Assembly: GCF_025905425.1 (NCBI RefSeq)
Contig: NZ_CP109603.1
Span: 1,276,001 to 1,340,000, forward strand
Length of the DNA stretch: 64,000 nucleotides
Direction: 5' to 3'
DNA from: Pseudomonas putida
GTDB lineage: Bacteria; Pseudomonadota; Gammaproteobacteria; Pseudomonadales; Pseudomonadaceae
The translations under genes and the position numbers were made by a program. Under the pieces are notes generated by a model. That model saw nothing but the letters and a program-made list of their open reading frames with translations. It was not told the DNA's origin and ran no database searches. This document shows positions 1 to 64,000 of this stretch, in pieces (position 1 is the first letter of the stretch; every line of letters begins with the position of its first letter).

Positions 1-151
1 GAAAAGGCGAGTGCGGCAGCGCAGCAAAGTGTTTTGTTATTCATGCTCTGGATATTCCTGTTGCGAAATACAGCCGTGACGGGCCTGTCTTGTGCGCATG
101 ACTATTCGCCATGGTCATCAAGCTCGGTGCACGATTGGGTATGAGCCTTGG
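1..151. other. No gene seen at left edge
   Basis: I see no convincing reading frame in these bases. They lie downstream of the leftward DUF2946 gene, and no clear hairpin terminator is visible. Confidence 0.4.
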
Positions 152-535
152 TCAGGCTTCTGTAGGTGAGGCGCGTGGGTTGGCTGCAAGCCAAAGCTGG
201 CGCGGCCAGGCCACGGGCAAGGTGAGGGGTAACGCGTTGTCTAGGTGGGCGACGGGAGGGACTGGAAGCCGAGATGTGAACGCAAGGCCGGTGGGGCTAC
301 ACAGTGGACAGTCGATCGTGCTGCCGCTTGCCAAGGTGTCGCCAAGCCAAGGGGCGACACTGTAGGGATTGAGCGTCGCTACACCCTGGCCGCAGAACGC
401 TCCGCCCATGCCATTTGGGATCAGGCCGATTACCTGGCCATGCCCGAGGCCGCAATGAAGCACGGCGAACAGAAGGCTGGCGTAGAGCGTCCAGGCTATT
501 GAGCGGCGGCGTTCTGTTTGTCGATGCATATCCAT
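152..535 (-). CDS. DUF2946-like small membrane protein
   Basis: About 127 residues. It has an N-terminal hydrophobic segment containing CGLGHGQ, a later CPLC pair and the C-terminal signature NPRASP. The same GHGQ and NPRASP signatures recur in the genes at 9281 and 48258, so this is one paralogous family. DUF2946 proteins are small and often sit beside TonB receptors and copper genes; their biochemical role is not established. The start at 535 (MDMHRQ) places the hydrophobic segment near the N-terminus; a second ATG at 529 is equally possible. It lies downstream, on the same strand, of a c5-type cytochrome. The metal link is inferred from context only. Confidence 0.65.
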   Translation of the reverse strand: MDMHRQTERRRSIAWTLYASLLFAVLHCGLGHGQVIGLIPNGMGGAFCGQGVATLNPYSVAPWLGDTLASGSTIDCPLCSPTGLAFTSRLPVPPVAHLDNALPLTLPVAWPRQLWLAANPRASPTEA

Positions 536-668
536 TGCTCGATGGCCGCTGCTGTTGGGGGCGATGGGGCACTTTAGCAATGCTTCGCGTTTACGCCAGG
601 TGCGACAGCCTGCCGCAGCTGAGTTGCTCCTAGTGCAGCTGACCGCCAGGGGGATACCGGTTCCGGGG

Positions 669-959
669 TTATCTGGACATATAATCGATGACAGCCTTGT
701 AGTCTTCTGCCGTACAGTCCACGCACAAACCGCGTGCCGGCATCGCGTTGAACCCCTCAGTCACGTGCTTGATCAGCACCTCGTCGCCCTTTGCCAGTCG
801 AGGTTTCCAGGCTTCGTGGTCGCCTTTCTTTGGCGCCATGGGCAGCAGGCCGTTGTGGCACATCTGGCAGGAGCGGTTGAATACCGTCTCCGGATCTTGA
901 GCCGCTTGGGCCAGGTTGGCGATTGCCAGGCAAACAAGCAGCGTCAGTGTTTTTTTCAT
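669..959 (-). CDS. Periplasmic c5-type monohaem cytochrome, copy 1
   Basis: A 96-residue protein with a cleavable signal peptide (about residues 1-19, ending AQAA) and a haem-binding CQMCH motif (C31, C34, H35). The second half is short and Met-containing, with a second Cys pair (CVDC), as in cytochrome c5/c555-type electron carriers. The start at MKKTL is preferred because an upstream TTG only adds two residues before the signal peptide. A paralogue with nearly the same sequence lies at 18633-18923, and the upstream DNA is duplicated too. The electron partner is unknown. Confidence 0.8.
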   Translation of the reverse strand: MKKTLTLLVCLAIANLAQAAQDPETVFNRSCQMCHNGLLPMAPKKGDHEAWKPRLAKGDEVLIKHVTEGFNAMPARGLCVDCTAEDYKAVIDYMSR

Positions 960-1176
960 GACCAATTTCTCAAGTTTTTTCGGAAATCCAGAATCTATGA
1001 GGGCAGTGGGATCTGTCAGGTGCGACCTCCAGCCGCACAGGTGCGGGGGGAACGTGGTCCGGCAGATTGTGATGAGCGGTGCGGCAGGGTGTCGCAGGCC
1101 TGCATCGCTCGGAAGCCGTGCTAAGTTGGACCTGATCCGGTGTTTTACTCTTGGCAGGGTTTTTCATCGGGTCAAA

Positions 1177-1210
1177 CAAAAGCCGGGATGGCGTACCGCC
1201 CCGGCTTTTG
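1177..1210. terminator. Hairpin terminator after the PfpI/TonB genes
   Basis: CAAAAGCCGGG pairs with CCCGGCTTTTG, giving T-runs on both sides. It lies just downstream of the leftward PfpI-like pseudogene, and a near copy occurs at 19138-19175. Confidence 0.7.
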
Positions 1211-1253
1211 TCTATCTGCGTCTCGAAAGGCGTCTTTCGTGAAAGGGCTACCT

Positions 1254-2084
1254 TTATCCTTTACTCGCTGCGGCGAGCGCTGCAGCTTTTGTGCTGAAGT
1301 CAGCCACCAGATCGATCATTGCCATTTGCACGCCTGCCGGGGCCGTCTTCATCGAGCCTGCGTTGAACGGCGGCTCGGGGTCGTCCTCGCTCATCAGTTG
1401 TGCGCACTCGGCGTAGGTCTGGTCCCGCAGTTCGGCCACCATGGAGAGGCCGAAGTCCAAACCAGCGGTAACCCCTGCACCGATGATCCTGTTGCGGTCG
1501 CGAACGACGCGCGCATCAGTCGGGATTGCACCAAACCCGGCCAGCGCATCTCTACAGGACCAGTGCGAGGTAGCCTTGTAACTCTTGCGCAATCCGGCAG
1601 CCCCCAGGATCAGCGAACCCGAGCACACACTGGTGATGTATTTGGCACGGGCACCACGGTCGGCGAAGAACTCCAGGGTCGCTGGGTCTGATGCAGCGGC
1701 CAGGGTGCCGTCGGTGCCGCCGGGTGCAAACAGCACGGTCAGATCGCGCAGGCAGGTTTCAAAGGTCGTGTCTGGAATTACCGTCAATCCGGCATCACTG
1801 GTCACCGGGTCAAGTCATTTGGCGATGATGTAGATTTTCGCGCTCATGAGCGAGCCGAACATGCAGTGCGGGCCGATCAGATCCATTACCGTCATGCCGG
1901 GATACACCAGCATGCCGATCTGCTCATCGCCCATCCACTTCACCTTGTCCATCTCGGATCCCATGCTGGGAATGGCATGTGCATGGGGCATCGACCCGGA
2001 TGCACTGGCGGCCAGGGTAGAATTGCTCATCAGCGGGGCCAGTAAGGCGCCAAGCAGCAGGTTGCGGCGTTGGTTGTCGATCAT
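1254..2084 (-). pseudogene. DJ-1/PfpI (isonitrile hydratase-like) protein with in-frame TGA
   Basis: Reading from MIDNQRRN at 2084 (AAGGAC ribosome site seven bases upstream) gives a Tat-like leader, then a DJ-1/PfpI fold starting IGMLVYPGMTVMDLIGP. A TGA at 1815-1817 interrupts it, and the same frame continues for 183 codons through the nucleophile-elbow region SVCSGSLILGAAGL and the C-terminal part. Both halves are therefore in one frame and a single substitution separates them. The family includes cyclohexyl-isocyanide hydratases and AraC-linked sensors. The gene follows the broken TonB receptor by ten bases and was probably co-transcribed with it. Confidence 0.8.
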
Positions 2085-2094
2085 GTCGAGGTCC

Positions 2095-4230
2095 TTAAAA
2101 GCGAGCACTAAGGGTGACGTACGCCGAGCGAGGCTGCGTTCGCAGCACCAATGGCGAGCCCAAGTACTGGTAAGTTTCGAAGACTTTGCGTCCAGCCAGG
2201 TTCACACCCGACAGCGACACGCTGTAACGGTCGAAGTCGTAGGAGGCCTGAGCGTCGAGAAGCGCGTAACCAGACACTGATACGGTGTTGGGCAGGGTCA
2301 GTTCGCGGGCACTGAGCGCTGTGACGCCCACGCCGAAAGAAAGGCCTTTGGCGGCGCCATCGAGAATGCGGTAGCGAGCGGCCAGGCGACCACTGTGCTT
2401 CGGAACCCTTGGCAGGCCGTCACCCGCGGGAATGGAGTTGTCCTCGCGGACTTCGGCCTGGGTATAGGCGTAGTTGGCGAGAATCGACACGGCTGGCGTC
2501 GGCTCCCAGGTCAAATACGTTTCGAAGCCGCGGGCCCGTTGTTCTCCACTCTGCACGCTATAGCCCATCACCGCGTTGGCCGGGTCGGGGTCGAGGGTCG
2601 CAACTTTGCGTCTTGTCTGCTCGAAAAGCGCGAGGGTGCCAGACAGGCCAATATCGGTGAACGCGAGTTTCACACCAGCTTCGTAGTTGCGGGAAAGCTC
2701 GGGCTTGGGTGCCTCCAGCCCGGTGAAGTTGAACGCACCGCGAAAACCTTCCGCATAGGCAGCATACAGGGCCAGGCTGTCGGTCAAGTCATAGGTGACG
2801 CCAAACCGTGGCGTAGCACGGTGGTATCGCTTGTCGATATCGCCGACAACTCCTTCCTGTTTGAGATCGATACTTGTGAAACGCAAGGACGCCAGGAGGT
2901 GCCAGCGTCCATAGGTGGCCTGATCCTGCAGATAAAGCGCGCTGGCTCGGTAATCATTCGTCGTTGCGCTGCCCGCCGAAAGCAGCGGGGTCGTACCGTA
3001 GTCCAAGTCATAGATGGGATTGGTCAGATCCAGCTCACCGACATACTCGGCACCCGACATCGCTGACCAGAAGTGCGTGCTGTCGTAGGTTGCCCCTACC
3101 AATAGCTCATGCTTTCCACCGAGCGCGTCGACGTTGAACGCCAAGTTGGCGTCCAGGGTACTTTCACGAACACTGCCCGGCAGGTAGAGCTTGTAGATCG
3201 AGTAGGTCGTCGGAGCCGCTACCGATCAGTTGCACCCAAGGCCCAACTGCCATAGTCCCGTGCCTGCATTTCGTAAGACTGACCGGTGACGGTCAGGCGC
3301 GTGTCGTCGTTGAAGTGGTGGGTCAGTTCCGCAGCGCTCAGGCGGTTTTCGATGGTGGTATGCGGCTGACCACGGCCTGCACCAGGAAAAGCATTGCGGT
3401 CAATCTGCCCGCGCAGCGCTTGCTCTGCCGGCAGGCCTGAGTACTCCAACTGGCTGCGTTTGTCGTACTGGCCGCGCAGCAGCAGCTCTGTGTCAGGAGA
3501 TAGCTTGAAGGCAATGCTCGGTTGGATAGACCAGCGCTCACCCTCGACTTGGTCAATCCAACTGCCGTTTTTCTGGTACTCGGCAGTCAGACGGGCAGCG
3601 CTGTTGTCGTTGATTGGTGTGTTTAGATCAATCGCCGGGTTGATGGTGTCGAAACTGCCGGTTCGCATTGACAGCAATGCGCTCGGCTTGGCTTCGGGGC
3701 GCTTGTTCACCACGTTGATCAGGCCACCCAGCGGGGCACCCAGGCCGCCGCCATACAGTGTCGAGGTTGGCCCTTTGAGCACTTCCACACGTTCGACACC
3801 CATCATGCTGGTGGGATCGATATAGGCGGCTGTCCCGCCGAAAGCGGGCATGCCATTCATGTAAATTTCTGCTGGAAAGCCCCTCACGATGGGCTGGGTG
3901 AACAGCGTTTCCTCCGGCTTGGTCGGACGGACGCCGGATACATTGAGCAGTGCATCACCCAGGGTGGCACTGGACTGCTCCTCGATCAGTGAGCGGGTAA
4001 TAACCTGGACTGACTGCGGTACTTCCTTCACCGGTGTATCGGTGCGGGTGGCCGATGTCGAATTGGCTTCGCTATAACTCGTACGCTGTCCTTTAACGAT
4101 CAGAGGCTCCAGCGTCCAGCTCGCCTTGCTCTCTTGTGCGGGAGTGGCTTGCGCAGCAGCAACAACGGCAGTGTCACTCGCCAGCGCAACGTTATGCAGC
4201 GTCAGGCCAGCAGTCAGGCATACGCATTTA
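2095..4230 (-). pseudogene. TonB-dependent siderophore receptor, frameshifted and start-less
   Basis: The upstream part (4230-3219) carries the end of a signal peptide (TAGLTLHNVALA), then a plug domain (EVPQSVQVITRSLIEEQ, GVERVEVLKGPTSTLYGG) and the first barrel strands. Near 3219-3225 the frame shifts, and the barrel continues to a proper C-terminal strand (VTLSARF) at 2095. The start codon and first signal-peptide residues are gone: immediately beyond about 4230 the sequence becomes the interior of a divergent PepSY gene. Family knowledge: outer-membrane ferric-siderophore import driven by TonB. It is not expected to be functional. Confidence 0.85.
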
Positions 4231-5848
4231 CCCCGCAACTGGAAAGCGTGCTGTACGCAGATGTCTTGCAAAGTCGCGCCAAGGTCCAGCCAAACCGTTG
4301 GACGAACAAATTCAAAGTGCCCAGCACGCTGCAGGGCACCATGCGGTCATCACCGCCGTGCGACCTGCTCCGGGCGCAGGCGATACCACTCGGGTGATGT
4401 TCACTGACGCCAGCCACGGGGCGTCGGAGAGCCGGGCGGTGTTCGTCGACCCGGTCACGGCAGAGGTGCTGGGAGAGCTGAATGTGTATGGCACCAGCGG
4501 TGTGTTGCCGCTGCGAACCGCGATAGATCAGTTCCACCGAAGCCTGTTGCTCGGCGATCCGGGGCGTCTTTATAGCGAACTGGCTGCTTCCTGGCTGTGG
4601 GTCGCCGCTCTCGGCGGCTTGGCGCTTTGGCTGGCCAACCCTGCGGCTACGGGGCGTCGCAAAAGCATCCGCAGTCTGCACAGAACCGCCGGCTTGTGGT
4701 TGCTGCTGGGGTTGTTGTTCTTCTCGGCGACTGGACTCACCTGGTCACGCTTTGCAGGTGGCAACATCGGCGTACTACGCGCGCAGTTTGGTTGGGGTAC
4801 GCCTACTGTCAGTACTGTTCTTGGCCCTAAAACATCACCCGCAGTGGTCGACCAGCATGCTGAGCACAATCACCACGCGATGGACATGAACATGTCCATG
4901 TCACCTCAGCAGGCCAAGCAGTTCCTCGGTGTGCTCAACAGTGCACGCTCGGTGGGGATTAACGCCGGCAAGGTTGAGATCAAGCCGGGCCGGGATGATG
5001 CCAGTGCCTGGATTGTCAGGGAGATCGCGCCCGGCCTGCCGACCCAGGTCGACGCTGTATCGATCGACCCACACAATCTGCAAGTCGTGGACGACGCCAG
5101 ATTCTTGGATTATCCCCTCGCAGCCAAATTGACGCGGTGGGGAATCGACGTGTACATGGGGCTGCTGTTCGGTCCGCTTAATCAGTTGATCCTGGTAGTG
5201 ACAGGCCTGGGCTTGGCGCTCATGGTGATTCTCGGCTACCTGATGTGGTGGCGGCGCCGGCCGGTCATCGCACGTCAGCCAACACTCCTCACAGCGTGGT
5301 GCGAGATCCCCACGCCTGGTCGTTATGGGCTGATCGTGGTCGGTGCGCTGCTCGGTTATGCGTTGCCTGAGCTGGGGGGCAGCCTAGTGTTGCTGCTGGC
5401 CCTTGATCTGGTTCTGACCCAACGGGCAACCACCGCCAGGACGGCGGATGAAACCCGTGATCTGATGCGTATGGCAGGACGCCAACCTGGAATCAGTTTG
5501 GCGATCTTCGCCATGCTCATAGTGGTGCTCGGGCCGCTGATCGGCCAGGGCAGCGCATGGGTGCAGCGCGTAACAGCCGCTGAGGCGCCTGATCACTGCA
5601 TGGCCATGCCAGCCACAGAGCATGGTTATGGGCATTCAAAGGCCCATTTGCATGACCTGCTGGATGCTTGCGGGTATTGCTCACTGTTTTTCCACACCCC
5701 AGGCATCCCACAGAGTCAGACTGGGCTGTATCTTCGAGCCGTCGCTACCTGCTACGGCAATCCGTTTTCCCTGCGTCTCGCTGCGCGTGATGTCCCGGTA
5801 TTCCCCGGAGCCATGAGTCACGCCCCACCTGCAGGCTCGATGTCGTAA
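4215..5848 (+). pseudogene. PepSY-associated membrane protein with C-terminal DUF2946, 5' truncated
   Basis: Recognisable sequence begins with PQLESVLYADVLQSRAKVQPN in one frame, slips near 4285, and continues to 5848. It shows PepSY_TM features: a repeated PepSY segment, membrane spans with LHRTAGLWLLLGLLFFSATGL, and a His/Met-rich loop (HAEHNHHAMDMNMSMS). The last about 130 residues, from GISLAIFAMLIVVLGP, are a DUF2946-type domain with LDACGYCSLFFHTP and a terminal HAPP. Internal ATGs at 5465 and 5471 could start that domain as a separate protein. Such proteins accompany siderophore receptors and may reduce siderophore iron. The N-terminus and promoter were lost in the junction shared with the divergent receptor. 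Confidence 0.7.
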
Positions 5849-5919
5849 AGGCCCGTTCGAGCAACTCACTCACCATCGGTGAGGCTACCGTGTATTCCGA
5901 CCTTACATCGAGACGATCC

Positions 5920-8127
5920 ATGAACTCTTTGCGACTTGCCGTGCAGATCGCTGCTGCCTGCCTGCTTCCCCTGGCCTGCAAAAGCGCACTTGCCGAACCT
6001 GCACCAACCATCAACCTTGAGCTTCCAGCGACCCAAGTGAGTGGTCAGCCGATCAATGAAGCTGACGACCGCCTGCACCTGGACACCCCGAATGCCGTGG
6101 GTAGCCGCCTGGGCCTGACCGCCCGTGAAACACCAGCATCCATCGAGACCAAGACCCAGGCCGATATGCAGTAGAAAGGGCTGCGTACCACCAAAGAGTC
6201 GTTCGCCGACGTGATAGGCGTGACCGTGGGTAACGTGCCAGGCAACCCGGCCGTCATCTCAATGCGCGGCTTCACCGGGAACACCGTGAACGTTATGCAA
6301 TACGGCGTGCGGGTGGCTGCCTCAACCGTCACCACACGCGACATGGACACTTGGAAGTACGAAAAGATTGAGGTACTGAAAGGCCCCGCGTCTGTCCTGT
6401 ATGGCGAGGGCTCTCTGGGCGGTGCGGTGAACCTGGTCACACGCAAGCCGACCCTGGACGAGCAGAAGCTCGAAGGATTGATCAGCACCGGGAGTTTCGG
6501 AACCAAGCGGGCTGCGATCGGCGTCAATCAGCCTCTCAACGACACCATGGCGCTGCGTGCTGATGTCAGTTACGTGAATTCGGACGGTTTCTACGACGTC
6601 GATGACCAGGAAACGACCACGCTCAACATCAGCGCAAGCTTGCTGTTCAAACCCAACGACGATCTGTCGATGATCTTCGCGTTTGATCATGACTATGACG
6701 AATACGACTCCACCTACAACGGCTCCCTACTGGTGCCGGCGTCTGTGGCTCGCAACCCTAGTGGCATCGTGAGCAGCAAGAATGGCCTGGTGATCGACAA
6801 GTCGCTGCGACGCAGCAACTACAACCCTGACGGTGCCAACTCCGGTGCGCGCAGCACGTCATGGCGCTGGACCACCGACTACCGCCTGAGCGAAGACTGG
6901 ACCCTCAACAACATCATCAGCTACTACACCGCTCACAGGGAGTTCTTCGTTTCTTCCGAGCAGAACTACAACGCCGGCACCGGGATGTTCAACCGAACCG
7001 TGCAGCGGGTCAGCTACGACCACCAGTTCTGGAACGAACGCCTCTCGGCCAGCACTGATCAGCTTATTGGCGGATTCCGGAACCGGTTCAGTGTGGGAGC
7101 AGAGTATAGCTACACCGATCTGAACAATCCATGGCAGAACGGGACCACCACATCAGTAGACCCGTGGAATCCCGACGTGGGCAGCTTCCCCTCAAGCGCC
7201 GCGCAAAACTGGCCGGGCGCAGGGCGCAACGTGCTGTATCAGTCGAATATGGACAACACCGCCGTCTTTGCCGAGGACGCCTTCAACCTCACGGACGACT
7301 GGCTGCTGATTGGCGGAATGCGTTATGAGGACATCAATCTGCGCCGCACGGTGGAAGACGTAACTCTGGGCACAGCACAGAAATTTCGCCCCACGTATGA
7401 CCCGTTCTCTTGGCGCCTAGGCACCGTCTACAACCTGACCCCTGACATCCAACTCCATGCGCAGTACAGCACCGCCGTAACGCCGGTCTCGTCGCTTTTG
7501 CTCATTTCCTCGGCCAACGGCGACTTCGACCTCTCCAAGGGCCGGTCCGTGGAAGTGGACTTCAAGGCGTCGATGTTTGACGGACGGACAAGCTTGACTG
7601 GTGCGCTGTACCAGATCGACCTCGAAGATATTCTGACGCGCAATCCCAACGACAGCACCTGGACCGTGCAGGGCGGCAAACAGCGCTCGCGCGCCGTTGA
7701 GCTGACGAGCTCGGCACAGCTCACCTCGCAACTGCGGGCCGACCTCGGGGGTTCGGTTGTCGATGCGCATTACGAAGAGCTTGTCGAGGCAGGCGGTGCT
7801 GACCGCTCCGGCAACCATCCGGTCAACGTCCCACGAACAACCGCCAATGCAGCACTGATCTATCGTTTCGAATCCGTTCCAATCACAGTCGGCGCATACG
7901 TCAGGCACTCAGGCGGCTTCTACACCGACACCGCCAACACCTATTTCGTTGAGGGCTACACGACGCTCGACGCGTCGATTGCCTATGAAATGAAGAATGC
8001 GACCCTGACGCTTCGCGGGCGCAACCTCACCGATAGGTTCTATGGCGAGTACTCAGGCTATTCAGCGACCCAGATCTACCTCGGTGCTCCACGAAGCGTT
8101 GAGCTGAGCCTCGCTTTCAAGTTCTAG
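5920..8127 (+). pseudogene. TonB-dependent siderophore receptor with in-frame TAG
   Basis: From MNSLRLAVQ (5920) there is a signal peptide ending SALAEP, then the start of the plug. A TAG at 6172-6174 interrupts it, and the same frame then stays open for 638 further codons (counted from 6211), including YGVRVAASTVTTRDMD, a GPASVLYGEGSLGGAVN plug motif, a complete barrel and the C-terminal ELSLAFKF. The rest is undamaged, so the stop is the only lesion I see; a G-to-T change of GAG would create it. Family function is ferric-siderophore uptake. Expression would need stop readthrough or a start downstream without a signal peptide. Confidence 0.85.
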
Positions 8128-8461
8128 GTCGGCGGGAGATCAGTTCCTGGCTGTGCCTGCCGGAGCAGCCATCATCCAACAGACAGCGATTGAGGGCTTG
8201 GTCTGTGCGTTAAGAGTTAGCTGTCTGAGTTGTAGATGTAATCCATGTCCTCTGCGCGGATATTCCATTTTTCAGCGGTTTCGCGGGCGGTGCCTGCGTT
8301 GAGTAATACCTCATGAGCAGGGTGAGCAGGCTTCAGTATTGGTGGGCAAAATGCCCGATCTCCATCGAAACGTTCCATTGCCTTGAGTTAGGTCGGGCAT
8401 GGACATCCAAGGAACAGGCCAACGATTACCGGTAAGCCACTGGCAAGCCCCCCACGCGAGC
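8128..8461. other. Intergenic remnant sequence
   Basis: No intact gene. On the minus strand near 8220-8290 a short stretch reads ETAEKWNIRAEDMDYIYNS before a stop; it looks like the end of a lost gene that I cannot name. Confidence 0.35.
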
Positions 8462-8526
8462 GACTGGTCAAGTCGATGCAAATGACTGGTCACGTCGGAT
8501 GCAAACAGGTGGTCAAGTGACTGCAA
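8462..8526. repeat. Three imperfect repeats, probable IS21-family end
   Basis: The motif TGGTCA-N4/5-ATGCAA occurs, with variation, three times in 65 bases (near 8465, 8484 and 8511). Multiple short terminal repeats of this kind are typical of IS21-family element ends. The cioA fragment is cut exactly where the repeats stop. No istA or istB gene remains in the window. Confidence 0.4.
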
Positions 8527-8975
8527 TTACGCACGAGAATCCAGAAAGTTGAAACCAGTGTGCCAATCGCCACCATCACCGTGGAAAAGAAGTGCAGGCC
8601 ACGGCCCACGCGGTTCCAGCCGAACAGCATCACACCGAGGAAGCTCGCTTCAAGGAAGAACGCGGTCAGTACTTCATACGTCAGCAGCGGCCCGGTCACA
8701 GCACCCGCGAAGTCGCTGAAGCGGCTTCAGTTGGTGCCGAACTGGTAGGCCATGACCAGGCCCAAGACAACGCCCATGCCGAAGTTCACGGCAAAGATTT
8801 TCGACCAGAAGTGGTAGAGGTCGCGGTAAACGCTTTGCTGGGTCTTGAGCCAAAGGCCTTCAAGTACCGCTAGATAACTGGCCAGACCAATGGTGATGGC
8901 AGGGAAAAGGATGTGAAATCAAATAGTGAATGCGAACTGGATTCGGGCCAGGTCCAACGCCTCGAACATGCTCAT
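8527..8975 (-). pseudogene. cioA: N-terminal fragment of cyanide-insensitive bd oxidase subunit I
   Basis: From the ATG at 8975 the minus strand reads MSMFEALDLARIQFAF, then the CydA/CioA hallmarks FHILFPAITIGLASYLAVLEG, WSKIFAVNFGMGVVLGLVMAYQFGTN and GPLLTYEVLTAFFLEASFLG. Two TGA codons interrupt it, at 8919-8921 and 8727-8729. The second is where TGG (Trp) would be expected, in the same frame. Only about 150 of roughly 480 residues remain, and the fragment ends at the IS21-like repeats. An intact copy must lie elsewhere if the strain has this oxidase. Confidence 0.85.
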
Positions 8976-9280
8976 AATGTTTAAGCCTCACGGGACGGCA
9001 CCTTTCGGCGCCGGTTGCTGGAAATAGCGCTCAGGTCCTGGGCGAGCTTGCTGGCAGTAAATTCTTGAATGGTGCAAAGTCGTCGATGCGACGGCGGCGT
9101 CACTTTAAAGACCGTGCCAGGCATCACCAACTGCGACAATCTGCCCCGCCATGCGCCATGCGCCATGCGCCACTCGGCATCTGGCCGCAGCGAAGGCTGA
9201 TGGCTGTGGCAGGGTGTCGCACCCAGGTTGCTCAGGAGGTGTGCTTCAACCTGAGCGCTTTCGGTGCTAGAGTCCGTGCC

Positions 9281-9661
9281 ATGAATCGCAACCACTCCCA
9301 CCGTCCTCTCACTACCTGGGCACTGTATTTCTGTGTCCTGTTCAATGTGTTTTCCTGTGGGCTGGGGCACGGTCAGGCGCTGGGCTTTGCCTTGATAGGG
9401 ATCAGCGGTGTGTTCTGCAGTCTTGGTGGCGACACCTCGACGCTCCAGGCCGAGGAGGGTAGCGCGCTTGTAACCGAAGAATTGAGCAGCCCATTCGCTT
9501 GCCCGTTGTGTTCGGCATCCTTTTTTTGCCTGCTGTTTCTATTTGGCGTGTTCTGGTTATTGGCACGCGCCAATCGACGCCTGATCAATGCTGAGGTGCG
9601 CACTGAGGCGCCGCCTCGATATTGTTGGCCCTCGGCCAACCCACGCGCATCCCCTCTCTGA
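9281..9661 (+). CDS. DUF2946-like small membrane protein
   Basis: About 126 residues starting MNRNHSHRPLTTWALYF. A hydrophobic N-terminal segment contains CGLGHGQ, a CPLC pair precedes a second hydrophobic segment (FFCLLFLFGVFWLLA), and the protein ends NPRASPL. This is the same architecture as the genes at 152 and 48258. Longer upstream starts are possible in the frame, but they add low-complexity Arg-rich sequence read through DNA with no coding character. A related gene follows 220 bases downstream, so the two probably arose by duplication. The function is unknown; a metal-homeostasis role is inferred from neighbours elsewhere in the window. Confidence 0.6.
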   Translation: MNRNHSHRPLTTWALYFCVLFNVFSCGLGHGQALGFALIGISGVFCSLGGDTSTLQAEEGSALVTEELSSPFACPLCSASFFCLLFLFGVFWLLARANRRLINAEVRTEAPPRYCWPSANPRASPL

Positions 9662-9881
9662 GACTATCTGCACTCGAGTGCTGGAGCGAGCTTTTGTTCA
9701 TGCTCCAGGGCGCCTGATCGTCCATTTTCACGTCCGTCAGAACGTAGGTGGTGCGCCCAGGTGATCGTCAGCTGTCAAGGGCATGAGCCATGAACTATCT
9801 GATTATCTCGCCAGTACTGGCGGGTCTAGCGCTGCGCGTTGACTCCCGCCCGAGAGTGGTTTGACAGTGCAGCGCTGCGGC

Positions 9882-10259
9882 ATGAGTAAAACCACCTGGG
9901 ACAATTTATGGATAGCAGCGCTGATGGCGATGTTGTTCAAGGTGTTCGCCTTGTCCGTGGCCAGTGTTGCGGGTGAGCTGAGCTTGGTGCAACTGCTTTC
10001 CGGCAGTTACTGCGCTTCCGGTGGCGCGCAGTATCTGGCGGTAGACAAGGACCCGGTCAGTTCCTCGCAAGTGTCGGACTCGGGGCATTGCTGTTGTTCT
10101 CAGGCAAACGGTCCGGTGCCGATTACGGCTAGCCTGCTGCTCTCGCGCTGGCTGCCACAAATTTCTCCTGAGGTCCCTCAGGCCAGCGGTCAACACCGTT
10201 CGCCCCGTCATGACTGGCCATCGATCAACCCTCGCGCCTCGCCTGCATCAATCCTCTGA
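9882..10259 (+). CDS. DUF2946-related protein with Cys cluster
   Basis: About 125 residues starting MSKTTWDNLWIAALMAMLFKVF: one N-terminal membrane segment, a GHCCCSQ cluster in the middle and a C-terminal INPRASPASIL. It lacks the GHGQ motif of its paralogues but keeps the NPRASP tail and the Cys-rich centre. There is no strong ribosome-binding site, and the start could be the upstream codon at 9861. It sits between another DUF2946-like gene and an unrecognised gene on the same strand. Confidence 0.55.
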   Translation: MSKTTWDNLWIAALMAMLFKVFALSVASVAGELSLVQLLSGSYCASGGAQYLAVDKDPVSSSQVSDSGHCCCSQANGPVPITASLLLSRWLPQISPEVPQASGQHRSPRHDWPSINPRASPASIL

Positions 10260-10342
10260 TCCGAAGTGAATACAGGTTGTCGCCCTTCAGCGTTCTGCTG
10301 ACGTGCGAGCCTGCCGATGGCTAATGATTTCAGGAGCACGCG

Positions 10343-10915
10343 ATGTCTCGCGCCTTGACCTCTCCGGCGGTGCCGGTCCCCGGTAATGCAGCTCGCAACG
10401 GTGATTTTTTGTTGCCGTTTCCCGATTACCCCTGCAATGCCCGCAGTTTCGTGCATCTTGACGCACGCCTGCTGCCGTACTGGCATACGTTGTTCGATGT
10501 ATGTCCGAGCTTGCTCAAACTGGACCCTCCTGAAGGTCTGGAGCTATTTCGTCGTTTCATGACCTGGGCCTATCGGAATCATCCGTCACTGGACTGGACC
10601 TATTACGTCAGCGTCTGCCGCTGGCTGCTGAGTTCGCCTTACAAGGCCCAGGTTACCGATAAGCACATCGAAGCTTTTCTAGTCGCAGCGGCGGCGTTGT
10701 GGGTTGCCAGTGATGTTTCCCAAGCCCGTGGCCTGGTACTGGCTTGGCAACCGATGGGCGAGGTGGTGGTGGAGTGGAAGCAGGGGGCGCTTGCTGGCGC
10801 ATTTACGCTTGAAGACAGCAAGCAACTGCCGTCGCCACCGTGGGACTTCTCATGGAGCCCACTCAGTGGCAAAGGTGCGGTCAGCTTTCGGCGTTGGTTG
10901 CCAGTGCCCGGCTAG
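10343..10915 (+). CDS. Uncharacterised 190-residue protein
   Basis: An open frame with a good ribosome site (CAGGAG seven bases before ATG). I do not recognise a family. The protein is soluble-looking, rich in Trp and aromatic residues (FRRFMTWAYRNHPSLDWTYYVSVCRWLL), with an Ala-rich helix in the middle and no signal peptide or membrane segment. It lies 83 bases after a DUF2946-related gene on the same strand and may be co-transcribed. Codon use matches the intact genes nearby. Confidence 0.6.
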   Translation: MSRALTSPAVPVPGNAARNGDFLLPFPDYPCNARSFVHLDARLLPYWHTLFDVCPSLLKLDPPEGLELFRRFMTWAYRNHPSLDWTYYVSVCRWLLSSPYKAQVTDKHIEAFLVAAAALWVASDVSQARGLVLAWQPMGEVVVEWKQGALAGAFTLEDSKQLPSPPWDFSWSPLSGKGAVSFRRWLPVPG

Positions 10916-10992
10916 GGCTGTGTGTTTGCACGGGCGGACCGAGGGCTCGCCCGACAGCGACATGATATTCAACCCACTTCGAGGCTCTGACG

Positions 10993-11919
10993 ATGGATGT
11001 ACTGCAATTCATGCGCGCGTTTCGTTCCGTGGTCCAGGCGGGCAGCCTGACGGGCGCGGCTGAACGACTGCAAACCAGCACGGCGAACATCTCCCGTATG
11101 CTCACGCAACTGGAGGCACACCTGCGTATTCGCCTGCTCAATCGCACCACTCGCCGTGTCGCCCTGACAGAAGCAGGCAAACGGTATCTGGCACGCTGCG
11201 AGCAGATACTTACGTTGGTAGACACGGCCGAGAGCGAGGTGCAGCAACAGCACAACCGGCCGATGGGGGAGTTGCGTATCCACGCGATGCACGGGTTGGG
11301 ACAGCACTACGTGGTGGACCTGATCACCCGATACCGTAAACGCTATCCCGAGGTCACGTTCAAGCTGACGCTATCCAACCGATTGCCAGACCTGTACAAG
11401 GATGGCTATGACATGTCGATCCTGTTGCAGAACTCACCGCCTCAGGTGGCGTACTGTGTGCAGGCACTGGGTAGCGTAGACGCGATTCTCTGCGCGTCGC
11501 CAGGCTACCTGGCGAGCCATGCTCCCTTGGAAGGTGCGCAGGATTTGCGTGCGCATGCCTGTCTCAGCTTTTGTGATGGTGCGCGGCACTCTGATGATTG
11601 GCAGCTTTACGGCCCTTCTGGGCCAGTCAAGGTGCCGCTGGCGCAGACGCCACTACGGGTTGATTCGGAAGACGCAATGCGATCGGCGATCGTGGCGGGG
11701 TTGGGAATAGGTTTGCTGCCGGCATATGCGGCAGCTGAGGGTTTGCGCAACGGCAGTCTGCTCCAGGTGTTGCCAAGTTACCATGCTGGGCCTGGTGCTA
11801 TCTATGCGATCTATCCGAGCCGGCAGCAGACGGATGTGCGCACCAGCACCTGGATCCATCATCTGATGGATCACATGCCGGGTATGTTGGCTGGCGATGT
11901 GCAGACCCTCTGTGCTTGA
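10993..11919 (+). CDS. LysR-family transcriptional regulator
   Basis: A 308-residue regulator with an N-terminal winged HTH (about residues 1-60: AGSLTGAAERLQTSTANISRM) and a periplasmic-binding-like effector domain (about 90-295). It is of the CrgA-like type, with the typical VDAILCASPGYLA and GLGIGLLPAYAA segments. It is convergent with the AEC transporter at 11941, with only 21 bases between stops, so its target is not obvious from position. The effector is unknown. Confidence 0.85.
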   Translation: MDVLQFMRAFRSVVQAGSLTGAAERLQTSTANISRMLTQLEAHLRIRLLNRTTRRVALTEAGKRYLARCEQILTLVDTAESEVQQQHNRPMGELRIHAMHGLGQHYVVDLITRYRKRYPEVTFKLTLSNRLPDLYKDGYDMSILLQNSPPQVAYCVQALGSVDAILCASPGYLASHAPLEGAQDLRAHACLSFCDGARHSDDWQLYGPSGPVKVPLAQTPLRVDSEDAMRSAIVAGLGIGLLPAYAAAEGLRNGSLLQVLPSYHAGPGAIYAIYPSRQQTDVRTSTWIHHLMDHMPGMLAGDVQTLCA

Positions 11920-11940
11920 GGGGCCGTGCCAGTTCTGGTA

Positions 11941-12867
11941 TCAGATCCAGGGGATCAAGACGATCACAGCAATGGGCAGAACCACTGCTGCAAGTAACGT
12001 CTGGCTGGCAATGATTCCTGCCATCAGGGGCGCATCCCCGCCTAGCTGCCGCGCCATGATGTAGGATGATGAGGCGGTCGGCAGTGCCTGGAAAAGCAAT
12101 GCCGCGATGGCGGCCTTGCCGCCCAGCCCCACCACATGACAAGCGCACAGCGTCATCAGCGGCATGATCAGAAACTTGACCACCGATGAATACGCGACGG
12201 GTCGAAACCAACTGCGTACAGAGCCCAGCTCAAGCGCAGCCCCCACACAAAGCAAGCCCAACGGCAACGACGCTTGCCCTAAAGCCTTGATCACCGGCTC
12301 GATGCCAACCGGCAGGCCCAACCCCAGCGCCTGAAGCGCTATACCTGCGAAGCAGGCCAGAACAAGTGGGTTAAGTGCCACTTGCCTGGCAACCTTGCAC
12401 ACAGACATTCCGCCCCCTGTGCCGTAGCGGGCGAACACCAGTACACACAGAATGTTCACTGTCGGCACTATGGCCGCATTGGCTACGGCAGCCAGCGCGA
12501 TGCCCTGGGCGCCGAACAAGCCGGCCACCACTGAGACGCCTACATAATTGTTGAAGCGCACCGCGCCCTGGAAAATGGACGTGAACGCCGCGTCGTTGTC
12601 TTTGATCAACGGACGGGCACCGACCATCAGCACCGCGACCATGACCGTCGAAAGGACAAGCGCCATGATCATCCCTTGGACGGGTACATTGTCCAGCTTG
12701 GCGGTCGCCAGACCGTGCAGAAAAAGCGCCGGCAGCAGAACGTAGTAACCCAGGCGCTCGGCCTGTGCCCAGAAGCTGTCTTGCAAAAATCGACTGCGCT
12801 TGAGCCAGGTACCCATGACAATCAGCAATGCGATAGGAGCAAGTGCTATTAAAAGTTCGGCCGTCAC
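11941..12867 (-). CDS. AEC-family (auxin efflux carrier/MdcF-like) transporter
   Basis: A 308-residue integral membrane protein, about ten hydrophobic segments in two halves, with N-terminal LIALAPIALLIVMGTWLKR and conserved RFNNYVG and LPTASSSYIMARQ. The family includes malonate permease MdcF and auxin-efflux-like carriers of organic or amino acids. The start is GTG at 12867, which overlaps the stop of the upstream aminotransferase as GTGA, so the two are translationally coupled. A close paralogue is at 31543. The substrate is probably related to the aminotransferase reaction (inference). Confidence 0.85.
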   Translation of the reverse strand: MTAELLIALAPIALLIVMGTWLKRSRFLQDSFWAQAERLGYYVLLPALFLHGLATAKLDNVPVQGMIMALVLSTVMVAVLMVGARPLIKDNDAAFTSIFQGAVRFNNYVGVSVVAGLFGAQGIALAAVANAAIVPTVNILCVLVFARYGTGGGMSVCKVARQVALNPLVLACFAGIALQALGLGLPVGIEPVIKALGQASLPLGLLCVGAALELGSVRSWFRPVAYSSVVKFLIMPLMTLCACHVVGLGGKAAIAALLFQALPTASSSYIMARQLGGDAPLMAGIIASQTLLAAVVLPIAVIVLIPWI

Positions 12868-14030
12868 GCGTACGCCTCCAGCGCACTAACCAAGCGCTTG
12901 CACCCTTCAACCAAGGTGGCTTCGTCTGTGGCAAAAGAAAGCCTCAGGTGCCCAGGCAGTCCAAAGGCACTTCCGGGAACCGTTGCGATGCCGGCTTCGA
13001 GTAGATCAAGCGCAAGAGCTTGGTCGTCAATGCTCGTTTTGAGCTGCGCAAGTAGATAGAACGCACCCTCCGGGCAGGGCACCTGCAGCTTGTTGCTCGA
13101 GCGCAGGACGTGAAGCGCAGCATCCCGGCGCTGCCGATAGATCGCGTTGCGCTCGGCCAGAAAGTCTCGTGGCCCTTCAAGCGCAGCCACTGCAGCACGT
13201 TGGCTCAAGGTGCTGGTCTGTGTACAGTTTTGTGATTGCACGGTAGTGATTGCCGAAATCAGTGATTTCGACCCGCACCCCCAGCCGACGCGCCAACCTG
13301 TCATGGCATAGGCTTTGGATACGCCGTCGACAATGAGGATGCGTTCTGCCAGATCTGGCGCTACTGACGCCAGTGTCAGATAAGGCTCCTGGGTGAAGCG
13401 GATTTCTGCGTAGATATCGTCGGACAACACCATCACCTTCGGGTACTGGCGCAGAACGTCAGCCAACGCGTGGAGGTCGCGCTTTGAGTAAAGTGCCCCT
13501 GAAGGATTGCCGGGCGCATTGAGCACCACCCACTTGGGCGATACTGCTCGGCGCAGACCCGCTGTCAGGTGCTCTGCAGTCAGCCTGAAGCCTTGCGAAG
13601 CGGTGGTCGGCAGGATGATCGGTTGCGCGCCGCACATCTTAATCATGGCGGGATAGCTGGCCCAGTAGGGCGCGGGGACGATAACCTCGTCAGCGGGCGT
13701 TAGGGTAGCCTGGAATGCGTTGAAAATAATCTGCTTTGCGCCACATCCCACCGCGATTTGATCATCGCCGAAGTCCAACCCGCGATCTTCCCAGGCCCGC
13801 ATACGAATAGCACGGCGCAGGGGCTCAATGCCGTTTGACGGGGCATAGCTCAGGCGGCTGCCCAAGGCTTGATGCGCAGCTTCTATTACGTGCGCGGGGG
13901 CGTTGAAGTCAGGTTCACCGAGCGTCAGGTCAACGATGTCTCGACCCGCGGCGCGCATTGCGGCGGCACGTTTGGCCATGAGCAGAATCGGCGATTGGAA
14001 AGCGCTGTTTGGCGTTTCGATATTGTGCAT
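12864..14030 (-). CDS. Class I PLP-dependent aminotransferase (aspartate aminotransferase type)
   Basis: A 388-residue fold-type I aminotransferase. The catalytic Lys is K239 in VDGVSKAYAMTGWRVGW; other family marks are LGEPDF (37-42), APYWASYP (120-127), NAPGNPSGA (171-179) and the C-terminal Arg region LRLSFA. A good ribosome site (GAAGGG) precedes ATG. It is coupled by a GTGA overlap to an AEC transporter and follows a LysR gene on the same strand 105 bases upstream, suggesting a regulated uptake/transamination unit. The amino-acid substrate cannot be read from sequence. Confidence 0.85.
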   Translation of the reverse strand: MHNIETPNSAFQSPILLMAKRAAAMRAAGRDIVDLTLGEPDFNAPAHVIEAAHQALGSRLSYAPSNGIEPLRRAIRMRAWEDRGLDFGDDQIAVGCGAKQIIFNAFQATLTPADEVIVPAPYWASYPAMIKMCGAQPIILPTTASQGFRLTAEHLTAGLRRAVSPKWVVLNAPGNPSGALYSKRDLHALADVLRQYPKVMVLSDDIYAEIRFTQEPYLTLASVAPDLAERILIVDGVSKAYAMTGWRVGWGCGSKSLISAITTVQSQNCTQTSTLSQRAAVAALEGPRDFLAERNAIYRQRRDAALHVLRSSNKLQVPCPEGAFYLLAQLKTSIDDQALALDLLEAGIATVPGSAFGLPGHLRLSFATDEATLVEGCKRLVSALEAYA

Positions 14031-14081
14031 GGTGCCCTTCGCAATACAGTGGGATGGGCACTACGATATGAACTCGAGACC

Positions 14082-14130
14082 TAAAGTAAAAACGATTTAA
14101 AATTCACGGTTCAACAAGTTTTAATCATGG
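14082..14130. promoter_or_regulatory. Conserved operator/promoter block between LysR and aminotransferase
   Basis: An AT-rich stretch containing TAAAAACGATTTAAA and CAACAAGT. It is conserved, in the opposite orientation, downstream of the paralogous LysR gene at 31356-31404, while much of the surrounding intergenic DNA is not. It precedes the aminotransferase gene by about 50 bases. It is probably a LysR-bound promoter region, inferred from conservation between the two copies. Confidence 0.5.
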
Positions 14131-14134
14131 GTCA

Positions 14135-15010
14135 TCACGTAGGCGCGTGCTGTTTGACCGCTTGCGCCAGCGCTGCCGCCAGCCGTGCGAGTGGTCTTTC
14201 TTCTTGTTCCAGAAGCACAACGCGACGCGTGCTTTGCGGTGATCCGAACGGCTGCACGTCCAGGTGCTTGAGGTCTTCGAGGTTTTGGTTCGATAGCGGC
14301 ACCACTGACACCCCCAAACCGCTGGCAACCATCTGGATGATTGCATCCTGGCTGTCCAGCTCCATGCTGGTTTTCACCCGCAGGCGCATCCGCCGAAGCT
14401 CTCGATCAATGGTGCGCCCGGCCCAGGCCCTGCGGTCAAAGCGGATGAAGGGGAGTTGTTGAAGTAGCTGTCGAAAATCCAGGCCTGCGCATGAGCTCGG
14501 CGCAATGATCCAAAAGCCTTCTTCATAGAGTGTCGTACTGACCAGGCCGTAGGGGTATGGTTTCACCGGCTCTGTAGTGATCGCGACATCCAACTCGCCC
14601 GCCTCTACGCGCGTGGCCAATTCGGCAGACATGCCCGAGGCTACGTTTATGCGCAGGTGAGGGTGTTCGGCGGCCAGTGCGGCGAGGGCAAGTGGCAAGG
14701 CACCGGCCAATGCCGTCTGGATGGCGCCGATTTTCAGTCGGCCGCGCAGCTCGTTATCAGCCCCAATGTCCGAAGCAATGCTGTCGTAAAGTGCAATGAT
14801 CTCGTGCGCGCGCTCCACGGCCAGATGGCCAGCGTCGGTTAGCACGGGCAAGCGCCGCGAGCGGTCGAACAAAGCGGCATTGAACTCTTCTTCAAGCGAC
14901 TTTACGTGCAGGCTCACTGCCGATTGGGTGAGATGGACGGTGTCTGCCGCTCGCGCAAACGAGCCGTGCTGAGCGATAGCGAGCAAAGAACGAAGTGCAC
15001 GCAATGACAT
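14135..15010 (-). CDS. LysR-family transcriptional regulator, paralogue of 30475-31359
   Basis: A 291-residue LysR protein with HTH SFARAADTVHLTQSAVSLHVKSLEEEF (residues about 17-43) and an effector domain (about 90-285). It is very similar along its length to the LysR gene at 30475, and both are followed by the same AT-rich block. Here the block leads into the aminotransferase/AEC operon, so this is its likely regulator. The coinducer is unknown. Confidence 0.85.
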   Translation of the reverse strand: MSLRALRSLLAIAQHGSFARAADTVHLTQSAVSLHVKSLEEEFNAALFDRSRRLPVLTDAGHLAVERAHEIIALYDSIASDIGADNELRGRLKIGAIQTALAGALPLALAALAAEHPHLRINVASGMSAELATRVEAGELDVAITTEPVKPYPYGLVSTTLYEEGFWIIAPSSCAGLDFRQLLQQLPFIRFDRRAWAGRTIDRELRRMRLRVKTSMELDSQDAIIQMVASGLGVSVVPLSNQNLEDLKHLDVQPFGSPQSTRRVVLLEQEERPLARLAAALAQAVKQHAPT

Positions 15011-15135
15011 AGTGTTTTCTCATGCTTTGCTGCCGGCAAGCAGGTACGGGGTTGGTTTTATACGTGCTGTCTTGACGAAACTGCAAGGCCCGCTTGCCCG
15101 TGCTTGGGACATGCCGACCCTTGAGTAGCAGGATT

Positions 15136-15406
15136 TCAGTGATTGCCGTGAGCGGCGTCCTTGACCACGCCGTGAAACAGCGCGAACTGCCTGATCCGTT
15201 CGGTTGGCTGGCTGCGTTCGGCCTCGCGCACCGCCTGGCTGAGTCGTTCGGCGCCCTGTTCACGCAGCCCGGCGCTGCGCAGGGAAGCCGGGTCCAGTAG
15301 CGAATCACCCGCGCACAACACCACGCCCCAGCCATGGCCCTTGCGCAGCAGGGCGCGGCCGCCGCGCTGGTCCTGCAGCCAGCCGGCCACGGCGTGGTCG
15401 CCCTCG
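15136..15406 (-). pseudogene. Fragment resembling a copper-uptake-system-associated protein
   Basis: The minus-strand frame reads GDHAVAGWLQDQRGGRALLR, KGHGWGVVLCAGDSLLDPASLR and ends before a stop at 15136. The pattern (GW.Q...GGRALL, W.VVLC.G) matches my recollection of proteins annotated as copper uptake-system-associated. The N-terminal part is missing, and the sequence breaks at about 15407 into a fragment on the other strand. The call rests on remembered family patterns. Confidence 0.4.
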
Positions 15407-15409
15407 AGG

Positions 15410-15578
15410 GTATCTGAGCAAAGCCGATATCGAGTTCGCCAACGAGCCACAGGTTCACTACCTGATCCTCTCTACCGTCTTGGGCTGCGAGCATCCTGTG
15501 CGGTGCTACCGCATCGCGTAGGGCAAGGTGATCGAAGAGAGCCTGCGCATCATCGACAGCGGCACCCGCGCGGCCTGA
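15410..15578 (+). pseudogene. C-terminal scrap of an unidentified gene with in-frame TAG
   Basis: The frame reads YLSKADIEFANEPQVHYLIL, then CEHPVRCYRIA, a TAG at 15519-15521, and GKVIEESLRIIDSGTRAA before a TGA. Coding character is clear, but I do not recognise the family. It directly abuts the truncated gene on the other strand and ends 55 bases before the MoaD/ThiS-like gene, so it was probably the upstream gene of that operon. Confidence 0.45.
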
Positions 15579-15633
15579 GCCGCGCCACCGTCCGATTCTT
15601 CCTGTTATCGGCCTTGTGGCCGAGGAGTACCCC

Positions 15634-15912
15634 ATGCCGGTTTTTGTCAGTGTTCCCACCCTGTTGCGCAGCTACACCCACGGCAGCAAGCGTGTCCAGG
15701 CCCAAGGGCAGACGGTGCGCGAGGTCGTCGAAGACCTCGAGCGGTGCTACCCGGGCATTCGCCAGCGGCTGATGGACGAGCAGCAACTGCATCGCTTCAT
15801 CAACCTGTACCTCAACGATGAGGACATCCGTTTTCTCGATAACCTTGACACTGCTGTGAGCGACCACGATGAACTCACCCTCCTGCACGCCGTCGCCGGA
15901 GGCGCACGATGA
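15634..15912 (+). CDS. MoaD/ThiS-family ubiquitin-like protein
   Basis: A 92-residue beta-grasp protein from MPVFVSVPTLLRSYT (GAGGAG ribosome site). It shows the MoaD/ThiS pattern: VREVVEDLERCYPGIRQRL, FINLYLNDEDIRFL and the C-terminal HDELTLLHAVAGGAR. The diglycine is followed by Ala-Arg, so activation as a sulfur carrier would need trimming of two residues. It overlaps the next (broken) gene by four bases. The partner genes are decayed, so its role here is uncertain. Confidence 0.7.
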   Translation: MPVFVSVPTLLRSYTHGSKRVQAQGQTVREVVEDLERCYPGIRQRLMDEQQLHRFINLYLNDEDIRFLDNLDTAVSDHDELTLLHAVAGGAR

Positions 15913-17292
15913 GCGATGTTTCGCCGACCGTGCTGGGCGGCTGCCGGCTGCTCGGCCCCTTCGCCGACCCACATGATCCGCTGCAGCGCGCCTTGAGCGT
16001 CCAGGCGCGGGCGTTGGGGCTGGAGGTTCGCCATGCGTCAGGTGACGGGCGGCGGCGGATCTATCGGCTGGAAGGCGAGGGCATGCAACCGGTCCACTGC
16101 AGCATCTCCGGCTGGGTCAGCGATGCCCCGAGGGCTATCAGCGAATTCACCCTGCAGGCCGCCTGCGGCCTGATGGCGGTACATGGCCGGGCACGTGGAC
16201 AGGCGGAGGCCATCGATCTGGATTACCTTACCAACGTGGCAGCCAGCCTGGTGTTGACCTGGCTGATGGCCTCGGCGTTGGGGCGCCTGCGCGTCAGCAA
16301 GGCTGTCGAGTGCAGCCTGTCACTGCCTGGGGCGGGGTTGTTGTGCATCAGCCAGTACCTCGCCGGGGCGACTGCCGAGGAGGGCGCCGAACAGTTGCCT
16401 GCCGGCTGTTCTTCTGCACGGCTGCGCCCGCCCTTCATCATGCTGCGTCACGGCAGTGAGGCGTTGCGCCATGAGGTACTCGCGCCAGTGCTCGCCGGGG
16501 AGGTTGTGGCCAGTTTCGGCATGTCGGAGCCCAACAGCATCGGCTCGATATCCGCAACCCTCAAGACCCGCGCTCATTGGTGCGGCGATCATTTGCGGCT
16601 GGACGGCGAGAAGTGGTTTATCTGCCGTGCCGAGCAGGCGGCATTCATCACCGTGGTGGCACGCACCGGTGATGGGCCGGTGGAGCAGGCGCTGACCTTG
16701 TTCGTGGTGCGTCGGCACGCCCGGCCTGGAAGTCGCCGGGAGGATGAGCGTACTGGGGCGCTATCAGGGGCAATCGGGGGTACGGCTTTGTGCCGTGCGG
16801 GTCGACCCGCAGCAGGTCCTGGGTGAAGTCGGTCAGGGCTTTGCGCTGATCCAGGAGCGTCTGGGCCTGGGGCGCCTGCTGCGCTCTGCGCACTGGCTGG
16901 GCATGGCGCAGCGCTGCTCTGACCTGATGGGCGCGCGTATTGTCTCGCCACGAGGCACCCTGGCGCGCCTTGCGGACAAGCAACTGGTGCGCTCACGCAT
17001 GGTTGAGGCGTACCAGGCGATCTATGCCACCCGATCACTGCTGCGCGACGCCGCGACCCGGTTCGATCAGGGGCAGCCTCACGACGTGGAAGCCGACCTC
17101 GCCAAGCTGGCGGCATCCAGGGCCTTGAGCCTGAATGCGGATTCAGCGATCTAGGTCTACGGCGCCGAGGGGCTGGGCGACGCTACGCCTCTGTCGGGGA
17201 TCTACCGACATGCCCGCGCCAGCCACTTCATGGATGGTACTGACGATGCGCTCGTCAGCGCCGTGGGACGGCAGATGATCGCTGCCCACTAA
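15909..17292 (+). pseudogene. Chimeric CoA-transferase/acyl-CoA dehydrogenase pseudogene
   Basis: The first about 180 codons look like a CaiB-type CoA transferase (QAACGLMAVHGRARG, LDYLTNVAASLVLTWLMA, SQYLAGATA). From about 16440 the sequence becomes the middle of an acyl-CoA dehydrogenase (GEVVASFGMSEPNSIGS, LDGEKWFICRAEQAAF). The frame then shifts near 16720-16740, continues as the dehydrogenase C-terminal helical domain, and is cut by TAG at 17152-17154 where Gln is expected (VYGAEGLGD follows). It runs to a natural stop at about 17290. This suggests an internal deletion that fused two adjacent genes, then further decay. Confidence 0.6.
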
Positions 17293-17377
17293 GCCGGGAG
17301 TGGGTTGAATTTCGCCGCGCCGTCGTCGTTATCTGTACACGGGATAACCGCAATGGACGACGACAAGGACGGCCAAC

Positions 17378-18581
17378 ATGCAGACTGATCACGCGTTTAT
17401 GGCGCAGGTCCGACAACCCTCCGCGCTGTTGCTGCGCAGCTTGCTGGGTGCGGCCATGGCCTTGCCCATGCTGGTGTTCTACGCCATCGGTGCGTTGGGC
17501 CCGTACCAGGTCGCCGATTTGGGTGTTCCCGAGACCAGGCTGGATTACCTGACCATGAGTGCCTTCGCCCTGGCCGCGCTGCTCTCGTTGTGGGCCGGGG
17601 CCATCGTCGATCGACTCGGTGGGCGGCGGGCGTTGGGGCTGCTGTTTGGCGCCTACGCCCTGGCGTATGCGTTGGCCGGCCTTCTGCCAGGCTTCTACGG
17701 GCTGGTGATCGCCCTGGCCATCTGTGGCGCGGCCCAGGCATTGGCCAATCCTGCGACCAATCTGTTGATCGCCGAAAATCTGCCGGTTGCCGAGCGGGCC
17801 GCGACCGTTGGTTTCGAGCAGGCCAGGGTGCAGGTGTCGGCGCTGTTCGCGTGGTTACTGTTACCTGCCATCGCTCAGGGCCTGGGCTGGCGAACGGCAC
17901 TTGTGCTGTTCGCCCCGATTGCCCTGCTGTTGGGGTGCATCGGCATGCGCTCTCTACCTGCACGGCAGGCGGGCAAGGCAGGCCTGCCGATCACCCTTCA
18001 ACGCCCGTCGGCCTGCCTGGCCCTGTTGATGGCTGTGCAGTGTTGCGTGGCCATCACCTTGTCGTCGTTCGTCACTTATCTTGGGGTCTATGCCCGCGCC
18101 CAGGACATGCCTGCGGTGCTAGCGGGTTCGCTGGTAGCGGTATTTGGGTTGATGGGGATCCTGGCGCGTGTGCTGCTGACCCCACTGGCCGCACGCATGA
18201 AGGACGAAAGCCTGATGCTGGGCGTGCTATGCCTGCCTGCTTGCGGCGCTGGCGGTCTACAGTGTGAGCCCGGCTGGCCCGCAGTCCTGGTCGTGGCTCT
18301 GGGTCAGCAGTATGGGCATGGGGCTGACCGCGGTGGGGACCAATTCGGTGGCGATGAGCATGGTGCTGCGCGACCGCTCGTTTGGTGCGCCGGCTGCCTC
18401 TGCGAGTCTGTTGTCGGTGGGGTTCTTCGGTGGTTTCGCGTTGGGGCCGCCGTTGTTCGGTTTGCTGCTCGGGCGTAGTCAGGGTTACAGCCAGGTGAGG
18501 TGGGCGATGATCGCGGTGTTGCTGCTTGGTGCGTTTCTGTGCCTGTATTTGGGTGCTCGGCGGCGCGACAGCCGGGGATGA
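17378..18581 (+). pseudogene. MFS transporter, frameshifted near the C-terminus
   Basis: It starts MQTDHAFMAQ and shows twelve-helix MFS features: VDRLGGRRALGLLFG between helices 2 and 3, and ANPATNLLIAENLP. Around 18225-18245 a short CTGC-rich stretch has shifted the frame. The correct C-terminal helices (VSSMGMGLTAVGTNSVAM to LYLGARRRDSRG) continue in a second frame to 18581. One base or a four-base slip would restore a protein of about 400 residues. The substrate is unknown; it follows the decayed acyl-CoA genes. Confidence 0.8.
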
Positions 18582-18632
18582 GCCAATACCCGCTATCCGC
18601 CGCGCTACGGTACGTGCGGCATTGGGCATTAA

Positions 18633-18923
18633 TCACCTGGACATGTAGTCGATCACGGCCTTGTAGTCATCGGCGCTGCAGTCCATGCACAGGCCCCGAG
18701 GCGGCATTGCATTGAAGCCCTCGGTGACGTGCTTGACCAGCACGTCATTGCCTTGGGCAAGACGCGTTTTCCAGGCTTCGTGGTCACCTTTTTTCGGCGC
18801 CATGGGCAGTTGGCCGTTGTGGCACATCTGGCAGGCGCGCTTGAACACTGCCTCTGGGTCCTGGGCGGCGTGAGCCAGGCTTGCTGTTGCTATACAGGCT
18901 AGCATTGCGAGTGTTTTTTTCAT
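18633..18923 (-). CDS. Periplasmic c5-type monohaem cytochrome, copy 2
   Basis: A 96-residue cytochrome with signal peptide (MKKTLAMLACIATASLAHAA) and haem motif CQMCH. It is almost identical to the protein at 669-959, with conservative changes only. An AGAGGT ribosome site precedes ATG. About 250 bases of upstream DNA, including a hairpin terminator, are also shared with copy 1, so the gene was duplicated as a segment. Confidence 0.8.
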   Translation of the reverse strand: MKKTLAMLACIATASLAHAAQDPEAVFKRACQMCHNGQLPMAPKKGDHEAWKTRLAQGNDVLVKHVTEGFNAMPPRGLCMDCSADDYKAVIDYMSR

Positions 18924-19137
18924 GACCTACCTCTCAGGTTTTTATTGGAGACCTGAGTCTATGGAAGCGACGGTAGCTGTGAGGTGCGACGTTCTGACGC
19001 AGGGCTGGCGTAGTGGCCTCAGATGCAGATTGGGTGCCGAGGGTGCGGCGTGCTGTCGCAGCGCCGCGTTGCCAGAGTGCTATGCTAAGTTGCAGTCGAT
19101 CCGGTGTTGTACTCTTGGCAGGGTTTTCATTGAATCA

Positions 19138-19175
19138 AACAAAAGTCGGGGAGGCGGATCGCCCCGGCTTTTGTT
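19138..19175. terminator. Hairpin, copy of the 1177-1210 terminator
   Basis: CAAAAGTCGGGG pairs with CCCCGGCTTTTG, with T-runs. It is part of the segment duplicated with the cytochrome gene. Confidence 0.55.
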
Positions 19176-19232
19176 TTTTCATAGCGCCAACGGGCATCCA
19201 TACTCCGAGGACTCAGGAACGCTCGATACCGC

Positions 19233-19469
19233 ATGCAGTCGGTTGTTCCTTTGCGCTCGATGAAGCGCAAACCCAAGCCTGGGCTACCCCGCCTGTTCGA
19301 TCGCCCAAAGTACCGTCAACGCAATGTGATCGAGCGCATGTTTGGCTGGCTGAAAGAGAATCGAAGGATCGTGACTCGCTTCGACAAGCTGACGAAAAGT
19401 TATGCAGCGATGGTCTCGCTGGCCTGCGCGATGCGGTGTTTGAGACACCTCTTTTCAGACAGAGCCTAG
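19233..19469 (+). pseudogene. C-terminal fragment of an IS5-family transposase
   Basis: It reads LPRLFDRPKYRQRNVIERMF, GWLKENRRIVTRFDKL, the catalytic-Glu region of IS5/IS427-type DDE transposases (ERMFGWLKENRR). The N-terminal two thirds, with the first two catalytic Asp residues, are missing. It joins the duplicated cytochrome segment on the left and the EamA ghost on the right, so a deletion or recombination through this IS may have created that junction. Confidence 0.8.
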
Positions 19470-19477
19470 TATAGCGC

Positions 19478-19577
19478 GGTGCGCCAACTGACAGCGTTTC
19501 AAGTGGCTACGGTTCAATTAAGTGTGCCTGTCCTAGGCGGCGTGGCGTTGGTCTTGGGCAGCAGAGAGCAACACTAG
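19478..19577 (+). pseudogene. Ghost of an EamA transporter C-terminus
   Basis: The frame reads LTAFQVATVQLSVPVLGGVALVLGS then a stop. It matches the last part of the EamA gene at 51561-52454 (AAFQAATVQLSVPIL and LGGVALVLGG), with the helix between the two motifs deleted. This is a relic of a second copy of that locus. Confidence 0.65.
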
Positions 19578-20088
19578 CTGCAACAGGGGAAGATTCGATT
19601 AAATCAACAAGAACAATTGATTCGATCCGTCCGGTCATTTCGTTATGGCGGGCATTCCTACCTTGGCCAACGGCATCCCCGGCGCAGCAGGTGTTGCGCC
19701 GCTGATGGTGGTCAAGCTTGCGGAATTTTTAGTCTCGGCAGAATGGTGGCGCAAAAGAAATCTGCAATGGAGTCGGGCATTACGGCCAACGAGTCGGATG
19801 TACAAAAGGTCTCCTCCTGGACGCCTGCGCTGAGGATTAATGACCAGAGCTTTTTATACTGACGGTGCAAGTTTAGCGGTTCGGCTGGCGTGCGCCGATG
19901 GCGGAATATATTTCACGGAACCACACAGTCACCTCGGCCAGATTTTCCCCGAGCGTGTGCATGACTATGGCGGAGAACTGCCGAAATTGTCCTCTGCAGG
20001 CAGATCGCGTTCTCACAACGGGGCACATTCAGCAATCACGATACGCAGATAGCGGCTGGTCATTTCGAATAGCAACTCTTCCTTTTGC

Positions 20089-20092
20089 CTAA
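20089..20092. repeat. Left target-site duplication CTAA
   Basis: CTAA directly precedes the left inverted repeat and is repeated at 21261-21264. This matches the YTAR target preference of IS5-group elements. Confidence 0.8.
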
Positions 20093-21260
20093 GGATTCTC
20101 CGATCAAGTCCCCAAATGTGCTGAAATACGCCTGACCACCTGATCCGAGCCACCCATGAGCCAGATGAGCTTTTCCGACTTCGAATATGCCGGCAAGCGC
20201 AAGCAGACACGCCGCGAACGCTTCCTCGCCGAGATGGATCAGGTCGTGCCCTGGACTGGGCTGCTGGGGCTGATCGAGCCGTTCTATCCCAAGGCCGGCG
20301 GCGGTAGAAAACCCTACCCGCTGGAAACCATGCTGCGCATCCATCTGTTGCAGAACTGGTTCTCCCTGAGCGATCCGGCCATGGAAGAAGCGCTCTACGA
20401 AATCACGCCTATGCGCCAGTTCGCACGCCTGACGCTGAGCGCGCGGATCCCCGAAGACACCACGATCATGAATTTCCGGCACTTGCTGGAGAAGCATCAA
20501 CTCGCACCTGCGATCCTTGCGGTCATCAACGGTTACTTGCAGGAGAAAGGCCTGTCGTTGCGCCAGGGCACCATCGTTGATGCCACCATTATTCATGCCC
20601 CAAGTTCGACCAAGAACGAAGAAGGCAAGCGCGATCCCGAGATGCATCAGACCAAGAAAGGCAATCAGTATTTTTTCGGGATGAAGGCTCATATCGGCGT
20701 CGATGCTGAATCCGGCCTGGTTCATCACGTCCATGGCACCGCAGCCAATGTGGCCGATGTCACACAGGTCGCCGAGCTGTTGCATGGCGAAGAAAACGCG
20801 GTGTATGCAGACGCCGGGTACAGCGGTGTCGAGAAGCGCGAAGAGCATGAAAATCGTGAGGTGATCTGGCAAGTCGCCGCGCGCCGCAGCACGTATTCCA
20901 AGCTGAACAAACGCAGCCTGCTTTACAAAGCCAAGCGCCAAATTGAGTACTGCAAAGCTCAGACACGGGCCAAGGTTGAGCAACCGTTTCGGGTGATCAA
21001 ACGGCAATTTGGTTACGTGAAAGTGCGCTTTCGAGGGCTGATGAAGAACACGGCTCAGTTGACCACGCTGTTCGCTCTGTCGAACCTATGGATGGCTCGA
21101 AAGCAGCTGATGGGTATGGGCAAGTTACGCGCGTAACACGGAAGACCGGGCGACAAAGCCCTCAAAACGCTGTGCATGGGACTTTCTTTCGGCAAGCAGC
21201 GGTACGCGCCGGAGAATGTTTGGCCTGCCGCCGCTTTTCGGCAAGTTGATCGGAGCATCC
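20093..21260 (+). mobile_element. IS5-family insertion sequence, 1168 bp, apparently complete
   Basis: The left end GGATTCTCCGATCAAGT and the complement of the right end GGATGCTCCGATCAACT are imperfect inverted repeats (15 of 17 match). Between them is one full-length transposase. CTAA flanks both ends. The element interrupts the ghost tetR gene. Its good condition compared with its surroundings suggests it arrived later than the first decay of the target. Confidence 0.9.
20156..21136 (+). CDS. IS5-family transposase
   Basis: A 326-residue DDE transposase of the IS5 group. The N-terminal domain (DUF772-like) reads RKPYPLETMLRIHLLQNWFSLSDP; the catalytic part has the first Asp in GTIVDATIIHAP, the second in VYADAGYSGVEKR, and the Glu in the KVEQPFRVIKRQFGYVKVRF region. 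It ends QLMGMGKLRA. The length is normal for the group and the frame is intact, so it is probably active or was recently. Confidence 0.93.
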   Translation: MSQMSFSDFEYAGKRKQTRRERFLAEMDQVVPWTGLLGLIEPFYPKAGGGRKPYPLETMLRIHLLQNWFSLSDPAMEEALYEITPMRQFARLTLSARIPEDTTIMNFRHLLEKHQLAPAILAVINGYLQEKGLSLRQGTIVDATIIHAPSSTKNEEGKRDPEMHQTKKGNQYFFGMKAHIGVDAESGLVHHVHGTAANVADVTQVAELLHGEENAVYADAGYSGVEKREEHENREVIWQVAARRSTYSKLNKRSLLYKAKRQIEYCKAQTRAKVEQPFRVIKRQFGYVKVRFRGLMKNTAQLTTLFALSNLWMARKQLMGMGKLRA

Positions 21261-21264
21261 CTAA
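21261..21264. repeat. Right target-site duplication CTAA
   Basis: Second copy of the four-base target duplication; see 20089. Confidence 0.8.
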
Positions 21265-21410
21265 ATGATATAGAGCGCCTCGATCCAGGACTGTAGCCTT
21301 CTCCTGCTCAGCAAGACCGGTTGTGTGAAGTCCCGCGTCGAAAAAGCGCTACAGCGATTTTCAGTATCCGTACCTTGGTACCATTTTCAGTGGCTTCGAT
21401 GGCGGTGGCG

Positions 21411-22422
21411 GTATTTTTCTTCGCCTTGAATGAGCCCCAGCGTGTTAGTTCTAGTCATACCCATACGGCTGAAGCGAAAGATAACGATCATCGCCCGGCA
21501 GCGCAGTCGTTACCAACCGCACTCAATTCTTGCGGATAGCACTCGCCAGATAGCATTGGGTCGGCTGGTGTTCCGATAGCCAGTTTGCTAGGGCTATGAT
21601 ATGCGTTGGCGACGCAACTCGGTGATGATCGTGGTTGTGTGCTCCAGCTTGATCTCGCTGACCGGCTGTTTGCGCGTAGCAGGCAAGATGAGGTTTCTCA
21701 GCCCCCTCCTCGAAACCCTGAGATTCGATACGTAATATTTGTCCCAGCATTTCCATGCGGATCAGCCTGTGTTTCCTGCTCGAAAAGTAAGTCGAAGCAG
21801 TTTAAACCCTCGGTCAGGTTTCGGTCAGCGGCAACATCCGGGGTTGCTCTGGGGTGATCATCCGTTGGAACGCAGAGAAGGCATTCCTCAGTGTTGATGT
21901 GATTTCCCTCAGAGTACCTCACCCGGCGGGAGCCTTCAGTCCGCGTGGTGCTGAATCTGAAGGAGGGGGGGCTGGATTCTTTGTTGCCCATATTATCTGT
22001 CCGGGGTCTGGTGGGTATGGTGGTTGATAAACTAGCTGGCTGATCCCTCTGATCCCTCTGATAGGCCTGGAGCAGCTCTCGTTCCAGATAACTCTAAAGT
22101 TCTTTGTAGAGTGTGGCGCAGATCTGTAAGCTTCCAAAGTTCAACGATAAGAAATCCCTTGAAGGTAAAAGTTTCTTCCAGTGATTGCACTGCGCTGGCT
22201 GTTTCCAAGGATGCAAATTTTCGATTGGTTTCCGCTAAGCGATGATGAGTGGTGAATGGCCGCACATTGGCGCAATACGTCACAGTGAATAGGGTCGCTA
22301 ATAAAGCTCCAAGAGTTCTCGTAGTCAAAATTGCTTAAATATTTCTTATGTGAACTGTGGGCGCAGGGTAGCCCTGAGAATAACGAGCTAGGCCTGGAGC
22401 GCATCGAGGGCTAAATTATGAG
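21411..22422. other. AT-richer decayed region without a recognisable gene
   Basis: I see no family. Two things stand out. A 44-codon frame at 21601-21735 on the plus strand begins MRWRRNSVMIVVV and has a lipoprotein-like lipobox (LISLTGC), probably a cut-off gene start. A minus-strand frame at 22032-22328 begins with a signal-like segment (MTTRTLGALLATLFTVTYCA) and has plausible composition but no known relatives that I can name. Confidence 0.35.
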
Positions 22423-23118
22423 TTAACCTTCGCATCCACTCAGGTCACAAGTCATACCTTGGTATGATAGACTGCTGGTGGCTGAAGAGTACATTTGCTC
22501 AAGACTCTGAGTAAATACCTCTACTGATTGCGCGCCCGATATAGTGCAGGTTTTGGCAAGTTGGAAAAGCGGGACCCCGCTTCCGAAGCTCTTGGCCGTA
22601 GACTCATCCTTAGTAATCAATCGAATTAATTCGCTATTGGTCCAGGCGTTTTTGACAAATTCTTTCGGGATGTCTAGTTTTGCCGCCTCCACCGCAATTG
22701 AATCGAGATCGTAGAGTGAGACTCCTCGCGTAATACTAGCTTCATAGAGATTTTCGATCAGTGCCTGGCTAACGTCAAGCCTGTCGGCAGCTTTAACTAA
22801 AGCATGAACAGCGGTCGTGTCACCAAATAATAGTGTGTCAAAATTATAGACTAGGCCTGTCGCCTCTGCGTGAGTTTGAATGCTGTTTACAAAATCGTCC
22901 ACTGAGCGATGGTTACCAAATTTTTTAAGCAGAACGGCTTTGATTGGCATTGGTCTTTGGCCTATCGCTAGGCGGTAAGCTCTATGATTAACCTTGATTT
23001 GGTCGCGATGCTTAAAGTTTGCGAGTGCCATTTCGAAGCGATGCTTTGCAATCCAGCACCACGGGCAGGCAAAATCAGACCAGACTTCAACGGTGAGGCT
23101 TTGGATCGAGGTGGTCAT
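22423..23118 (-). CDS. DsbA-family (FrnE-like) thiol oxidoreductase
   Basis: A 231-residue thioredoxin-fold protein of the cytoplasmic FrnE/2-hydroxychromene isomerase-like DsbA group. The active site is CPWC at residues 18-21; there is no signal peptide. The start MTTSIQ follows a GGA ribosome site. A 16-bp palindrome identical to that before the AhpD-like gene lies 40 bases upstream (23158-23173), and the tetR gene is divergent. A role in cytoplasmic thiol or disulfide stress is inferred from family and regulon. The C-terminus carries an extra Cys pair (CDLSGC). Confidence 0.85.
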   Translation of the reverse strand: MTTSIQSLTVEVWSDFACPWCWIAKHRFEMALANFKHRDQIKVNHRAYRLAIGQRPMPIKAVLLKKFGNHRSVDDFVNSIQTHAEATGLVYNFDTLLFGDTTAVHALVKAADRLDVSQALIENLYEASITRGVSLYDLDSIAVEAAKLDIPKEFVKNAWTNSELIRLITKDESTAKSFGSGVPLFQLAKTCTISGAQSVEVFTQSLEQMYSSATSSLSYQGMTCDLSGCEG

Positions 23119-23157
23119 GGTTAATTCCAAGTGGAAATGATAGGTTTAGTCTAATTT

Positions 23158-23173
23158 TACCATCTAGTAGGTA
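23158..23173. promoter_or_regulatory. Operator palindrome TACC-N8-GGTA (dsbA/tetR)
   Basis: TACCATCTAGTAGGTA. Its reverse complement is identical at all 16 positions to the site at 27363-27378. It lies between the divergent dsbA-like and tetR genes, 40 bases before the dsbA-like start. Confidence 0.8.
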
Positions 23174-23438
23174 GTCCTGCAATGTCTCTCAGTGCTGGTG
23201 GGGAACGTGCCTCACGTGAAGCCTGTTCGCGGGTGGGTAGGCACTTGCCTCAAGTCAATTTTCAGGTTTTTCGCCTTGCTGTCTCCTGTGTTGTCAGCAT
23301 CTCGGGTCATGTGCAAGGCCAGTTTACGTGGCTTCACTGCGAGCTATATTTAAGGGGGCCGTCCTAGGATAGGCGGTACCTTGATGGTGCGTGTAAAACG
23401 AGGTATTCTGTAAGCTTATTTTGTTAAGCGAGTTTGGA

Positions 23439-24005
23439 ATGAGTACCCGTACTGACCTTCTTGCATCTGCAGAGTCTTTGTTGCGCACAAAAGGGTATGC
23501 AGCGTTCAGTTATGCTGACCTTGCACACATCATCGGTATTAGTAAAGCAAGCATCCATCACCACTTCCCAACAAAGGAAAAATTAGGTGTGGCGATTGTG
23601 GAGAACTATATCTTCAGATTCTGTAAGCGTCTTGAGCAAATCGATCAGGAGTCTGAAAGCGCGGTGCAGCGTCTAATTGCGTTCTCCGCCTTATTTCGTG
23701 AAAGTCGTGATGCGAGCCTTCTGCCGCTTTGTGGCGCTCTGGCAGCGGAAATCGCTGTACTACCGGATAGCCTGCGTAAGCTCACTAAAGGCTTTTTTGA
23801 GCTACATCTACGTTGGGTAGAGGATACGGTCAAGCTCGGGCAAGAGGAGGGCGAAATAAAGACTTCGCAAGGGCTCAAGCCACTTTCTCGAACGATTCTG
23901 AATTTCTTGGAGGGGGAGGCCTTTGTTTCTTGGGCTATCCAAGAAGACTCTAGTTCTGAGAATTCTTTTGAATGCTTCTTGAGTGGCTTTACAAAGCATT
24001 CGTGA
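23439..24005 (+). CDS. TetR/AcrR-family regulator of the thiol block
   Basis: A 188-residue TetR protein: an N-terminal HTH (ADLAHIIGISKASIHHHFPTK, about residues 28-48) and a C-terminal ligand domain with several Cys/Leu-rich helices (ASLLPLCGALAAEIAVLP). Family knowledge: it acts as a dimeric repressor on palindromes and is released by a ligand. It lies in the middle of genes preceded by the shared TACC-N8-GGTA palindrome, so it is the natural candidate to bind it. The cysteine in LPLCGAL could sense electrophiles as in NemR-like proteins (speculative). The start chosen is the ATG at 23439. Confidence 0.85.
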   Translation: MSTRTDLLASAESLLRTKGYAAFSYADLAHIIGISKASIHHHFPTKEKLGVAIVENYIFRFCKRLEQIDQESESAVQRLIAFSALFRESRDASLLPLCGALAAEIAVLPDSLRKLTKGFFELHLRWVEDTVKLGQEEGEIKTSQGLKPLSRTILNFLEGEAFVSWAIQEDSSSENSFECFLSGFTKHS

Positions 24006-24056
24006 TTTGGTCGTCGCCGACGTCGGGCTAGCGCGCCGGCGAGACTGACACGGAAG

Positions 24057-25232
24057 TTACTTCAAATTTTTACTGAATTCATTAAGCGCTTCCTCTAGAT
24101 CTCGAATAAGATCGTCAGCGTCTTCCAGGCCGACATGAAGTCGAATCAAATGCCCTGGCTCTTCCCATGGTTTTGCGGTTCTTATTGATTGTAGCGTTGC
24201 GGGGAGCACCAGGCTCTCAAAGCCTCCCCACGAGTATCCAATCGAGAACAACTTCAATGAATCAACAAGCTTGTCTACACACGCCTGTGGTGCCTCTCGT
24301 GTCACAAACGACAAGAGCCCAGAAGCACCTTTGAAATCTCGCTTCCAAAGGTTGTGCTGAGGATGGGATTCGAGAGCTGGGTAGAAAACCGATTTCACTT
24401 CGGATCGTTGCTCAAGCCATTTCCCTACAGTGATCGCATTTCTCTGGTGTCGCTCCAGGCGTACATGCAACGTGCGTAGCCCGCGGAGGGCAAGCGTAAC
24501 GTCGTCGGGGCTGGCGAAAATGCCCGTCAGTGCGTGGAAGGATTTGATCTTATCCCACGCGCGCGGCGAAGCAGAAATGGTACCCAGCATCGCATCAGAA
24601 TGACCTACGATATATTTGGTCGCGGCCATCACCGAAAGATCGATTCCATGCTCAATGGCGGGGAAGAAGAGAGGTGTACCCCACGTGTTATCGGTGATAG
24701 TGAATGCGCCGTGTGTCCGGGCGACTCTCACGATGGCAGGGATGTCCTGGACCTCCATGGTCAGGGAGCCGGGTGACTCGGTGTAGATGACCTTCGTGTT
24801 CGGTTTGACCAGGCTCTCGATGTCAGCACCAAGGGTGGGGTCGTAATAAGTCACTTCAAAATTGAAGCGGTTCTGCAGTGAATCGCACAGCGTGCGAACG
24901 GGTGAGTAGACGTTATCTGGGATCAAAATATGATCACCAGCTTCCATCAGAGCAAGGATCGCCGTTGAGCATGCGGCAAGGCCCGAAGGGCATAGCACCG
25001 TACCTTCTGCTCCTTCTAGCGCTTTGATTGCGCTTGTCAATGCATCGGTAGAGGGGTTCCCCCATCGACCGTACTGGTATTTTTGCCGTCCCTCACGAAA
25101 TGCCTCGGCGCTAGGGAATACGACAGTCGACCCGCGATAAATCGGTGTATTCACGAACCCGTGATGCTGGTCGGGCTGTATTCCACCATGGGTCAAAAGC
25201 GTTTGCACATCATACTCTTGTTTTGCACTCAT
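24057..25232 (-). CDS. metC: Cystathionine beta-lyase-type PLP enzyme
   Basis: A 391-residue Cys/Met-metabolism PLP enzyme. The Schiff-base Lys is K206 in SVMAATKYIVGHSD; TESPGSLTMEVQDIPAI (151-167) is typical of MetC-type cystathionine beta-lyases, and YGRWGNPST (54-62) is the cofactor-phosphate region. Such enzymes cleave C-S bonds of cystathionine, and often of cystine or S-substituted cysteines, releasing pyruvate and ammonia. The start MSAKQ at 25232 is preferred over 25256; both are open. It shares the operator-containing intergenic region with the permease gene, suggesting uptake and cleavage of a sulfur amino acid (inference). Confidence 0.85.
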   Translation of the reverse strand: MSAKQEYDVQTLLTHGGIQPDQHHGFVNTPIYRGSTVVFPSAEAFREGRQKYQYGRWGNPSTDALTSAIKALEGAEGTVLCPSGLAACSTAILALMEAGDHILIPDNVYSPVRTLCDSLQNRFNFEVTYYDPTLGADIESLVKPNTKVIYTESPGSLTMEVQDIPAIVRVARTHGAFTITDNTWGTPLFFPAIEHGIDLSVMAATKYIVGHSDAMLGTISASPRAWDKIKSFHALTGIFASPDDVTLALRGLRTLHVRLERHQRNAITVGKWLEQRSEVKSVFYPALESHPQHNLWKRDFKGASGLLSFVTREAPQACVDKLVDSLKLFSIGYSWGGFESLVLPATLQSIRTAKPWEEPGHLIRLHVGLEDADDLIRDLEEALNEFSKNLK

Positions 25233-25314
25233 AACCGTTTCCATGACAAAGGCCATTATTTAAGGCGTCGGGTGCTGTGCATCCTAAACCCTTAGGCATC
25301 ATATACGCAAACCG

Positions 25315-25328
25315 CTACCTAGTGGTAG
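25315..25328. promoter_or_regulatory. Shortened palindrome CTACC-TAGT-GGTAG
   Basis: This has the same half-sites (TACC/GGTA) as the regulon operator but a spacer of four bases instead of eight. It lies 83 bases before the metC-type gene. It could be a weak or altered site. Confidence 0.45.
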
Positions 25329-25390
25329 AGGATGTAAAAATCCTTATAAATCAGATACTTATACCAATATTATGATTTTTGTTGAATGTC

Positions 25391-25406
25391 TACCTACTAG
25401 GTGGTA
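25391..25406. promoter_or_regulatory. Operator palindrome TACC-N8-GGTA (metC/permease)
   Basis: TACCTACTAGGTGGTA differs from the other two full sites at a single position. It lies in the divergent intergenic region, 159 bases from each start codon. Confidence 0.75.
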
Positions 25407-25564
25407 GCGTTTTATCGTCTCTAACAAACCATTTGGCTTCGTCGCTTCCATGGAAAGCATTGGCATAAGCCAAGTCTGGTCGAGGAGCACCGCAGTAGCG
25501 TTGTTGATGAATCAGTGTTTCGTGGCGGAGCGGCACTGACACCCTATGAGTGATTAGGTGGACT

Positions 25565-27034
25565 ATGACAAACACAAAAATAAAAGTTAAGCCAGATTCC
25601 GACGTTGATAAAAAGTCGTGGCTTGAATCCCATGAGCATGGCTATGCAAAAAATCTAAAAAATCGCCATGTTCAGATGATCGCACTTGGAGGCGCTATCG
25701 GGACCGGCCTTTTTCTGGGAGCTGGCAGCAGGTTGCACACAGCCGGGCCAGGGTTAGCAGTGGCGTATTTAGTATGTGGTTTATTTGCATTCCTGATACT
25801 ACGCGCACTGGGAGAGCTGATCATGCATCGGCCAAGTTCCGGTAGTTTCGTATCCTATACTCGTGAGTTCATGGGCGAAAAAGTCGCCTACGTTGCCGGC
25901 TGGATGTATTTTCTTGTATGGGCAACGACGGGTGTAGTAGATATTACGGCCATTGCAATTTATATGAAATACTGGAATATGTTCAGTGACGTGCCTCAAT
26001 GGTTTTTTGCACTGAGTGCATTAGGGCTCGTCACGCTGCTTAATATGGTCGGAGTTAAGTGGTTCGGGGAAATGGAATTTTGGTTCGCAGTAATCAAGGT
26101 AGCTGCTATCGGTACCTTCCTGGCAGTAGGGACCTTCTTCTTCGCAACAGGCCATGAGATTGCAGGGCATCAGCCAGGGTTGGATCTAATTTTCAACAAT
26201 GGCGGTATCTTCCCTAATGGTGTGCTCCCAGCAATCATTATCATGCAGGGGGTGGTGTTCGCTTATGCCAGTATTGAGTTGGTAGGTACGGCGGCAGGCG
26301 AGACTGAAAATCCGAAAAAAGTTCTTCCCAAGGCTATCAATGGCGTAATTTGGCGGATTGGGCTTTTCTATGTTGGCTCTGTGGTCTTGTTGGTTACGGT
26401 TTTACCGTGGACGATGTACGAAGCCAATGTTAGTCCGTTCGTGACGTTCTTTGGCGCTCTTGGCGTACCAGGTATCGGTACGGTAATGAACATCGTGGTA
26501 TTGACGGCAGCATTGTCGAGTCTCAATTCAGGCTTGTACGCCACTGGCCGGGTGCTTCGCTCGCTTGCGATGGGTGGCTCTGCACCTAAGTCGTTGGCTG
26601 CCATGAATTCGCAGGGCGTTCCGTTCAAGGGCATTATCTTGACAGTGGCAATCAATGCTATTGGCGTACTTCTGAACTACCTGATCCCTTCTCAGATCTT
26701 TGAGTTGATGTTGAACGTAGCCGCCCTTGGGGTTCTGTCAACTTGGGGATTCATTGTTCTCTCGCAAATCTACTTCAGACGAGCTGTCAAGAGAGGAGAG
26801 GTAGAAGCGGTTGAGTTTAAGATGCCAGGCGCTCCATATACCTCTTGGTTGACCTTGGGCTTCTTACTTGTAGTGTTGGTCATGATCGGGTTCGATTATC
26901 CCAATGGGACGTATACGCTGCTGATGATTCCAGTTATTGCGATTGCGTTGATGTGGGGCTGGTCGCGTACAGCACATGTAAAAAATAAAAAGCCAGAAGG
27001 CCGGGTTGTCCCGGAAGTGACGGTTCTTAAGTGA
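25565..27034 (+). CDS. APC-family amino-acid permease
   Basis: A 489-residue inner-membrane permease with about twelve hydrophobic segments. It has the hallmarks of the amino-acid transporter family near helix 1 (QMIALGGAIGTGLFLGAGSRL) and helix 3 (PSSGSFVSYTREFMG). It is closest in pattern to asparagine/GABA/aromatic permeases of the AnsP/GabP type; the substrate is not deducible. The start MTNTKI is chosen. It is divergent from the metC-type gene, shares its operator region, and is followed by a good terminator, so it is a single-gene unit. Confidence 0.88.
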   Translation: MTNTKIKVKPDSDVDKKSWLESHEHGYAKNLKNRHVQMIALGGAIGTGLFLGAGSRLHTAGPGLAVAYLVCGLFAFLILRALGELIMHRPSSGSFVSYTREFMGEKVAYVAGWMYFLVWATTGVVDITAIAIYMKYWNMFSDVPQWFFALSALGLVTLLNMVGVKWFGEMEFWFAVIKVAAIGTFLAVGTFFFATGHEIAGHQPGLDLIFNNGGIFPNGVLPAIIIMQGVVFAYASIELVGTAAGETENPKKVLPKAINGVIWRIGLFYVGSVVLLVTVLPWTMYEANVSPFVTFFGALGVPGIGTVMNIVVLTAALSSLNSGLYATGRVLRSLAMGGSAPKSLAAMNSQGVPFKGIILTVAINAIGVLLNYLIPSQIFELMLNVAALGVLSTWGFIVLSQIYFRRAVKRGEVEAVEFKMPGAPYTSWLTLGFLLVVLVMIGFDYPNGTYTLLMIPVIAIALMWGWSRTAHVKNKKPEGRVVPEVTVLK

Positions 27035-27051
27035 TTTGCCCCGTCACACGA

Positions 27052-27073
27052 AGCCGCGCCTAGCGCGGCTTTT
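27052..27073 (+). terminator. Intrinsic terminator after the permease
   Basis: AGCCGCGC-CTA-GCGCGGCT followed by TTT: eight-base-pair stem and T-run. Confidence 0.85.
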
Positions 27074-27362
27074 CCGCAGATGCTTTTTCCTCAAGCCGGC
27101 TGCTTCATACGTGCTCTGGCTGGCGAGCTAGGGATTTAGCTAGGCAAGCTCACGGCTGTTGATCTATCGCCACCCTTGGCCTGAATCGCCCCGGGCTTCG
27201 TATGCGCTTACCGGAATATTCGAAAACGGAGAAGCTCATCGGGCTCATGGCAAAGCTTGCTGCGGTCGCTGAACGGAAGGCTATTTCAGCACAGGTCGGG
27301 TGGCCTGTGCTGACGTGATTGGAGAGCCACCTACGGGTGGCGAACGACAGCTCTTGTCAGCC
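27074..27362. other. Intergenic region without a gene
   Basis: No coding frame. It contains GGTGGCGAACGACAGCTCT (27336-27354), which resembles GGTGGCGAACGGCAGCTCT near 61816; this may be part of a dispersed intergenic element. Confidence 0.4.
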
Positions 27363-27378
27363 TACCTACTAGATGGTA
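27363..27378. promoter_or_regulatory. Operator palindrome TACC-N8-GGTA (ahpD-like gene)
   Basis: TACCTACTAGATGGTA, 70 bases before the AhpD-like start codon. It is the exact reverse complement of the site at 23158-23173. Confidence 0.8.
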
Positions 27379-27447
27379 ACATTATTTAAACCCGGCTCCT
27401 TGGGTGATAACTTACTTTCTGTGCCATAGCGAAACTGCGAGGATCAC

Positions 27448-27780
27448 ATGCAAGATTGGAAACAAGCCCGTCAAGATATCAACGCTCGACTCATGCAATT
27501 GGGCGCGCTTTCTCCGGACACCATCAAAGGTGTCATGGCTCTGGGTGGCGCAGGAGCCAAGACTAACCATCTGGATGCTAAGACTCGCGAGTTAATTTCC
27601 CTGGCAGTCGCCGTAACTACGCGCTGCGATGGCTGCATCGCATTCCACGTCGCCGAAGCCAAAAAGCTCGGCGTAACCGTTGAAGAGGTGTCTGAAGCCC
27701 TTGGTGTAGCGATCAACATGAACGCAGGTGCAGCACTCGTCTACAGTACCCACGTTCTGGATGCCTTCGATAAAGAGTAA
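27448..27780 (+). CDS. AhpD-like (carboxymuconolactone decarboxylase family) protein
   Basis: A 110-residue all-helical protein with the AhpD active-site pattern TRCDGCIAFH (C60, C63, H67) preceded by KTRELISLAVAV. Family members with this CxxC-H motif act as thiol-dependent peroxidases or disulfide reductants; the decarboxylase members lack the Cys pair. The start follows a GAGGAT ribosome site. It lies under the shared operator and before osmC on the same strand. A role against oxidised thiols or peroxides is inferred. Confidence 0.85.
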   Translation: MQDWKQARQDINARLMQLGALSPDTIKGVMALGGAGAKTNHLDAKTRELISLAVAVTTRCDGCIAFHVAEAKKLGVTVEEVSEALGVAINMNAGAALVYSTHVLDAFDKE

Positions 27781-28009
27781 ACAGGTAAGCCTATCTGTTA
27801 GATACCAATACATATTGAGACAGTCAGTTTGTTGCTCAAGTGTGAATGACTGCACAATTTGATAGGTAGGCGAAATACGCGAAGCACGCTACAAGCCTGT
27901 GCAAACTATGTGACGATCAAGAGCTTGTAATTGTACCAACTGGTTGATAGATTTATTGTAATTCATCTTAAGCCGTCCGGCGCTTAAGTGCACTTGAGAG
28001 GAAAAGCAG

Positions 28010-28564
28010 ATGAGTAACAACCTGAATGGCATTGATGTAGCAGCCCTGCAGCAGTTCGCACAAAGTGTCACCGAATCGCCAGCAGTAGGCGAAGCTCGTT
28101 TTAATGTGAAGACCAAGTGGGAGCACCAGACTCGCACTGTCGCTACCGTCAACTACTACTCTCTAGGTGGCGAAAATTACCAGCGTCACTTCGAAATCGC
28201 TGCCGATGAGCCTGAGCAACTGCTGGGCGCTAACAGTGCTCCGAACCCACAAGAACTTCTGATGGCTGCTCTGAACGCATGCCTGTCTGTCGGCTATGTG
28301 GCCAACGCTGCAGCCATGGGTATCAAGGTCAACAGCCTTGAAATCGAAGCGGACGGCAAGCTGGATCTCAGGGGCTTCCTCGGCTTGAACGAGAGCGTCA
28401 ACCCAGGTTACGACGAGGTAAGCTACATTGTTCGTATCGATACCGACGCCCCGAAAGAGCGCGTCGAAGAACTGCACAAAGTAGTAACTAAGACCTCGGT
28501 AAACTTGGCCAATTTCTCGAAAGCAATTCGGATGATTCCGACTTTGGAGGTACGTAATTCGTAA
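28010..28564 (+). CDS. OsmC-family protein lacking the second cysteine
   Basis: A 184-residue OsmC/Ohr-fold protein. It has one catalytic-type Cys (C91 in LLMAALNACLSVGY), but the region of the second Cys reads KTSVNLANFSKAI, so no cysteine remains there. Classical Ohr/OsmC peroxidases use both; this subgroup may do other chemistry or use an external thiol. The ribosome site GAGAGGAAA precedes ATG. It lies 229 bases after the AhpD-like gene with no terminator seen between, so co-transcription is possible. An extra N-terminal helix of about 30 residues is present. Confidence 0.85.
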   Translation: MSNNLNGIDVAALQQFAQSVTESPAVGEARFNVKTKWEHQTRTVATVNYYSLGGENYQRHFEIAADEPEQLLGANSAPNPQELLMAALNACLSVGYVANAAAMGIKVNSLEIEADGKLDLRGFLGLNESVNPGYDEVSYIVRIDTDAPKERVEELHKVVTKTSVNLANFSKAIRMIPTLEVRNS

Positions 28565-28592
28565 TTAGTTTGCACCTACGCATGATAGGATC

Positions 28593-28618
28593 GTTGCCGC
28601 CGTCAGGCGGCAACTGCT
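28593..28618 (+). terminator. Terminator hairpin after osmC
   Basis: GTTGCCGCC-GTCA-GGCGGCAAC, a nine-base-pair stem followed by TGCTTT. Confidence 0.7.
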
Positions 28619-29130
28619 TTGAGTGCGTGAGCATGCAGGCATCTCAATTCGGACAAGCACTCGTTTGGGGAGCTCTATGCCACTCAACACGAGAGCAAGC
28701 TTGATTGATTGGGCACTTGGTTCATCTGAGTATCTACTGAAAGGCTTCGACCTCGTCTTATTATCGATCATTTCAAATAGTGGACTAGCTCATCTATCCA
28801 CAGGCTCTGAATTAAGCGGAGTCTCCGTTTTGGTCCCTTAGCCGTAATGATGGTAAATTAGTCACTGAGGAGCTTGTTCAGAGGTCACATCAGTCAACAG
28901 GCTGATGAATCGCTCAGGATCCACTAAGTACCTTGCAAGCTCGTCGCGTAATGCTTTTCAAACGCTATTGGCTACAGCTAATTGTTGAAATATTACCGGC
29001 ATTTTGCGTTGTAGAATATTTTAATGTAGTGGAGCACGTCACCACGAGTATCTTCCCGCGTATTATAGGTGTTCCTCTTGATCTGCCTTCTACAACATCG
29101 AACTAGCGCTCCAACCAATTGGATAAGGCG
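28619..29130. other. AT-rich region without a recognised gene
   Basis: Short frames only, none with a family I know. This seems to be the right margin of the AT-richer thiol block, before IS and TonB remnants. Confidence 0.4.
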
Positions 29131-29329
29131 ACCGCCGGCTTACTGTCGTACTTTCCGAGGCGACTCCGATACCTGCCTGATAGCGCTGCACCCCCACCCC
29201 ATGACGCACCAGCCTCTCCACACAATGCCGACCACCATCTTCACCGACATCATGCGAGTCGGCATCGATTTTGCGATAGCCATAAACGCCGCCGCTCTCT
29301 TGGCACTCATGCTTAGTCGAATCCAGTAA
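29131..29329 (-). pseudogene. IS3-family orfB fragment
   Basis: The minus strand reads HECQESGGVYGYRKID and then HCVERLVRHGVGVQRYQAG, the SGGVYGYRK...R..RLM pattern of IS3-family OrfB integrase domains, with decay. It ends abruptly at 29330, where the TonB ghost begins. Confidence 0.6.
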
Positions 29330-30370
29330 TGTCTGGTCGTCGTCCTGATTGTGCCGCTGGCGGTAACCGCCGGAGCGGGCGATGGCGCTGTTATCCCTGT
29401 TGGAACGGTAAACCTCAAGGTTGCGGTAATCTAATCGCGCTAGCCGTCGTAATGGTAGAAGGTATTGCGCAACTGGGTGTTGTCGTCCAGCTGGTAGTGA
29501 TCGAGCCTATCCAGCGGGTACGCTACTTGTAGCGACTGTTGTTGACGTAGTAGTTGTTGAAGCGGTTGCGCTTGTCGATGTGCAACCTGCCGGCCCTTTT
29601 TTTCTAGCACCGGCGTGCCCTAGTAGGGACTGTCTTCTCTTCCAGGTATTCGATCGCCAGCGTATGGGAGAGTCGGTCGTTGATGTCGCTGAGCAGCGAG
29701 TAGGCCAAGTTGCCCGCACCGTTCTCCTGGCGATCGATGTAGCCGTTGCCGCTGGTACGGCTGTAGTCGAGGCGCGCATAGTGGCGTGGACCCGCTCCGC
29801 TGTTGAGGCTTTATTAAAGCCGACCGTGGTTTCCCAGATGTCGTAGCGACCTCAGCTCATCCGGCCCACGAAGGTATCTTCGTCGCGTTTGGGCAAGTTT
29901 GGTGATGACGTTCAGGCTGCCACCTAGGGCACCGCTGCCGTTGAGGAAGGAGGAGAGGCCGCCGAGCAATTCCACCCGATCATAACTCCAGGCACCGACC
30001 GGACGTGCTGCGCCGCCGTATTGCAATTGATGCCGTTGAACAGCTGGCTGATCTGGGCATCGTTGAAGCCACAGTACGACACATAGCTGCCCCAGCCGGA
30101 TGGCGCAGGAGCGTTAATCCCAGGCAGAGCGTTCACAGCGTCTTGAAATTTGCGTGCTCCGATACGTTCCATAGGCTTGCGATCAGCCAAGCTTACAGAG
30201 GCGGGATTTTCCCGGGCGCTGAGGTCCAGGTACAAGCCGCTTTCGATGGGGGTATCCAGGTCCAGGCTGGTGGCCGGTTTCGGCTGGTTGGTCGAGGCAT
30301 TGACGTAACGGGGGGTAAGCTCGCGAGCAACGCCAAAGTAGTCAAGCGAAACATGAAAAGCTTCCTAGCT
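29330..30370 (-). pseudogene. Ghost TonB receptor, copy of the 46-48 kb receptor
   Basis: DNA from 29330 to 30370 aligns with 47130-48185 on the same strand: GTGCCGCTGGCGGTAACC, GGTAGAAGGTATTGCGCAAC and GCTGAACAGCTGGCTGATC-like blocks recur in order. Many indels and stops break it (for example the plug region reads PGINAPAPSGWGSYVSYCGF). It covers the N-terminal half only and is cut at 29330 by the IS3 fragment. Gene conversion or template for recombination with the other copy is possible. Confidence 0.8.
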
Positions 30371-30474
30371 TAATATGAGCACAAACCGGTCGCGCGTCAT
30401 CCAGCGGTAGATGGATCCAAACCATGCGCTTGCCCAACTGGTAAGCTCGGCGTCAATTTGCAGGATGAATGGCC

Positions 30475-31359
30475 ATGTCATTACGCGCGCTTCGAACATT
30501 GCTTGCCATTGCCCAATACGGTTCTTTTGTTCGGGCAGCGGACGCCGTGCACCTGACCCAATCAGCGGTCAGCCTTCATGTTCGGTCATTGGAGGAGGAT
30601 TTCAATACGCTCCTGTTTGACCGCTCACGACGGTTGCCGGTGCTGACGGATGCAGGCCATATTGCCGTTGAGCGCGCGCGAGAAATTCTAGCCTTATACG
30701 ACGGGATCTCCTCCGAGATTGGAGGCGACACTGAGTTGCGCGGCAGGCTCAGAATCGGTGCCATTCATACAGCGCTGGCGAGCGTGTTGCCCCTCGCGTT
30801 GTCGGCAATGCGTGCTGAGCATCCTCACCTGCGCATCACTGTTGCGTCGGGAATGTCCGCTGAGTTGGCCACGCGCGTAGAGGCGGGCGAGCTTGACGTT
30901 GCGATCACCACGGAGCCGGTGAAGCCACACCCTTACGGCCTGGCAAGCACGGTACTTTACGAGGAAGGGTTCTGGATCATCGCGCCAACATCACACGCGC
31001 ATGAGGACTTGAAGCTTCTACTCAAAAGCCAGCCATTCATTCGATTTGATCGTCGCGCCTGGGCAGGTCGTACCATTGAGCGAGAGCTTCGCGCTATGCG
31101 GCTGCGCGTGCAGACCAGCATGGAATTGGATAGCCAGGATGCGATTATCCAGATGGTCTCAAGCGGGCTGGGCGTATCCATCATTCCACTCTCCGAACAT
31201 CAAGTCGTAAGCCTGACGACACTGGCCGTCGAGCCGTTCGGCATGCCTCAAAAAACCAGGCGCGTGGTATTGCTGGAGCGCGAAGATCGTCCGCTTGGGC
31301 GACTGGCGGGGGCCCTGGCGAACGCGGTGAAAGCGCATTCGTTGCGCGGCAAACCATGA
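30475..31359 (+). CDS. LysR-family transcriptional regulator, paralogue of 14135-15010
   Basis: A 294-residue LysR protein: HTH QYGSFVRAADAVHLTQSAV and effector domain to about residue 285. It is nearly superimposable on the regulator at 14135, including GAIHTALASVLPLALSA and TSMELDSQDAIIQMVSSGLG. An AEC transporter follows on the same strand after the conserved AT-rich block. The start MSLRALR is chosen by homology with the paralogue. Confidence 0.85.
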   Translation: MSLRALRTLLAIAQYGSFVRAADAVHLTQSAVSLHVRSLEEDFNTLLFDRSRRLPVLTDAGHIAVERAREILALYDGISSEIGGDTELRGRLRIGAIHTALASVLPLALSAMRAEHPHLRITVASGMSAELATRVEAGELDVAITTEPVKPHPYGLASTVLYEEGFWIIAPTSHAHEDLKLLLKSQPFIRFDRRAWAGRTIERELRAMRLRVQTSMELDSQDAIIQMVSSGLGVSIIPLSEHQVVSLTTLAVEPFGMPQKTRRVVLLEREDRPLGRLAGALANAVKAHSLRGKP

Positions 31360-31404
31360 GTAATACTTGTTGATTGCTGAAGTTTAAAACGTTTTTATTT
31401 TGGA
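31356..31404. promoter_or_regulatory. Second copy of the LysR-linked AT-rich block
   Basis: Contains TTTAAAACGTTTTTA and ACTTGTTGA. As the reverse complement it matches 14082-14130 closely. It lies between the LysR stop and the AEC transporter gene. Confidence 0.5.
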
Positions 31405-31453
31405 GTCCGACCTCTTATCGTGGTCCTCATTCAAGTGAGTTCTTGAGGGCACC

Positions 31454-31546
31454 ATGATCACTGGACCTACCGTAGACATGCCGCTGATGAGCCGACTGAT
31501 TGTGGAATGTGAACCGTCGACACAGAAAACTAAGGCACGCGTATGA
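31454..31546 (+). CDS. 30-residue ORF coupled to the AEC transporter
   Basis: GAGGGC-ACC-ATG starts a frame reading MITGPTVDMPLMSRLIVECE, then ten more codons, whose TGA overlaps the transporter ATG (ATGA). I do not recognise it. In the paralogous locus an aminotransferase stop overlaps the transporter start in the same way, so this mini-ORF occupies the place of that gene. It may be a leader or translational-coupling peptide, or chance. Confidence 0.35.
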   Translation: MITGPTVDMPLMSRLIVECEPSTQKTKARV

Positions 31547-32469
31547 CCCTCTCCCTGTTGACTGCCTTGTTGCCCATCGCACTGCTGATCGTGCTGGGTG
31601 CGTGGCTCAAGCGTCGTCAATTTCTGCCGGATACTTTTTGGGCGCAGGCAGAGCGCTTGGCGTATTACGTGTTGCTGCCTTCTCTTTTCTTTCACGGACT
31701 GGCGACCGCCAACCTTGATGGCGTGCCCTTTCAAAGCATGGTTTCGGTGCTCGTATTCTCGACTGTAGTGGTATCGCTAATGTTGTTGGGCGCGAGGTCG
31801 CTGATCATGATGGACGATGCTGCGTTCACTTCGGTTTTTCAGGGGGGGATACGTTTCAATAATTACGTAGGCGTGTCGGCAGCCGCGGGCTTGTTCGGTG
31901 TGCAGGGTATAGCCCTGGCAGCGGTCGCGAATGCGGCCATAGTGCCCAGCGTGAACATTTTGTGTGTAATAGTGTTCGCGAAGTACGGGTCAGCCGGCAG
32001 GATGCCATCTAGCAAAGTCCTCAAGCAGTTGGCATTGAATCCACTGATACTCGCGTGCTTCGCCGGCGGATTGATCCAGGTTTCGGGCTGGGGACTGCCT
32101 GTCGGTATTGAGCCGATGCTCAAGGCCTTGGGACAAGCGTCACTGCCGCTCGGATTGCTCTGCGTTGGTGCTGCGCTTGAGTTCGGAAGCATAAGGCAAT
32201 GGTTTCGCCCGGTGGGTTACTCGTCACTGACCAAGTTTTTAATCATGCCACTGGTTACGCTTTTGGCGTGCCACCAATTCGAACTTGAAGGAAAGGCCGC
32301 AGTTGCAGCACTTCTATTCCAGGCACTGCCCACAGCCTCATCCTCCTACATCATGGCAAGGCAATTAGGGGGAGACGCCCCCCTTATGGCTGGGATCATC
32401 GCTTGCCAGACCATGCTGGCAGGATTAGCACTTCCAGCGGTCATCCTTGTGATGGCCCGGTGGATTTGA
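31543..32469 (+). CDS. AEC-family transporter, paralogue of 11941-12867
   Basis: A 308-residue membrane protein, ten predicted helices, very similar to the gene at 11941: TALLPIALLIVLGAWLKRR, IRFNNYVGVSAAAGLFG and FQALPTASSSYIMARQLGGD. ATG overlaps the stop of a 30-codon ORF. It is downstream of a LysR gene and convergent with hutH. The substrate is unknown; closeness to the histidine genes makes an amino acid or keto acid plausible, but that is inference. Confidence 0.85.
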   Translation: MTLSLLTALLPIALLIVLGAWLKRRQFLPDTFWAQAERLAYYVLLPSLFFHGLATANLDGVPFQSMVSVLVFSTVVVSLMLLGARSLIMMDDAAFTSVFQGGIRFNNYVGVSAAAGLFGVQGIALAAVANAAIVPSVNILCVIVFAKYGSAGRMPSSKVLKQLALNPLILACFAGGLIQVSGWGLPVGIEPMLKALGQASLPLGLLCVGAALEFGSIRQWFRPVGYSSLTKFLIMPLVTLLACHQFELEGKAAVAALLFQALPTASSSYIMARQLGGDAPLMAGIIACQTMLAGLALPAVILVMARWI

Positions 32470-32499
32470 GTGTCAGTATTTCGAGGCGATCGCCTGCGC

Positions 32500-32535
32500 G
32501 CGTTAGGCACAGCCATAAAACGCTGTGCCTAACGC
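32500..32535. terminator. Long inverted repeat between convergent AEC and hutH genes
   Basis: GCGTTAGGCACAG pairs with CTGTGCCTAACGC across a ten-base loop: a perfect 13-base-pair stem. There is no strong T-run, but position and strength suggest a bidirectional terminator. Confidence 0.65.
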
Positions 32536-32567
32536 AGTCATCATTTGTTCATGGCGGATATCATCTA

Positions 32568-34100
32568 TCAGATGCTGGGCAACAACTTATTCAATACCAA
32601 GTCGTTCAAGCAGCCGGAAGCCAATAACTCACTGGCTGCATTGATATCCGGCGCGAAGAAACGGTCCTTCTCGTAATAGGCCACTTTGCTTCGCAGACTG
32701 TTCCGGGCCAGTTCCAACTTGGGCGACGTCTTCAAGCCGTCACGCAAGTCCAGACCTTGGCAGGCCGCTAGCCACTCCACGGCCAGGATTCCACGGGTGT
32801 TTTCAGCCATTTCCCACAACCGTTTGCCGGCGGCGGGTGCCATCGATACGTGATCTTCCTGATTTGCGGATGTGGGCAGGCTGTCTACGGAATGGGGGTG
32901 AGCCAGCGCCTTGTTCTCGCTGGCGAGCGCTGCTGCTGTCACCTGAGAAATCATGAAGCCCGAGTTCACGCCGCCATTGGCTACCAGGAACGGCGGCAGT
33001 TGTGACATGTGTTTGTCCATCATCAACGAAATGCGGCGCTCGCTCAGGGAGCCAATTTCAGCAATGGCCAACGCCATATTGTCTGCGGCCATGGCCACTG
33101 GCTCGGCATGAAAGTTTCCGCCAGAGATCACGTCACCTTCAACGGCAAACACCAGCGGGTTATCGGATACGGCATTGGCTTCGACGACTAATACTTCCGC
33201 GGCCTGACGGAGCTGGGTCAGGCATGCGCCCATGACTTGAGGTTGGCAGCGTAGAGAGTAGGGGTCTTGGACCTTGCCGCAGTTTTTGTGCGAATCGGCG
33301 ACCTCACTGCTTTGGCCCAGCAGGTCGCGATAAGCAGTAGCTGTATCAATCTGGGCCTTCTGGCCGCGAGCGGCATGGATGCGTGCGTCAAACGGAGAGC
33401 GGGAGCCCAAGACAGCTTCGACCGTCAACGCACCGATGGCCAAGGCGCCTGCAAACAGGTCTTCGCCCTCGAACAAACCGCGCAGAGCATAAGCAGTAGA
33501 CACCTGGGTACCGTTGAGCAACGCCAGACCCTCTTTGGCAGCCAGCGTCAACGGCGCCAAACCGGCCACCTTCAGTGCTTCGGTGGCTTCCAGCCATTCG
33601 CCCTTATAACGGGCTTTGCCTTCTCCCAGCAGCACGAGGGACATGTGCGCCAAAGGCGCCAAGTCACCGGATGCGCCGACCGAACCTTTCAAGGGAATAT
33701 GCGGATACACCTCAGCGTTGATCAATGCTATCAGAGCATCGATCACCACGCGGCGTATGCCGGAAAAACCACGGCTGAGGCTATTGACCTTGAGCACCAT
33801 GATCAACCGCACCAGCGCATCACTGATCGGCTCACCCACACCAGCGGCGTGGGACAGTACTAGCGAACGTTGCAGATTTTCCAGATCTTCACTGGCGATA
33901 CGGGTCGAGGCCAGCAGGCCGAATCCGGTGTTGATGCCGTAGGCGGTGCGATTCTCGGCGAGGATCTGCTCCACGCAAGCGACACTGGCTTCGATTTGCG
34001 CAGAAGCGCTGTCGTCGAGGGTGATCTTCACCGGACGCTGGTAAACGGCACGCAGTTGGGCAAGGCTCAATTGGCCTGGGATAACGTTAAGAGTTTTCAT
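32568..34100 (-). CDS. hutH: Histidine ammonia-lyase
   Basis: A 510-residue cytoplasmic enzyme converting L-histidine to urocanate and ammonia. The self-forming MIO cofactor triad Ala143-Ser144-Gly145 is present in [12 protein letters not shown]; other family marks are YGINTGFG (54-61), [11 protein letters not shown] and QEDHVSM. Length is as in other HutH. ATG overlaps the hutU stop (ATGA), so translation is coupled. In other Pseudomonas the hut genes form a different order with hutI/hutG, which are absent here. Confidence 0.95.
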
Positions 34101-35788
34101 GCTGTGGCTCCTTTAACAAGAGTGATCATTGGCAGGTTCAAGCCTTGCTCTTTCGCGCAATCAATGGCGATCTGGTAACCGGCATCGGCATGACGCATCA
34201 CGCCAGTGCCCGGGTCGTTGTGCAGCACGCGGGCAATCCGCTCGGCCGCTTCGTCGGTGCCGTCGCAGACGATCACCATGCCCGAATGCTGGGAGAAGCC
34301 CATGCCGACGCCGCCACCGTGGTGCAGCGAAACCCAGGTCGCGCCGCTGGCGGTGTTGAGCAGGGCATTGAGCAGCGGCCAGTCGGAAACGGCGTCGGAG
34401 CCGTCCTGCATGGACTCGGTTTCACGGTTCGGGCTGGCCACGGAACCGGAATCGAGGTGGTCGCGGCCGATGACGATCGGCGCCGACAGCTCGCCGCTGC
34501 GCACCATCTCGTTGAACGCCAGGCCCAACTTGGCGCGCTGGCCCAGGCCAACCCAGCAGATACGTGCCGGCAAGCCCTGGAAGCTGATGCGCTCGCGAGC
34601 CATGTCCAACCAGTTATGCAGGTGAGCGTCGTCGGGGATCAGTTCCTTGACCTTGGCGTCGGTCTTGTAGATGTCCTGCGGATCGCCGGACAGCGCCGCC
34701 CAGCGGAACGGACCGATGCCGCGGCAGAACAGCGGACGGATGTAGGCCGGGACGAAACCCGGGAAGTCGAAGGCATTCTCGACGCCTTCTTCCTGGGCCA
34801 TCTGGCGGATGTTGTTGCCGTAGTCGAAGGTCGGCACGCCCATTTTCTGGAAGGCCAGCATGGCTTTGACGTGCACGGCCATCGATTGCTTGGCGGCCTT
34901 CACCACGGCGGCGGGCTCGGTCTTGGCGCGGGCACGGTATTCGTCCCAGGTCCAGCCGGCCGGCAGGTAGCCGTTGAGGGGGTCGTGGGCGCTGGTCTGG
35001 TCGGTGACCATGTCGGGGCGCACACCACGACGGACCATTTCCGGCAGGATCTCGGCCGCATTCCCACACAGTGCAATGGAAATCGGCTTGCCTTCGGCGG
35101 TGTATTTCTCGATGCGCGCCAGGGCGTCATCAAGGTCCTTGGCTTGCTCGTCGACGTAGCGGGTTTTCAGGCGGAAATCGATGCTCACCTGCTGGCACTC
35201 GATATTCAGCGAGCACGCACCGGCCAAGGTCGCGGCCAGCGGTTGTGCGCCGCCCATGCCGCCCAGGCCGGCGGTCAGCACCCAGCGGCCCTTGAGGTTG
35301 GAATCGTAATGCTGGCGGCCGGCCTCAACGAAGGTTTCGTAGGTGCCTTGCACGATGCCTTGGCTGCCGATGTAGATCCAGCTGCCGGCGGTCATCTGGC
35401 CGTACATGGCCAGGCCCTTGGCGTCGAGTTCGTTGAAGTGTTCCCAACTGGCCCAGTGCGGCACCAGGTTGGAGTTGGCGATCAGTACGCGGGGGGCGTT
35501 GCTGTGGGTCTTGAACACGCCCACCGGCTTGCCGGATTGCACCAGCAGGGTTTCGTCGTCATTCAGGTGGGTGAGGCTTTCGACGATCTTGTCGTAGCAC
35601 TCCCAGTTGCGCGCCGCGCGGCCGATGCCACCGTAGACCACCAACTCCTTGGGGTTCTCGGCCACTTCCGGATCGAGGTTGTTCATCAACATCCGCAGCG
35701 GCGCTTCGGTCAGCCAGCTCTTGGCGGTCAGCGTGTTACCGCGAGGGGCGCGGATTTCGATATTGCGGAAATGGAGTGGTTTGCTCAC
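34097..35788 (-). CDS. hutU: Urocanate hydratase
   Basis: About 563 residues; it converts urocanate to imidazolone propionate using tightly bound NAD. Conserved segments: [25 protein letters not shown] (nucleotide-binding loop), [12 protein letters not shown] and [20 protein letters not shown] start at 35788 follows a GAGAGGA ribosome site and gives the normal family N-terminus ([16 protein letters not shown]); upstream in-frame codons are noncoding. A HutC-like operator lies 70 bases upstream. It is coupled to hutH by a four-base overlap. Confidence 0.95.
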
Positions 35789-35857
35789 CGGTAATCCTCT
35801 CGAAATGACTTGCAGCTTATTGTTGGTTTTCGATACATCGGGCGAGTAAATATAATC

Positions 35858-35870
35858 ATGTATATACAAG
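35858..35870. promoter_or_regulatory. HutC-like operator before hutU
   Basis: ATGTATATACAAG with palindromic core TGTATATACA. It resembles the known Pseudomonas HutC recognition pattern (CTTGTATATACAAG type). Confidence 0.7.
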
Positions 35871-36102
35871 CTTAATCAAGTAGATTTTTGACCGCTATTG
35901 TTGTCGGCATGAATATCTTCACGTGATTATTTTTTTCGTTCGAATGGCATTGATGCAGGTTTTGCCATCAAGCTTTGCGCACTGGGCGCGCTGTGACAGT
36001 TTCAGCCAGGGATCATGAGCTGAGCCATAGCAAGGCGCTGGGATTGCTCTCGCACGGGGCTCTTCTAGTCAACAGAACGGCGAACCATTCCGGCCGCAAT
36101 CG

Positions 36103-36129
36103 CGCGCCTGAAAACATTTTTCAGGCGCG
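36103..36129. terminator. Terminator after the ABC ATPase gene
   Basis: CGCGCCTGAAAA pairs with TTTTCAGGCGCG around a very short loop, with A/T runs on both sides. Confidence 0.75.
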
Positions 36130-36160
36130 GTAAGCGTCCAGCCGGCTTAAGGCACTTCGG

Positions 36161-36925
36161 TTATTTCAGATTGCCGCTGAGAAATTGCTGCAAACGCTCG
36201 CTCTTAGGGTTCCCCAGCACTTCCTCAGGCGGCCCTTGCTCTTCTACGAGCCCTTGGTGCAAGAACAACACCTGGTTCGATACCTTACGAGCGAAGCTCA
36301 TTTCGTGCGTCACCATGATCATGGTTCGGCCTTCTTCGGCGAGGCCCTGAATGACCTTCAGCACTTCTCCCACGAGTTCAGGATCCAGGGCAGAAGTGGG
36401 TTCGTCGAACAGCATGATTTCCGGTTCCATGGCCAGCGCCCGGGCTATAGCGACGCGCTGCTGCTGGCCGCCCGAGAGAAAGGCCGGGTATTGATCGGCA
36501 ACTCGCGACGGTAAACCAACCTTGTCCAGGTAACGCCGAGCCAGCTCCTCTGCATCCTTCTTGCTGACCCCCAACACTCGGCGAGGGGCCATTGTGATGT
36601 TGTCGAGCACGGTCATGTGGCTCCACAGATTGAAATGCTGGAATACCATCGCCAGTCGCGTGCGCAGCCGCTGCAGTTCATCTGCATTTGCAACGCGCAT
36701 GCCGTGGTGGTCATGGATCATGCGTATCGGCTGATTGTCGAGGCTCATGGCGCCGTTGCTAGGGATTTCCAGAAAGTTGATACAGCGCAAAAAGGTGCTT
36801 TTGCCCGACCCGCTGGCACCGATCAGGCTAATGACGTCTCCGGCCTTTGCGTTCAGCGAAACACCCTTGAGGACTTCGTGGTCGCCATAGCTTTTATGCA
36901 GGTTTTCTACGGTCAGTTTGTACAT
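36161..36925 (-). CDS. Amino-acid ABC transporter ATPase (HisP type)
   Basis: About 254 residues. Walker A GASGSGKS (about residues 36-43 from this start), Q-loop FQHFNLWSHMTV, signature LSGGQQQR, Walker B IMLFDEP and the switch His in MVTHEMSF are all intact. The pattern is that of polar amino-acid uptake ATPases (HisP/ArtP). The ATG at 36925 is preferred to an upstream TTG. It is last in the operon after two permease genes, directly upstream of hutU. It is predicted to energise histidine or a related substrate's import (context). Confidence 0.92.
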   Translation of the reverse strand: MYKLTVENLHKSYGDHEVLKGVSLNAKAGDVISLIGASGSGKSTFLRCINFLEIPSNGAMSLDNQPIRMIHDHHGMRVANADELQRLRTRLAMVFQHFNLWSHMTVLDNITMAPRRVLGVSKKDAEELARRYLDKVGLPSRVADQYPAFLSGGQQQRVAIARALAMEPEIMLFDEPTSALDPELVGEVLKVIQGLAEEGRTMIMVTHEMSFARKVSNQVLFLHQGLVEEQGPPEEVLGNPKSERLQQFLSGNLK

Positions 36926-36941
36926 ATTCAAGCACCCTGAA

Positions 36942-37652
36942 TTAATGAGCTGGGCCGAGGAACGACAGCCAACGGCGCTCAGCCAGACGGAACAGACCGA
37001 CCAGAGAGAAAGTGATAGCGAGGTAAATCGCTGCGGCGATGCCGAACGATTGGAAGGTCAGAAATGTTGCTGAATTGGCATCTCTGGCAACCTTGAGGAT
37101 GTCCGGTACCGTGGCGGTGAAGGCGACCGTGGTGGAATGCAGCATCAGTATCACTTCGTTGCTGTAGTTCGGCAGTGAGCGACGCAATGCAGACGGCATG
37201 ATGATGTAGGTGTAAAGCTTCCATCCTCGAAGCCCAAAGGCCTTCGCTGCTTCGACTTCACCATGATTCATGTTGCGAATCGCCCCGGAGAAGATCTCCG
37301 TAGTGTAGGCGCAAGTGTTCAAGGCAAAGGCCAGAATGGTGCAGTTCAACGCATCGCGAAAGAATGCATCAAGCAGCGGTTGGGAGCGCACCGCAGCGAG
37401 GCTGTAGATGCCGGTGTAGCAGATCAGTAGCTGTATATACAGAGGCGTGCCACGGAACAAATAGGTATAGAACTGCACGGGCCAGCGCACGAAAAGGTTG
37501 CTTGATACCCTGGCAATCGACAGCGGGACCGCCATCAAGAAGCCGAAGAAGAGCGAGGCACTGAGCAGCCATAGTGTCATCGCCAAGCCCGTGATGTGAT
37601 AACCATCGTGGTACAGGAAGGGTTTCCAATATTCTTGCAATAGCTCGATCAT
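36942..37652 (-). CDS. Amino-acid ABC transporter permease (HisM type)
   Basis: A 236-residue inner-membrane permease with about five helices. The EAA loop reads EVEAAKAFGLRGWKLYTYIIMP, which binds the ATPase, and FRGTPLYIQLLICYTGIY is typical of the polar amino-acid subfamily. Its ATG overlaps the stop of the upstream permease gene by four bases, and it ends 17 bases before the ATPase start. Confidence 0.92.
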   Translation of the reverse strand: MIELLQEYWKPFLYHDGYHITGLAMTLWLLSASLFFGFLMAVPLSIARVSSNLFVRWPVQFYTYLFRGTPLYIQLLICYTGIYSLAAVRSQPLLDAFFRDALNCTILAFALNTCAYTTEIFSGAIRNMNHGEVEAAKAFGLRGWKLYTYIIMPSALRRSLPNYSNEVILMLHSTTVAFTATVPDILKVARDANSATFLTFQSFGIAAAIYLAITFSLVGLFRLAERRWLSFLGPAH

Positions 37653-38368
37653 CGCACGGCCTCCCGAGTTCCTGCGGCGTAAAAACTTTCCAGCCTGCGC
37701 AAGACATAGTTTGATGCGGTGGTGATAACCAAATAGATCAACGCTGCAAGGACCAAGAAGAAGAACAGTTGATAGGAACTCTTTCCTGCATCCTGGGCAA
37801 CCTTGACCAAGTCAGCCAGACCAATGATCGAGACCAGTGCGGTCGCTTTCAGGATCACCATCCAGTTGTTGCCAATGCCCGGTAATGCAAAGCGCATCAT
37901 TTGCGGGAAAAGCACCAGGCGGAATCGTTGGGCGCGGGTCAGGCCATAGGCCGTGGCTGCTTCTAATTGCCCCTTTGGAACGGCGAGAATCGCTCCGCGG
38001 AAGGTTTCGGTGAAATACGCACCGTAGATGAAGCCCAGGGTGATGACCCCTGCGCTGAACGGATTGATTTCGATATATTCCCAGCCAAAGGCATCGGTCA
38101 GATTCGTCAGCCACGTCTGAAGGCTATAGAAGATCAGCAGCATCAAGACCAGGTCGGGCACGCCGCGGATAAGTGTGGTGTAGGCTTGCGCAGGGATGCG
38201 TAGCAAGGCTGACTTCGAGAGTTTCGCGCTGGCACCGATCAATCCCAGGCCCACGCTCAGCAACAAGCACAGTGCGGATAATTTGACAGTCATCCAGGAG
38301 CCTTGCAGCAACAGCGGGCCAAAACCCCTTAGGCTGAAGCCTAGAGTCTGCAATAGGTTTTCTAGCAT
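37649..38368 (-). CDS. Amino-acid ABC transporter permease (HisQ type)
   Basis: A 239-residue permease with about five helices; EAA loop QLEAATAYGLTRAQRFRLVLFPQ, and TLIRGVPDLVLMLLIFYS typical of HisQ. The start MLENLLQ at 38368 follows a GAAGGG ribosome site; an upstream in-frame start at 38386 is weaker. It pairs with the HisM-type gene. A hairpin lies between it and the binding-protein gene. Confidence 0.9.
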   Translation of the reverse strand: MLENLLQTLGFSLRGFGPLLLQGSWMTVKLSALCLLLSVGLGLIGASAKLSKSALLRIPAQAYTTLIRGVPDLVLMLLIFYSLQTWLTNLTDAFGWEYIEINPFSAGVITLGFIYGAYFTETFRGAILAVPKGQLEAATAYGLTRAQRFRLVLFPQMMRFALPGIGNNWMVILKATALVSIIGLADLVKVAQDAGKSSYQLFFFLVLAALIYLVITTASNYVLRRLESFYAAGTREAVR

Positions 38369-38396
38369 TGGACAGCCCTTCGTCAATCAAGAAAAA

Positions 38397-38416
38397 CGCC
38401 CATCCGAAAATGGGCG
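38397..38416 (-). terminator. Hairpin between binding-protein and permease genes
   Basis: CGCCCAT-N6-ATGGGCG followed, on the minus strand, by TTTTT. It probably attenuates transcription into the permease genes so that more binding protein is made. Confidence 0.75.
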
Positions 38417-38423
38417 CAGCGTG

Positions 38424-39206
38424 TTATTTACCGCTGTAGATATTCTGATCACCAAAGTGTTTTTTCTGGATGGCTACATAGCTGCCATCTTCATGCAGTG
38501 CCTGGATGCCTTTGTTTAGCAGGGCCTTGAGATCGGCGTTGCCTTGGGCGAGACCTACCGCGGTTTTCGCGGGCAACAGTTCATGCTCGATTGCTTTACT
38601 TACCTCAAAATTTGCCCCTTGCGGCGACTTCAAGAAGCCCATTTCGGCTTGCAACATATTCTGGATCGAGGCATCGAGACGGCCAGTCACCAAGTCCGAA
38701 TAGACCTGATCCTGGTTGGCATAGGCTTGGGTTTTGACCCCGGCTTTGTTCAGTACGGCCTTGGCATAAGCTTCCTCGGTGGTGCCTTGCTCATAACCAA
38801 CCGTCTTGCCGACGAGCGTCTTGATATCTTCGGTCAGGCCGGAGCCTTTCTTGAAAACGAAGGAGGTAGGAACGGAGAACAGCTCATCGGAGAAATCGAT
38901 GACCTTTTCGCGCGAGGATGTCACGGTCATGGCGGAGATCACCCCGTCGAATTTGTTGGCTTTCAGGCCGGGAATCATGCCGTCAAAATCACTCTCGACC
39001 CATTTGCACTTCACTTTCAATTCAGCACAAATCGCATTGCCTAAGTCGATGTCAAAGCCCACCAGGCTACCGTCGGCAGCTTTGGACTCGAAAGGGGCAT
39101 AAGAGGGGTCAACGCCGAACCGCAATTCCTTGTACTCCTTGGCCGAGGCAAAGCTGCCAGCCACACACAACGCCAGTACAGAGAGGGTCAAAATAGATTT
39201 TTTCAT
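38424..39206 (-). CDS. Periplasmic amino-acid-binding protein (HisJ/ArgT type)
   Basis: A 260-residue solute-binding protein family 3 member. The signal peptide (MKKSILTLSVLALCVAGSFA) is followed by ELRFGVDPSYAPFESKAADGSLVGFDIDLGNAICAEL, the family signature; KCKWVESDFDGMIPGLKANKFD also fits HisJ/ArgT. It is first in the importer operon, with a HutC-like operator about 150 bases upstream. Histidine specificity is an inference from hut context. Confidence 0.92.
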   Translation of the reverse strand: MKKSILTLSVLALCVAGSFASAKEYKELRFGVDPSYAPFESKAADGSLVGFDIDLGNAICAELKVKCKWVESDFDGMIPGLKANKFDGVISAMTVTSSREKVIDFSDELFSVPTSFVFKKGSGLTEDIKTLVGKTVGYEQGTTEEAYAKAVLNKAGVKTQAYANQDQVYSDLVTGRLDASIQNMLQAEMGFLKSPQGANFEVSKAIEHELLPAKTAVGLAQGNADLKALLNKGIQALHEDGSYVAIQKKHFGDQNIYSGK

Positions 39207-39353
39207 TGTTTTTATTCCTAAGGACCAAAGAGCGCTTGAGCGCACGGATGCGGTACGGAGCTCGTGTGTGTCGCTATGGGAGTGGTACACAGAGCCCATT
39301 TTTTGGTTTAAGCGTGTCGAGGTGACGGATCGACTTTACCGCGTAAATACATG

Positions 39354-39367
39354 CTTGTACATACAGG
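39354..39367. promoter_or_regulatory. HutC-like operator before the importer operon
   Basis: CTTGTACATACAGG, core TGTACATACA; one half is perfect for the HutC-type pattern. Confidence 0.65.
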
Positions 39368-39573
39368 CATAGCCAATCAAGCAGCCATTTATCTGCTCGG
39401 ATGTGCATGGGTGGAGGAAGGGCTGGAAACGCTGAGGGGAGGGGGGATCAGTTTCGTTTTTTCCGGTCACTACGGGCGTAGGGCCTGGGTCTATTGTGAT
39501 GTATGAATCAGAAAGCGACCGACGCCCTTTGGAAGCGGCGCTGGTCAAGCTTTACGGCAGATGTGTCGAAGAG

Positions 39574-40311
39574 TCAGACGTCTCTGTGCGCTGCGTTCAT
39601 GGGTAGGCGGCTACCCAGGCGATAGCGGGAGGAGGGGTGGACGAGCCGCACAAAGGTGACAATTTTGTTTTGGCTCCAAGTCCGGCGTATGAGGGCCAGG
39701 CAAGGTTCGGTTGCATCGATTTGCAGATGTTTGCTCTCCTCTGCGCTGGGGTGGCAGGCCTCTACGATATGTTCCATTTCGTCGGGCTTGATGACTTGCA
39801 AAAGGTATTTGGCCGGTTGCAGGTGTTCGCCGAATTTTTGTTTCAGGAACTCTGGCACCAGCTCGGGATTGACGTAACGATCCTCAAGCTGCACTGGCAC
39901 GTCTTCTTCGCTGTGCGCACAAACCAGATGAAAAACCGAAGAGCCCGTGGGCAGGCCCAGGGCGGAAGCGACTGACATCGATGCGGATTCGCGTCCCAGG
40001 TGCAGGACGCGACAGCCGTAACTATGACCCCGAGCGAGAATCTCGTCAGCGATGTTGGTGATGCGCAACAGGTTCGATTGCGGCTTGCTTTCGGCTACGA
40101 ATGTTCCAACACCTGAAATCCGCACCAATAGACCTTCTTCGGTCAGCTCGCGCAGGGCTCGATTGACGGTCATGCGCGAGATGCCCAGCTCTTGCACCAA
40201 CTGGTTCTCTGAGTAGATCAGGTCGCCAGGTTTCCAAACGCCCGCTCGAAGTTGGTCCAGCACAAATTCCTTCGCGCGTCGGTAGAGCGCTTGTGGTGCA
40301 TTTTTGATCAT
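39574..40311 (-). CDS. hutC: GntR/HutC-family repressor
   Basis: A 245-residue regulator: GntR winged HTH (about 7-75; ENQLVQELGISRMTVNRALRELTEEG) plus UTRA effector domain (about 90-235; SVFHLVCAHSEEDVPVQLEDRYVNP). The sequence is typical of HutC, which binds urocanate and represses hut genes. It sits within the unit and follows the aminotransferase with overlapping stop/start (TGATG). Four TGTATATACA-type palindromes nearby are its probable targets. Confidence 0.92.
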   Translation of the reverse strand: MIKNAPQALYRRAKEFVLDQLRAGVWKPGDLIYSENQLVQELGISRMTVNRALRELTEEGLLVRISGVGTFVAESKPQSNLLRITNIADEILARGHSYGCRVLHLGRESASMSVASALGLPTGSSVFHLVCAHSEEDVPVQLEDRYVNPELVPEFLKQKFGEHLQPAKYLLQVIKPDEMEHIVEACHPSAEESKHLQIDATEPCLALIRRTWSQNKIVTFVRLVHPSSRYRLGSRLPMNAAHRDV

Positions 40312-41447
40312 CAGTCGGTCCGTGTCTCTTGTGCGGCAAGGACTCTTGCCAAGGAATGGAGGAAAAGATCGTTATCCTCACAGCTTCCTATAGATACCCG
40401 CAAGTACTGAGTATATCCCGCTTCGCGCCAAGGCTTGATGATGACCCCTTCGCGCAGCAATGCCTGGTTGATGACTTCGGCAGGATAAGGGGTGCTGAAA
40501 AAGAGGAAGTTAGCCATGGAGGGGGCAGTTGTGATGCCTTGCTCTTGCAGTGCGATCTCCAGTCGTCGGCGTTCGCTGGCGACGTGGGAGAGGCCGGCAT
40601 TCAGATGATTTTCATCGGCCAGCGCGGCGACCGCAGCGGCTTGGGCCACTCGGTTGACATTGAAGGGGGTGCGCAGGCGATTGATCAAATCGGCCAGTAG
40701 CGGGTCGCTGACGATGCCATAGCCGATGCGTAAACCTGCCAATGAATAGGCCTTGGAGAAGGTTCGAAGCAGGATAAACGGCTTGCCGCTGGCCTGGATC
40801 AAGCCGAGGCAGTCTGGGTACTCAGGCTCCCATTGAGCGTATTCGTAATAGGCTTCGTCAAACACCAGCAAGCACTTGGGAGGTAATGCATCGAGCAATT
40901 GCTTCAATTCGATTGCGCTCAAGGTGCAGCCAACCGGATTGGAGGGGCAGGAAAACATCAGCACATGGGTATGCGGTGTAAGGGCGGAAATCATCGCCGC
41001 CACGTCAAAAGTGCCTTGGTCGGTCATGGGAACACCGATTACCCGAGCGCCGGCTGCCACTGGAAAAATGAAATGCAAACCGAATGAGGGCACCACGGTA
41101 ACTACTTCATCATCATGGTCCAGAAACACTCGACTGATGACACTCAGCAAATCCTCAGAACCGTTGCCGAACACGAAGCGATCTTCCGGAACATCAAGTT
41201 TTTCCGAGAGTGCGGAGCGCAGTGCCTGGCAGCCAGAGTCGGGGTACAGCGCAATCTCATGACAGGCTTGGGTGGTCGCGGCGTTGACAGCGGGGGCGGT
41301 GCCCATTGGGTTTTCATTGCTGCCCAATTTAGCGACGCGTGTCAGGCCGAAGCGTTTGCGCACTGCATCAGAGGCGAGGCCGGCGTTGTAACTGGCCAAT
41401 TCGCGTACTTCAGCGCGAGCAAGCAGGGTCAGGTCGTTGGCGTTCAT
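40311..41447 (-). CDS. Histidinol-phosphate-aminotransferase-like enzyme
   Basis: A 378-residue class I/II aminotransferase of the HisC type. Catalytic Lys232 lies in LLRTFSKAYSLAGLRIGYG; LGSNENPMG (41-49), YPDSGC (68-73) and FDEAYYEYA (196-204) are HisC marks. In a catabolic cluster it is more likely to act on imidazole pyruvate/histidine than on histidinol phosphate. ATG overlaps the stop of a small upstream ORF (ATGA), and the stop overlaps hutC. It provides the amination step of the D-to-L route proposed in the findings. Confidence 0.85.
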   Translation of the reverse strand: MNANDLTLLARAEVRELASYNAGLASDAVRKRFGLTRVAKLGSNENPMGTAPAVNAATTQACHEIALYPDSGCQALRSALSEKLDVPEDRFVFGNGSEDLLSVISRVFLDHDDEVVTVVPSFGLHFIFPVAAGARVIGVPMTDQGTFDVAAMISALTPHTHVLMFSCPSNPVGCTLSAIELKQLLDALPPKCLLVFDEAYYEYAQWEPEYPDCLGLIQASGKPFILLRTFSKAYSLAGLRIGYGIVSDPLLADLINRLRTPFNVNRVAQAAAVAALADENHLNAGLSHVASERRRLEIALQEQGITTAPSMANFLFFSTPYPAEVINQALLREGVIIKPWREAGYTQYLRVSIGSCEDNDLFLHSLARVLAAQETRTD

Positions 41448-41650
41448 ACAAGGCTAACCTCTCGGGAATTTTGCTGGAAGGTATTGCGATCTGGATGGTT
41501 CCGCAGGGGACGCTGCGGGCTCGGCTGTTCAGCGCTTTGACGGATTTCGTGCGGGAAGCTGTAGTGGAAGAGTGTCGCCAATTCGGCGATCCGGCCTGCG
41601 GGGCTCATCCCTTCGGTAGTCGCGGCAGTCATCGGGTGCAGTTTTTTCAT
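41444..41650 (-). CDS. 68-residue ORF coupled to the hisC-like gene
   Basis: The strong ribosome site AAGAGG precedes MKKLHPMTAATTEGMSPAGR. The stop overlaps the aminotransferase ATG as ATGA. I recognise no family; the middle (GRIAELATLFHYSFPHEIRQ) could form a helix, and the rest is polar with four His. It could be a small protein or a translated leader that couples and tunes hisC-like expression. Confidence 0.5.
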   Translation of the reverse strand: MKKLHPMTAATTEGMSPAGRIAELATLFHYSFPHEIRQSAEQPSPQRPLRNHPDRNTFQQNSREVSLV

Positions 41651-41693
41651 TGATTACCTCTTAGGTGCAGGGCCAAAGTGTTGCTGTATGATC

Positions 41694-41705
41694 CTGTATA
41701 TGTAG
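41694..41705. promoter_or_regulatory. HutC-like operator before the hisC-like/hutC genes
   Basis: CTGTATATGTAG, a one-mismatch palindrome, 44 bases before the small coupled ORF. It would give hutC autoregulation. Confidence 0.6.
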
Positions 41706-41972
41706 GTAACGCAATGTTCAGGCCAAACCTTATCTTTTCTGTTGATCGCTGCTCGTAAACGCCTTCCAGGCCAGGGGGGCTCACATGAATATTTGTTCAG
41801 GTGTAACTGAAGGTTGCATCGGAGTGTTTCCGGGGTCTCATTGATGAGTCGAAAGGAAGCGCATGGTAAGGCTTTCTGCGGACAGTATTTCGGACAGAAG
41901 CAGTGTTCGATCCACTTCGGGTCAGGGGTCTGAAGGGGATCCTTGTCTAACAGGCACGGTAAATGCTTAGTT

Positions 41973-41984
41973 CTGTATATACAG
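41973..41984. promoter_or_regulatory. HutC-like operator before ridA/dadA
   Basis: CTGTATATACAG is a perfect 12-base palindrome, 120 bases before the ridA start. Confidence 0.7.
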
Positions 41985-42103
41985 CCACATCGATCAGGCT
42001 TGTAGACCGATTTCCGATCTGCTGTGACACGCTCGGTCGAGTCGATGGCTAAAAGTGGCGCCTGCTATAGGCGCTTTCATAATCCGCTTAGAGAGAGTCC
42101 CCC

Positions 42104-42451
42104 ATGACGGTTAGCAATTTGCCCTTTTCAAAAGTCCGCCACAGCCAAGGCCTAGTGTTTTTATCCGGTGAACTGCCGTTCAATGAGGACGGCAGCTTCC
42201 CGGCGGGTATCGAGGCACAAACGCGCCTGACGTTGATGCGCATTGCTCAAACATTGGAAGCTGAGTCACTGTCGTTGGATGACGTGGTGAGCGTCACGGT
42301 GTACTTGACCGAGCGGAGTAACTTCGCCGAGTTCAACCGGATTTATGCTTCGTTTTTCACGGCCAATTTGCCTGTTCGCGCTACCGTCTGTGCCGGCCTC
42401 GTGGTGGATGCGTTGGTTGAAATCAGTGTCATCGCGCAGCAGCGTGCTTGA
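42104..42451 (+). CDS. RidA-family enamine/imine deaminase
   Basis: A 115-residue YjgF/YER057c/UK114 protein. Family marks: GLVFLSGELPFNEDGSF, EAQTRLTLMRIAQTLEAESL and the Arg-containing PVRATVCAG with a Cys nearby. RidA hydrolyses reactive enamines and imines released by PLP and FAD amino-acid enzymes. It lies 12 bases before the DadA-like gene, so the two are probably co-transcribed and functionally linked: it would hydrolyse the imino acid made by DadA. Confidence 0.88.
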   Translation: MTVSNLPFSKVRHSQGLVFLSGELPFNEDGSFPAGIEAQTRLTLMRIAQTLEAESLSLDDVVSVTVYLTERSNFAEFNRIYASFFTANLPVRATVCAGLVVDALVEISVIAQQRA

Positions 42452-42463
42452 GTTGGAGGCAGC

Positions 42464-43699
42464 GTGAACGACAAACAAGTAGTAGTACTGGGCGCCGGCA
42501 TCGTCGGTATAAGCACGGCCCTGCATCTGCAACGCCGGGGCTGTGCGGTGACCTTGGTAGACAAGGGGCCGCCCGGGCGCGAGACGTCATACGGTAATGC
42601 CGGGATCATCCAGCGCGAGGCCGTTGAACCGTACGGGTTCCCAAGGGACCTGGCGAGCCTGATGAGAGTGGTGACCAAGCGCGATATCGGCGTCAACTAT
42701 CATCTGCGTGCGATGCCGGAGTACATGCCTACGCTGACCAGGTATTGGGCCAACTCAGCGCCAAGGCATTACCGAGCTATTGCGGACGCCTTTCGGACCT
42801 TGGTCGAGCATTCAATCAGCGAGCACTCCGAGTTGATCGAGCAAAGCGAGGCCCAACACCTGATCGTGCGCAAAGGTTGGATTCAAGCTTTTCGAACCCC
42901 GGAAAAATATGAAAAGGCGATGGAGAGCGCCCAGCGTGTGAGTGCGCACGGTGTATTGTCGCAAGCGTTGGACGGCGCCGGGCTCAGGCTCGCAGAGCCC
43001 GCTTTGGGTGAAGCTCTCGTTGGTGGGATTCACTGGCTTCAACCTTGGACCTGTGTTGATCCGGGTGAGCTGGTGCAACGCTATGCCGAGCTCTTCTTGC
43101 GTGAGGGCGGACAGTTTGAACGCGGCGATGCCCGTTCATTGCGCCAAGCGGGAGCCGGCTGGCGAGTCTCCACCGAGTCCGGGCCGGTCGAAGCATCACA
43201 GGTCGTCGTGGCGCTTGGTCCTTGGGCCCAAGAGTTGCTGAGGCCCATGGGTTACCGCATCCCGTTGTTTATCAAGCGTGGTTATCACGCCCATTTCGCC
43301 GACGGGGCAAACTTGAGTCGCCCGGTGTTTGATACCGAGCAAGGCTACATGTTGGCGCCGATGAAGCGTGGTGTGCGTCTATCAACGGGGGCCGAATTCG
43401 CCCGTCTCGATGCGCCTCTGACCCCAGTGCAGCTAGGGAAGGCCGAAAGCGCGGCCCGACAACTCTTGGCATTGGGATCTCAGGTTGAGCGGACGCCATG
43501 GAGCGGTGCGCGACCTTGTACCGTTGACATGAAACCGGTCATTGGTGCCGCGCCGTCGCATAAGGGGCTCTGGTTCAACTTCGGCCATGCTCATCAAGGA
43601 TTTACGCTAGGTCCGGTCAGTGGCCGGCTGCTTGCGGAATTAATGATGGGAGAAACACCAGTGGTCGAGCCGGCACCCTTCGCTCCTGGGCGTTTCTGA
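42464..43699 (+). CDS. DadA-like FAD-dependent D-amino-acid dehydrogenase
   Basis: A 411-residue DAO-family flavoenzyme. The N-terminal dinucleotide fold VVVLGAGIVGISTALHL is followed by RGCAVTLVDKGPPGRETSYGNAG, a DadA signature; the C-terminal part has WSGARPCTVDMKPVIGAAP and GHAHQGFTLGP. Family reaction: D-amino acid to 2-oxo acid plus ammonia, with electrons passed to the respiratory chain. The start is GTG/ATG at 42464 after a GGAGGC ribosome site. Its position with hut genes and a HutC-type operator suggests D-histidine as substrate (inference). Confidence 0.85.
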   Translation: MNDKQVVVLGAGIVGISTALHLQRRGCAVTLVDKGPPGRETSYGNAGIIQREAVEPYGFPRDLASLMRVVTKRDIGVNYHLRAMPEYMPTLTRYWANSAPRHYRAIADAFRTLVEHSISEHSELIEQSEAQHLIVRKGWIQAFRTPEKYEKAMESAQRVSAHGVLSQALDGAGLRLAEPALGEALVGGIHWLQPWTCVDPGELVQRYAELFLREGGQFERGDARSLRQAGAGWRVSTESGPVEASQVVVALGPWAQELLRPMGYRIPLFIKRGYHAHFADGANLSRPVFDTEQGYMLAPMKRGVRLSTGAEFARLDAPLTPVQLGKAESAARQLLALGSQVERTPWSGARPCTVDMKPVIGAAPSHKGLWFNFGHAHQGFTLGPVSGRLLAELMMGETPVVEPAPFAPGRF

Positions 43700-43877
43700 A
43701 TTGACGATGCGTCGGCCTTCTCGTCCCTCCTCTTGAGAGGAGGGCAGGCATTATCTGAAAGAAAAATGACGACCGAGTTGTCTCGTTTCCACGTCGTGTG
43801 AGCAACGTTTACGGCACTCGCCGCGGGCGCTTTTACCCATGGGCGCCCACGTTCCATCTGCCTGCCCAGGAATACTC

Positions 43878-45824
43878 ATGAACATCAAACAGAAACTCAC
43901 GTGGGCGTTTGCCGCTATCGCCTGCGCGCCAGTCATATTGGTCGCAATGGTTGTCGTACTGAACTTGCGTAGCGCAGCGCAAGCCAGTTTCCTGGATAGC
44001 AGTGGCCGCGAAATCAGGCAGATTGACCGCGGGATGCGGCAGTTTTTCGACAGCATCCGCCAAAACGTCGAATACCTTGCCAAAGACCCTCGGATCGCCA
44101 ACGTTCAGGGATTGAAGAACTATACGGCCGCTGACGCCCCGAAAACGCCTGTGACGAAGGTCGATCGACAGATCCAGGTGGTATTCGACAGTTTCGCAGA
44201 AACCCACCCAACCACGGCTTCCATTTCCCTTGGACTCAATGACGGAGGTTTTGCAGGTTGGCCCGATGACCAGACAATGGCCAGCTACGACCCACGGGTG
44301 CGACCTTGGTACAAGGCTGCCATGGAAGCCGCACGAGGCTCAACCGTAAGGACGGGCGCGTATTACTGGGCACCCGATGACATGGTGCTGGTCAGTACGG
44401 TCCGCACGATCAATGACGCGAGCGGTGCCCCGGTGGGCGTCGTTGGCGTGGACGTATCGCTCAAGCAACTGACTGAATTGGTCAAAGCCATCAAGTTGGG
44501 CAAGAGTGGTTACCTGATGTTGGTCGAGGCCAATGGCAATGTCTTGGTCGATCCCGCAAATGCCAAAAACAATTTCAAGCCGTTAGGTGAGCTAGGACCC
44601 GGCTATGCCGAATTGGCCAAAAGCGCTGATGGGGTGACTCAAGTCGAGATCGATGGTGTGCCATACATGGTCAACGTCCTGAGTTCCGATGGCCTGGGTT
44701 GGCGTTTTATTGGCCTGATCAAGCGTGATGAAGTGATGGCCGACGCCATGAGCCTGACCTGGTTGATTGCAGCCATCGCTGTTGCATTGGCCGTGGTGTT
44801 CGCCGTCGTTGGTGCTGGTTTTGCCAGCGTGATCGTGCGCCCGATTCGTGGCGTGGCTGATGGGTTGCAAGAGATTGCCGAAGGTGAAGGTGACCTTACA
44901 CGTCAACTCCAAGTACGGGGCAAGGACGAAACTGCCAACCTGGCCGGTTGGTTCAATCAGTTTCTAAGCATGATCGCTCAGTTGGTGAAGCGTATTGGCA
45001 ATGCGTCGTCCGATCTGCAAGTCGCTGCCGCTGACACCAACGAAGTCGCCAATAACATGAACCTGGCTGCCGGCCGCCAACGTGAGGCGGTGGAATTGGT
45101 AAGCACCGCTTTCAATGAAATGCTCGCCACTGCCAATGAGGTCGCACGTTCCTGCAGTGCCGCGGCGTCGAGTGCTGACGAAGGCTACCGCGACGTGCAC
45201 GATGGCCAGAAGCAAATCAGCGAAGCCACCGGCAGCGTGCTCAAGCTCAGTGAGGAGCTGCAGGTATCGACCCAGACCATGCATCTGCTCGAGCAAGACA
45301 GCAATAACATCAATGCGATTCTCGACACTATTCGCTCGATTGCCGAGCAGACCAACTTGCTGGCGCTCAACGCCGCCATCGAAGCCGCCCGTGCGGGTGA
45401 TCAAGGGCGTGGCTTTGCAGTGGTCGCGGATGAAGTTCGCGCCCTGGCTCGTCGCACCTCCGACTCTACCGGCGAAATAGACAGCCTACTGGGTAACCTC
45501 GCTCGCCGCACCCAGGAAGTCACCCAGCAGATGCAAGGCAGCCTGCAAGCGTCCCAGGCTAGCGTGCAGCGGATCCAGCGGGCCCGCGACAGCTTCGACA
45601 AGATCCGCGCTTCAGTGGACTCGATTCGCGACCAGAACACCCAGATCGCCACGGCGGCAGAGGAGCAGCATCAAGTGGCGGAGGAGATCAATCGGCACAT
45701 CGCACAGATCCACGCCGATGCGCAGATGGTAGAGGAGTTCGCGCATTCAGCCCATGCCGGATCGGGGCGAATGACGGCCATTTCTGGCCAGCTTCAAGGA
45801 TTGGTCGGGCGCTTTAAGTTTTAG
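43878..45824 (+). CDS. Methyl-accepting chemotaxis protein with Cache sensor
   Basis: About 648 residues. TM1 at about 7-27; periplasmic dCache domain about 35-295 containing [15 protein letters not shown] and [18 protein letters not shown]2 about 297-320 ([20 protein letters not shown]); HAMP; then the signalling domain with the invariant tip [20 protein letters not shown]. The start MNIKQK follows AGGA. No C-terminal CheR-binding pentapeptide. The Cache pattern is that of amino-acid chemoreceptors; the hut neighbourhood suggests histidine or related ligands. Confidence 0.9.
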
Positions 45825-46034
45825 TCCGTACGAACAATGGACGCTCAATTGCCGATTAGAGGGTAAGTCCCATGAGCGTTGAGCCCAGAGAAAAAACAGT
45901 GAAAGCCGCCGTCCCTGGCGGTCCCGTCCAGCGGGCCATTCAAACAGGCTGATCAACGCGGGAATGACTGCGCTCCGAATCATGATTAGACCTGTCAGGT
46001 CGCCAGACCGTGTGCTGCATTCCGTTCGGGGTCG

Positions 46035-48185
46035 TCAGTACTTCCACTGCACAGCGATTTCCAGACTGCGCGGCTCGCTCACGTAATACTGGGTGTTGCT
46101 CTGGTGGATGAAACGGGCATAGACCTCGTCGGTCAGGTTGCGCAGGCGCGCGCTGACCTGTACGTGTTTGTCCAGATCGTGGGTCATGGACAAACCATAG
46201 ACAGTGTACGAGGGCACCCAGGTCGTATTGGCGGTGTTAGCGTAGACCGACGACACATAGCGCACGTCGGCCCCGAGCTGCCAGTCAGGAGCCACGTCAT
46301 AGGTCAGCCAGAGATTGGCTACGCGGTCGGGAATATTCACCGGATTCTTGCCTTTGCGCGAGAACACAACACCGGCGATGGTTTCATTGAACTCGTCGTA
46401 CTCAGCCCTTACCCAACTGAAGTTACCGGCCGCCAATAGCTTGGGCGTGATCTTGAATGATGCGGCCAGCTCTATGCCGGTGGAGGTTTATTGACCCGCT
46501 TGTTCGGTGGTGTTGGGCACCGTAGAGGAGGGGACGGAGATGTTCTTGCGCACGATGCGGTAGGCCGCGGCGGTGGCCGAGCCGCGACCGTCAAGAAAAT
46601 CGAACTTGCTGCCCACCTCGAATTGGCGACCGGTGCTCAAGTCGAAGTCGCCCACCTGGGCAATGGAGGCGCTGGTAAGCGTCCCTCCCGGCGGCTCGGC
46701 CGACGTACTATATTGGGTATAAAGGCTGACATTCGACGTCAGGTCGTACATCAGGCCCAGGCGTCCCGTGATTGCATCCCAACGCTTGTCGAGCCTGGCC
46801 TGCGCCGCATGATCGACCACCTCGAAATCGATATGGTCATAGCGCAGCGCAGTGATCAGTGCCAGTTGCTCGGTCTGGCGCGTGCGGTTCTCGACGAACG
46901 CCGAAGAAGTATCAGTCCAAGTGCTGCGACCTTTACTGCGCGGTGCATCCATCCCCGGAATGTCCAGGAAGTGGCCCGGCTCGAAGCCATTTGGGTCGAT
47001 GGTATCGAAGGCGCCTTTGGAGAGTGGGTAGTTGGTTTGCTGGTTGGTGTTGTAATCCACGCCCAGCGCCCAATCGCTGGCCAAGCCGAACAGTTGAGCC
47101 TGGTGAGTCAACTCGATTCGGTCACCGTTGACCTCCTGGTCGTGCCGCTGGCGGTAACCGCCGGAGCGGGCGATGGCGCTGTTGTCGCTATTGTAGCGGT
47201 AGACCTCAAGGTTGCGGTAATCGCGCTGGCCATCGTAGTGGTAGAAGGTATTGCGCAACTGGGTGTTGTCGTCCAGCTGGTAGTCGGTGATCGAGCGTAT
47301 CCAGCGGGTGCGCTGCTCGTAGCGGCCGTCCTCAACGTTGTAGTTGTTGAAGCGGTTGTGCTTGTCGATCTGCAGCTTGCCGGTCAGCGGTTGCAGTACC
47401 GGCGTGCCCCAGTAAGGACTGTCTTCCTTCTCTTCCAGGTATTCGATCGCCAGCGTATGGGAGAGTCGGTCGTTGATGTCGCTGAGCAGCGAGAAGGCCA
47501 GGTTGCCCGCACCGTTCTCCTGGCGATCTATTTAGCCGTTGCTGCTAGTGCGGCTGTAGTCGAGGCGCGCATAGTGGCGTGGTCCATCGCCGCTGTTGAG
47601 CGCTTTATTGAAGCCGACCGCGGTTTCCCAGGTGTCGTAGCGACCGTAGCTCATCCGGCCTTCGAAGGTATCTTCCTAGCGGTTGGCAAGCTTGGTGATC
47701 ACGTTCAGGCTTCCACCGACGGCACCGCTGCCGTTGAGGAATGAGGAGGGGCCGCCGAGCAACTCCACCCGGTCATAGATCCAGGCCCCGACCGGACGTG
47801 CTGCGCCGCCGTATTGCAGATTGATGCCGTTGAACAGCTGGCTGATCTGGGCACCGTTGAAGCCACGGTACGACACATAGCCGCCCCAGCCGGGTGGCGC
47901 AGAAGCGTTAACCCCAGGCAGAGCGTTCGCCGCGTCTTGAAAGTTGCGTGCGCCGATACGTTCCATCGTCTTGCGATCGGCCACGCTTACAGAGGCGGGA
48001 TTTTCCCGGGCACTGAGATTCAGGCGCGACCCGCTTTCGATGGGGGTATCCAGGTCCAGGCGGGTGGCCGGTTTCGGCTGGTCGGCCGAGGCATTGATGT
48101 AACTGGTGGGTAAGTTCAGGGCAGTGTCTTGCGCCCACGCGCAGGTGCTGCCCGCGAGCAGCGCTAAAGTGGTCAAGCGAAACAT
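46035..48185 (-). pseudogene. TonB-dependent siderophore receptor with three in-frame stops
   Basis: One continuous frame from MFRLTTLALLAG (48185) to the last strand LEIAVQWKY (46035), about 716 codons, interrupted only by TAG at 47676-47678 (before EDTFEGRMS), TAA at 47532-47534 (before IDRQENGAGN) and TAA at 46488-46490 (before TSTGIELAASF). Each is one substitution from a sense codon (Gln or Tyr). The plug (GGPSSFLNGSGAVGGSLNV) and barrel are otherwise preserved. It was probably a ferric-siderophore receptor. A DUF2946 gene lies immediately upstream on the same strand. Confidence 0.88.
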
Positions 48186-48257
48186 GAAGAGCTTCCTGGC
48201 TTAATTCGATGAGCACACACCCCGCCGCTCTTGATGCAGCGGCGGGTGGTGAAGATG

Positions 48258-48647
48258 TCAGAGCGCGGGAAGCAAGGCGGGGGAGGCGCGAGGATTGATC
48301 AAGGGCCATCGCTGCCTGGGTAGGCAACGGGTCGGTTGTGCGGGCAAGGGCTTGGCTGGCTCGCCGGCAAGCAGGGCGAGCAGCCCGAAAAACGCCGCCA
48401 GCAGGATCGCACCGAACAGGCTCGCAATGACGCAATCAGCGACGACGGGCAGCGAAGGGGCGGGCACATCCTGCAGGCCCTCGAATATTGCCCCGCCGTC
48501 AGTAGAGCAAAACAGTCCGCCGTCCAAACCGCTCAATCGCAAGCCGGCCATTTGTCCATGGCCCATCGCGCACAGCAACGAACCGAACAGGATGCTGAAG
48601 TACAGCACCCAGGCAATCATCGATTTTTCGCGGCTGGCCAGCTTCAT
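48258..48647 (-). CDS. DUF2946-like small membrane protein
   Basis: About 129 residues from MKLASREKSMIAWVLYFSIL. It has the N-terminal membrane segment with CAMGHGQ, a second hydrophobic stretch (IASLFGAILLAAFFGLLALL) and the tail INPRASPALLPAL. It is a paralogue of the genes at 152 and 9281, which fixes the motif set GHGQ...NPRASP. It ends 72 bases before the broken TonB receptor and was probably expressed with it. Confidence 0.65.
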   Translation of the reverse strand: MKLASREKSMIAWVLYFSILFGSLLCAMGHGQMAGLRLSGLDGGLFCSTDGGAIFEGLQDVPAPSLPVVADCVIASLFGAILLAAFFGLLALLAGEPAKPLPAQPTRCLPRQRWPLINPRASPALLPAL

Positions 48648-48708
48648 CAGCAAAGCTCGTTGAGAAGGAACGGTTTATCGGCGAGCGGATTTTACATTTT
48701 TTGATCCG

Positions 48709-49284
48709 TCAGTGAGCTTTTAAACAGTTCGACATACAGGCAACAGCCTTGCTGTCCGGTCTGTCATCGGTATAAAAACCGTCTCGATTCGGCATCTTTA
48801 CATCCACCAAGGTCGATGCTTCCACGGTCGCGTTGGCGTCCAGCAGCTTGTTTATGTGCAGGATGTAGCCGGTCACCGCATAGACTTGTTCGTTGGACAA
48901 TGACTGTGGCGCCTGGAAGGGCATGGCTCTGCGGATGTAGTCGAAAAGCGTCGTTGCATAGGGCCAATAGCTGCCGACTGTCTTGAGCGGTTTGTCAGTA
49001 GTCAGGGTTCCTTCGCCGCCCGCCAACGCAGGACCGACGCCGCCCTCCAGTTTCACCCCATGACAGCTGACGCAACTGTTCATGTAGACCTTTTCCCCGT
49101 CCGCCACCGTTGCGCGCCCTGGAGGCAAAGCCTTGCCGTCGGGCGCCACGTCGATGTTCCAACTGGCGATCTGCGCTTCGGTAGCCTTGGTGCCCAAACC
49201 GTATTGGGATTGTGCCGAGGCATGAGTCAGCGCACAGGCGCACAGCAAACCTATGAATAACGAACCACCTTTAAGCCCGTCCAT
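48709..49284 (-). CDS. c-type cytochrome, partner of the SoxC-like enzyme
   Basis: A 191-residue periplasmic monohaem cytochrome: signal peptide about 1-24 (LLCACALTHASA), haem motif CVSCH (C71, C74, H75), then a SoxD/SorB-like region. The C-terminal extension has a CMSNC pair. A very strong ribosome site (GGGGAGGTGACC) lies inside the end of the upstream gene, with 14 bases of overlap. It is predicted to take electrons from the molybdenum subunit. Confidence 0.85.
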   Translation of the reverse strand: MDGLKGGSLFIGLLCACALTHASAQSQYGLGTKATEAQIASWNIDVAPDGKALPPGRATVADGEKVYMNSCVSCHGVKLEGGVGPALAGGEGTLTTDKPLKTVGSYWPYATTLFDYIRRAMPFQAPQSLSNEQVYAVTGYILHINKLLDANATVEASTLVDVKMPNRDGFYTDDRPDSKAVACMSNCLKAH

Positions 49285-50578
49285 TGGTCACCTCCCCACT
49301 GCTGGACACGCGCCACGGTTGCACCGAGTTGTTGTGGTAGAAAGAGACCTTGCCGCGTTCATCGATCAGCTGTTCCAGCATCGGCTGAACATATCCGGTC
49401 TCGTCGATGGCGCGGCTCATGATCATCAACTCTTGGCCGTTCCATTCGAAAGGTGCCCTGAAGGCGGTCAGCGCCTTGGTCAGAATGGGCTCCTGTAATT
49501 TGGCTTGCGTCCAGTTATTGCCGCCGTCGACGGAGACATCGACACGGGTGATTTTGCCGTGGCCGCTCCAGGCGATGCCACGCATCTCATGCAGGCCCTT
49601 GCGTGTCAGTTTCTGGGTGCCGGAAGGGTAGGTCACCAGCGATTTGCACTCCATGACGAAGGAAAACTTCCGAGCTTTGCCGTCCGCCATCAAGTCGGTG
49701 TATTTGGCGGTTTCTTCCCGGCTGTAGGCGGGCGCATCGGTGACATGAAGTCGGCGCAGCCATTTGATGTGGGTGTTGCCCTCGTAGCCGGGGACAAACA
49801 GCCGCAGCGGGTAGCCCTGTTCCGGCCTTAGACGCTCGCCGTTCTGGCTGTAGACCACCATCACATCGTCCAGGCATTTCTCGATGGGAATGCTGCGCGT
49901 CATTGCCGCGCCGTCCGCACCTTCGGCAATGATCCACTTGGCTTGCGGTTTGAGCCCGGTTTCATCCAGCAGTGTCTTCAAGGTAACGCCAGTCCACTCA
50001 GCACAGCTGACCAGGCCACTGACTTCGGCGGCGGTTTTGCCCCACGGAGGTAGAAACGATGGGTTGCCCGAACACTCCATGAAGTGCACTCGTGACACGG
50101 CGGGGAACTGGCGTATCTCGTCCACGGTAAAGATCAAGGCGTTTTCGGTGAGGCCGTGAATCACCAACCGATGTTGCGCCGGATCGATTTGTGGGACGCC
50201 CGCGTGATGACGCTCATAGAACAGGCCGTTCGGGGTAATGATGCCGTCCAGCTCCTGAAGTGGCGAGGTACTGTAGGCGGACATCGTGTCCTTCAGGCCG
50301 GGATACAGATTCCTGACGGCTTTGGTTTCGAACGTTGAAGGTTTGCCATAAGGGCTTGCCGTCGGGGCGCCAAGACTGCGGGTCCATTGCGGAACTTCAA
50401 GGGGCTGGCTCGGATCAAGCGGGGCGATGTTGGTCGTCTCTGCGTTGACCAGGGCGCTATCACCCAGAGCAAAGGCGGCAGTGCCAATAACGGCCCCACT
50501 TTTTATCAGGAAATCCCTGCGAGCCAAAGCTGTCTGAGACGTGTCTTGCTTGGTGGGGACCATGGATTTTTTTGTCAT
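49271..50578 (-). CDS. soxC: SoxC-like molybdenum sulfite dehydrogenase subunit
   Basis: A 435-residue sulfite-oxidase-family protein. Twin-arginine signal (ARRDFLIKSG, residues 19-28); Mo-cofactor domain with the Mo-ligand Cys169 in HFMECSGN; dimerisation domain with VDGGNNW and WSGHGKITRVDVS. Family: periplasmic sulfite or sulfane-sulfur oxidation with a cytochrome. No other sox genes are present, so a stand-alone sulfite dehydrogenase role is likelier than thiosulfate oxidation. AGAGGG ribosome site. A TetR-type palindrome lies about 50 bases upstream. Confidence 0.88.
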   Translation of the reverse strand: MTKKSMVPTKQDTSQTALARRDFLIKSGAVIGTAAFALGDSALVNAETTNIAPLDPSQPLEVPQWTRSLGAPTASPYGKPSTFETKAVRNLYPGLKDTMSAYSTSPLQELDGIITPNGLFYERHHAGVPQIDPAQHRLVIHGLTENALIFTVDEIRQFPAVSRVHFMECSGNPSFLPPWGKTAAEVSGLVSCAEWTGVTLKTLLDETGLKPQAKWIIAEGADGAAMTRSIPIEKCLDDVMVVYSQNGERLRPEQGYPLRLFVPGYEGNTHIKWLRRLHVTDAPAYSREETAKYTDLMADGKARKFSFVMECKSLVTYPSGTQKLTRKGLHEMRGIAWSGHGKITRVDVSVDGGNNWTQAKLQEPILTKALTAFRAPFEWNGQELMIMSRAIDETGYVQPMLEQLIDERGKVSFYHNNSVQPWRVSSSGEVTNGRA

Positions 50579-50628
50579 TGTTGTTCCCTCTGGTTCTTTG
50601 TCGGGATGGACCCAACGGCAAGCCTATA

Positions 50629-50640
50629 GACCGATCGGTC
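50629..50640. promoter_or_regulatory. TetR-type palindrome before soxC
   Basis: GACCGATCGGTC, with the extra half-site CGGTCT following. The core ACCGATCGGT recurs exactly at 51473-51482. Confidence 0.75.
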
Positions 50641-50759
50641 GGTCTGTAGGTGGCCTAGAACGAAAAACGCGCGTGGTCCAGTCGCAAGGACAACCATCGG
50701 TGATGGCGCGTGAATGAGGGGCGAGGGCGGCGGCGCATTTGAAGCGCCGCTGATGACAG

Positions 50760-51368
50760 TCAAGCCAGGGGTGGCTCAACCTTCAGTCCGGGCAGGAGGG
50801 TGTCGCAGAAAAACGTCGCGATGGATTCCGGCGAGCGCGGGCCTCCGGGTTTGATCCACAAGTAGCTGTAATGATGAATACCAAGGATAGCTTTCACGGC
50901 CAACGAGTCCGATGTGCGGAAGGTCCCCTCGCTCACGCCGGCCTTGAGGATATGCGACCAGAGCTTTTCATACTGTCGGTGCAGATCGAGCAGCTCGGTC
51001 TGGCGCTCGCCAATGACGGAATACACTTCGCGGAAACACACCGTCATTTCGGCCAGGTGGGTGACAATCGTGCGCATCACGATGGCCGAGAATTGGCGAA
51101 ATTTATCTTCTGCAGGCTGCTCGCTCTCGCACAGGGGCGTACCTTCTGCGATGAGCACCCGCAGATACCGGCTGGTGATTTCGAACAGCAGTTCTTCCTT
51201 GCTTCCGATGTGGTAATACAGCGCGCCGCGAGCCAGGCCAGTGGCTTTTTCCAACTCAGCCATGCCGGTCGCGTGAAACCCGCGCGTCGAAAACAACTGC
51301 GCGGCGATTTTCAGTATTCGCTCCTTGGTGCTTGTTTCAGCAGCGACGACGGCTTTCTTTTTTCCCAT
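50760..51368 (-). CDS. TetR/AcrR-family regulator
   Basis: A 202-residue regulator: HTH GMAELEKATGLARGALYYHIGSK (about 33-55) and a long C-terminal domain of the KstR2/AcrR type (HHYSYLWIKPGGPRSPESIA). Upstream lies EamA, divergent; downstream 180 bases lies soxC on the same strand. The palindrome ACCGATCGGT appears before soxC and in the tetR-eamA intergenic region, so it probably controls both and itself. A degraded second copy lies at 19735-21410. Confidence 0.87.
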   Translation of the reverse strand: MGKKKAVVAAETSTKERILKIAAQLFSTRGFHATGMAELEKATGLARGALYYHIGSKEELLFEITSRYLRVLIAEGTPLCESEQPAEDKFRQFSAIVMRTIVTHLAEMTVCFREVYSVIGERQTELLDLHRQYEKLWSHILKAGVSEGTFRTSDSLAVKAILGIHHYSYLWIKPGGPRSPESIATFFCDTLLPGLKVEPPLA

Positions 51369-51471
51369 GGGTCGATTCCAACCGGTTGAGCTTCAATCAT
51401 ACCCATGCGTGCGCGCTGAAGGACACAGACGGGAGAAGCTCATCCCAAGGTCGCAGGAAGAAAGTTGTATT

Positions 51472-51483
51472 GACCGATCGGTA
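51472..51483. promoter_or_regulatory. TetR-type palindrome between tetR and eamA
   Basis: GACCGATCGGTA, core ACCGATCGGT as at 50630-50639. It lies 77 bases before the eamA start and about 100 before tetR. Confidence 0.75.
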
Positions 51484-51560
51484 CAGAGGCGTTTAACGTA
51501 TTTTCAAGGGCGCGGTGGCGTCGAGCGTTCTGAGAGCCTGCCTGGGCATTGGGATCGACC

Positions 51561-52454
51561 ATGACAATAAGCAACTCCGTAACGAAGGCGTCCAGCTCGT
51601 CAGCTTCGGCAAGATTGATCGCGATGATCTGTTTCGCCATGCTCGCCTTTGCCGCGAACTCGCTGCTGTGCCGCCTGGCGCTTAAGCACACCAACATCGA
51701 TGCCGCGAGTTTCAGCGTGGTCCGGCTGGCCAGCGGGGCCTTGGTGTTATGGCTGATATGTGCCTTGAGACGGTCCTCCAGCACGATCAAAGGCAGTTGG
51801 AAGGGCGCCGCAGCCTTGTTCGTTTACGTCTTCGCTTTTTCCTTCGCGTACCGTCATTTGGAGACCGGGACGGGGGCGCTGCTGTTGTTTGGCGCGGTTC
51901 AACTGAGCATGGTTCTGTACGGCGTGTTCAAAGGCGAGCGGATGCACACGTTGGCAGTCGTTGGGTTTGTGCTGGCGATTGTTGGCTTGGTTAGCCTGCT
52001 GCTTCCAGGTGCCGCAGCACCTGACCCCGTTAGCGCACTCACGATGCTGTTATCGGGGGTGGCATGGGGGATCTACTCACTGCTTGGCAAAACTGTCGCC
52101 GATCCGCTGGCAACCACAACCGGCAACTTCTTGCGCTCGATTCCCCTGGTCTTGATGGCAAGCGTGCCGTTCCTCTCAGCGCTGCGTTGGGATCCGCAGG
52201 GGATACTTTATGCGGTGCTTTCCGGTGCGCTGGCGTCAGGGGTTGGCTACGCGGTCTGGTACGTCGCGGTGCGTTATCTTGCAGCGTTTCAAGCCGCGAC
52301 GGTGCAGCTAAGCGTGCCCATCCTGGCTTCGCTGGCGGGCATCGTTTTTCTGGGGGAAAGCCTGAGCGTAAGGATGGTGTTGGCATCCATTGCTGTACTG
52401 GGCGGCGTTGCGTTGGTGCTGGGTGGCAAGCATTGCAGAGCCACAGGCAGCTAG
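51561..52454 (+). CDS. EamA-family (DMT superfamily) exporter
   Basis: A 297-residue membrane protein with ten predicted helices in two EamA repeats (SFSVVRLASGALVLWLI; ATVQLSVPILASLAGIVFLGE). EamA proteins usually export amino acids or small metabolites. It is divergent from tetR with the shared palindrome. A role in exporting a sulfur compound is possible from its co-regulation with soxC (inference). A degraded copy of its end lies at 19478. Confidence 0.87.
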   Translation: MTISNSVTKASSSSASARLIAMICFAMLAFAANSLLCRLALKHTNIDAASFSVVRLASGALVLWLICALRRSSSTIKGSWKGAAALFVYVFAFSFAYRHLETGTGALLLFGAVQLSMVLYGVFKGERMHTLAVVGFVLAIVGLVSLLLPGAAAPDPVSALTMLLSGVAWGIYSLLGKTVADPLATTTGNFLRSIPLVLMASVPFLSALRWDPQGILYAVLSGALASGVGYAVWYVAVRYLAAFQAATVQLSVPILASLAGIVFLGESLSVRMVLASIAVLGGVALVLGGKHCRATGS

Positions 52455-52558
52455 AGGCTCCGCTCTCTCAATCATGTGCGCCTGGGCGTGCCTGAGTTTG
52501 TTCGCTCAACCACTCAAGGACTAGACTGGTGCCGCCCAGTCATAAGGCCCGTCAACCC

Positions 52559-53359
52559 ATGCTCCTCGTCCCGTCAGATACCGCCGAACAGACAAAGCTC
52601 ACCCTCGAGGTGGTGCTGCGCTATCACATGGCCTGGAAGCACCGCGACCTGGAGGCGATACTTGCGCTCTATCACCCGCAAGTGCAATACAACGATTTTT
52701 TCCAGAACCGCAGCATGGGGCTGACCGAGCTGCGCGCCTACATCACCGGCACGTTGCCGCGCCATCCCGATGAGTATCTTGAGCACAATGACCGCATCCG
52801 CGCTGACGGCTGCACGGCATTCATCCAGTACCAGACCGCTCTGAAGGGCAGTGGCGAGCGGGTGGTTTTTCGCACCAGCGAAGCGATCACCGTATGTGAG
52901 GGTCAGATCCTGCGTGTCAACGAATACGCGTCACTCGTGCGCGACGGCGAGCCGCACGCCGGGCGTCGCGCCCCCGCCATCAGTAAGCTAGGGCTCTCGG
53001 CGCGCCAGTTGAGTTTCATGGCGCGAGACTTGGCCGATTACTTCACCCGCCAACAGCCATTCCTGGACCCTGACCTGGATCTTGCTCGGATCGCCAGCGC
53101 CACCGGGTACAGCCGTAATCAGTTGTCTTACCTATTGAATCAAGTGCTCGGGCAAAGCTTCTATCGCTACGTGACTCAGGCTCGCTTGGCCTACCTCCTT
53201 GAACGCCTCGCCAGTTACGACGAAAACGCACCCATCGATGCCCTCGCAGTGGCTGCCGGATTCAATTCCACCTCTGCGTTCTACAAGGCTTTCCGCTGCC
53301 ATACCGGCTGCACACCAAAAGCCTGGTTGAAGGCCAATTGCGCGCGTACCCGCAGATAA
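52559..53359 (+). CDS. SnoaL-like/AraC-HTH fusion regulator
   Basis: About 266 residues. The N-terminal half (to about 125) is a SnoaL/NTF2-like domain (VLRYHMAWKHRDLEAILALYHPQVQYNDFF); the C-terminal half is an AraC HTH (LDLARIASATGYSRNQLSYLLNQVLGQSFYRYV ... ALAVAAGFNSTSAFYKAF). AraC regulators more often carry cupin or amidase-like sensor domains. It precedes an amine-oxidase-type operon and may control it. An in-frame GTG at 52529 adds ten residues. Confidence 0.82.
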   Translation: MLLVPSDTAEQTKLTLEVVLRYHMAWKHRDLEAILALYHPQVQYNDFFQNRSMGLTELRAYITGTLPRHPDEYLEHNDRIRADGCTAFIQYQTALKGSGERVVFRTSEAITVCEGQILRVNEYASLVRDGEPHAGRRAPAISKLGLSARQLSFMARDLADYFTRQQPFLDPDLDLARIASATGYSRNQLSYLLNQVLGQSFYRYVTQARLAYLLERLASYDENAPIDALAVAAGFNSTSAFYKAFRCHTGCTPKAWLKANCARTRR

Positions 53360-53416
53360 CACAGGCCCCTTCGCTGCGCATTAAGCTCTGTCGGCAATCA
53401 AACGATGGAGCAGGTA

Positions 53417-54841
53417 ATGGCTGGTTGGGGTGGTGTGAGTTTGTGGATGGAGCAAGTCGACGAGGCGCTGACGCCGCGTCCGGCGTTGCATCAGGATCTG
53501 CGAGCCGATGTGGTGATCATCGGTGCCGGCTACAGCGGCCTTTGGACGGCCTATTACCTCAAGCAGCAAGCACCGCACCTGGACATCGTCATAGTTGAAG
53601 CACAGATTGCCGGTTTCGGCGCCTCCGGCCGCAATGGCGGCTGGTTGATGGGGAATCTGCTCGGCGAAGACCGACTCCTGGGGCCCTTGCCCGCCGCCCA
53701 ACGTCATGCAGGATATCAACTGCTGCACGGAATTCCCGATGAAGTGGCGCGGGTGTGCCATGTCGAAAGCATCGATTGCGAACTGCGTAAAGGTGGCGTG
53801 CTGTACTGCGCGGCGCGGTATCCCGAGCAAGAACGGCGCCTGCGCGAACAACTCGCTGCCGCCCGTGCGCAAGGCCTTGGTGAAGACGATTATCGCTGGC
53901 TGAGCCCTCAGGCTTTGCGCGAACAATTGAATGTGGCCCAGGCGTACGGCGCCCTGTATTCATCTCACTGCGCGACCCTTCAACCTGCCCGGTTGGTACG
54001 GGGGTTAGCCAAAGTCGTGGAACGCATGGGGGTGCGCATTTTCGAGCAAAGCGCTGTGCTCGACTGGACGGCAGGCCAAGTTCGAACCGAGCACGGTCGA
54101 GTGAGCGCCGATTGGGTGGTGCCGGCCGTCGAGGGGTATGCCAGTGCCTTGCCCCCGCTGAACAAATATCAACTGGCCGCGCAGAGCCTGATCGTTGCGA
54201 CTGAGCCGCTCTCGGCCGACGTATGGGCCCAAATCGGACTCAATCGTGGCCAGGCTTTCAGCGAAAACAGCCGACAAGTCACCTACGGTCAGCGCAGCCG
54301 CGATGACCGCTTGGTATTTGGTGCCCGAGGTGGCTATCGCTTTGGAGGTCGCCTGCGCAGTGACTTCAACCTCAGTCAGGCCGAACGTGAGTTGCGCCAG
54401 TACCTGTTCAGCGAGCTATTTCCGATGTTGCGCGATGTTCGCCTGACTCATGCCTGGGGCGGCAACCTGGGTGTCGCCCGGCGCTTTCACCCGCACATGC
54501 TGGTTGACCGGCGCCAGAAGATCGCACTCGCCGGCGGCTATGGCGGCGAAGGCGTAGGCGCCAGCAACCTGGGTGGTCGCACCGTGGCCGCGCTGATTCT
54601 TGGTCAGGACAACGAACTGACACGCCAGCCTTGGGTGTGGGCCGACCGTCCGCTGGCCTCGTTGCCACGCTGGGAGCCAGAGCCTCTGCGCTGGCTGGGT
54701 TACAACGCCATTATCCAGAGCTTTGTTCACGAGGATCGGATATTGGCCAACCTCCATGTACCGCGCTGGCGTCGCCGGATGGCCGAGGGTCTGGCGGGTT
54801 GCATGGAACGATTGATGAAGTCCAAGGAGCCGTTCCCATGA
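53417..54841 (+). CDS. FAD-dependent amine oxidoreductase (PuuB/OrdL-like)
   Basis: About 474 residues, DAO superfamily. The FAD motif DVVIIGAGYSGLWTAYYLKQ is near the N-terminus; ASGRNGGW (the RNGG of the PuuB/OrdL group) and GYGGEGVGASNLGG near the C-terminus are typical of gamma-glutamylputrescine oxidoreductases. GGAGCAGGTA precedes ATG 53417; an upstream ATG at 53405 lacks a ribosome site. It overlaps the cupin gene by ATGA and precedes a polyamine-type binding protein, which supports an amine or polyamine substrate. Confidence 0.85.
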   Translation: MAGWGGVSLWMEQVDEALTPRPALHQDLRADVVIIGAGYSGLWTAYYLKQQAPHLDIVIVEAQIAGFGASGRNGGWLMGNLLGEDRLLGPLPAAQRHAGYQLLHGIPDEVARVCHVESIDCELRKGGVLYCAARYPEQERRLREQLAAARAQGLGEDDYRWLSPQALREQLNVAQAYGALYSSHCATLQPARLVRGLAKVVERMGVRIFEQSAVLDWTAGQVRTEHGRVSADWVVPAVEGYASALPPLNKYQLAAQSLIVATEPLSADVWAQIGLNRGQAFSENSRQVTYGQRSRDDRLVFGARGGYRFGGRLRSDFNLSQAERELRQYLFSELFPMLRDVRLTHAWGGNLGVARRFHPHMLVDRRQKIALAGGYGGEGVGASNLGGRTVAALILGQDNELTRQPWVWADRPLASLPRWEPEPLRWLGYNAIIQSFVHEDRILANLHVPRWRRRMAEGLAGCMERLMKSKEPFP

Positions 54842-55179
54842 AGATCGATCATTTTCGCGACACCCCGCACTTGTCTCTCGGGGAATCGGGCGCTGTCGGC
54901 GTACCGCTGGGTGAGCCGGTTTCGCAGGTTGCCACGACAAGCGTTGAACGCGATGACGGCGTCGAAGCCGGCGTGTGGGAATGCACCCCCGGCCGCTGGC
55001 GGCGCCAGATCGTGCAACAGGAGTTCTGCCATTTCATCCAGGGACGCTGCACCTTCACCCCGGATGGCGGTGAGGCTCTTTATATCCAGGCCGGCGACGC
55101 ATTGATGTTGCCTGCGAACACCACGGGAGTCTGGGACATACAAGAAACCGTTCGCAAAAGCTATGTGCTGATTTTCTGA
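54838..55179 (+). CDS. Cupin-domain protein
   Basis: A 113-residue single-domain cupin (GRWRRQIVQQEFCHFIQGRC, then GDALMLPANTTGVWDI). The second part matches the cupin_3 (DUF861) type found beside PuuB-like oxidases. One metal-binding His is replaced in the first motif (EFCHFIQG keeps a single His). Its ATG overlaps the oxidoreductase stop. The role is probably auxiliary to amine oxidation. Confidence 0.8.
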   Translation: MKIDHFRDTPHLSLGESGAVGVPLGEPVSQVATTSVERDDGVEAGVWECTPGRWRRQIVQQEFCHFIQGRCTFTPDGGEALYIQAGDALMLPANTTGVWDIQETVRKSYVLIF

Positions 55180-55223
55180 ACTGCCTTCATCCATAACGCT
55201 TAGAACAAAGGTTGAGGTCTCGT

Positions 55224-56297
55224 ATGTTGAAATCGATCGTTCCGCTACTGTTGATCGCGTCCACCGCTCAGGCGGCAGACACCGTCAGGATCTACAACTG
55301 GAGCAGTTACATTGCCCCAGATACCCTGCAAAACTTTACCAGCCATACCGGGCACCCGACTCAGTATGACGTGTACGACAGCAACGAGGTCCTCGACGCC
55401 AAACTAATGGCCGGCCGTTCCGGGTATGACGTGGTGTTTCCCTCCAACCACTTCATGGCCCGGCAGATCAAGGCCGGTGCGCTGAAACCGCTGGACCGTA
55501 GCAAACTGCCGAACTGGCAGAACCTCAACCCGACGCTGATGAAAGTTCTGGAGGCCAACGATCCGGGCAACCGATACGGTTTCCCGTACCTGTGGGGCAG
55601 CACCGGCATCGGCTACAACGTCGCCAAGGTCAAGGCAGTCCTGGGCGATGTACCGATAGACTCATGGGACATCATCTTCAAGCCGGAGAACATGAAAAAA
55701 CTCGCCCGATGCGGCGTAGCCATGCTCGACAATGGCCCCGAGATCCTTCCCATCGCCTTGAACTACCTGGGGCTTGGGCATCACAGCAAGGACAAGGCCG
55801 ACTACGAGAAGGCCCAGGCGCTGCTACTCAAAGTGCGGCCCTATGTGAATTACTTCCACAACTCCAAGTACACCAGCGATCTTGCAACGGGAGACGTGTG
55901 TCTGGTCGTCGGGTTCTCTGGCGACGTGATGCAGGCGGCCGCCAGAGCCAATGAGGCCGGCAATGGCCAACAGATTGCCTACGCCATCCCCAAGGAAGGC
56001 TCACCCATGTGGTTCGACATGGTCGCCATGCCTGCCGATGCTCCGAATGAAGCTGCCGGTTACGCGTTTCTGAATTACCTGCTGGACCCCAACGTCATGG
56101 CTGACATCAGCAACCACGTGCACTATGCCAACGGCAATGCTGCCGCTGAAGGCATGGTCGACAAGGCCATTCTCAACGACCCGATGGTGTACCCGCCTGA
56201 AAGCGTGATGAAGAAACTCTTTGTGCTGGAAGCGATGCCGCTGGAGACCGACCGGCTGCGCACGCGTGTTTGGAGTCGGGTTAAAAACGGACAATAA
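55224..56297 (+). CDS. Periplasmic polyamine-binding protein (PotF/SpuD-like)
   Basis: A 357-residue solute-binding protein family 1 member. Signal peptide LKSIVPLLLIASTAQA; then DTVRIYNWSSYIAPDTL, the PotD/PotF hallmark, with DSNEVLDAKLMAGRSGYDVVFPS and WGSTGIGYN. No permease or ATPase genes follow, so it must use components encoded elsewhere or act as a sensor. A GAGG ribosome site precedes the start at 55224. It is third gene of the amine operon. Confidence 0.9.
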   Translation: MLKSIVPLLLIASTAQAADTVRIYNWSSYIAPDTLQNFTSHTGHPTQYDVYDSNEVLDAKLMAGRSGYDVVFPSNHFMARQIKAGALKPLDRSKLPNWQNLNPTLMKVLEANDPGNRYGFPYLWGSTGIGYNVAKVKAVLGDVPIDSWDIIFKPENMKKLARCGVAMLDNGPEILPIALNYLGLGHHSKDKADYEKAQALLLKVRPYVNYFHNSKYTSDLATGDVCLVVGFSGDVMQAAARANEAGNGQQIAYAIPKEGSPMWFDMVAMPADAPNEAAGYAFLNYLLDPNVMADISNHVHYANGNAAAEGMVDKAILNDPMVYPPESVMKKLFVLEAMPLETDRLRTRVWSRVKNGQ

Positions 56298-56307
56298 AGT
56301 CAATCGT

Positions 56308-56334
56308 CGATGATGCGGGCAGCCCGGATCATCG
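56308..56334. terminator. Strong hairpin after the potF-like gene
   Basis: CGATGATGCGGG pairs with CCCGGATCATCG with one mismatch. There is no T-run, so termination is likely but not certain. Confidence 0.5.
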
Positions 56335-56479
56335 GCGGCAGGTCCGCGGTGCGAAAGCATGCCTCACACCGGCACCATGACCGCTTGATGTGCTCTAGAA
56401 ACAAGTCCAGAATCAAGTCTTTTCCTGCTCCGGCTAGAAAAGAAACCCCTTAAATTTCAACGAGTCGGACACCAGATAC

Positions 56480-56499
56480 GAGTCTCGTTTCCCGCTCCA
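56480..56499 (+). tRNA. 3'-terminal fragment of tRNA-Gly(GCC), probable att scar
   Basis: GAGTCTCGTTTCCCGCTCCA equals, from memory, the T-arm, acceptor and CCA end of Pseudomonas tRNA-Gly(GCC). The 5' part of the tRNA is missing: the bases upstream do not form the other arms. A terminator hairpin follows as for a real tRNA gene. Such fragments are left when islands integrate into tRNA genes. Confidence 0.65.
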
Positions 56500-56535
56500 A
56501 ATTCGATCCTCAGTGCGTCGCTGGGATCACAAGAA

Positions 56536-56559
56536 AGAGGCCTAAGGGCCTCTTTTTTT
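56536..56559 (+). terminator. Intrinsic terminator after the tRNA-Gly fragment
   Basis: AGAGGCC-TAAG-GGCCTCT followed by a seven-T run. Confidence 0.85.
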
Positions 56560-57004
56560 GTGCCTGAAATTTGGTGTGTGCCCAACTTTGGTATTCGCTC
56601 TGTACCTGTAGGTGCTGGCGCGTCGAAGCGCCGAACCGCTGTGATCGGCTGCAAAGTGGCCGTGTCGGTCTCGAATGTGAGGTGCTTCATTCTCGCGAAG
56701 CGTCGCTCGCCGCAAGTGAGATAGGTATCCGTCTTCGGTGTCACTTGTTCAGCAGTTCCTTGAGCAACGGGCTGTGGGAATTGATTATTCTCTCTAGGTG
56801 AATGACTGCTCTCGACCCATAGCAGCCCTTCGCCGAGGTCGGCAATCGACCAGAAGCCGCCGTTCAGTGGTGTCTACGAAACTAGAGGCTATTCATCTTC
56901 CATTTATCGTCAAATCTTTTCAGCGCATACTCGCCGCTGAGCACCTAGCCCTAATGGGAACAGTGCCCTGTCGATGAAAAATCCGGATCTCAGATGGAAA
57001 CCCA
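56560..57004. other. Intergenic region before the STAND gene
   Basis: No integrase or other gene is visible. It must contain the promoter of the following large gene; I cannot identify clear -35/-10 boxes. Confidence 0.4.
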
Positions 57005-60000
57005 ATGGACTATTCAAAAATCGTCGGAAAAGACCACGGGCAAAGATTGTCTTTCGAGGAGCTCGTCTGCCAACTTGCCAGGCGCGACCGCCCCGAGAGC
57101 GCCATAGAGTTCCGGCGGATCGAAGGCTCGGGAGGCGACGGAGGGATCGAGAGCTATTGGGTTCTTCAGGACGGTTCTGAGGTCGGTTATCAGGCCAAGT
57201 ATTACCTTAGATCACGGGATGTCGATTGGAGCAAAATCGACGAGTCGGTAAAGCAGGCTTTGAAATCTCACCCTGAGCTGAAACAGTATGTGATTGCCAT
57301 TCCCTGCGACCTTACTGATCGCAGCGGGGCGCAGGGCGCAGGGAAAAAAGGGTGGGAGCACTGGAATACGCACAAGCTTGCCTGGGAAGCGCTTTGTGCC
57401 CAAAGCAGTATCCCCACGGTTGAGTTCGTGGCCTGGACAGCGTCTGACCTGACCGACAAATTGTTACACCCTACAGCTGAGGGCCTACGAAAGTTCTGGT
57501 TTGGCGAGTTGGAGATGTCTGGGCAATGGTTTCGCAAGAATGTAGAACTCGCCGTAGAGTCACTCGATGAGCGATATCACCCGGAAGATCACGTAGAGGT
57601 TGGAATCGAGAGCCTCTTTAAAGTGCTCCTTCGCGATGAGGAAGTCACCACCGAACTCACCTCTGCTTTTTCCGCCGTAGCCAAAGCAGCCAAGCTCAGC
57701 AACTTCGTAAAGGATGACTCCGACGCCGGGCTCATCGCTGGTATCCAGCGTGTCGAGCAGGAAGCGTCCAAAGCTTCAGCATTCGGCAGCAGATTTAGCT
57801 CCGACTCTTGGGAGCCTTGGCCCATTCTCGATTGCGTTGCAGCCTTTTCAGACGCCTCTCATAGCGTCCACGAATTGAAGGGCTGGGCTTGGCAAAATAT
57901 GCCAAAGTCTGAATCCAGAAGGGATTACTCCTCTTCGGACATGAACTACCTGAGCCACAAGCTGGACGAGCTTTCAAATGCTCTCTACGGCCTGAGTTCA
58001 AAGCTGGAGGGGAAATTTTATTCCGCTGAGCAAAACCGTTTTGCCCTTCTGACAGGGAAGGCTGGCACAGGCAAATCGCACACACTCGGTACCGTTGCTC
58101 AAAAAGCCATTTCAGATGGGCACCCGGTGGTTTTGATTTTGGGGCAGCAATTAGGCTCTCTGGGTTTTTGGAGGCAAGCGACAGAAACACTCGGGCTGGG
58201 GACTGTTGAGCCAGAGGTATTCTTGCAGGCCATGAGTTCTGCCGCTGAGGCCGCTCAAAAGCGCGGACTCATTCTGATCGATGCCATCAACGAAGGTGCC
58301 GGTGCGCAACTATGGAGGAATGAACTTCCCGCTCTGATCGCCCGAGTCAACGCTTACGAGAACCTCGTTCTGGTCGTCACCTGTCGTACTGAGTACACGC
58401 CGTATGTAGTTCCGCCAAAAGTGATGGAGACGACAGTTGCCTTCTCCATTCGTGGCTTCGTGACGAATGTAGAGCAGTCGAGGGCCGCGAAGGTCTACCT
58501 GCACAAGAGAGGCATTTCCCAGCCTGATACGCCTTGGCTTTCCGCTGAATTTGTCAATCCGCTGTTTCTTCGCAGCGCGTGCGTTGCCCTTGCCCGAGAC
58601 GGTTGTAAGCAATTCCCCAGAGGCCTGCATGGCACGAAGCAGGTTTTTGCATTTTACATCCGTAGTGTCGCGCGAAATCTAGGTGTCGGAAGAGACGGCA
58701 GCGAAGATCTGCTCGCTCCTACTACAGCGGCAATCTCGGCCATCGCCAGGTTGATGGCCACAGACAGGCGCGATTACGTGCTTTTGGCCGATGCTGTGCG
58801 AATTTCGACGGAAGTGTTTTCGAGTTTTCCTTCCCCACCTTCCAAAACCTGGTTTGACGTCCTGCAGAAGAACGGAATTTTTCGACTCGACCCACCACCG
58901 CGCCAGCTTGAAATTGATCCATTTGCTCCGGTCGAGGATATCGTGAGGTTCAGTTTCCAGCGACTCCAAGACCACCTCATGGCGGATGCGCTGCTCAAGG
59001 GTGTGACGGATCTAGGGCTCGAACTGGAGAATGGAGTTTTGAGCTTCATTCTTGACGGCGACAGATTCAAATGGGAGTGGGCTGGTCTCGCTGAAGCCTT
59101 GTCTATCCAAGTGCCTGAGCGTTTCGGCTCAGAGCTTTTGGATGTGCTTCCGAGGGATATTGATATCTGGATCAACGACGACTCGGTCAGAGGCGCCTTC
59201 CTAGAGAGCTTGCGTTGGCGTAGCTCAAACGCCTTCACGGAGCGCACTTGGCGATATTACCAGGCTATCTTGGATGTCGATGATAGCCAACTCTACGTGC
59301 TGATCGAACTCTGTGCCAACGTTGATCACCCTTGGAACGCTGAACTACTCCACGACATTCTGATTACTAAAACGATGCCAGAGCGTGATGCTTCCTGGAC
59401 GGTGAAAATCAACGACTTCGATATGGCGGATGGCAGCACGATCCGCCGCCTCCTGGACTGGTGCTTGACCAGTCAGACCGAGAAAACGGATCGACAGGTA
59501 CAGCTTCTTTGCGGGCTTGCGGTCACGTGGCTGACGGCGTCATCGCATAGAGAAATCAGAGACAAAGCGACCAAGGCGCTATCCGCATTGCTGCTTTCGA
59601 AGGTCGAGCTCTACGGTGAACTGTGCGAGAGGTTCGCTGGCCTTGATGATCTCTACGTAATGGAGCGGTTGCACGGGGCTGGTTATGGCGCATGTTGTAT
59701 CGATCCATCTCCAATGCGGTTGGAGCATTACTCCCCGATAGCTTACCGGATGGTTTTCTCTAAGCAGTGCGTTCCGCTATCGATCATGCTTAGGGACTAT
59801 GCATCGGGGATTGTTGAGCTGGCTGCCCATCATAGTTGCCTGCCTACCGAGGTCGATCTCAGTGCCTGTAGGCCACCTTATCAATCTCAGCCTGTTCAAT
59901 TTACTGTTTCACAAGCTCTTCTCGATGATGTCGCCACAAAAGCTGGAGGTGACGAAATCAAGCGTTCTTGCACTGGCGGAATAAGTGAGTTCGCTGATGA

Positions 60001-61516
60001 GATCAAGCATCGTGTCAGCTCATTTTCGAACGTTGCTTTGACTTCTCAAATGCCCCACACACAATCCGAGATGAACGAGCGATTCGATACAGAGGTAATT
60101 GCCCCTTACCCAGACAGGCAAGCAATCGTCGATGCGATCAGTGCTCTCCAATTTAATCCGTTCCGATTCTTGCTCCGCCCAGTCGAGGCACTTGAGGAAC
60201 TTGAGGAGTTTGAGGCGCTTGAGGACTTCGAGGCGCATGACCACTCCGAGGAGCTTCAGCAGCTAGAGAAGAAGCTTGTTGATCTACTGGATGTTGACGA
60301 AAAAAGAAGATTTACCGACGAGTTCAAATGGTGCATCGACCGCTCGGAAAAGTACCCGAGCACGTTGGCAGGTGTCGACATGTCTGCGGCCAAACGGTGG
60401 GTCGCAAAGCGCGCCTATGACTTCGGATGGACAGAAGAACTCTTCCCATCGGATAGCTCTCACCGTCACAGCTATTCCCGCGAGAGGCCAATCTTTGAGC
60501 GGATTGGTGCCAAATATGAGTGGCTTGCGCTCGATGAACTCCTTTGCCGACTATCCGATAGTAACTGGCTCTCCGAAGCGCGAGTCGATGGAACGCGTAA
60601 TTACCGTTCATCCATCGACCTAGGTTTCCATCGAGACATTGACCCTACTGTTCTTCAAGGGTTGTCCGACTCCGGTTTTGGTTCTGTAGATATCTCACCA
60701 ATTGTTTCCGAGGAAGCAGCCGAAGACTGCCTTCAGGAATGGCCTTTCAAGCTTGACCCTAGCCTCGGGATGCCTAGTCTCGTAGGCCGAACCGACAAGG
60801 TTGGGGAAAAGTGGCTAGTCCTTTACGAGCATCGCTCCGTTACAAATCGTTACGACGATGGAGAGACCCGAGAGCACGGGCTACGTCAGCAGGAATGGCG
60901 TTTCCTCCTGCCTGTCGTTGTCAGGAAAAAAGATCAAAAACAGTTGATTCGCTTTCTGAGCACTCAGCGTTCTCTGGATGTTTCGAGGTGGTCGGGACGC
61001 AGTTGCACGGACGAGGGCTATCTGCTTGAGGCCCCATGGCGCTTTACCTGGGATCAGGTGATGTGGACACCTGCCAGCTTTCATAACCAAGGTGAGCTCG
61101 AGGTGGCATTTCCCTGCCTTAAATATCATTGGGAGTCCCATTTGGATGCCTCCCTTCCGGATGGAGCCTCTGCACATTTACCAGCCCCTTGGTTGGCAAA
61201 TCAGCTTTCCATTACCCCTATGCTCTTAGATCCGCGTGTCTATGTGGATGTGCTAGGGACGCCCCAATTCATCAGCAGCATGGACCCTGACGATGGTTCA
61301 CACGCCTACATACGGCAGGACATATTTGAGCAGCTATTGAAAGATAAAAATTTGGCGTGCGTGTGGACGTTTGTAGCGGAGCGAGGCGTTTGGCCAGGCG
61401 GAGGAAATTCTCATGCAGCATGGAGACGGTCTGAAGGTGTAGTTTGGTTCGAACGAGGGAGGCCAAAAATGGAATCATGGAAGGAAGATAACTGTAATGG
61501 TGCAGAAGAAGGCTGA
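57005..61516 (+). CDS. Avs-like nuclease-STAND ATPase, candidate anti-phage sensor
   Basis: A 1503-residue single ORF. Residues about 15-110 look like a Mrr/PDDEXK nuclease: GSGGDGGIES (D45) and VGYQAKYY (Q63-x-K65). A P-loop follows: Walker A GKAGTGKS at 351-358 and Walker B LILIDAINE at 422-430, as in STAND NTPases, then VVTCRTEY (sensor-like Arg). The long C-terminal half is probably a repeat-type recognition region and includes ERIGAKYEWLALDELLCRLS. Around residue 1061 a run of Glu/Leu repeats is encoded. The architecture matches Avs proteins, which detect phage proteins and then cut DNA. It lies beyond the tRNA-Gly scar among IS remains, with no partner gene. Phage defence is inferred. 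Confidence 0.7.
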   Translation: MDYSKIVGKDHGQRLSFEELVCQLARRDRPESAIEFRRIEGSGGDGGIESYWVLQDGSEVGYQAKYYLRSRDVDWSKIDESVKQALKSHPELKQYVIAIPCDLTDRSGAQGAGKKGWEHWNTHKLAWEALCAQSSIPTVEFVAWTASDLTDKLLHPTAEGLRKFWFGELEMSGQWFRKNVELAVESLDERYHPEDHVEVGIESLFKVLLRDEEVTTELTSAFSAVAKAAKLSNFVKDDSDAGLIAGIQRVEQEASKASAFGSRFSSDSWEPWPILDCVAAFSDASHSVHELKGWAWQNMPKSESRRDYSSSDMNYLSHKLDELSNALYGLSSKLEGKFYSAEQNRFALLTGKAGTGKSHTLGTVAQKAISDGHPVVLILGQQLGSLGFWRQATETLGLGTVEPEVFLQAMSSAAEAAQKRGLILIDAINEGAGAQLWRNELPALIARVNAYENLVLVVTCRTEYTPYVVPPKVMETTVAFSIRGFVTNVEQSRAAKVYLHKRGISQPDTPWLSAEFVNPLFLRSACVALARDGCKQFPRGLHGTKQVFAFYIRSVARNLGVGRDGSEDLLAPTTAAISAIARLMATDRRDYVLLADAVRISTEVFSSFPSPPSKTWFDVLQKNGIFRLDPPPRQLEIDPFAPVEDIVRFSFQRLQDHLMADALLKGVTDLGLELENGVLSFILDGDRFKWEWAGLAEALSIQVPERFGSELLDVLPRDIDIWINDDSVRGAFLESLRWRSSNAFTERTWRYYQAILDVDDSQLYVLIELCANVDHPWNAELLHDILITKTMPERDASWTVKINDFDMADGSTIRRLLDWCLTSQTEKTDRQVQLLCGLAVTWLTASSHREIRDKATKALSALLLSKVELYGELCERFAGLDDLYVMERLHGAGYGACCIDPSPMRLEHYSPIAYRMVFSKQCVPLSIMLRDYASGIVELAAHHSCLPTEVDLSACRPPYQSQPVQFTVSQALLDDVATKAGGDEIKRSCTGGISEFADEIKHRVSSFSNVALTSQMPHTQSEMNERFDTEVIAPYPDRQAIVDAISALQFNPFRFLLRPVEALEELEEFEALEDFEAHDHSEELQQLEKKLVDLLDVDEKRRFTDEFKWCIDRSEKYPSTLAGVDMSAAKRWVAKRAYDFGWTEELFPSDSSHRHSYSRERPIFERIGAKYEWLALDELLCRLSDSNWLSEARVDGTRNYRSSIDLGFHRDIDPTVLQGLSDSGFGSVDISPIVSEEAAEDCLQEWPFKLDPSLGMPSLVGRTDKVGEKWLVLYEHRSVTNRYDDGETREHGLRQQEWRFLLPVVVRKKDQKQLIRFLSTQRSLDVSRWSGRSCTDEGYLLEAPWRFTWDQVMWTPASFHNQGELEVAFPCLKYHWESHLDASLPDGASAHLPAPWLANQLSITPMLLDPRVYVDVLGTPQFISSMDPDDGSHAYIRQDIFEQLLKDKNLACVWTFVAERGVWPGGGNSHAAWRRSEGVVWFERGRPKMESWKEDNCNGAEEG

Positions 61517-62149
61517 GCGCGGATTGTGTCGTTAGCGGCGCTGCATCGACGAAGGAAGGGGGGCGGCGAACCTAGTTTGTGATCCATGAGAGGTTCAGCC
61601 TCCACTCATTTCTTCAGCTTTTCGATCTGCCGGGCATCGCGTGGGTATTTGCATGCAAAATCGGCAGGCTTTCGCATAGTTCGTCACTGGGCGCTTCGGC
61701 CTTTGCCGTGCTTCACCTAGTATGCGGACAGCGCCAACTAGGCGTTCAGAACTGACTCTATAATCGACTGACCGTTAGCTGCCCTCATGATCGGCTGCTT
61801 TTGGCCGATTTTTGCCGGTGGCGAACGGCAGCTCTGGGTCGAAAGCAGCCGGTCGCGACTGCCTGCAATCGACCCAGAGCAATCCTTCTCGGAGGACAGC
61901 TATCGGCCCCAAAGCCGACCATTAGCGACAATTTCCGGCTCATAGCGGCTATCACTTCAGGTAGAACCCCAACAACAGCCAGTGGATGAGCTAACGAAAA
62001 CATGGGCAATCTGTATCTTTAGGTTCTGTACGAAATCCCGAAAAACCCAATCGGCGCTCCTCGAAAGCTGAATTTTTTAGAGTTTCCAGCCATCTACGGA
62101 AATGAATTCTGTGATGTGAAAACGTTGCTAACTCACGGACGGGAGCTGG
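61517..62149. other. Intergenic region after the STAND gene
   Basis: No gene recognised. A stretch around 61800-61930 contains GGTGGCGAACGGCAGCTCT and the inverted GTCGAAAGC/GCTTT-like pieces typical of Pseudomonas intergenic DNA; it resembles 27336-27354. Confidence 0.35.
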
Positions 62150-62905
62150 ACTGTGGTTACCGCTCTCTTCATCGAAACACGTGGCCAGGGGCGGCTTCGC
62201 CTGAGCGACTGCTTGATGCTCGAAGGCGTGCTACAGGTACTCTGCTCGGGTGCTGCGTGGCGAGATTTGCCGGAACGCTTTACCCCGTGGTCAACGGCGT
62301 ATAAATGGTTTCGGGGCTGTCGAAATCAGGGGACATTCGATCAGATGTCCAAACGCTTGCACCTAAGATTGAATGAAGATTTGCAAACTTGGATGATCGA
62401 CTCAACCGCAGTACGCGCAGAGCCTCCTCTAGCGCCGGAAAAAGGGGGCTGACGAGTCTGCCGATTACGCTTTAGGCCGCAGGCGCGGAGTCCTGATAAC
62501 CAAAATCCATATGCCCTGCGACGGCAACGGGACACCGTTGCGCTTCCTCCTCTTCGGCTTCAAATCAATGACATCAGCTATGCTCAACCACTGTTGGCCG
62601 AAGTCTGCATCCCATTGAGCCAACGTGGCCGTCCGCGTAAACGCTTTAAAGACAAGGCCTACGACGCCCGAAGCGCTACGCTGCTACTGCGACCAATACC
62701 GAATGCAACCCGTCCCTCGCTGCAGACTGTTTGATCGGCCCACGTACCAACAGCGCCAAATCATCGAGCGCTTTTTTGGTTGGCTGAAAGAGAACCGCCG
62801 GATCGTTACACGCTCCACCAAGCTCGCGAAAAGCTGTGCCGCCATGATTTCCTGACTTGTTCCATGCAGTTTGCGAAATCTCCTTTTCGTGCAGAGCCGA
62901 TGCGA
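62150..62905 (+). pseudogene. Decayed IS5-family transposase
   Basis: The N-terminal part is intact (MVTALFIETRGQGRLRLSD, WRDLPERFTPWSTAYKWF, and DSTAVRAE with the first catalytic Asp). From about 62450 frames break several times. The C-terminal part reappears in another frame as RLFDRPTYQQRQIIERFFGW and LKENRRIVTRSTKLAKSCAA. It is the same group as the fragment at 19233 but a separate copy. Confidence 0.8.
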
Positions 62906-63495
62906 GGCGATTGTTGGTTTTCGCCTTATAACCCGGGTCGACAGGGGTAATCCGCTTGCGAACGCAGCCCCTCTACCTGCATCAAGCGCCCGACTCGATT
63001 TTGCCCACAGGTCTCACCGAGCTCCCGAAGGTCATCGTGATTTTCGGGGTTGTCGTACAAACCTCCGCTTTCCAGCCAAACATGCCTGATCAAACCGAGT
63101 AACCGTTGACCTTCTTGGGTTCGGCCAGTAAGCGTTAGCCGCTGGGATATACATTGAGGTTATGGCAAATGCGACGCACCCGGTAATCCGGCGAGTGCTT
63201 CTTGATGAAGGAGTACTTCAGCCGCGCTTCTTGTCAAAGTGCGCTGTGGCCTTCTTCAAGATGTATTGCCCTTCAGTCACATGCTTGATTTCAACGTCTA
63301 GCTTGCGAAGCTCAGCCTGCTGATCATCGCTTGTCGCCGCTGTTCTTGGGGCTTGCTGTAGAGCTTTATCTTGGAGTAGAGGCTGTGAACGGATACGCCC
63401 AGGTGCTGGGCAAAATCGATAGCAGGTTTTCCCCTGTCGGTCACTTGCTTGACCGATAAGGTCTTGAATTCTTTGGGGTAGCGATGACGGCTCAT
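62905..63495 (-). pseudogene. Decayed IS3-family element (orfA plus orfB pieces)
   Basis: orfA starts at 63495 after a perfect AGGAGGTGAC ribosome site: MSRHRYPKEFKTLSVKQVTD, GVSVHSLYSKIKLYSKPQEQ, the IS3 HTH. It stops at 63298. Beyond it, in shifting frames, orfB-like segments appear (LLGLIRHVWLESGGLYDNPE, LRELGETCGQNRVGRLMQVE). It abuts the IS5 wreck at about 62905. Confidence 0.75.
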
Positions 63496-63819
63496 GTCAC
63501 CTCCTATTTCGGCCTCATTATTAGGAATGGAGGTATGTAGGAATTCGTGAACCCTTTTTCGATCATGCGGATCCCTCAAATTACCTATGCTCCGATCCGG
63601 AATCGTAAGCAGTTTATCAGTCGTCCTTAGCTCGCCTTTCTTGATGTGTCTAGTGGAATTGGGTGAGAAAATATAACTCAAAATTCCCTTTAGGTTTTGC
63701 GCGTCAATTCCAGTGCTTTTGGAACTTGTAAACTGCCGCGCAGCCACTTTATTGATTTGCTCTGTCGATTGTAGGATTTGTTCAATGTCGCTGAGGCATT
63801 CAGCAATCAAAAGGGAGCG
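63496..63819. other. AT-rich spacer, possible IS3 end plus promoter
   Basis: Composition is clearly richer in A/T than the rest. The minus-strand frame here runs into orfA, but it has no family and is probably noncoding. The region should hold the promoter of the dioxygenase gene at 63820. Confidence 0.4.
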
Positions 63820-64000
63820 ATGAATATGTCAGATCAATCAGGTAAATTTGAACATGTAAAAACAAGCGATCTGCTAAAGGAAAATCCATTTGCTGGGCGT
63901 GACTTTTTTTGGGAGCGGCACCGTTTTGAACGTGATGGGTATCTTAAGATAAATCACTTGATAGACAGTGAGATCAATCAAGAAATCACCAGCGATGTTA
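63820..64000 (+). CDS. PhyH-like dioxygenase, N-terminal part (cut by window end)
   Basis: AAGGGAGC precedes ATG, and the frame MNMSDQSGKFEHVKTSDLLK is open to the window edge (60 codons). RHRFERDGYLKINHLIDSEI fits the start of phytanoyl-CoA dioxygenase-type Fe(II)/2-oxoglutarate enzymes (FxxDGYLxxxxLI). The catalytic HxD motif lies beyond the window. AT-rich codon use suggests it was acquired. Confidence 0.6.
   Translation, partial: MNMSDQSGKFEHVKTSDLLKENPFAGRDFFWERHRFERDGYLKINHLIDSEINQEITSDV

Follow-up and report, generated by a model that had tools for sequence, protein, structure and literature searches.

A probable AltR-type thiosulfinate-tolerance regulon in Pseudomonas putida, with a candidate 16-bp TetR operator set in its promoter spacers

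Background

Tolerance of thiosulfinates decides bacterial survival in damaged onion and garlic tissue. For the alt cluster of Pantoea ananatis PNA 97-1R, the available portion of PMC13178969 reports that C100 of the TetR-family repressor AltR is essential for thiosulfinate sensing, and that AltR responds to allicin and methicin but not to NEM, diamide or H2O2. The same portion likens NemR of E. coli to AltR for its critical cysteine, the reported inducers of the two proteins being different. In the case of PfAR-1, the available portion of PMC7119367 records that clones raise resistance to allicin, but not to H2O2, cumene hydroperoxide or NEM. The DNA target of AltR is left as a question in the April 2026 AltR paper, and we offer a concrete candidate for it: a 16-bp promoter-spacer site, common across bacterial classes, which extends to permease and C-S lyase genes as well.

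The window analysed here is the whole of a 64,000-nucleotide stretch of Pseudomonas putida contig NZ_CP109603.1. The original prediction held that a single palindrome unites a TetR-controlled thiol-stress block akin to the thiosulfinate/allicin tolerance loci of Pantoea (alt) and PfAR-1, and sequence comparison supports that kinship. We consider it highly probable that the block is a compact AltR-type thiosulfinate (allicin)-tolerance regulon under a TetR-bound 16-bp operator. Sites, gene families, promoter geometry, cross-genus conservation and the cysteine alignment were seen directly. The regulator class and the gene set are already known; what is new is the Pseudomonas operator with its promoter geometry, together with a block of four operators and the operators in metC/permease gaps.

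Results and discussion

Gene content of the block and of a second island

The features of the block are collected in Table 1. Its core thiol-redox genes are ahpD, dsbA and osmC only, with trx, sdr, oye, kefF and kefC found in a second island at 3.49-3.51 Mb, whose complement (osmC, sdr, tetR, dsbA, trx, kefC, kefF, oye, ahpD) is the PfAR-1 core. The single tetR of the original prediction holds for the block but not for the genome, which has three related tetR genes; nor does the block stand alone, as the second island adds the full core and two further TetR paralogues. The window AhpD is 96% and 85% identical to the two ahpD copies of that island, and the window DsbA 50% to its dsbA_2 and 39% to its dsbA_3. 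The block is AT-richer, as had been claimed (GC 49.8% at 22400-28600 versus 57.9% outside 19000-29600), and this composition, together with the nearby transposase, makes acquisition plausible. A tRNA-borne insertion was rejected, as a tRNA was not found in the window.

Table 1. Genes and predicted operators of the block, in window coordinates
Feature	Coordinates	Strand	Remarks
Transposase	20156..21136		
DsbA/FrnE-like oxidoreductase	22423..23130	-	PF01323; 235 aa listed from TTG; ATG at 23118
Operator O1 (predicted), TACCTACTAGATGGTA	23158..23173	-	spacer of dsbA-directed promoter-like frame, TTGCAG (23182-23177) - N17 - TAAAAT (23159-23154)
TetR-family regulator, AltR homologue	23421..24005	+	recognition region KASIHHHFPTKE; conserved C104
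MetC-type PLP enzyme, presumed beta C-S lyase	24057..25256	-	PF01053; TIGR01324 cystathionine beta-lyase, above cut-off
Short-spacer palindrome CTACC-TAGT-GGTAG	25315..25328	.	upstream of metC
Operator O2 (predicted), TACCTACTAGGTGGTA	25391..25406	+	permease-directed promoter-like frame, TTGAAT (25382-25387) - N17 - TAGCGT (25405-25410)
Amino-acid permease	25550..27034	+	PF00324
Operator O3 (predicted), TACCTACTAGATGGTA	27363..27378	+	ahpD-directed frame, TTGTCA (27354-27359) - N17 - TAACAT (27377-27382)
AhpD-like protein, CxxC	27448..27780	+	PF02627, TIGR00778
Operator O4 (predicted), TACCAACTGGTTGATA	27934..27949	+	osmC-directed frame, TTGTAA (27925-27930) - N17 - TAGATT (27948-27953); 1 mismatch in 8 outer bases
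OsmC-family protein	28010..28564	+	PF02566

A palindrome in the -35/-10 spacers

The motif TACCTACTAGRTGGTA was found at the three predicted places with the predicted letters, O1 and O3 being identical at 16/16 positions when read on their respective strands and O2 differing at one base. These three matches have 0 mismatches each, against a mean of 0.15 in 100 shuffles with up to 3 mismatches allowed, 1 of which likewise gave three matches. O4 is a fourth, weaker site, overlooked earlier, and its distance of about 60 bp 5' of osmC fits the range of osmC operators in other loci (53-61 nt). Comparison of sequences supports the claim that one operator joins the block genes, with TetR as its likely binder, the fourth member having been missed. 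The site had been assigned jointly to metC and the permease at O2, where the frame is directed to the permease.

The short-spacer variant is present as claimed and has a CTAC-N6-GTAG core in common with the Pantoea altR box; it was rejected as a canonical promoter operator, a good -35/-10 pair not being found by eye. A match at 26403 (-), within the permease gene, was taken as chance. The N4 and N8 registers overlap in the sites, and either could be the dimer footprint.

With a TTG 9 nt upstream of TACC, the site fills the -35/-10 spacer. This exact spacing occurs in 77/118 contexts (72/111 without the own genome), and at any of 34 other offsets TTG occurs in at most 17. The TTG count was made to avoid the two-base bonus at offset 0 that was built into an earlier promoter score.

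Conservation beside related regulators

For palindromes within 150 bp of tetR, all 4-base half-sites were ranked at 15 spacings. TACC-N8-GGTA ranks first in the non-Pseudomonas loci picked by TetR protein similarity alone, being present in 24 of 31 (best non-overlapping pattern, 4/31), and just ninth, with 8/44, in the Pseudomonas loci. The sites might instead belong to another regulator, the adjoining TetR being incidental or controlling only part of the set. The window scan found no TTG-framed site with 0-1 mismatches ahead of tetR, the genome has the three paralogues noted above, and direct AltR binding to the Pantoea inverted repeat IR2 is left as a question in the available portion of PMC13178969. 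Yet the ranking in loci chosen by the regulator alone, and the invariance of the TetR recognition region over the same set, make another regulator improbable.

Among distinct segments, the 350 bp upstream of the gene include TACC-N8-GGTA in 37/42 for ahpD, 8/13 for the permease, 8/13 for metC, 10/46 for osmC, 9/42 for dsbA and 20/94 for tetR. When a sense-strand TTG 9 nt upstream is required and one mismatch allowed, the counts are 32/42 for ahpD, 29/46 for osmC, 11/13 for the permease and 17/94 for tetR, the shuffle expectation being at most 0.2 per gene. For dsbA in other loci such frames number 0/42, and none was found there for oye, kefC, trx or sdr; we read these five as putative inner genes of operons. 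Each of the 15 metC/permease gaps inspected has a site with at most one mismatch, 9 of them exact. In whole-locus counts TACC-N8 comes first among TACC permutations (102 distinct contexts; next CATC, 56), and N8 among TACC spacings (next N4, 27); these counts were not used as proof, since GC-rich half-sites are commoner (GCGC, 226).

The identity of the 16 bp might also reflect recent duplication between the islands and not selection on an operator, as the 96% match of the block AhpD is to ahpD_2 and the sites of these two genes are identical. This is very improbable: genes as unrelated as dsbA, permease, ahpD and osmC have the sites before them, and the palindrome is still seen at 41-59% TetR identity in Alpha-, Beta- and Gammaproteobacteria and keeps to the fixed TTG frame.

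Occurrence in the genome and the genus

In the 6.14 Mb genome the motif occurs with 0-1 mismatches only at the three window sites and at 3491264, 3492719 (both exact) and 3514272 (1 mismatch), all three of the latter in the second island with its PfAR-1-type allicin-resistance genes; the next matches have 2 mismatches. The reversed control gives 0 matches in this class against 6 for the motif. At up to 3 mismatches the genome holds 9+14 motif matches versus 16+13 for the control, and because looser matches do not exceed the control, specificity is confined to the 0-1 mismatch class. Close copies are confined to two islands in the genome-wide motif search that had been proposed. Bare TACC-N8-GGTA had to be rejected as a marker, with 80 matches versus 82 for the reversed control.

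Across 398 genomes of the genus, the motif gives 28 matches in 16 genomes, rarer than the reversed control (55 in 52), and frequency alone is uninformative. It differs from the control in clustering: of the 28 genomes with the TetR, 8 are found in the 16 with the motif (1.1 expected), against 6 in the 52 with the control (3.7 expected). Two of the 8 have site and tetR on separate contigs, and 20/28 TetR genomes have no motif at 1 mismatch.

The TetR regulator and its probable signal

The window TetR is 38% identical to Pantoea AltR, 55% or less to the second-island TetRs, and no more than 59% to any TetR of the fetched loci. Its C104 is Cys in 100/100 aligned rows, where HHHFPTKE is also invariant, and aligns with AltR C100.

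A regulon answering electrophiles, quinones or general thiol stress in the manner of NemR, and not thiosulfinates, is an alternative that we regard as unlikely, if worth weighing. AhpD, OsmC, FrnE-like DsbA and old yellow enzyme all belong to the general thiol/electrophile enzymes, and NemR is among the structural relatives of the window TetR (TM 0.79-0.80; sequence E 3.8e-8). Homologues also occur in Hyphomicrobium, Methyloligella and Gluconobacter, bacteria without an obvious Allium link. Against this, gene set and synteny match PfAR-1, and both the PfAR-1 clone resistances and the Pantoea AltR inducers, as given in the available portions of the two papers, favour allicin over general stressors.

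The MetC-type lyase and the permease

The PLP enzyme scores 475.6 bits with TIGR01324 (cut-off 365.9). It keeps catalytic residues at the positions matching E. coli Y56, R58, Y111, W340 and R372, and the ATKY lysine. R59 and D116 of E. coli MetC are not kept, being W65 and T122 in the window enzyme, and metC_2 and metC_3 likewise have W after YGR; in a study of E. coli cystathionine beta-lyase, R59 and D116 reportedly favour cystathionine. The nearest NCBIfam model of the permease is L-asparagine permease, at 716.7 bits under a cut-off of 773. Our guess is that the pair handles S-alk(en)yl-cysteine (sulfoxides) or mixed cysteine disulfides; in the original proposal, an S-substituted cysteine would be taken up and cleaved, with protection from the reactive product.

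The lyase/permease pair had been put forward as a new variant, but metC, permease and tetR adjoin the core in PfAR-1 and P. salomonii, among others, and a cys-beta-lys is drawn in Fig 5A of Borlinghaus 2020; the order of the block itself is absent from the 75 loci examined. PatB-like enzymes are found in Pantoea, Erwinia and Burkholderia clusters, and across such clusters two C-S lyase families turn up repeatedly.

Proposed mechanism and implications

In the AltR-type regulon that we favour, TetR, probably with its two second-island paralogues, would bind the 16-bp operator (consensus about TACCWACTAGWTGGTA). At dsbA, the permease, ahpD and osmC this operator fills the spacer of a predicted sigma70-type promoter, where the bound repressor would block transcription. 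Thiosulfinates would modify C104 and release the repressor, whereupon the thiol-repair genes would be expressed with the MetC-type lyase and the permease. Binding, derepression by thiosulfinates and the role of the cysteine are carried over, by analogy, from the published Pantoea work.

More tentatively, with the odds somewhat against it, a site of about NACCWACTAGTWGRTW might be the ancestral AltR operator of Alpha-, Beta- and Gammaproteobacteria, the altR box and IR2 being two forms of a single site, with an import-and-cleave branch for cysteine S-conjugates. Pseudomonads would have wired a permease and MetC-type lyase to it, and Pantoea a PatB-like lyase whose gene IR2 immediately precedes. 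If true, a plant toxin or its precursor would be turned into sulfur and carbon. The operator bears on whether these bacteria stop at mending thiol damage or use the sulfur compound as well, and is a simple means of locating such regulons in genomes and setting their limits.

Comparison with known systems

NemR (4yze) has a TetR fold like that of the window TetR, with 18% identity in the structural match. The Burkholderia cepacia plasmid cluster (tetR, ahpD-type, dsbA, osmC, sdr, alkene reductase, C-S lyase) has a TACC-N8-GGTA site; its lyase is of the PatB family (TIGR04350, above cut-off), whereas that of the block is of the MetC family, and an amino-acid permease was not found within its annotated genes. 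In the available portion of PMC7119367, the allicin-resistance repeats RE1-RE3 of P. fluorescens PfAR-1 carry homologous ahpD, dsbA, osmC and tetR at low GC, as in the block, and that text makes no mention of an operator (0 occurrences of the word). TACC-N8-GGTA sites are present in each of three PfAR-1 loci (L049, L056, L059), relative to which the window genes are diverged paralogues in a different order.

The Pantoea alt cluster, located by protein search, encodes OsmC, CMD/AhpD-type, alkene reductase, DsbA, SDR, thioredoxin, glutathione reductase and a PLP enzyme. The block differs in being chromosomal, in lacking oye, sdr, trx and gor, in pairing MetC with an amino-acid permease where Pantoea has a PatB-like enzyme and a DMT transporter, and in keeping the operator in the -35/-10 spacer, the Pantoea sites being without the 9-nt TTG spacing; altR has an operator before it, whereas none was seen before the window tetR. 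TACC-N12-GGTA of IR2 was dropped as a separate operator class once the shared 16-mer was seen. Both published Pantoea inverted repeats include this 16-mer in variant form, TACCAACTAGTAGATT within the altR box and AACCTACTAGTTGGTA within IR2 of the PNA 97-1R sequence. The IR2 core is identical, 16/16, to the osmC operators of five Pseudomonas loci, and so bears on the question of AltR binding to IR2. The two systems have in common a TetR repressor with the same cysteine position, as the available portion of PMC13178969 gives it for AltR, and inverted-repeat operators with a shared 16-mer core.

Predicted operator sites and promoter geometry

The three 16-bp TACC-N8-GGTA sites of the original prediction are present in the window with both the positions and the letters claimed. 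Within the complete genome (one contig of 6,138,339 bases, of which the window covers 1276001-1340000), TACCTACTAGRTGGTA recurs at 0-1 mismatch in six places: three in the block of dsbA, tetR, metC, permease, ahpD and osmC genes, and three in a second island carrying PfAR-1-type allicin-resistance genes. The near-exact motif is confined to these two islands, and looser forms are not distinctive: the bare TACC-N8-GGTA shows no excess in the genome (80 occurrences versus 82 for the reversed pattern), and the full motif at ≤3 mismatches behaves like its reversed control (23 versus 29 strand matches).

Coordinates of the operator sites, the second island and the Pantoea repeats
Feature	Position	Sequence or frame	Remark
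dsbA-directed operator	window 23158	TTGCAG-N17-TAAAAT	
permease-directed operator	window 25391	TTGAAT-N17-TAGCGT	
ahpD-directed operator	window 27363	TTGTCA-N17-TAACAT	
osmC-directed operator	window 27934	TTGTAA-N17-TAGATT	60 bp before osmC; window scan
Second-island operator	genome 3491264	0-1 mismatch to TACCTACTAGRTGGTA	upstream of alpha/beta hydrolase gene
Second-island operator	genome 3492719	0-1 mismatch to TACCTACTAGRTGGTA	upstream of ahpD-dsbA-osmC-trx-EamA run
Second-island operator	genome 3514272	0-1 mismatch to TACCTACTAGRTGGTA	upstream of ahpD-oye-kefF-kefC
Second island (L018 + L019)	genome 3490000-3524999		larger than block; complete PfAR-1-type core
altR box, Pantoea	8967	CAATC-TACCAACTAGTAGATT-G	
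IR2, Pantoea	7306-7327	TTACC-AACCTACTAGTTGGTA-A	

In 77 of 118 distinct contexts, TACC is preceded by a TTG that starts exactly 9 nt earlier (72/111 with our own genome left out), against at most 17 for any other of 34 offsets. This fixed distance indicates that the site occupies the 17-bp spacer between the elements of a sigma70-type promoter; the -10 element of this predicted promoter starts with the final TA of GGTA. All three previously noted window sites match this arrangement. A window scan for TTG-N6-TACC-N8-GGTA, one mismatch allowed, uncovered two places beyond the three known sites, namely that upstream of osmC and another within the permease gene, which we took as a chance match; five mononucleotide shuffles of the window gave none. 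At other loci, the frame occurs on the sense strand with ≤1 mismatch before ahpD (32/42), osmC (29/46), permease (11/13) and tetR (17/94), and not before dsbA, oye, kefC, trx or sdr, while shuffled segments yielded ≤0.2 matches per gene. It is also seen at the alpha/beta hydrolase gene of the second island.

Conservation beside TetR relatives and target genes

Loci were gathered by TetR protein similarity alone, without use of the motif (of 119 confirmed relatives 80 were retained, giving 75 distinct loci, which are not independent, as several are near-identical: L085-L087; L106, L112, L113). Every 4-base half-site was then counted at every spacing of 0-14 within 150 bp either side of tetR. 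Across the 31 non-Pseudomonas loci, including Achromobacter, Stenotrophomonas, Gluconobacter, Methyloligella, Hyphomicrobium and Caballeronia, TACC-N8-GGTA was the top palindrome (24/31). The site sequences identify the runners-up (CTAC-N6, CTAC-N10, TACC-N4, CCTA-N8) as overlapping registers of the same sites, and the best unrelated pattern reached 4/31. Beside Pseudomonas tetR it ranks only ninth (8/44), because the operator there mostly precedes ahpD and osmC instead.

With target genes placed by tblastn, TACC-N8-GGTA was found within 350 bp upstream in distinct segments of ahpD (37/42), tetR (20/94), osmC (10/46), dsbA (9/42), permease and metC (8/13 each), sdr (2/53) and oye (1/37), and in none for kefC (0/17), kefF (0/20) or trx (0/33). 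Eight control half-sites made up of these same letters occurred 0-2 times each over 410 segments, except ACTC (9) and CCTA (39); we take the CCTA matches to be the same site in other registers. The divergent metC/permease gap holds the site with ≤1 mismatch in its eight outer bases in 15/15 loci, our own two included, and exactly in nine; the inner letters vary.

Among 398 genus genomes, 28 encode a TetR relative (E ≤ 1e-30) and 16 carry the motif at ≤1 mismatch; both occur together in eight (1.1 expected), with site and tetR on one contig within ~24 kb in six of these, including our own, and not so in two. The reversed control matched in 52 genomes, at most twice in each, and the 28 include six of these (3.7 expected); the motif has 6, 4, 4 and 2 copies in G000, G015, G226 and G246. 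In 20 of the 28 no motif was found at ≤1 mismatch; the commonest ahpD operator, TACCATCCAGTTGGTA, is two mismatches from the searched pattern.

Putative C-S lyases, possible acquisition and dispersed relatives

For the window MetC-type enzyme, the TIGR01324 score exceeds the cut-off. The genome encodes three such enzymes (100, 64 and 60% identity to the window protein), all within the two islands, the remaining four matches being at 29-35%. R59 and D116 of E. coli MetC, which reportedly matter for cystathionine, are replaced by W and T; the other active-site residues compared are conserved. The best model for the PLP enzymes of the Pantoea, Erwinia and Burkholderia clusters is the PatB C-S lyase (316, 332 and 374 bits; cut-off 340, passed by the Burkholderia enzyme only). 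That enzymes of two distinct families recur suggests that cleaving C-S bonds is part of the response.

A gene for a DDE-domain transposase (PF01609; window 20156-21136) lies ~1.3 kb outside the AT-rich block, which fits acquisition. Elsewhere, Klebsiella pneumoniae plasmid pKpN06-SIL (L126, 5302-10209) carries a compact alt-like cluster (OsmC, TetR, CMD protein, thioredoxin, alkene reductase, DsbA, SDR) adjoining a Tn3-family transposase and a recombinase. Klebsiella plasmid records matching the Erwinia TetR at E ≤ 1e-5 number 882; only the best were inspected, and the cluster need not be in all. Pseudomonas aeruginosa plasmid pKLC102 (L120, 6111) has SDR, TetR, CMD and DsbA genes next to integrating-element genes, with a TACCAACTAGTAGGTA site upstream of the SDR gene. 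Operator-like palindromes also accompany TetR relatives of methylotrophs (Methylophaga thiooxydans, L099, 1338; Methyloligella, L092 and L107), where a role in methylated-sulfur metabolism instead of Allium defence is conceivable.

Comparison with known systems

Our literature search, which covered open-access main texts, found no description of a Pseudomonas operator of this kind; PMC7119367 lacks the word 'operator', and the passages of PMC12306174 that were covered lack both 'operator' and 'palindrome'. With osmC-sdr-tetR-dsbA-trx and a tetR-permease/metC module among its genes, the second island carries the gene set of the PfAR-1 allicin-resistance repeats (PMC7119367). It includes two more tetR and two more metC-type genes, and also encodes an EamA transporter and a pyridine-nucleotide-disulphide oxidoreductase-like protein.

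The AlphaFold2 model of the window TetR (mean pLDDT 89.5) adopts the TetR fold, with 3on4 and 2g7s as nearest solved structures and a TM of 0.79-0.80 to NemR (4yze). In an alignment of 100 rows (the window protein, both of its paralogues in this genome and 97 distinct homologues from ORFs >150 aa, possibly including copies of the paralogues), the HHHFPTKE stretch in the recognition region does not vary, and 100/100 carry Cys at C104. C104 aligns with C100 of AltR from the alt cluster of Pantoea ananatis PNA 97-1R (L125), whose cysteines at 100, 101 and 159 match the AltR paper. According to that paper, AltR represses the alt genes, allicin and methicin relieve repression, and C100 is essential (PMC13178969).

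The same text writes the altR box as CAATCTAC[N6]GTAGATTG and IR2, a further repeat, as TTACCAAC[N6]GTTGGTAA, leaving AltR binding to IR2 an open question (PMC13178969). In the actual Pantoea sequence the spacer written N6 is CWACTA in both, and the 16-mer of our block is present, in variant form, in both at equal offset. IR2 lies ~100 bp upstream of a PLP-enzyme gene (5995-7206, minus strand); its 16-mer matches the osmC operators at five Pseudomonas loci (L074, L078-L081) in every base and differs from TACCTACTAGTTGGTA at one. The Pantoea boxes do not keep the 9-nt TTG spacing; their common 16-mer makes it likely that AltR directly recognises both.
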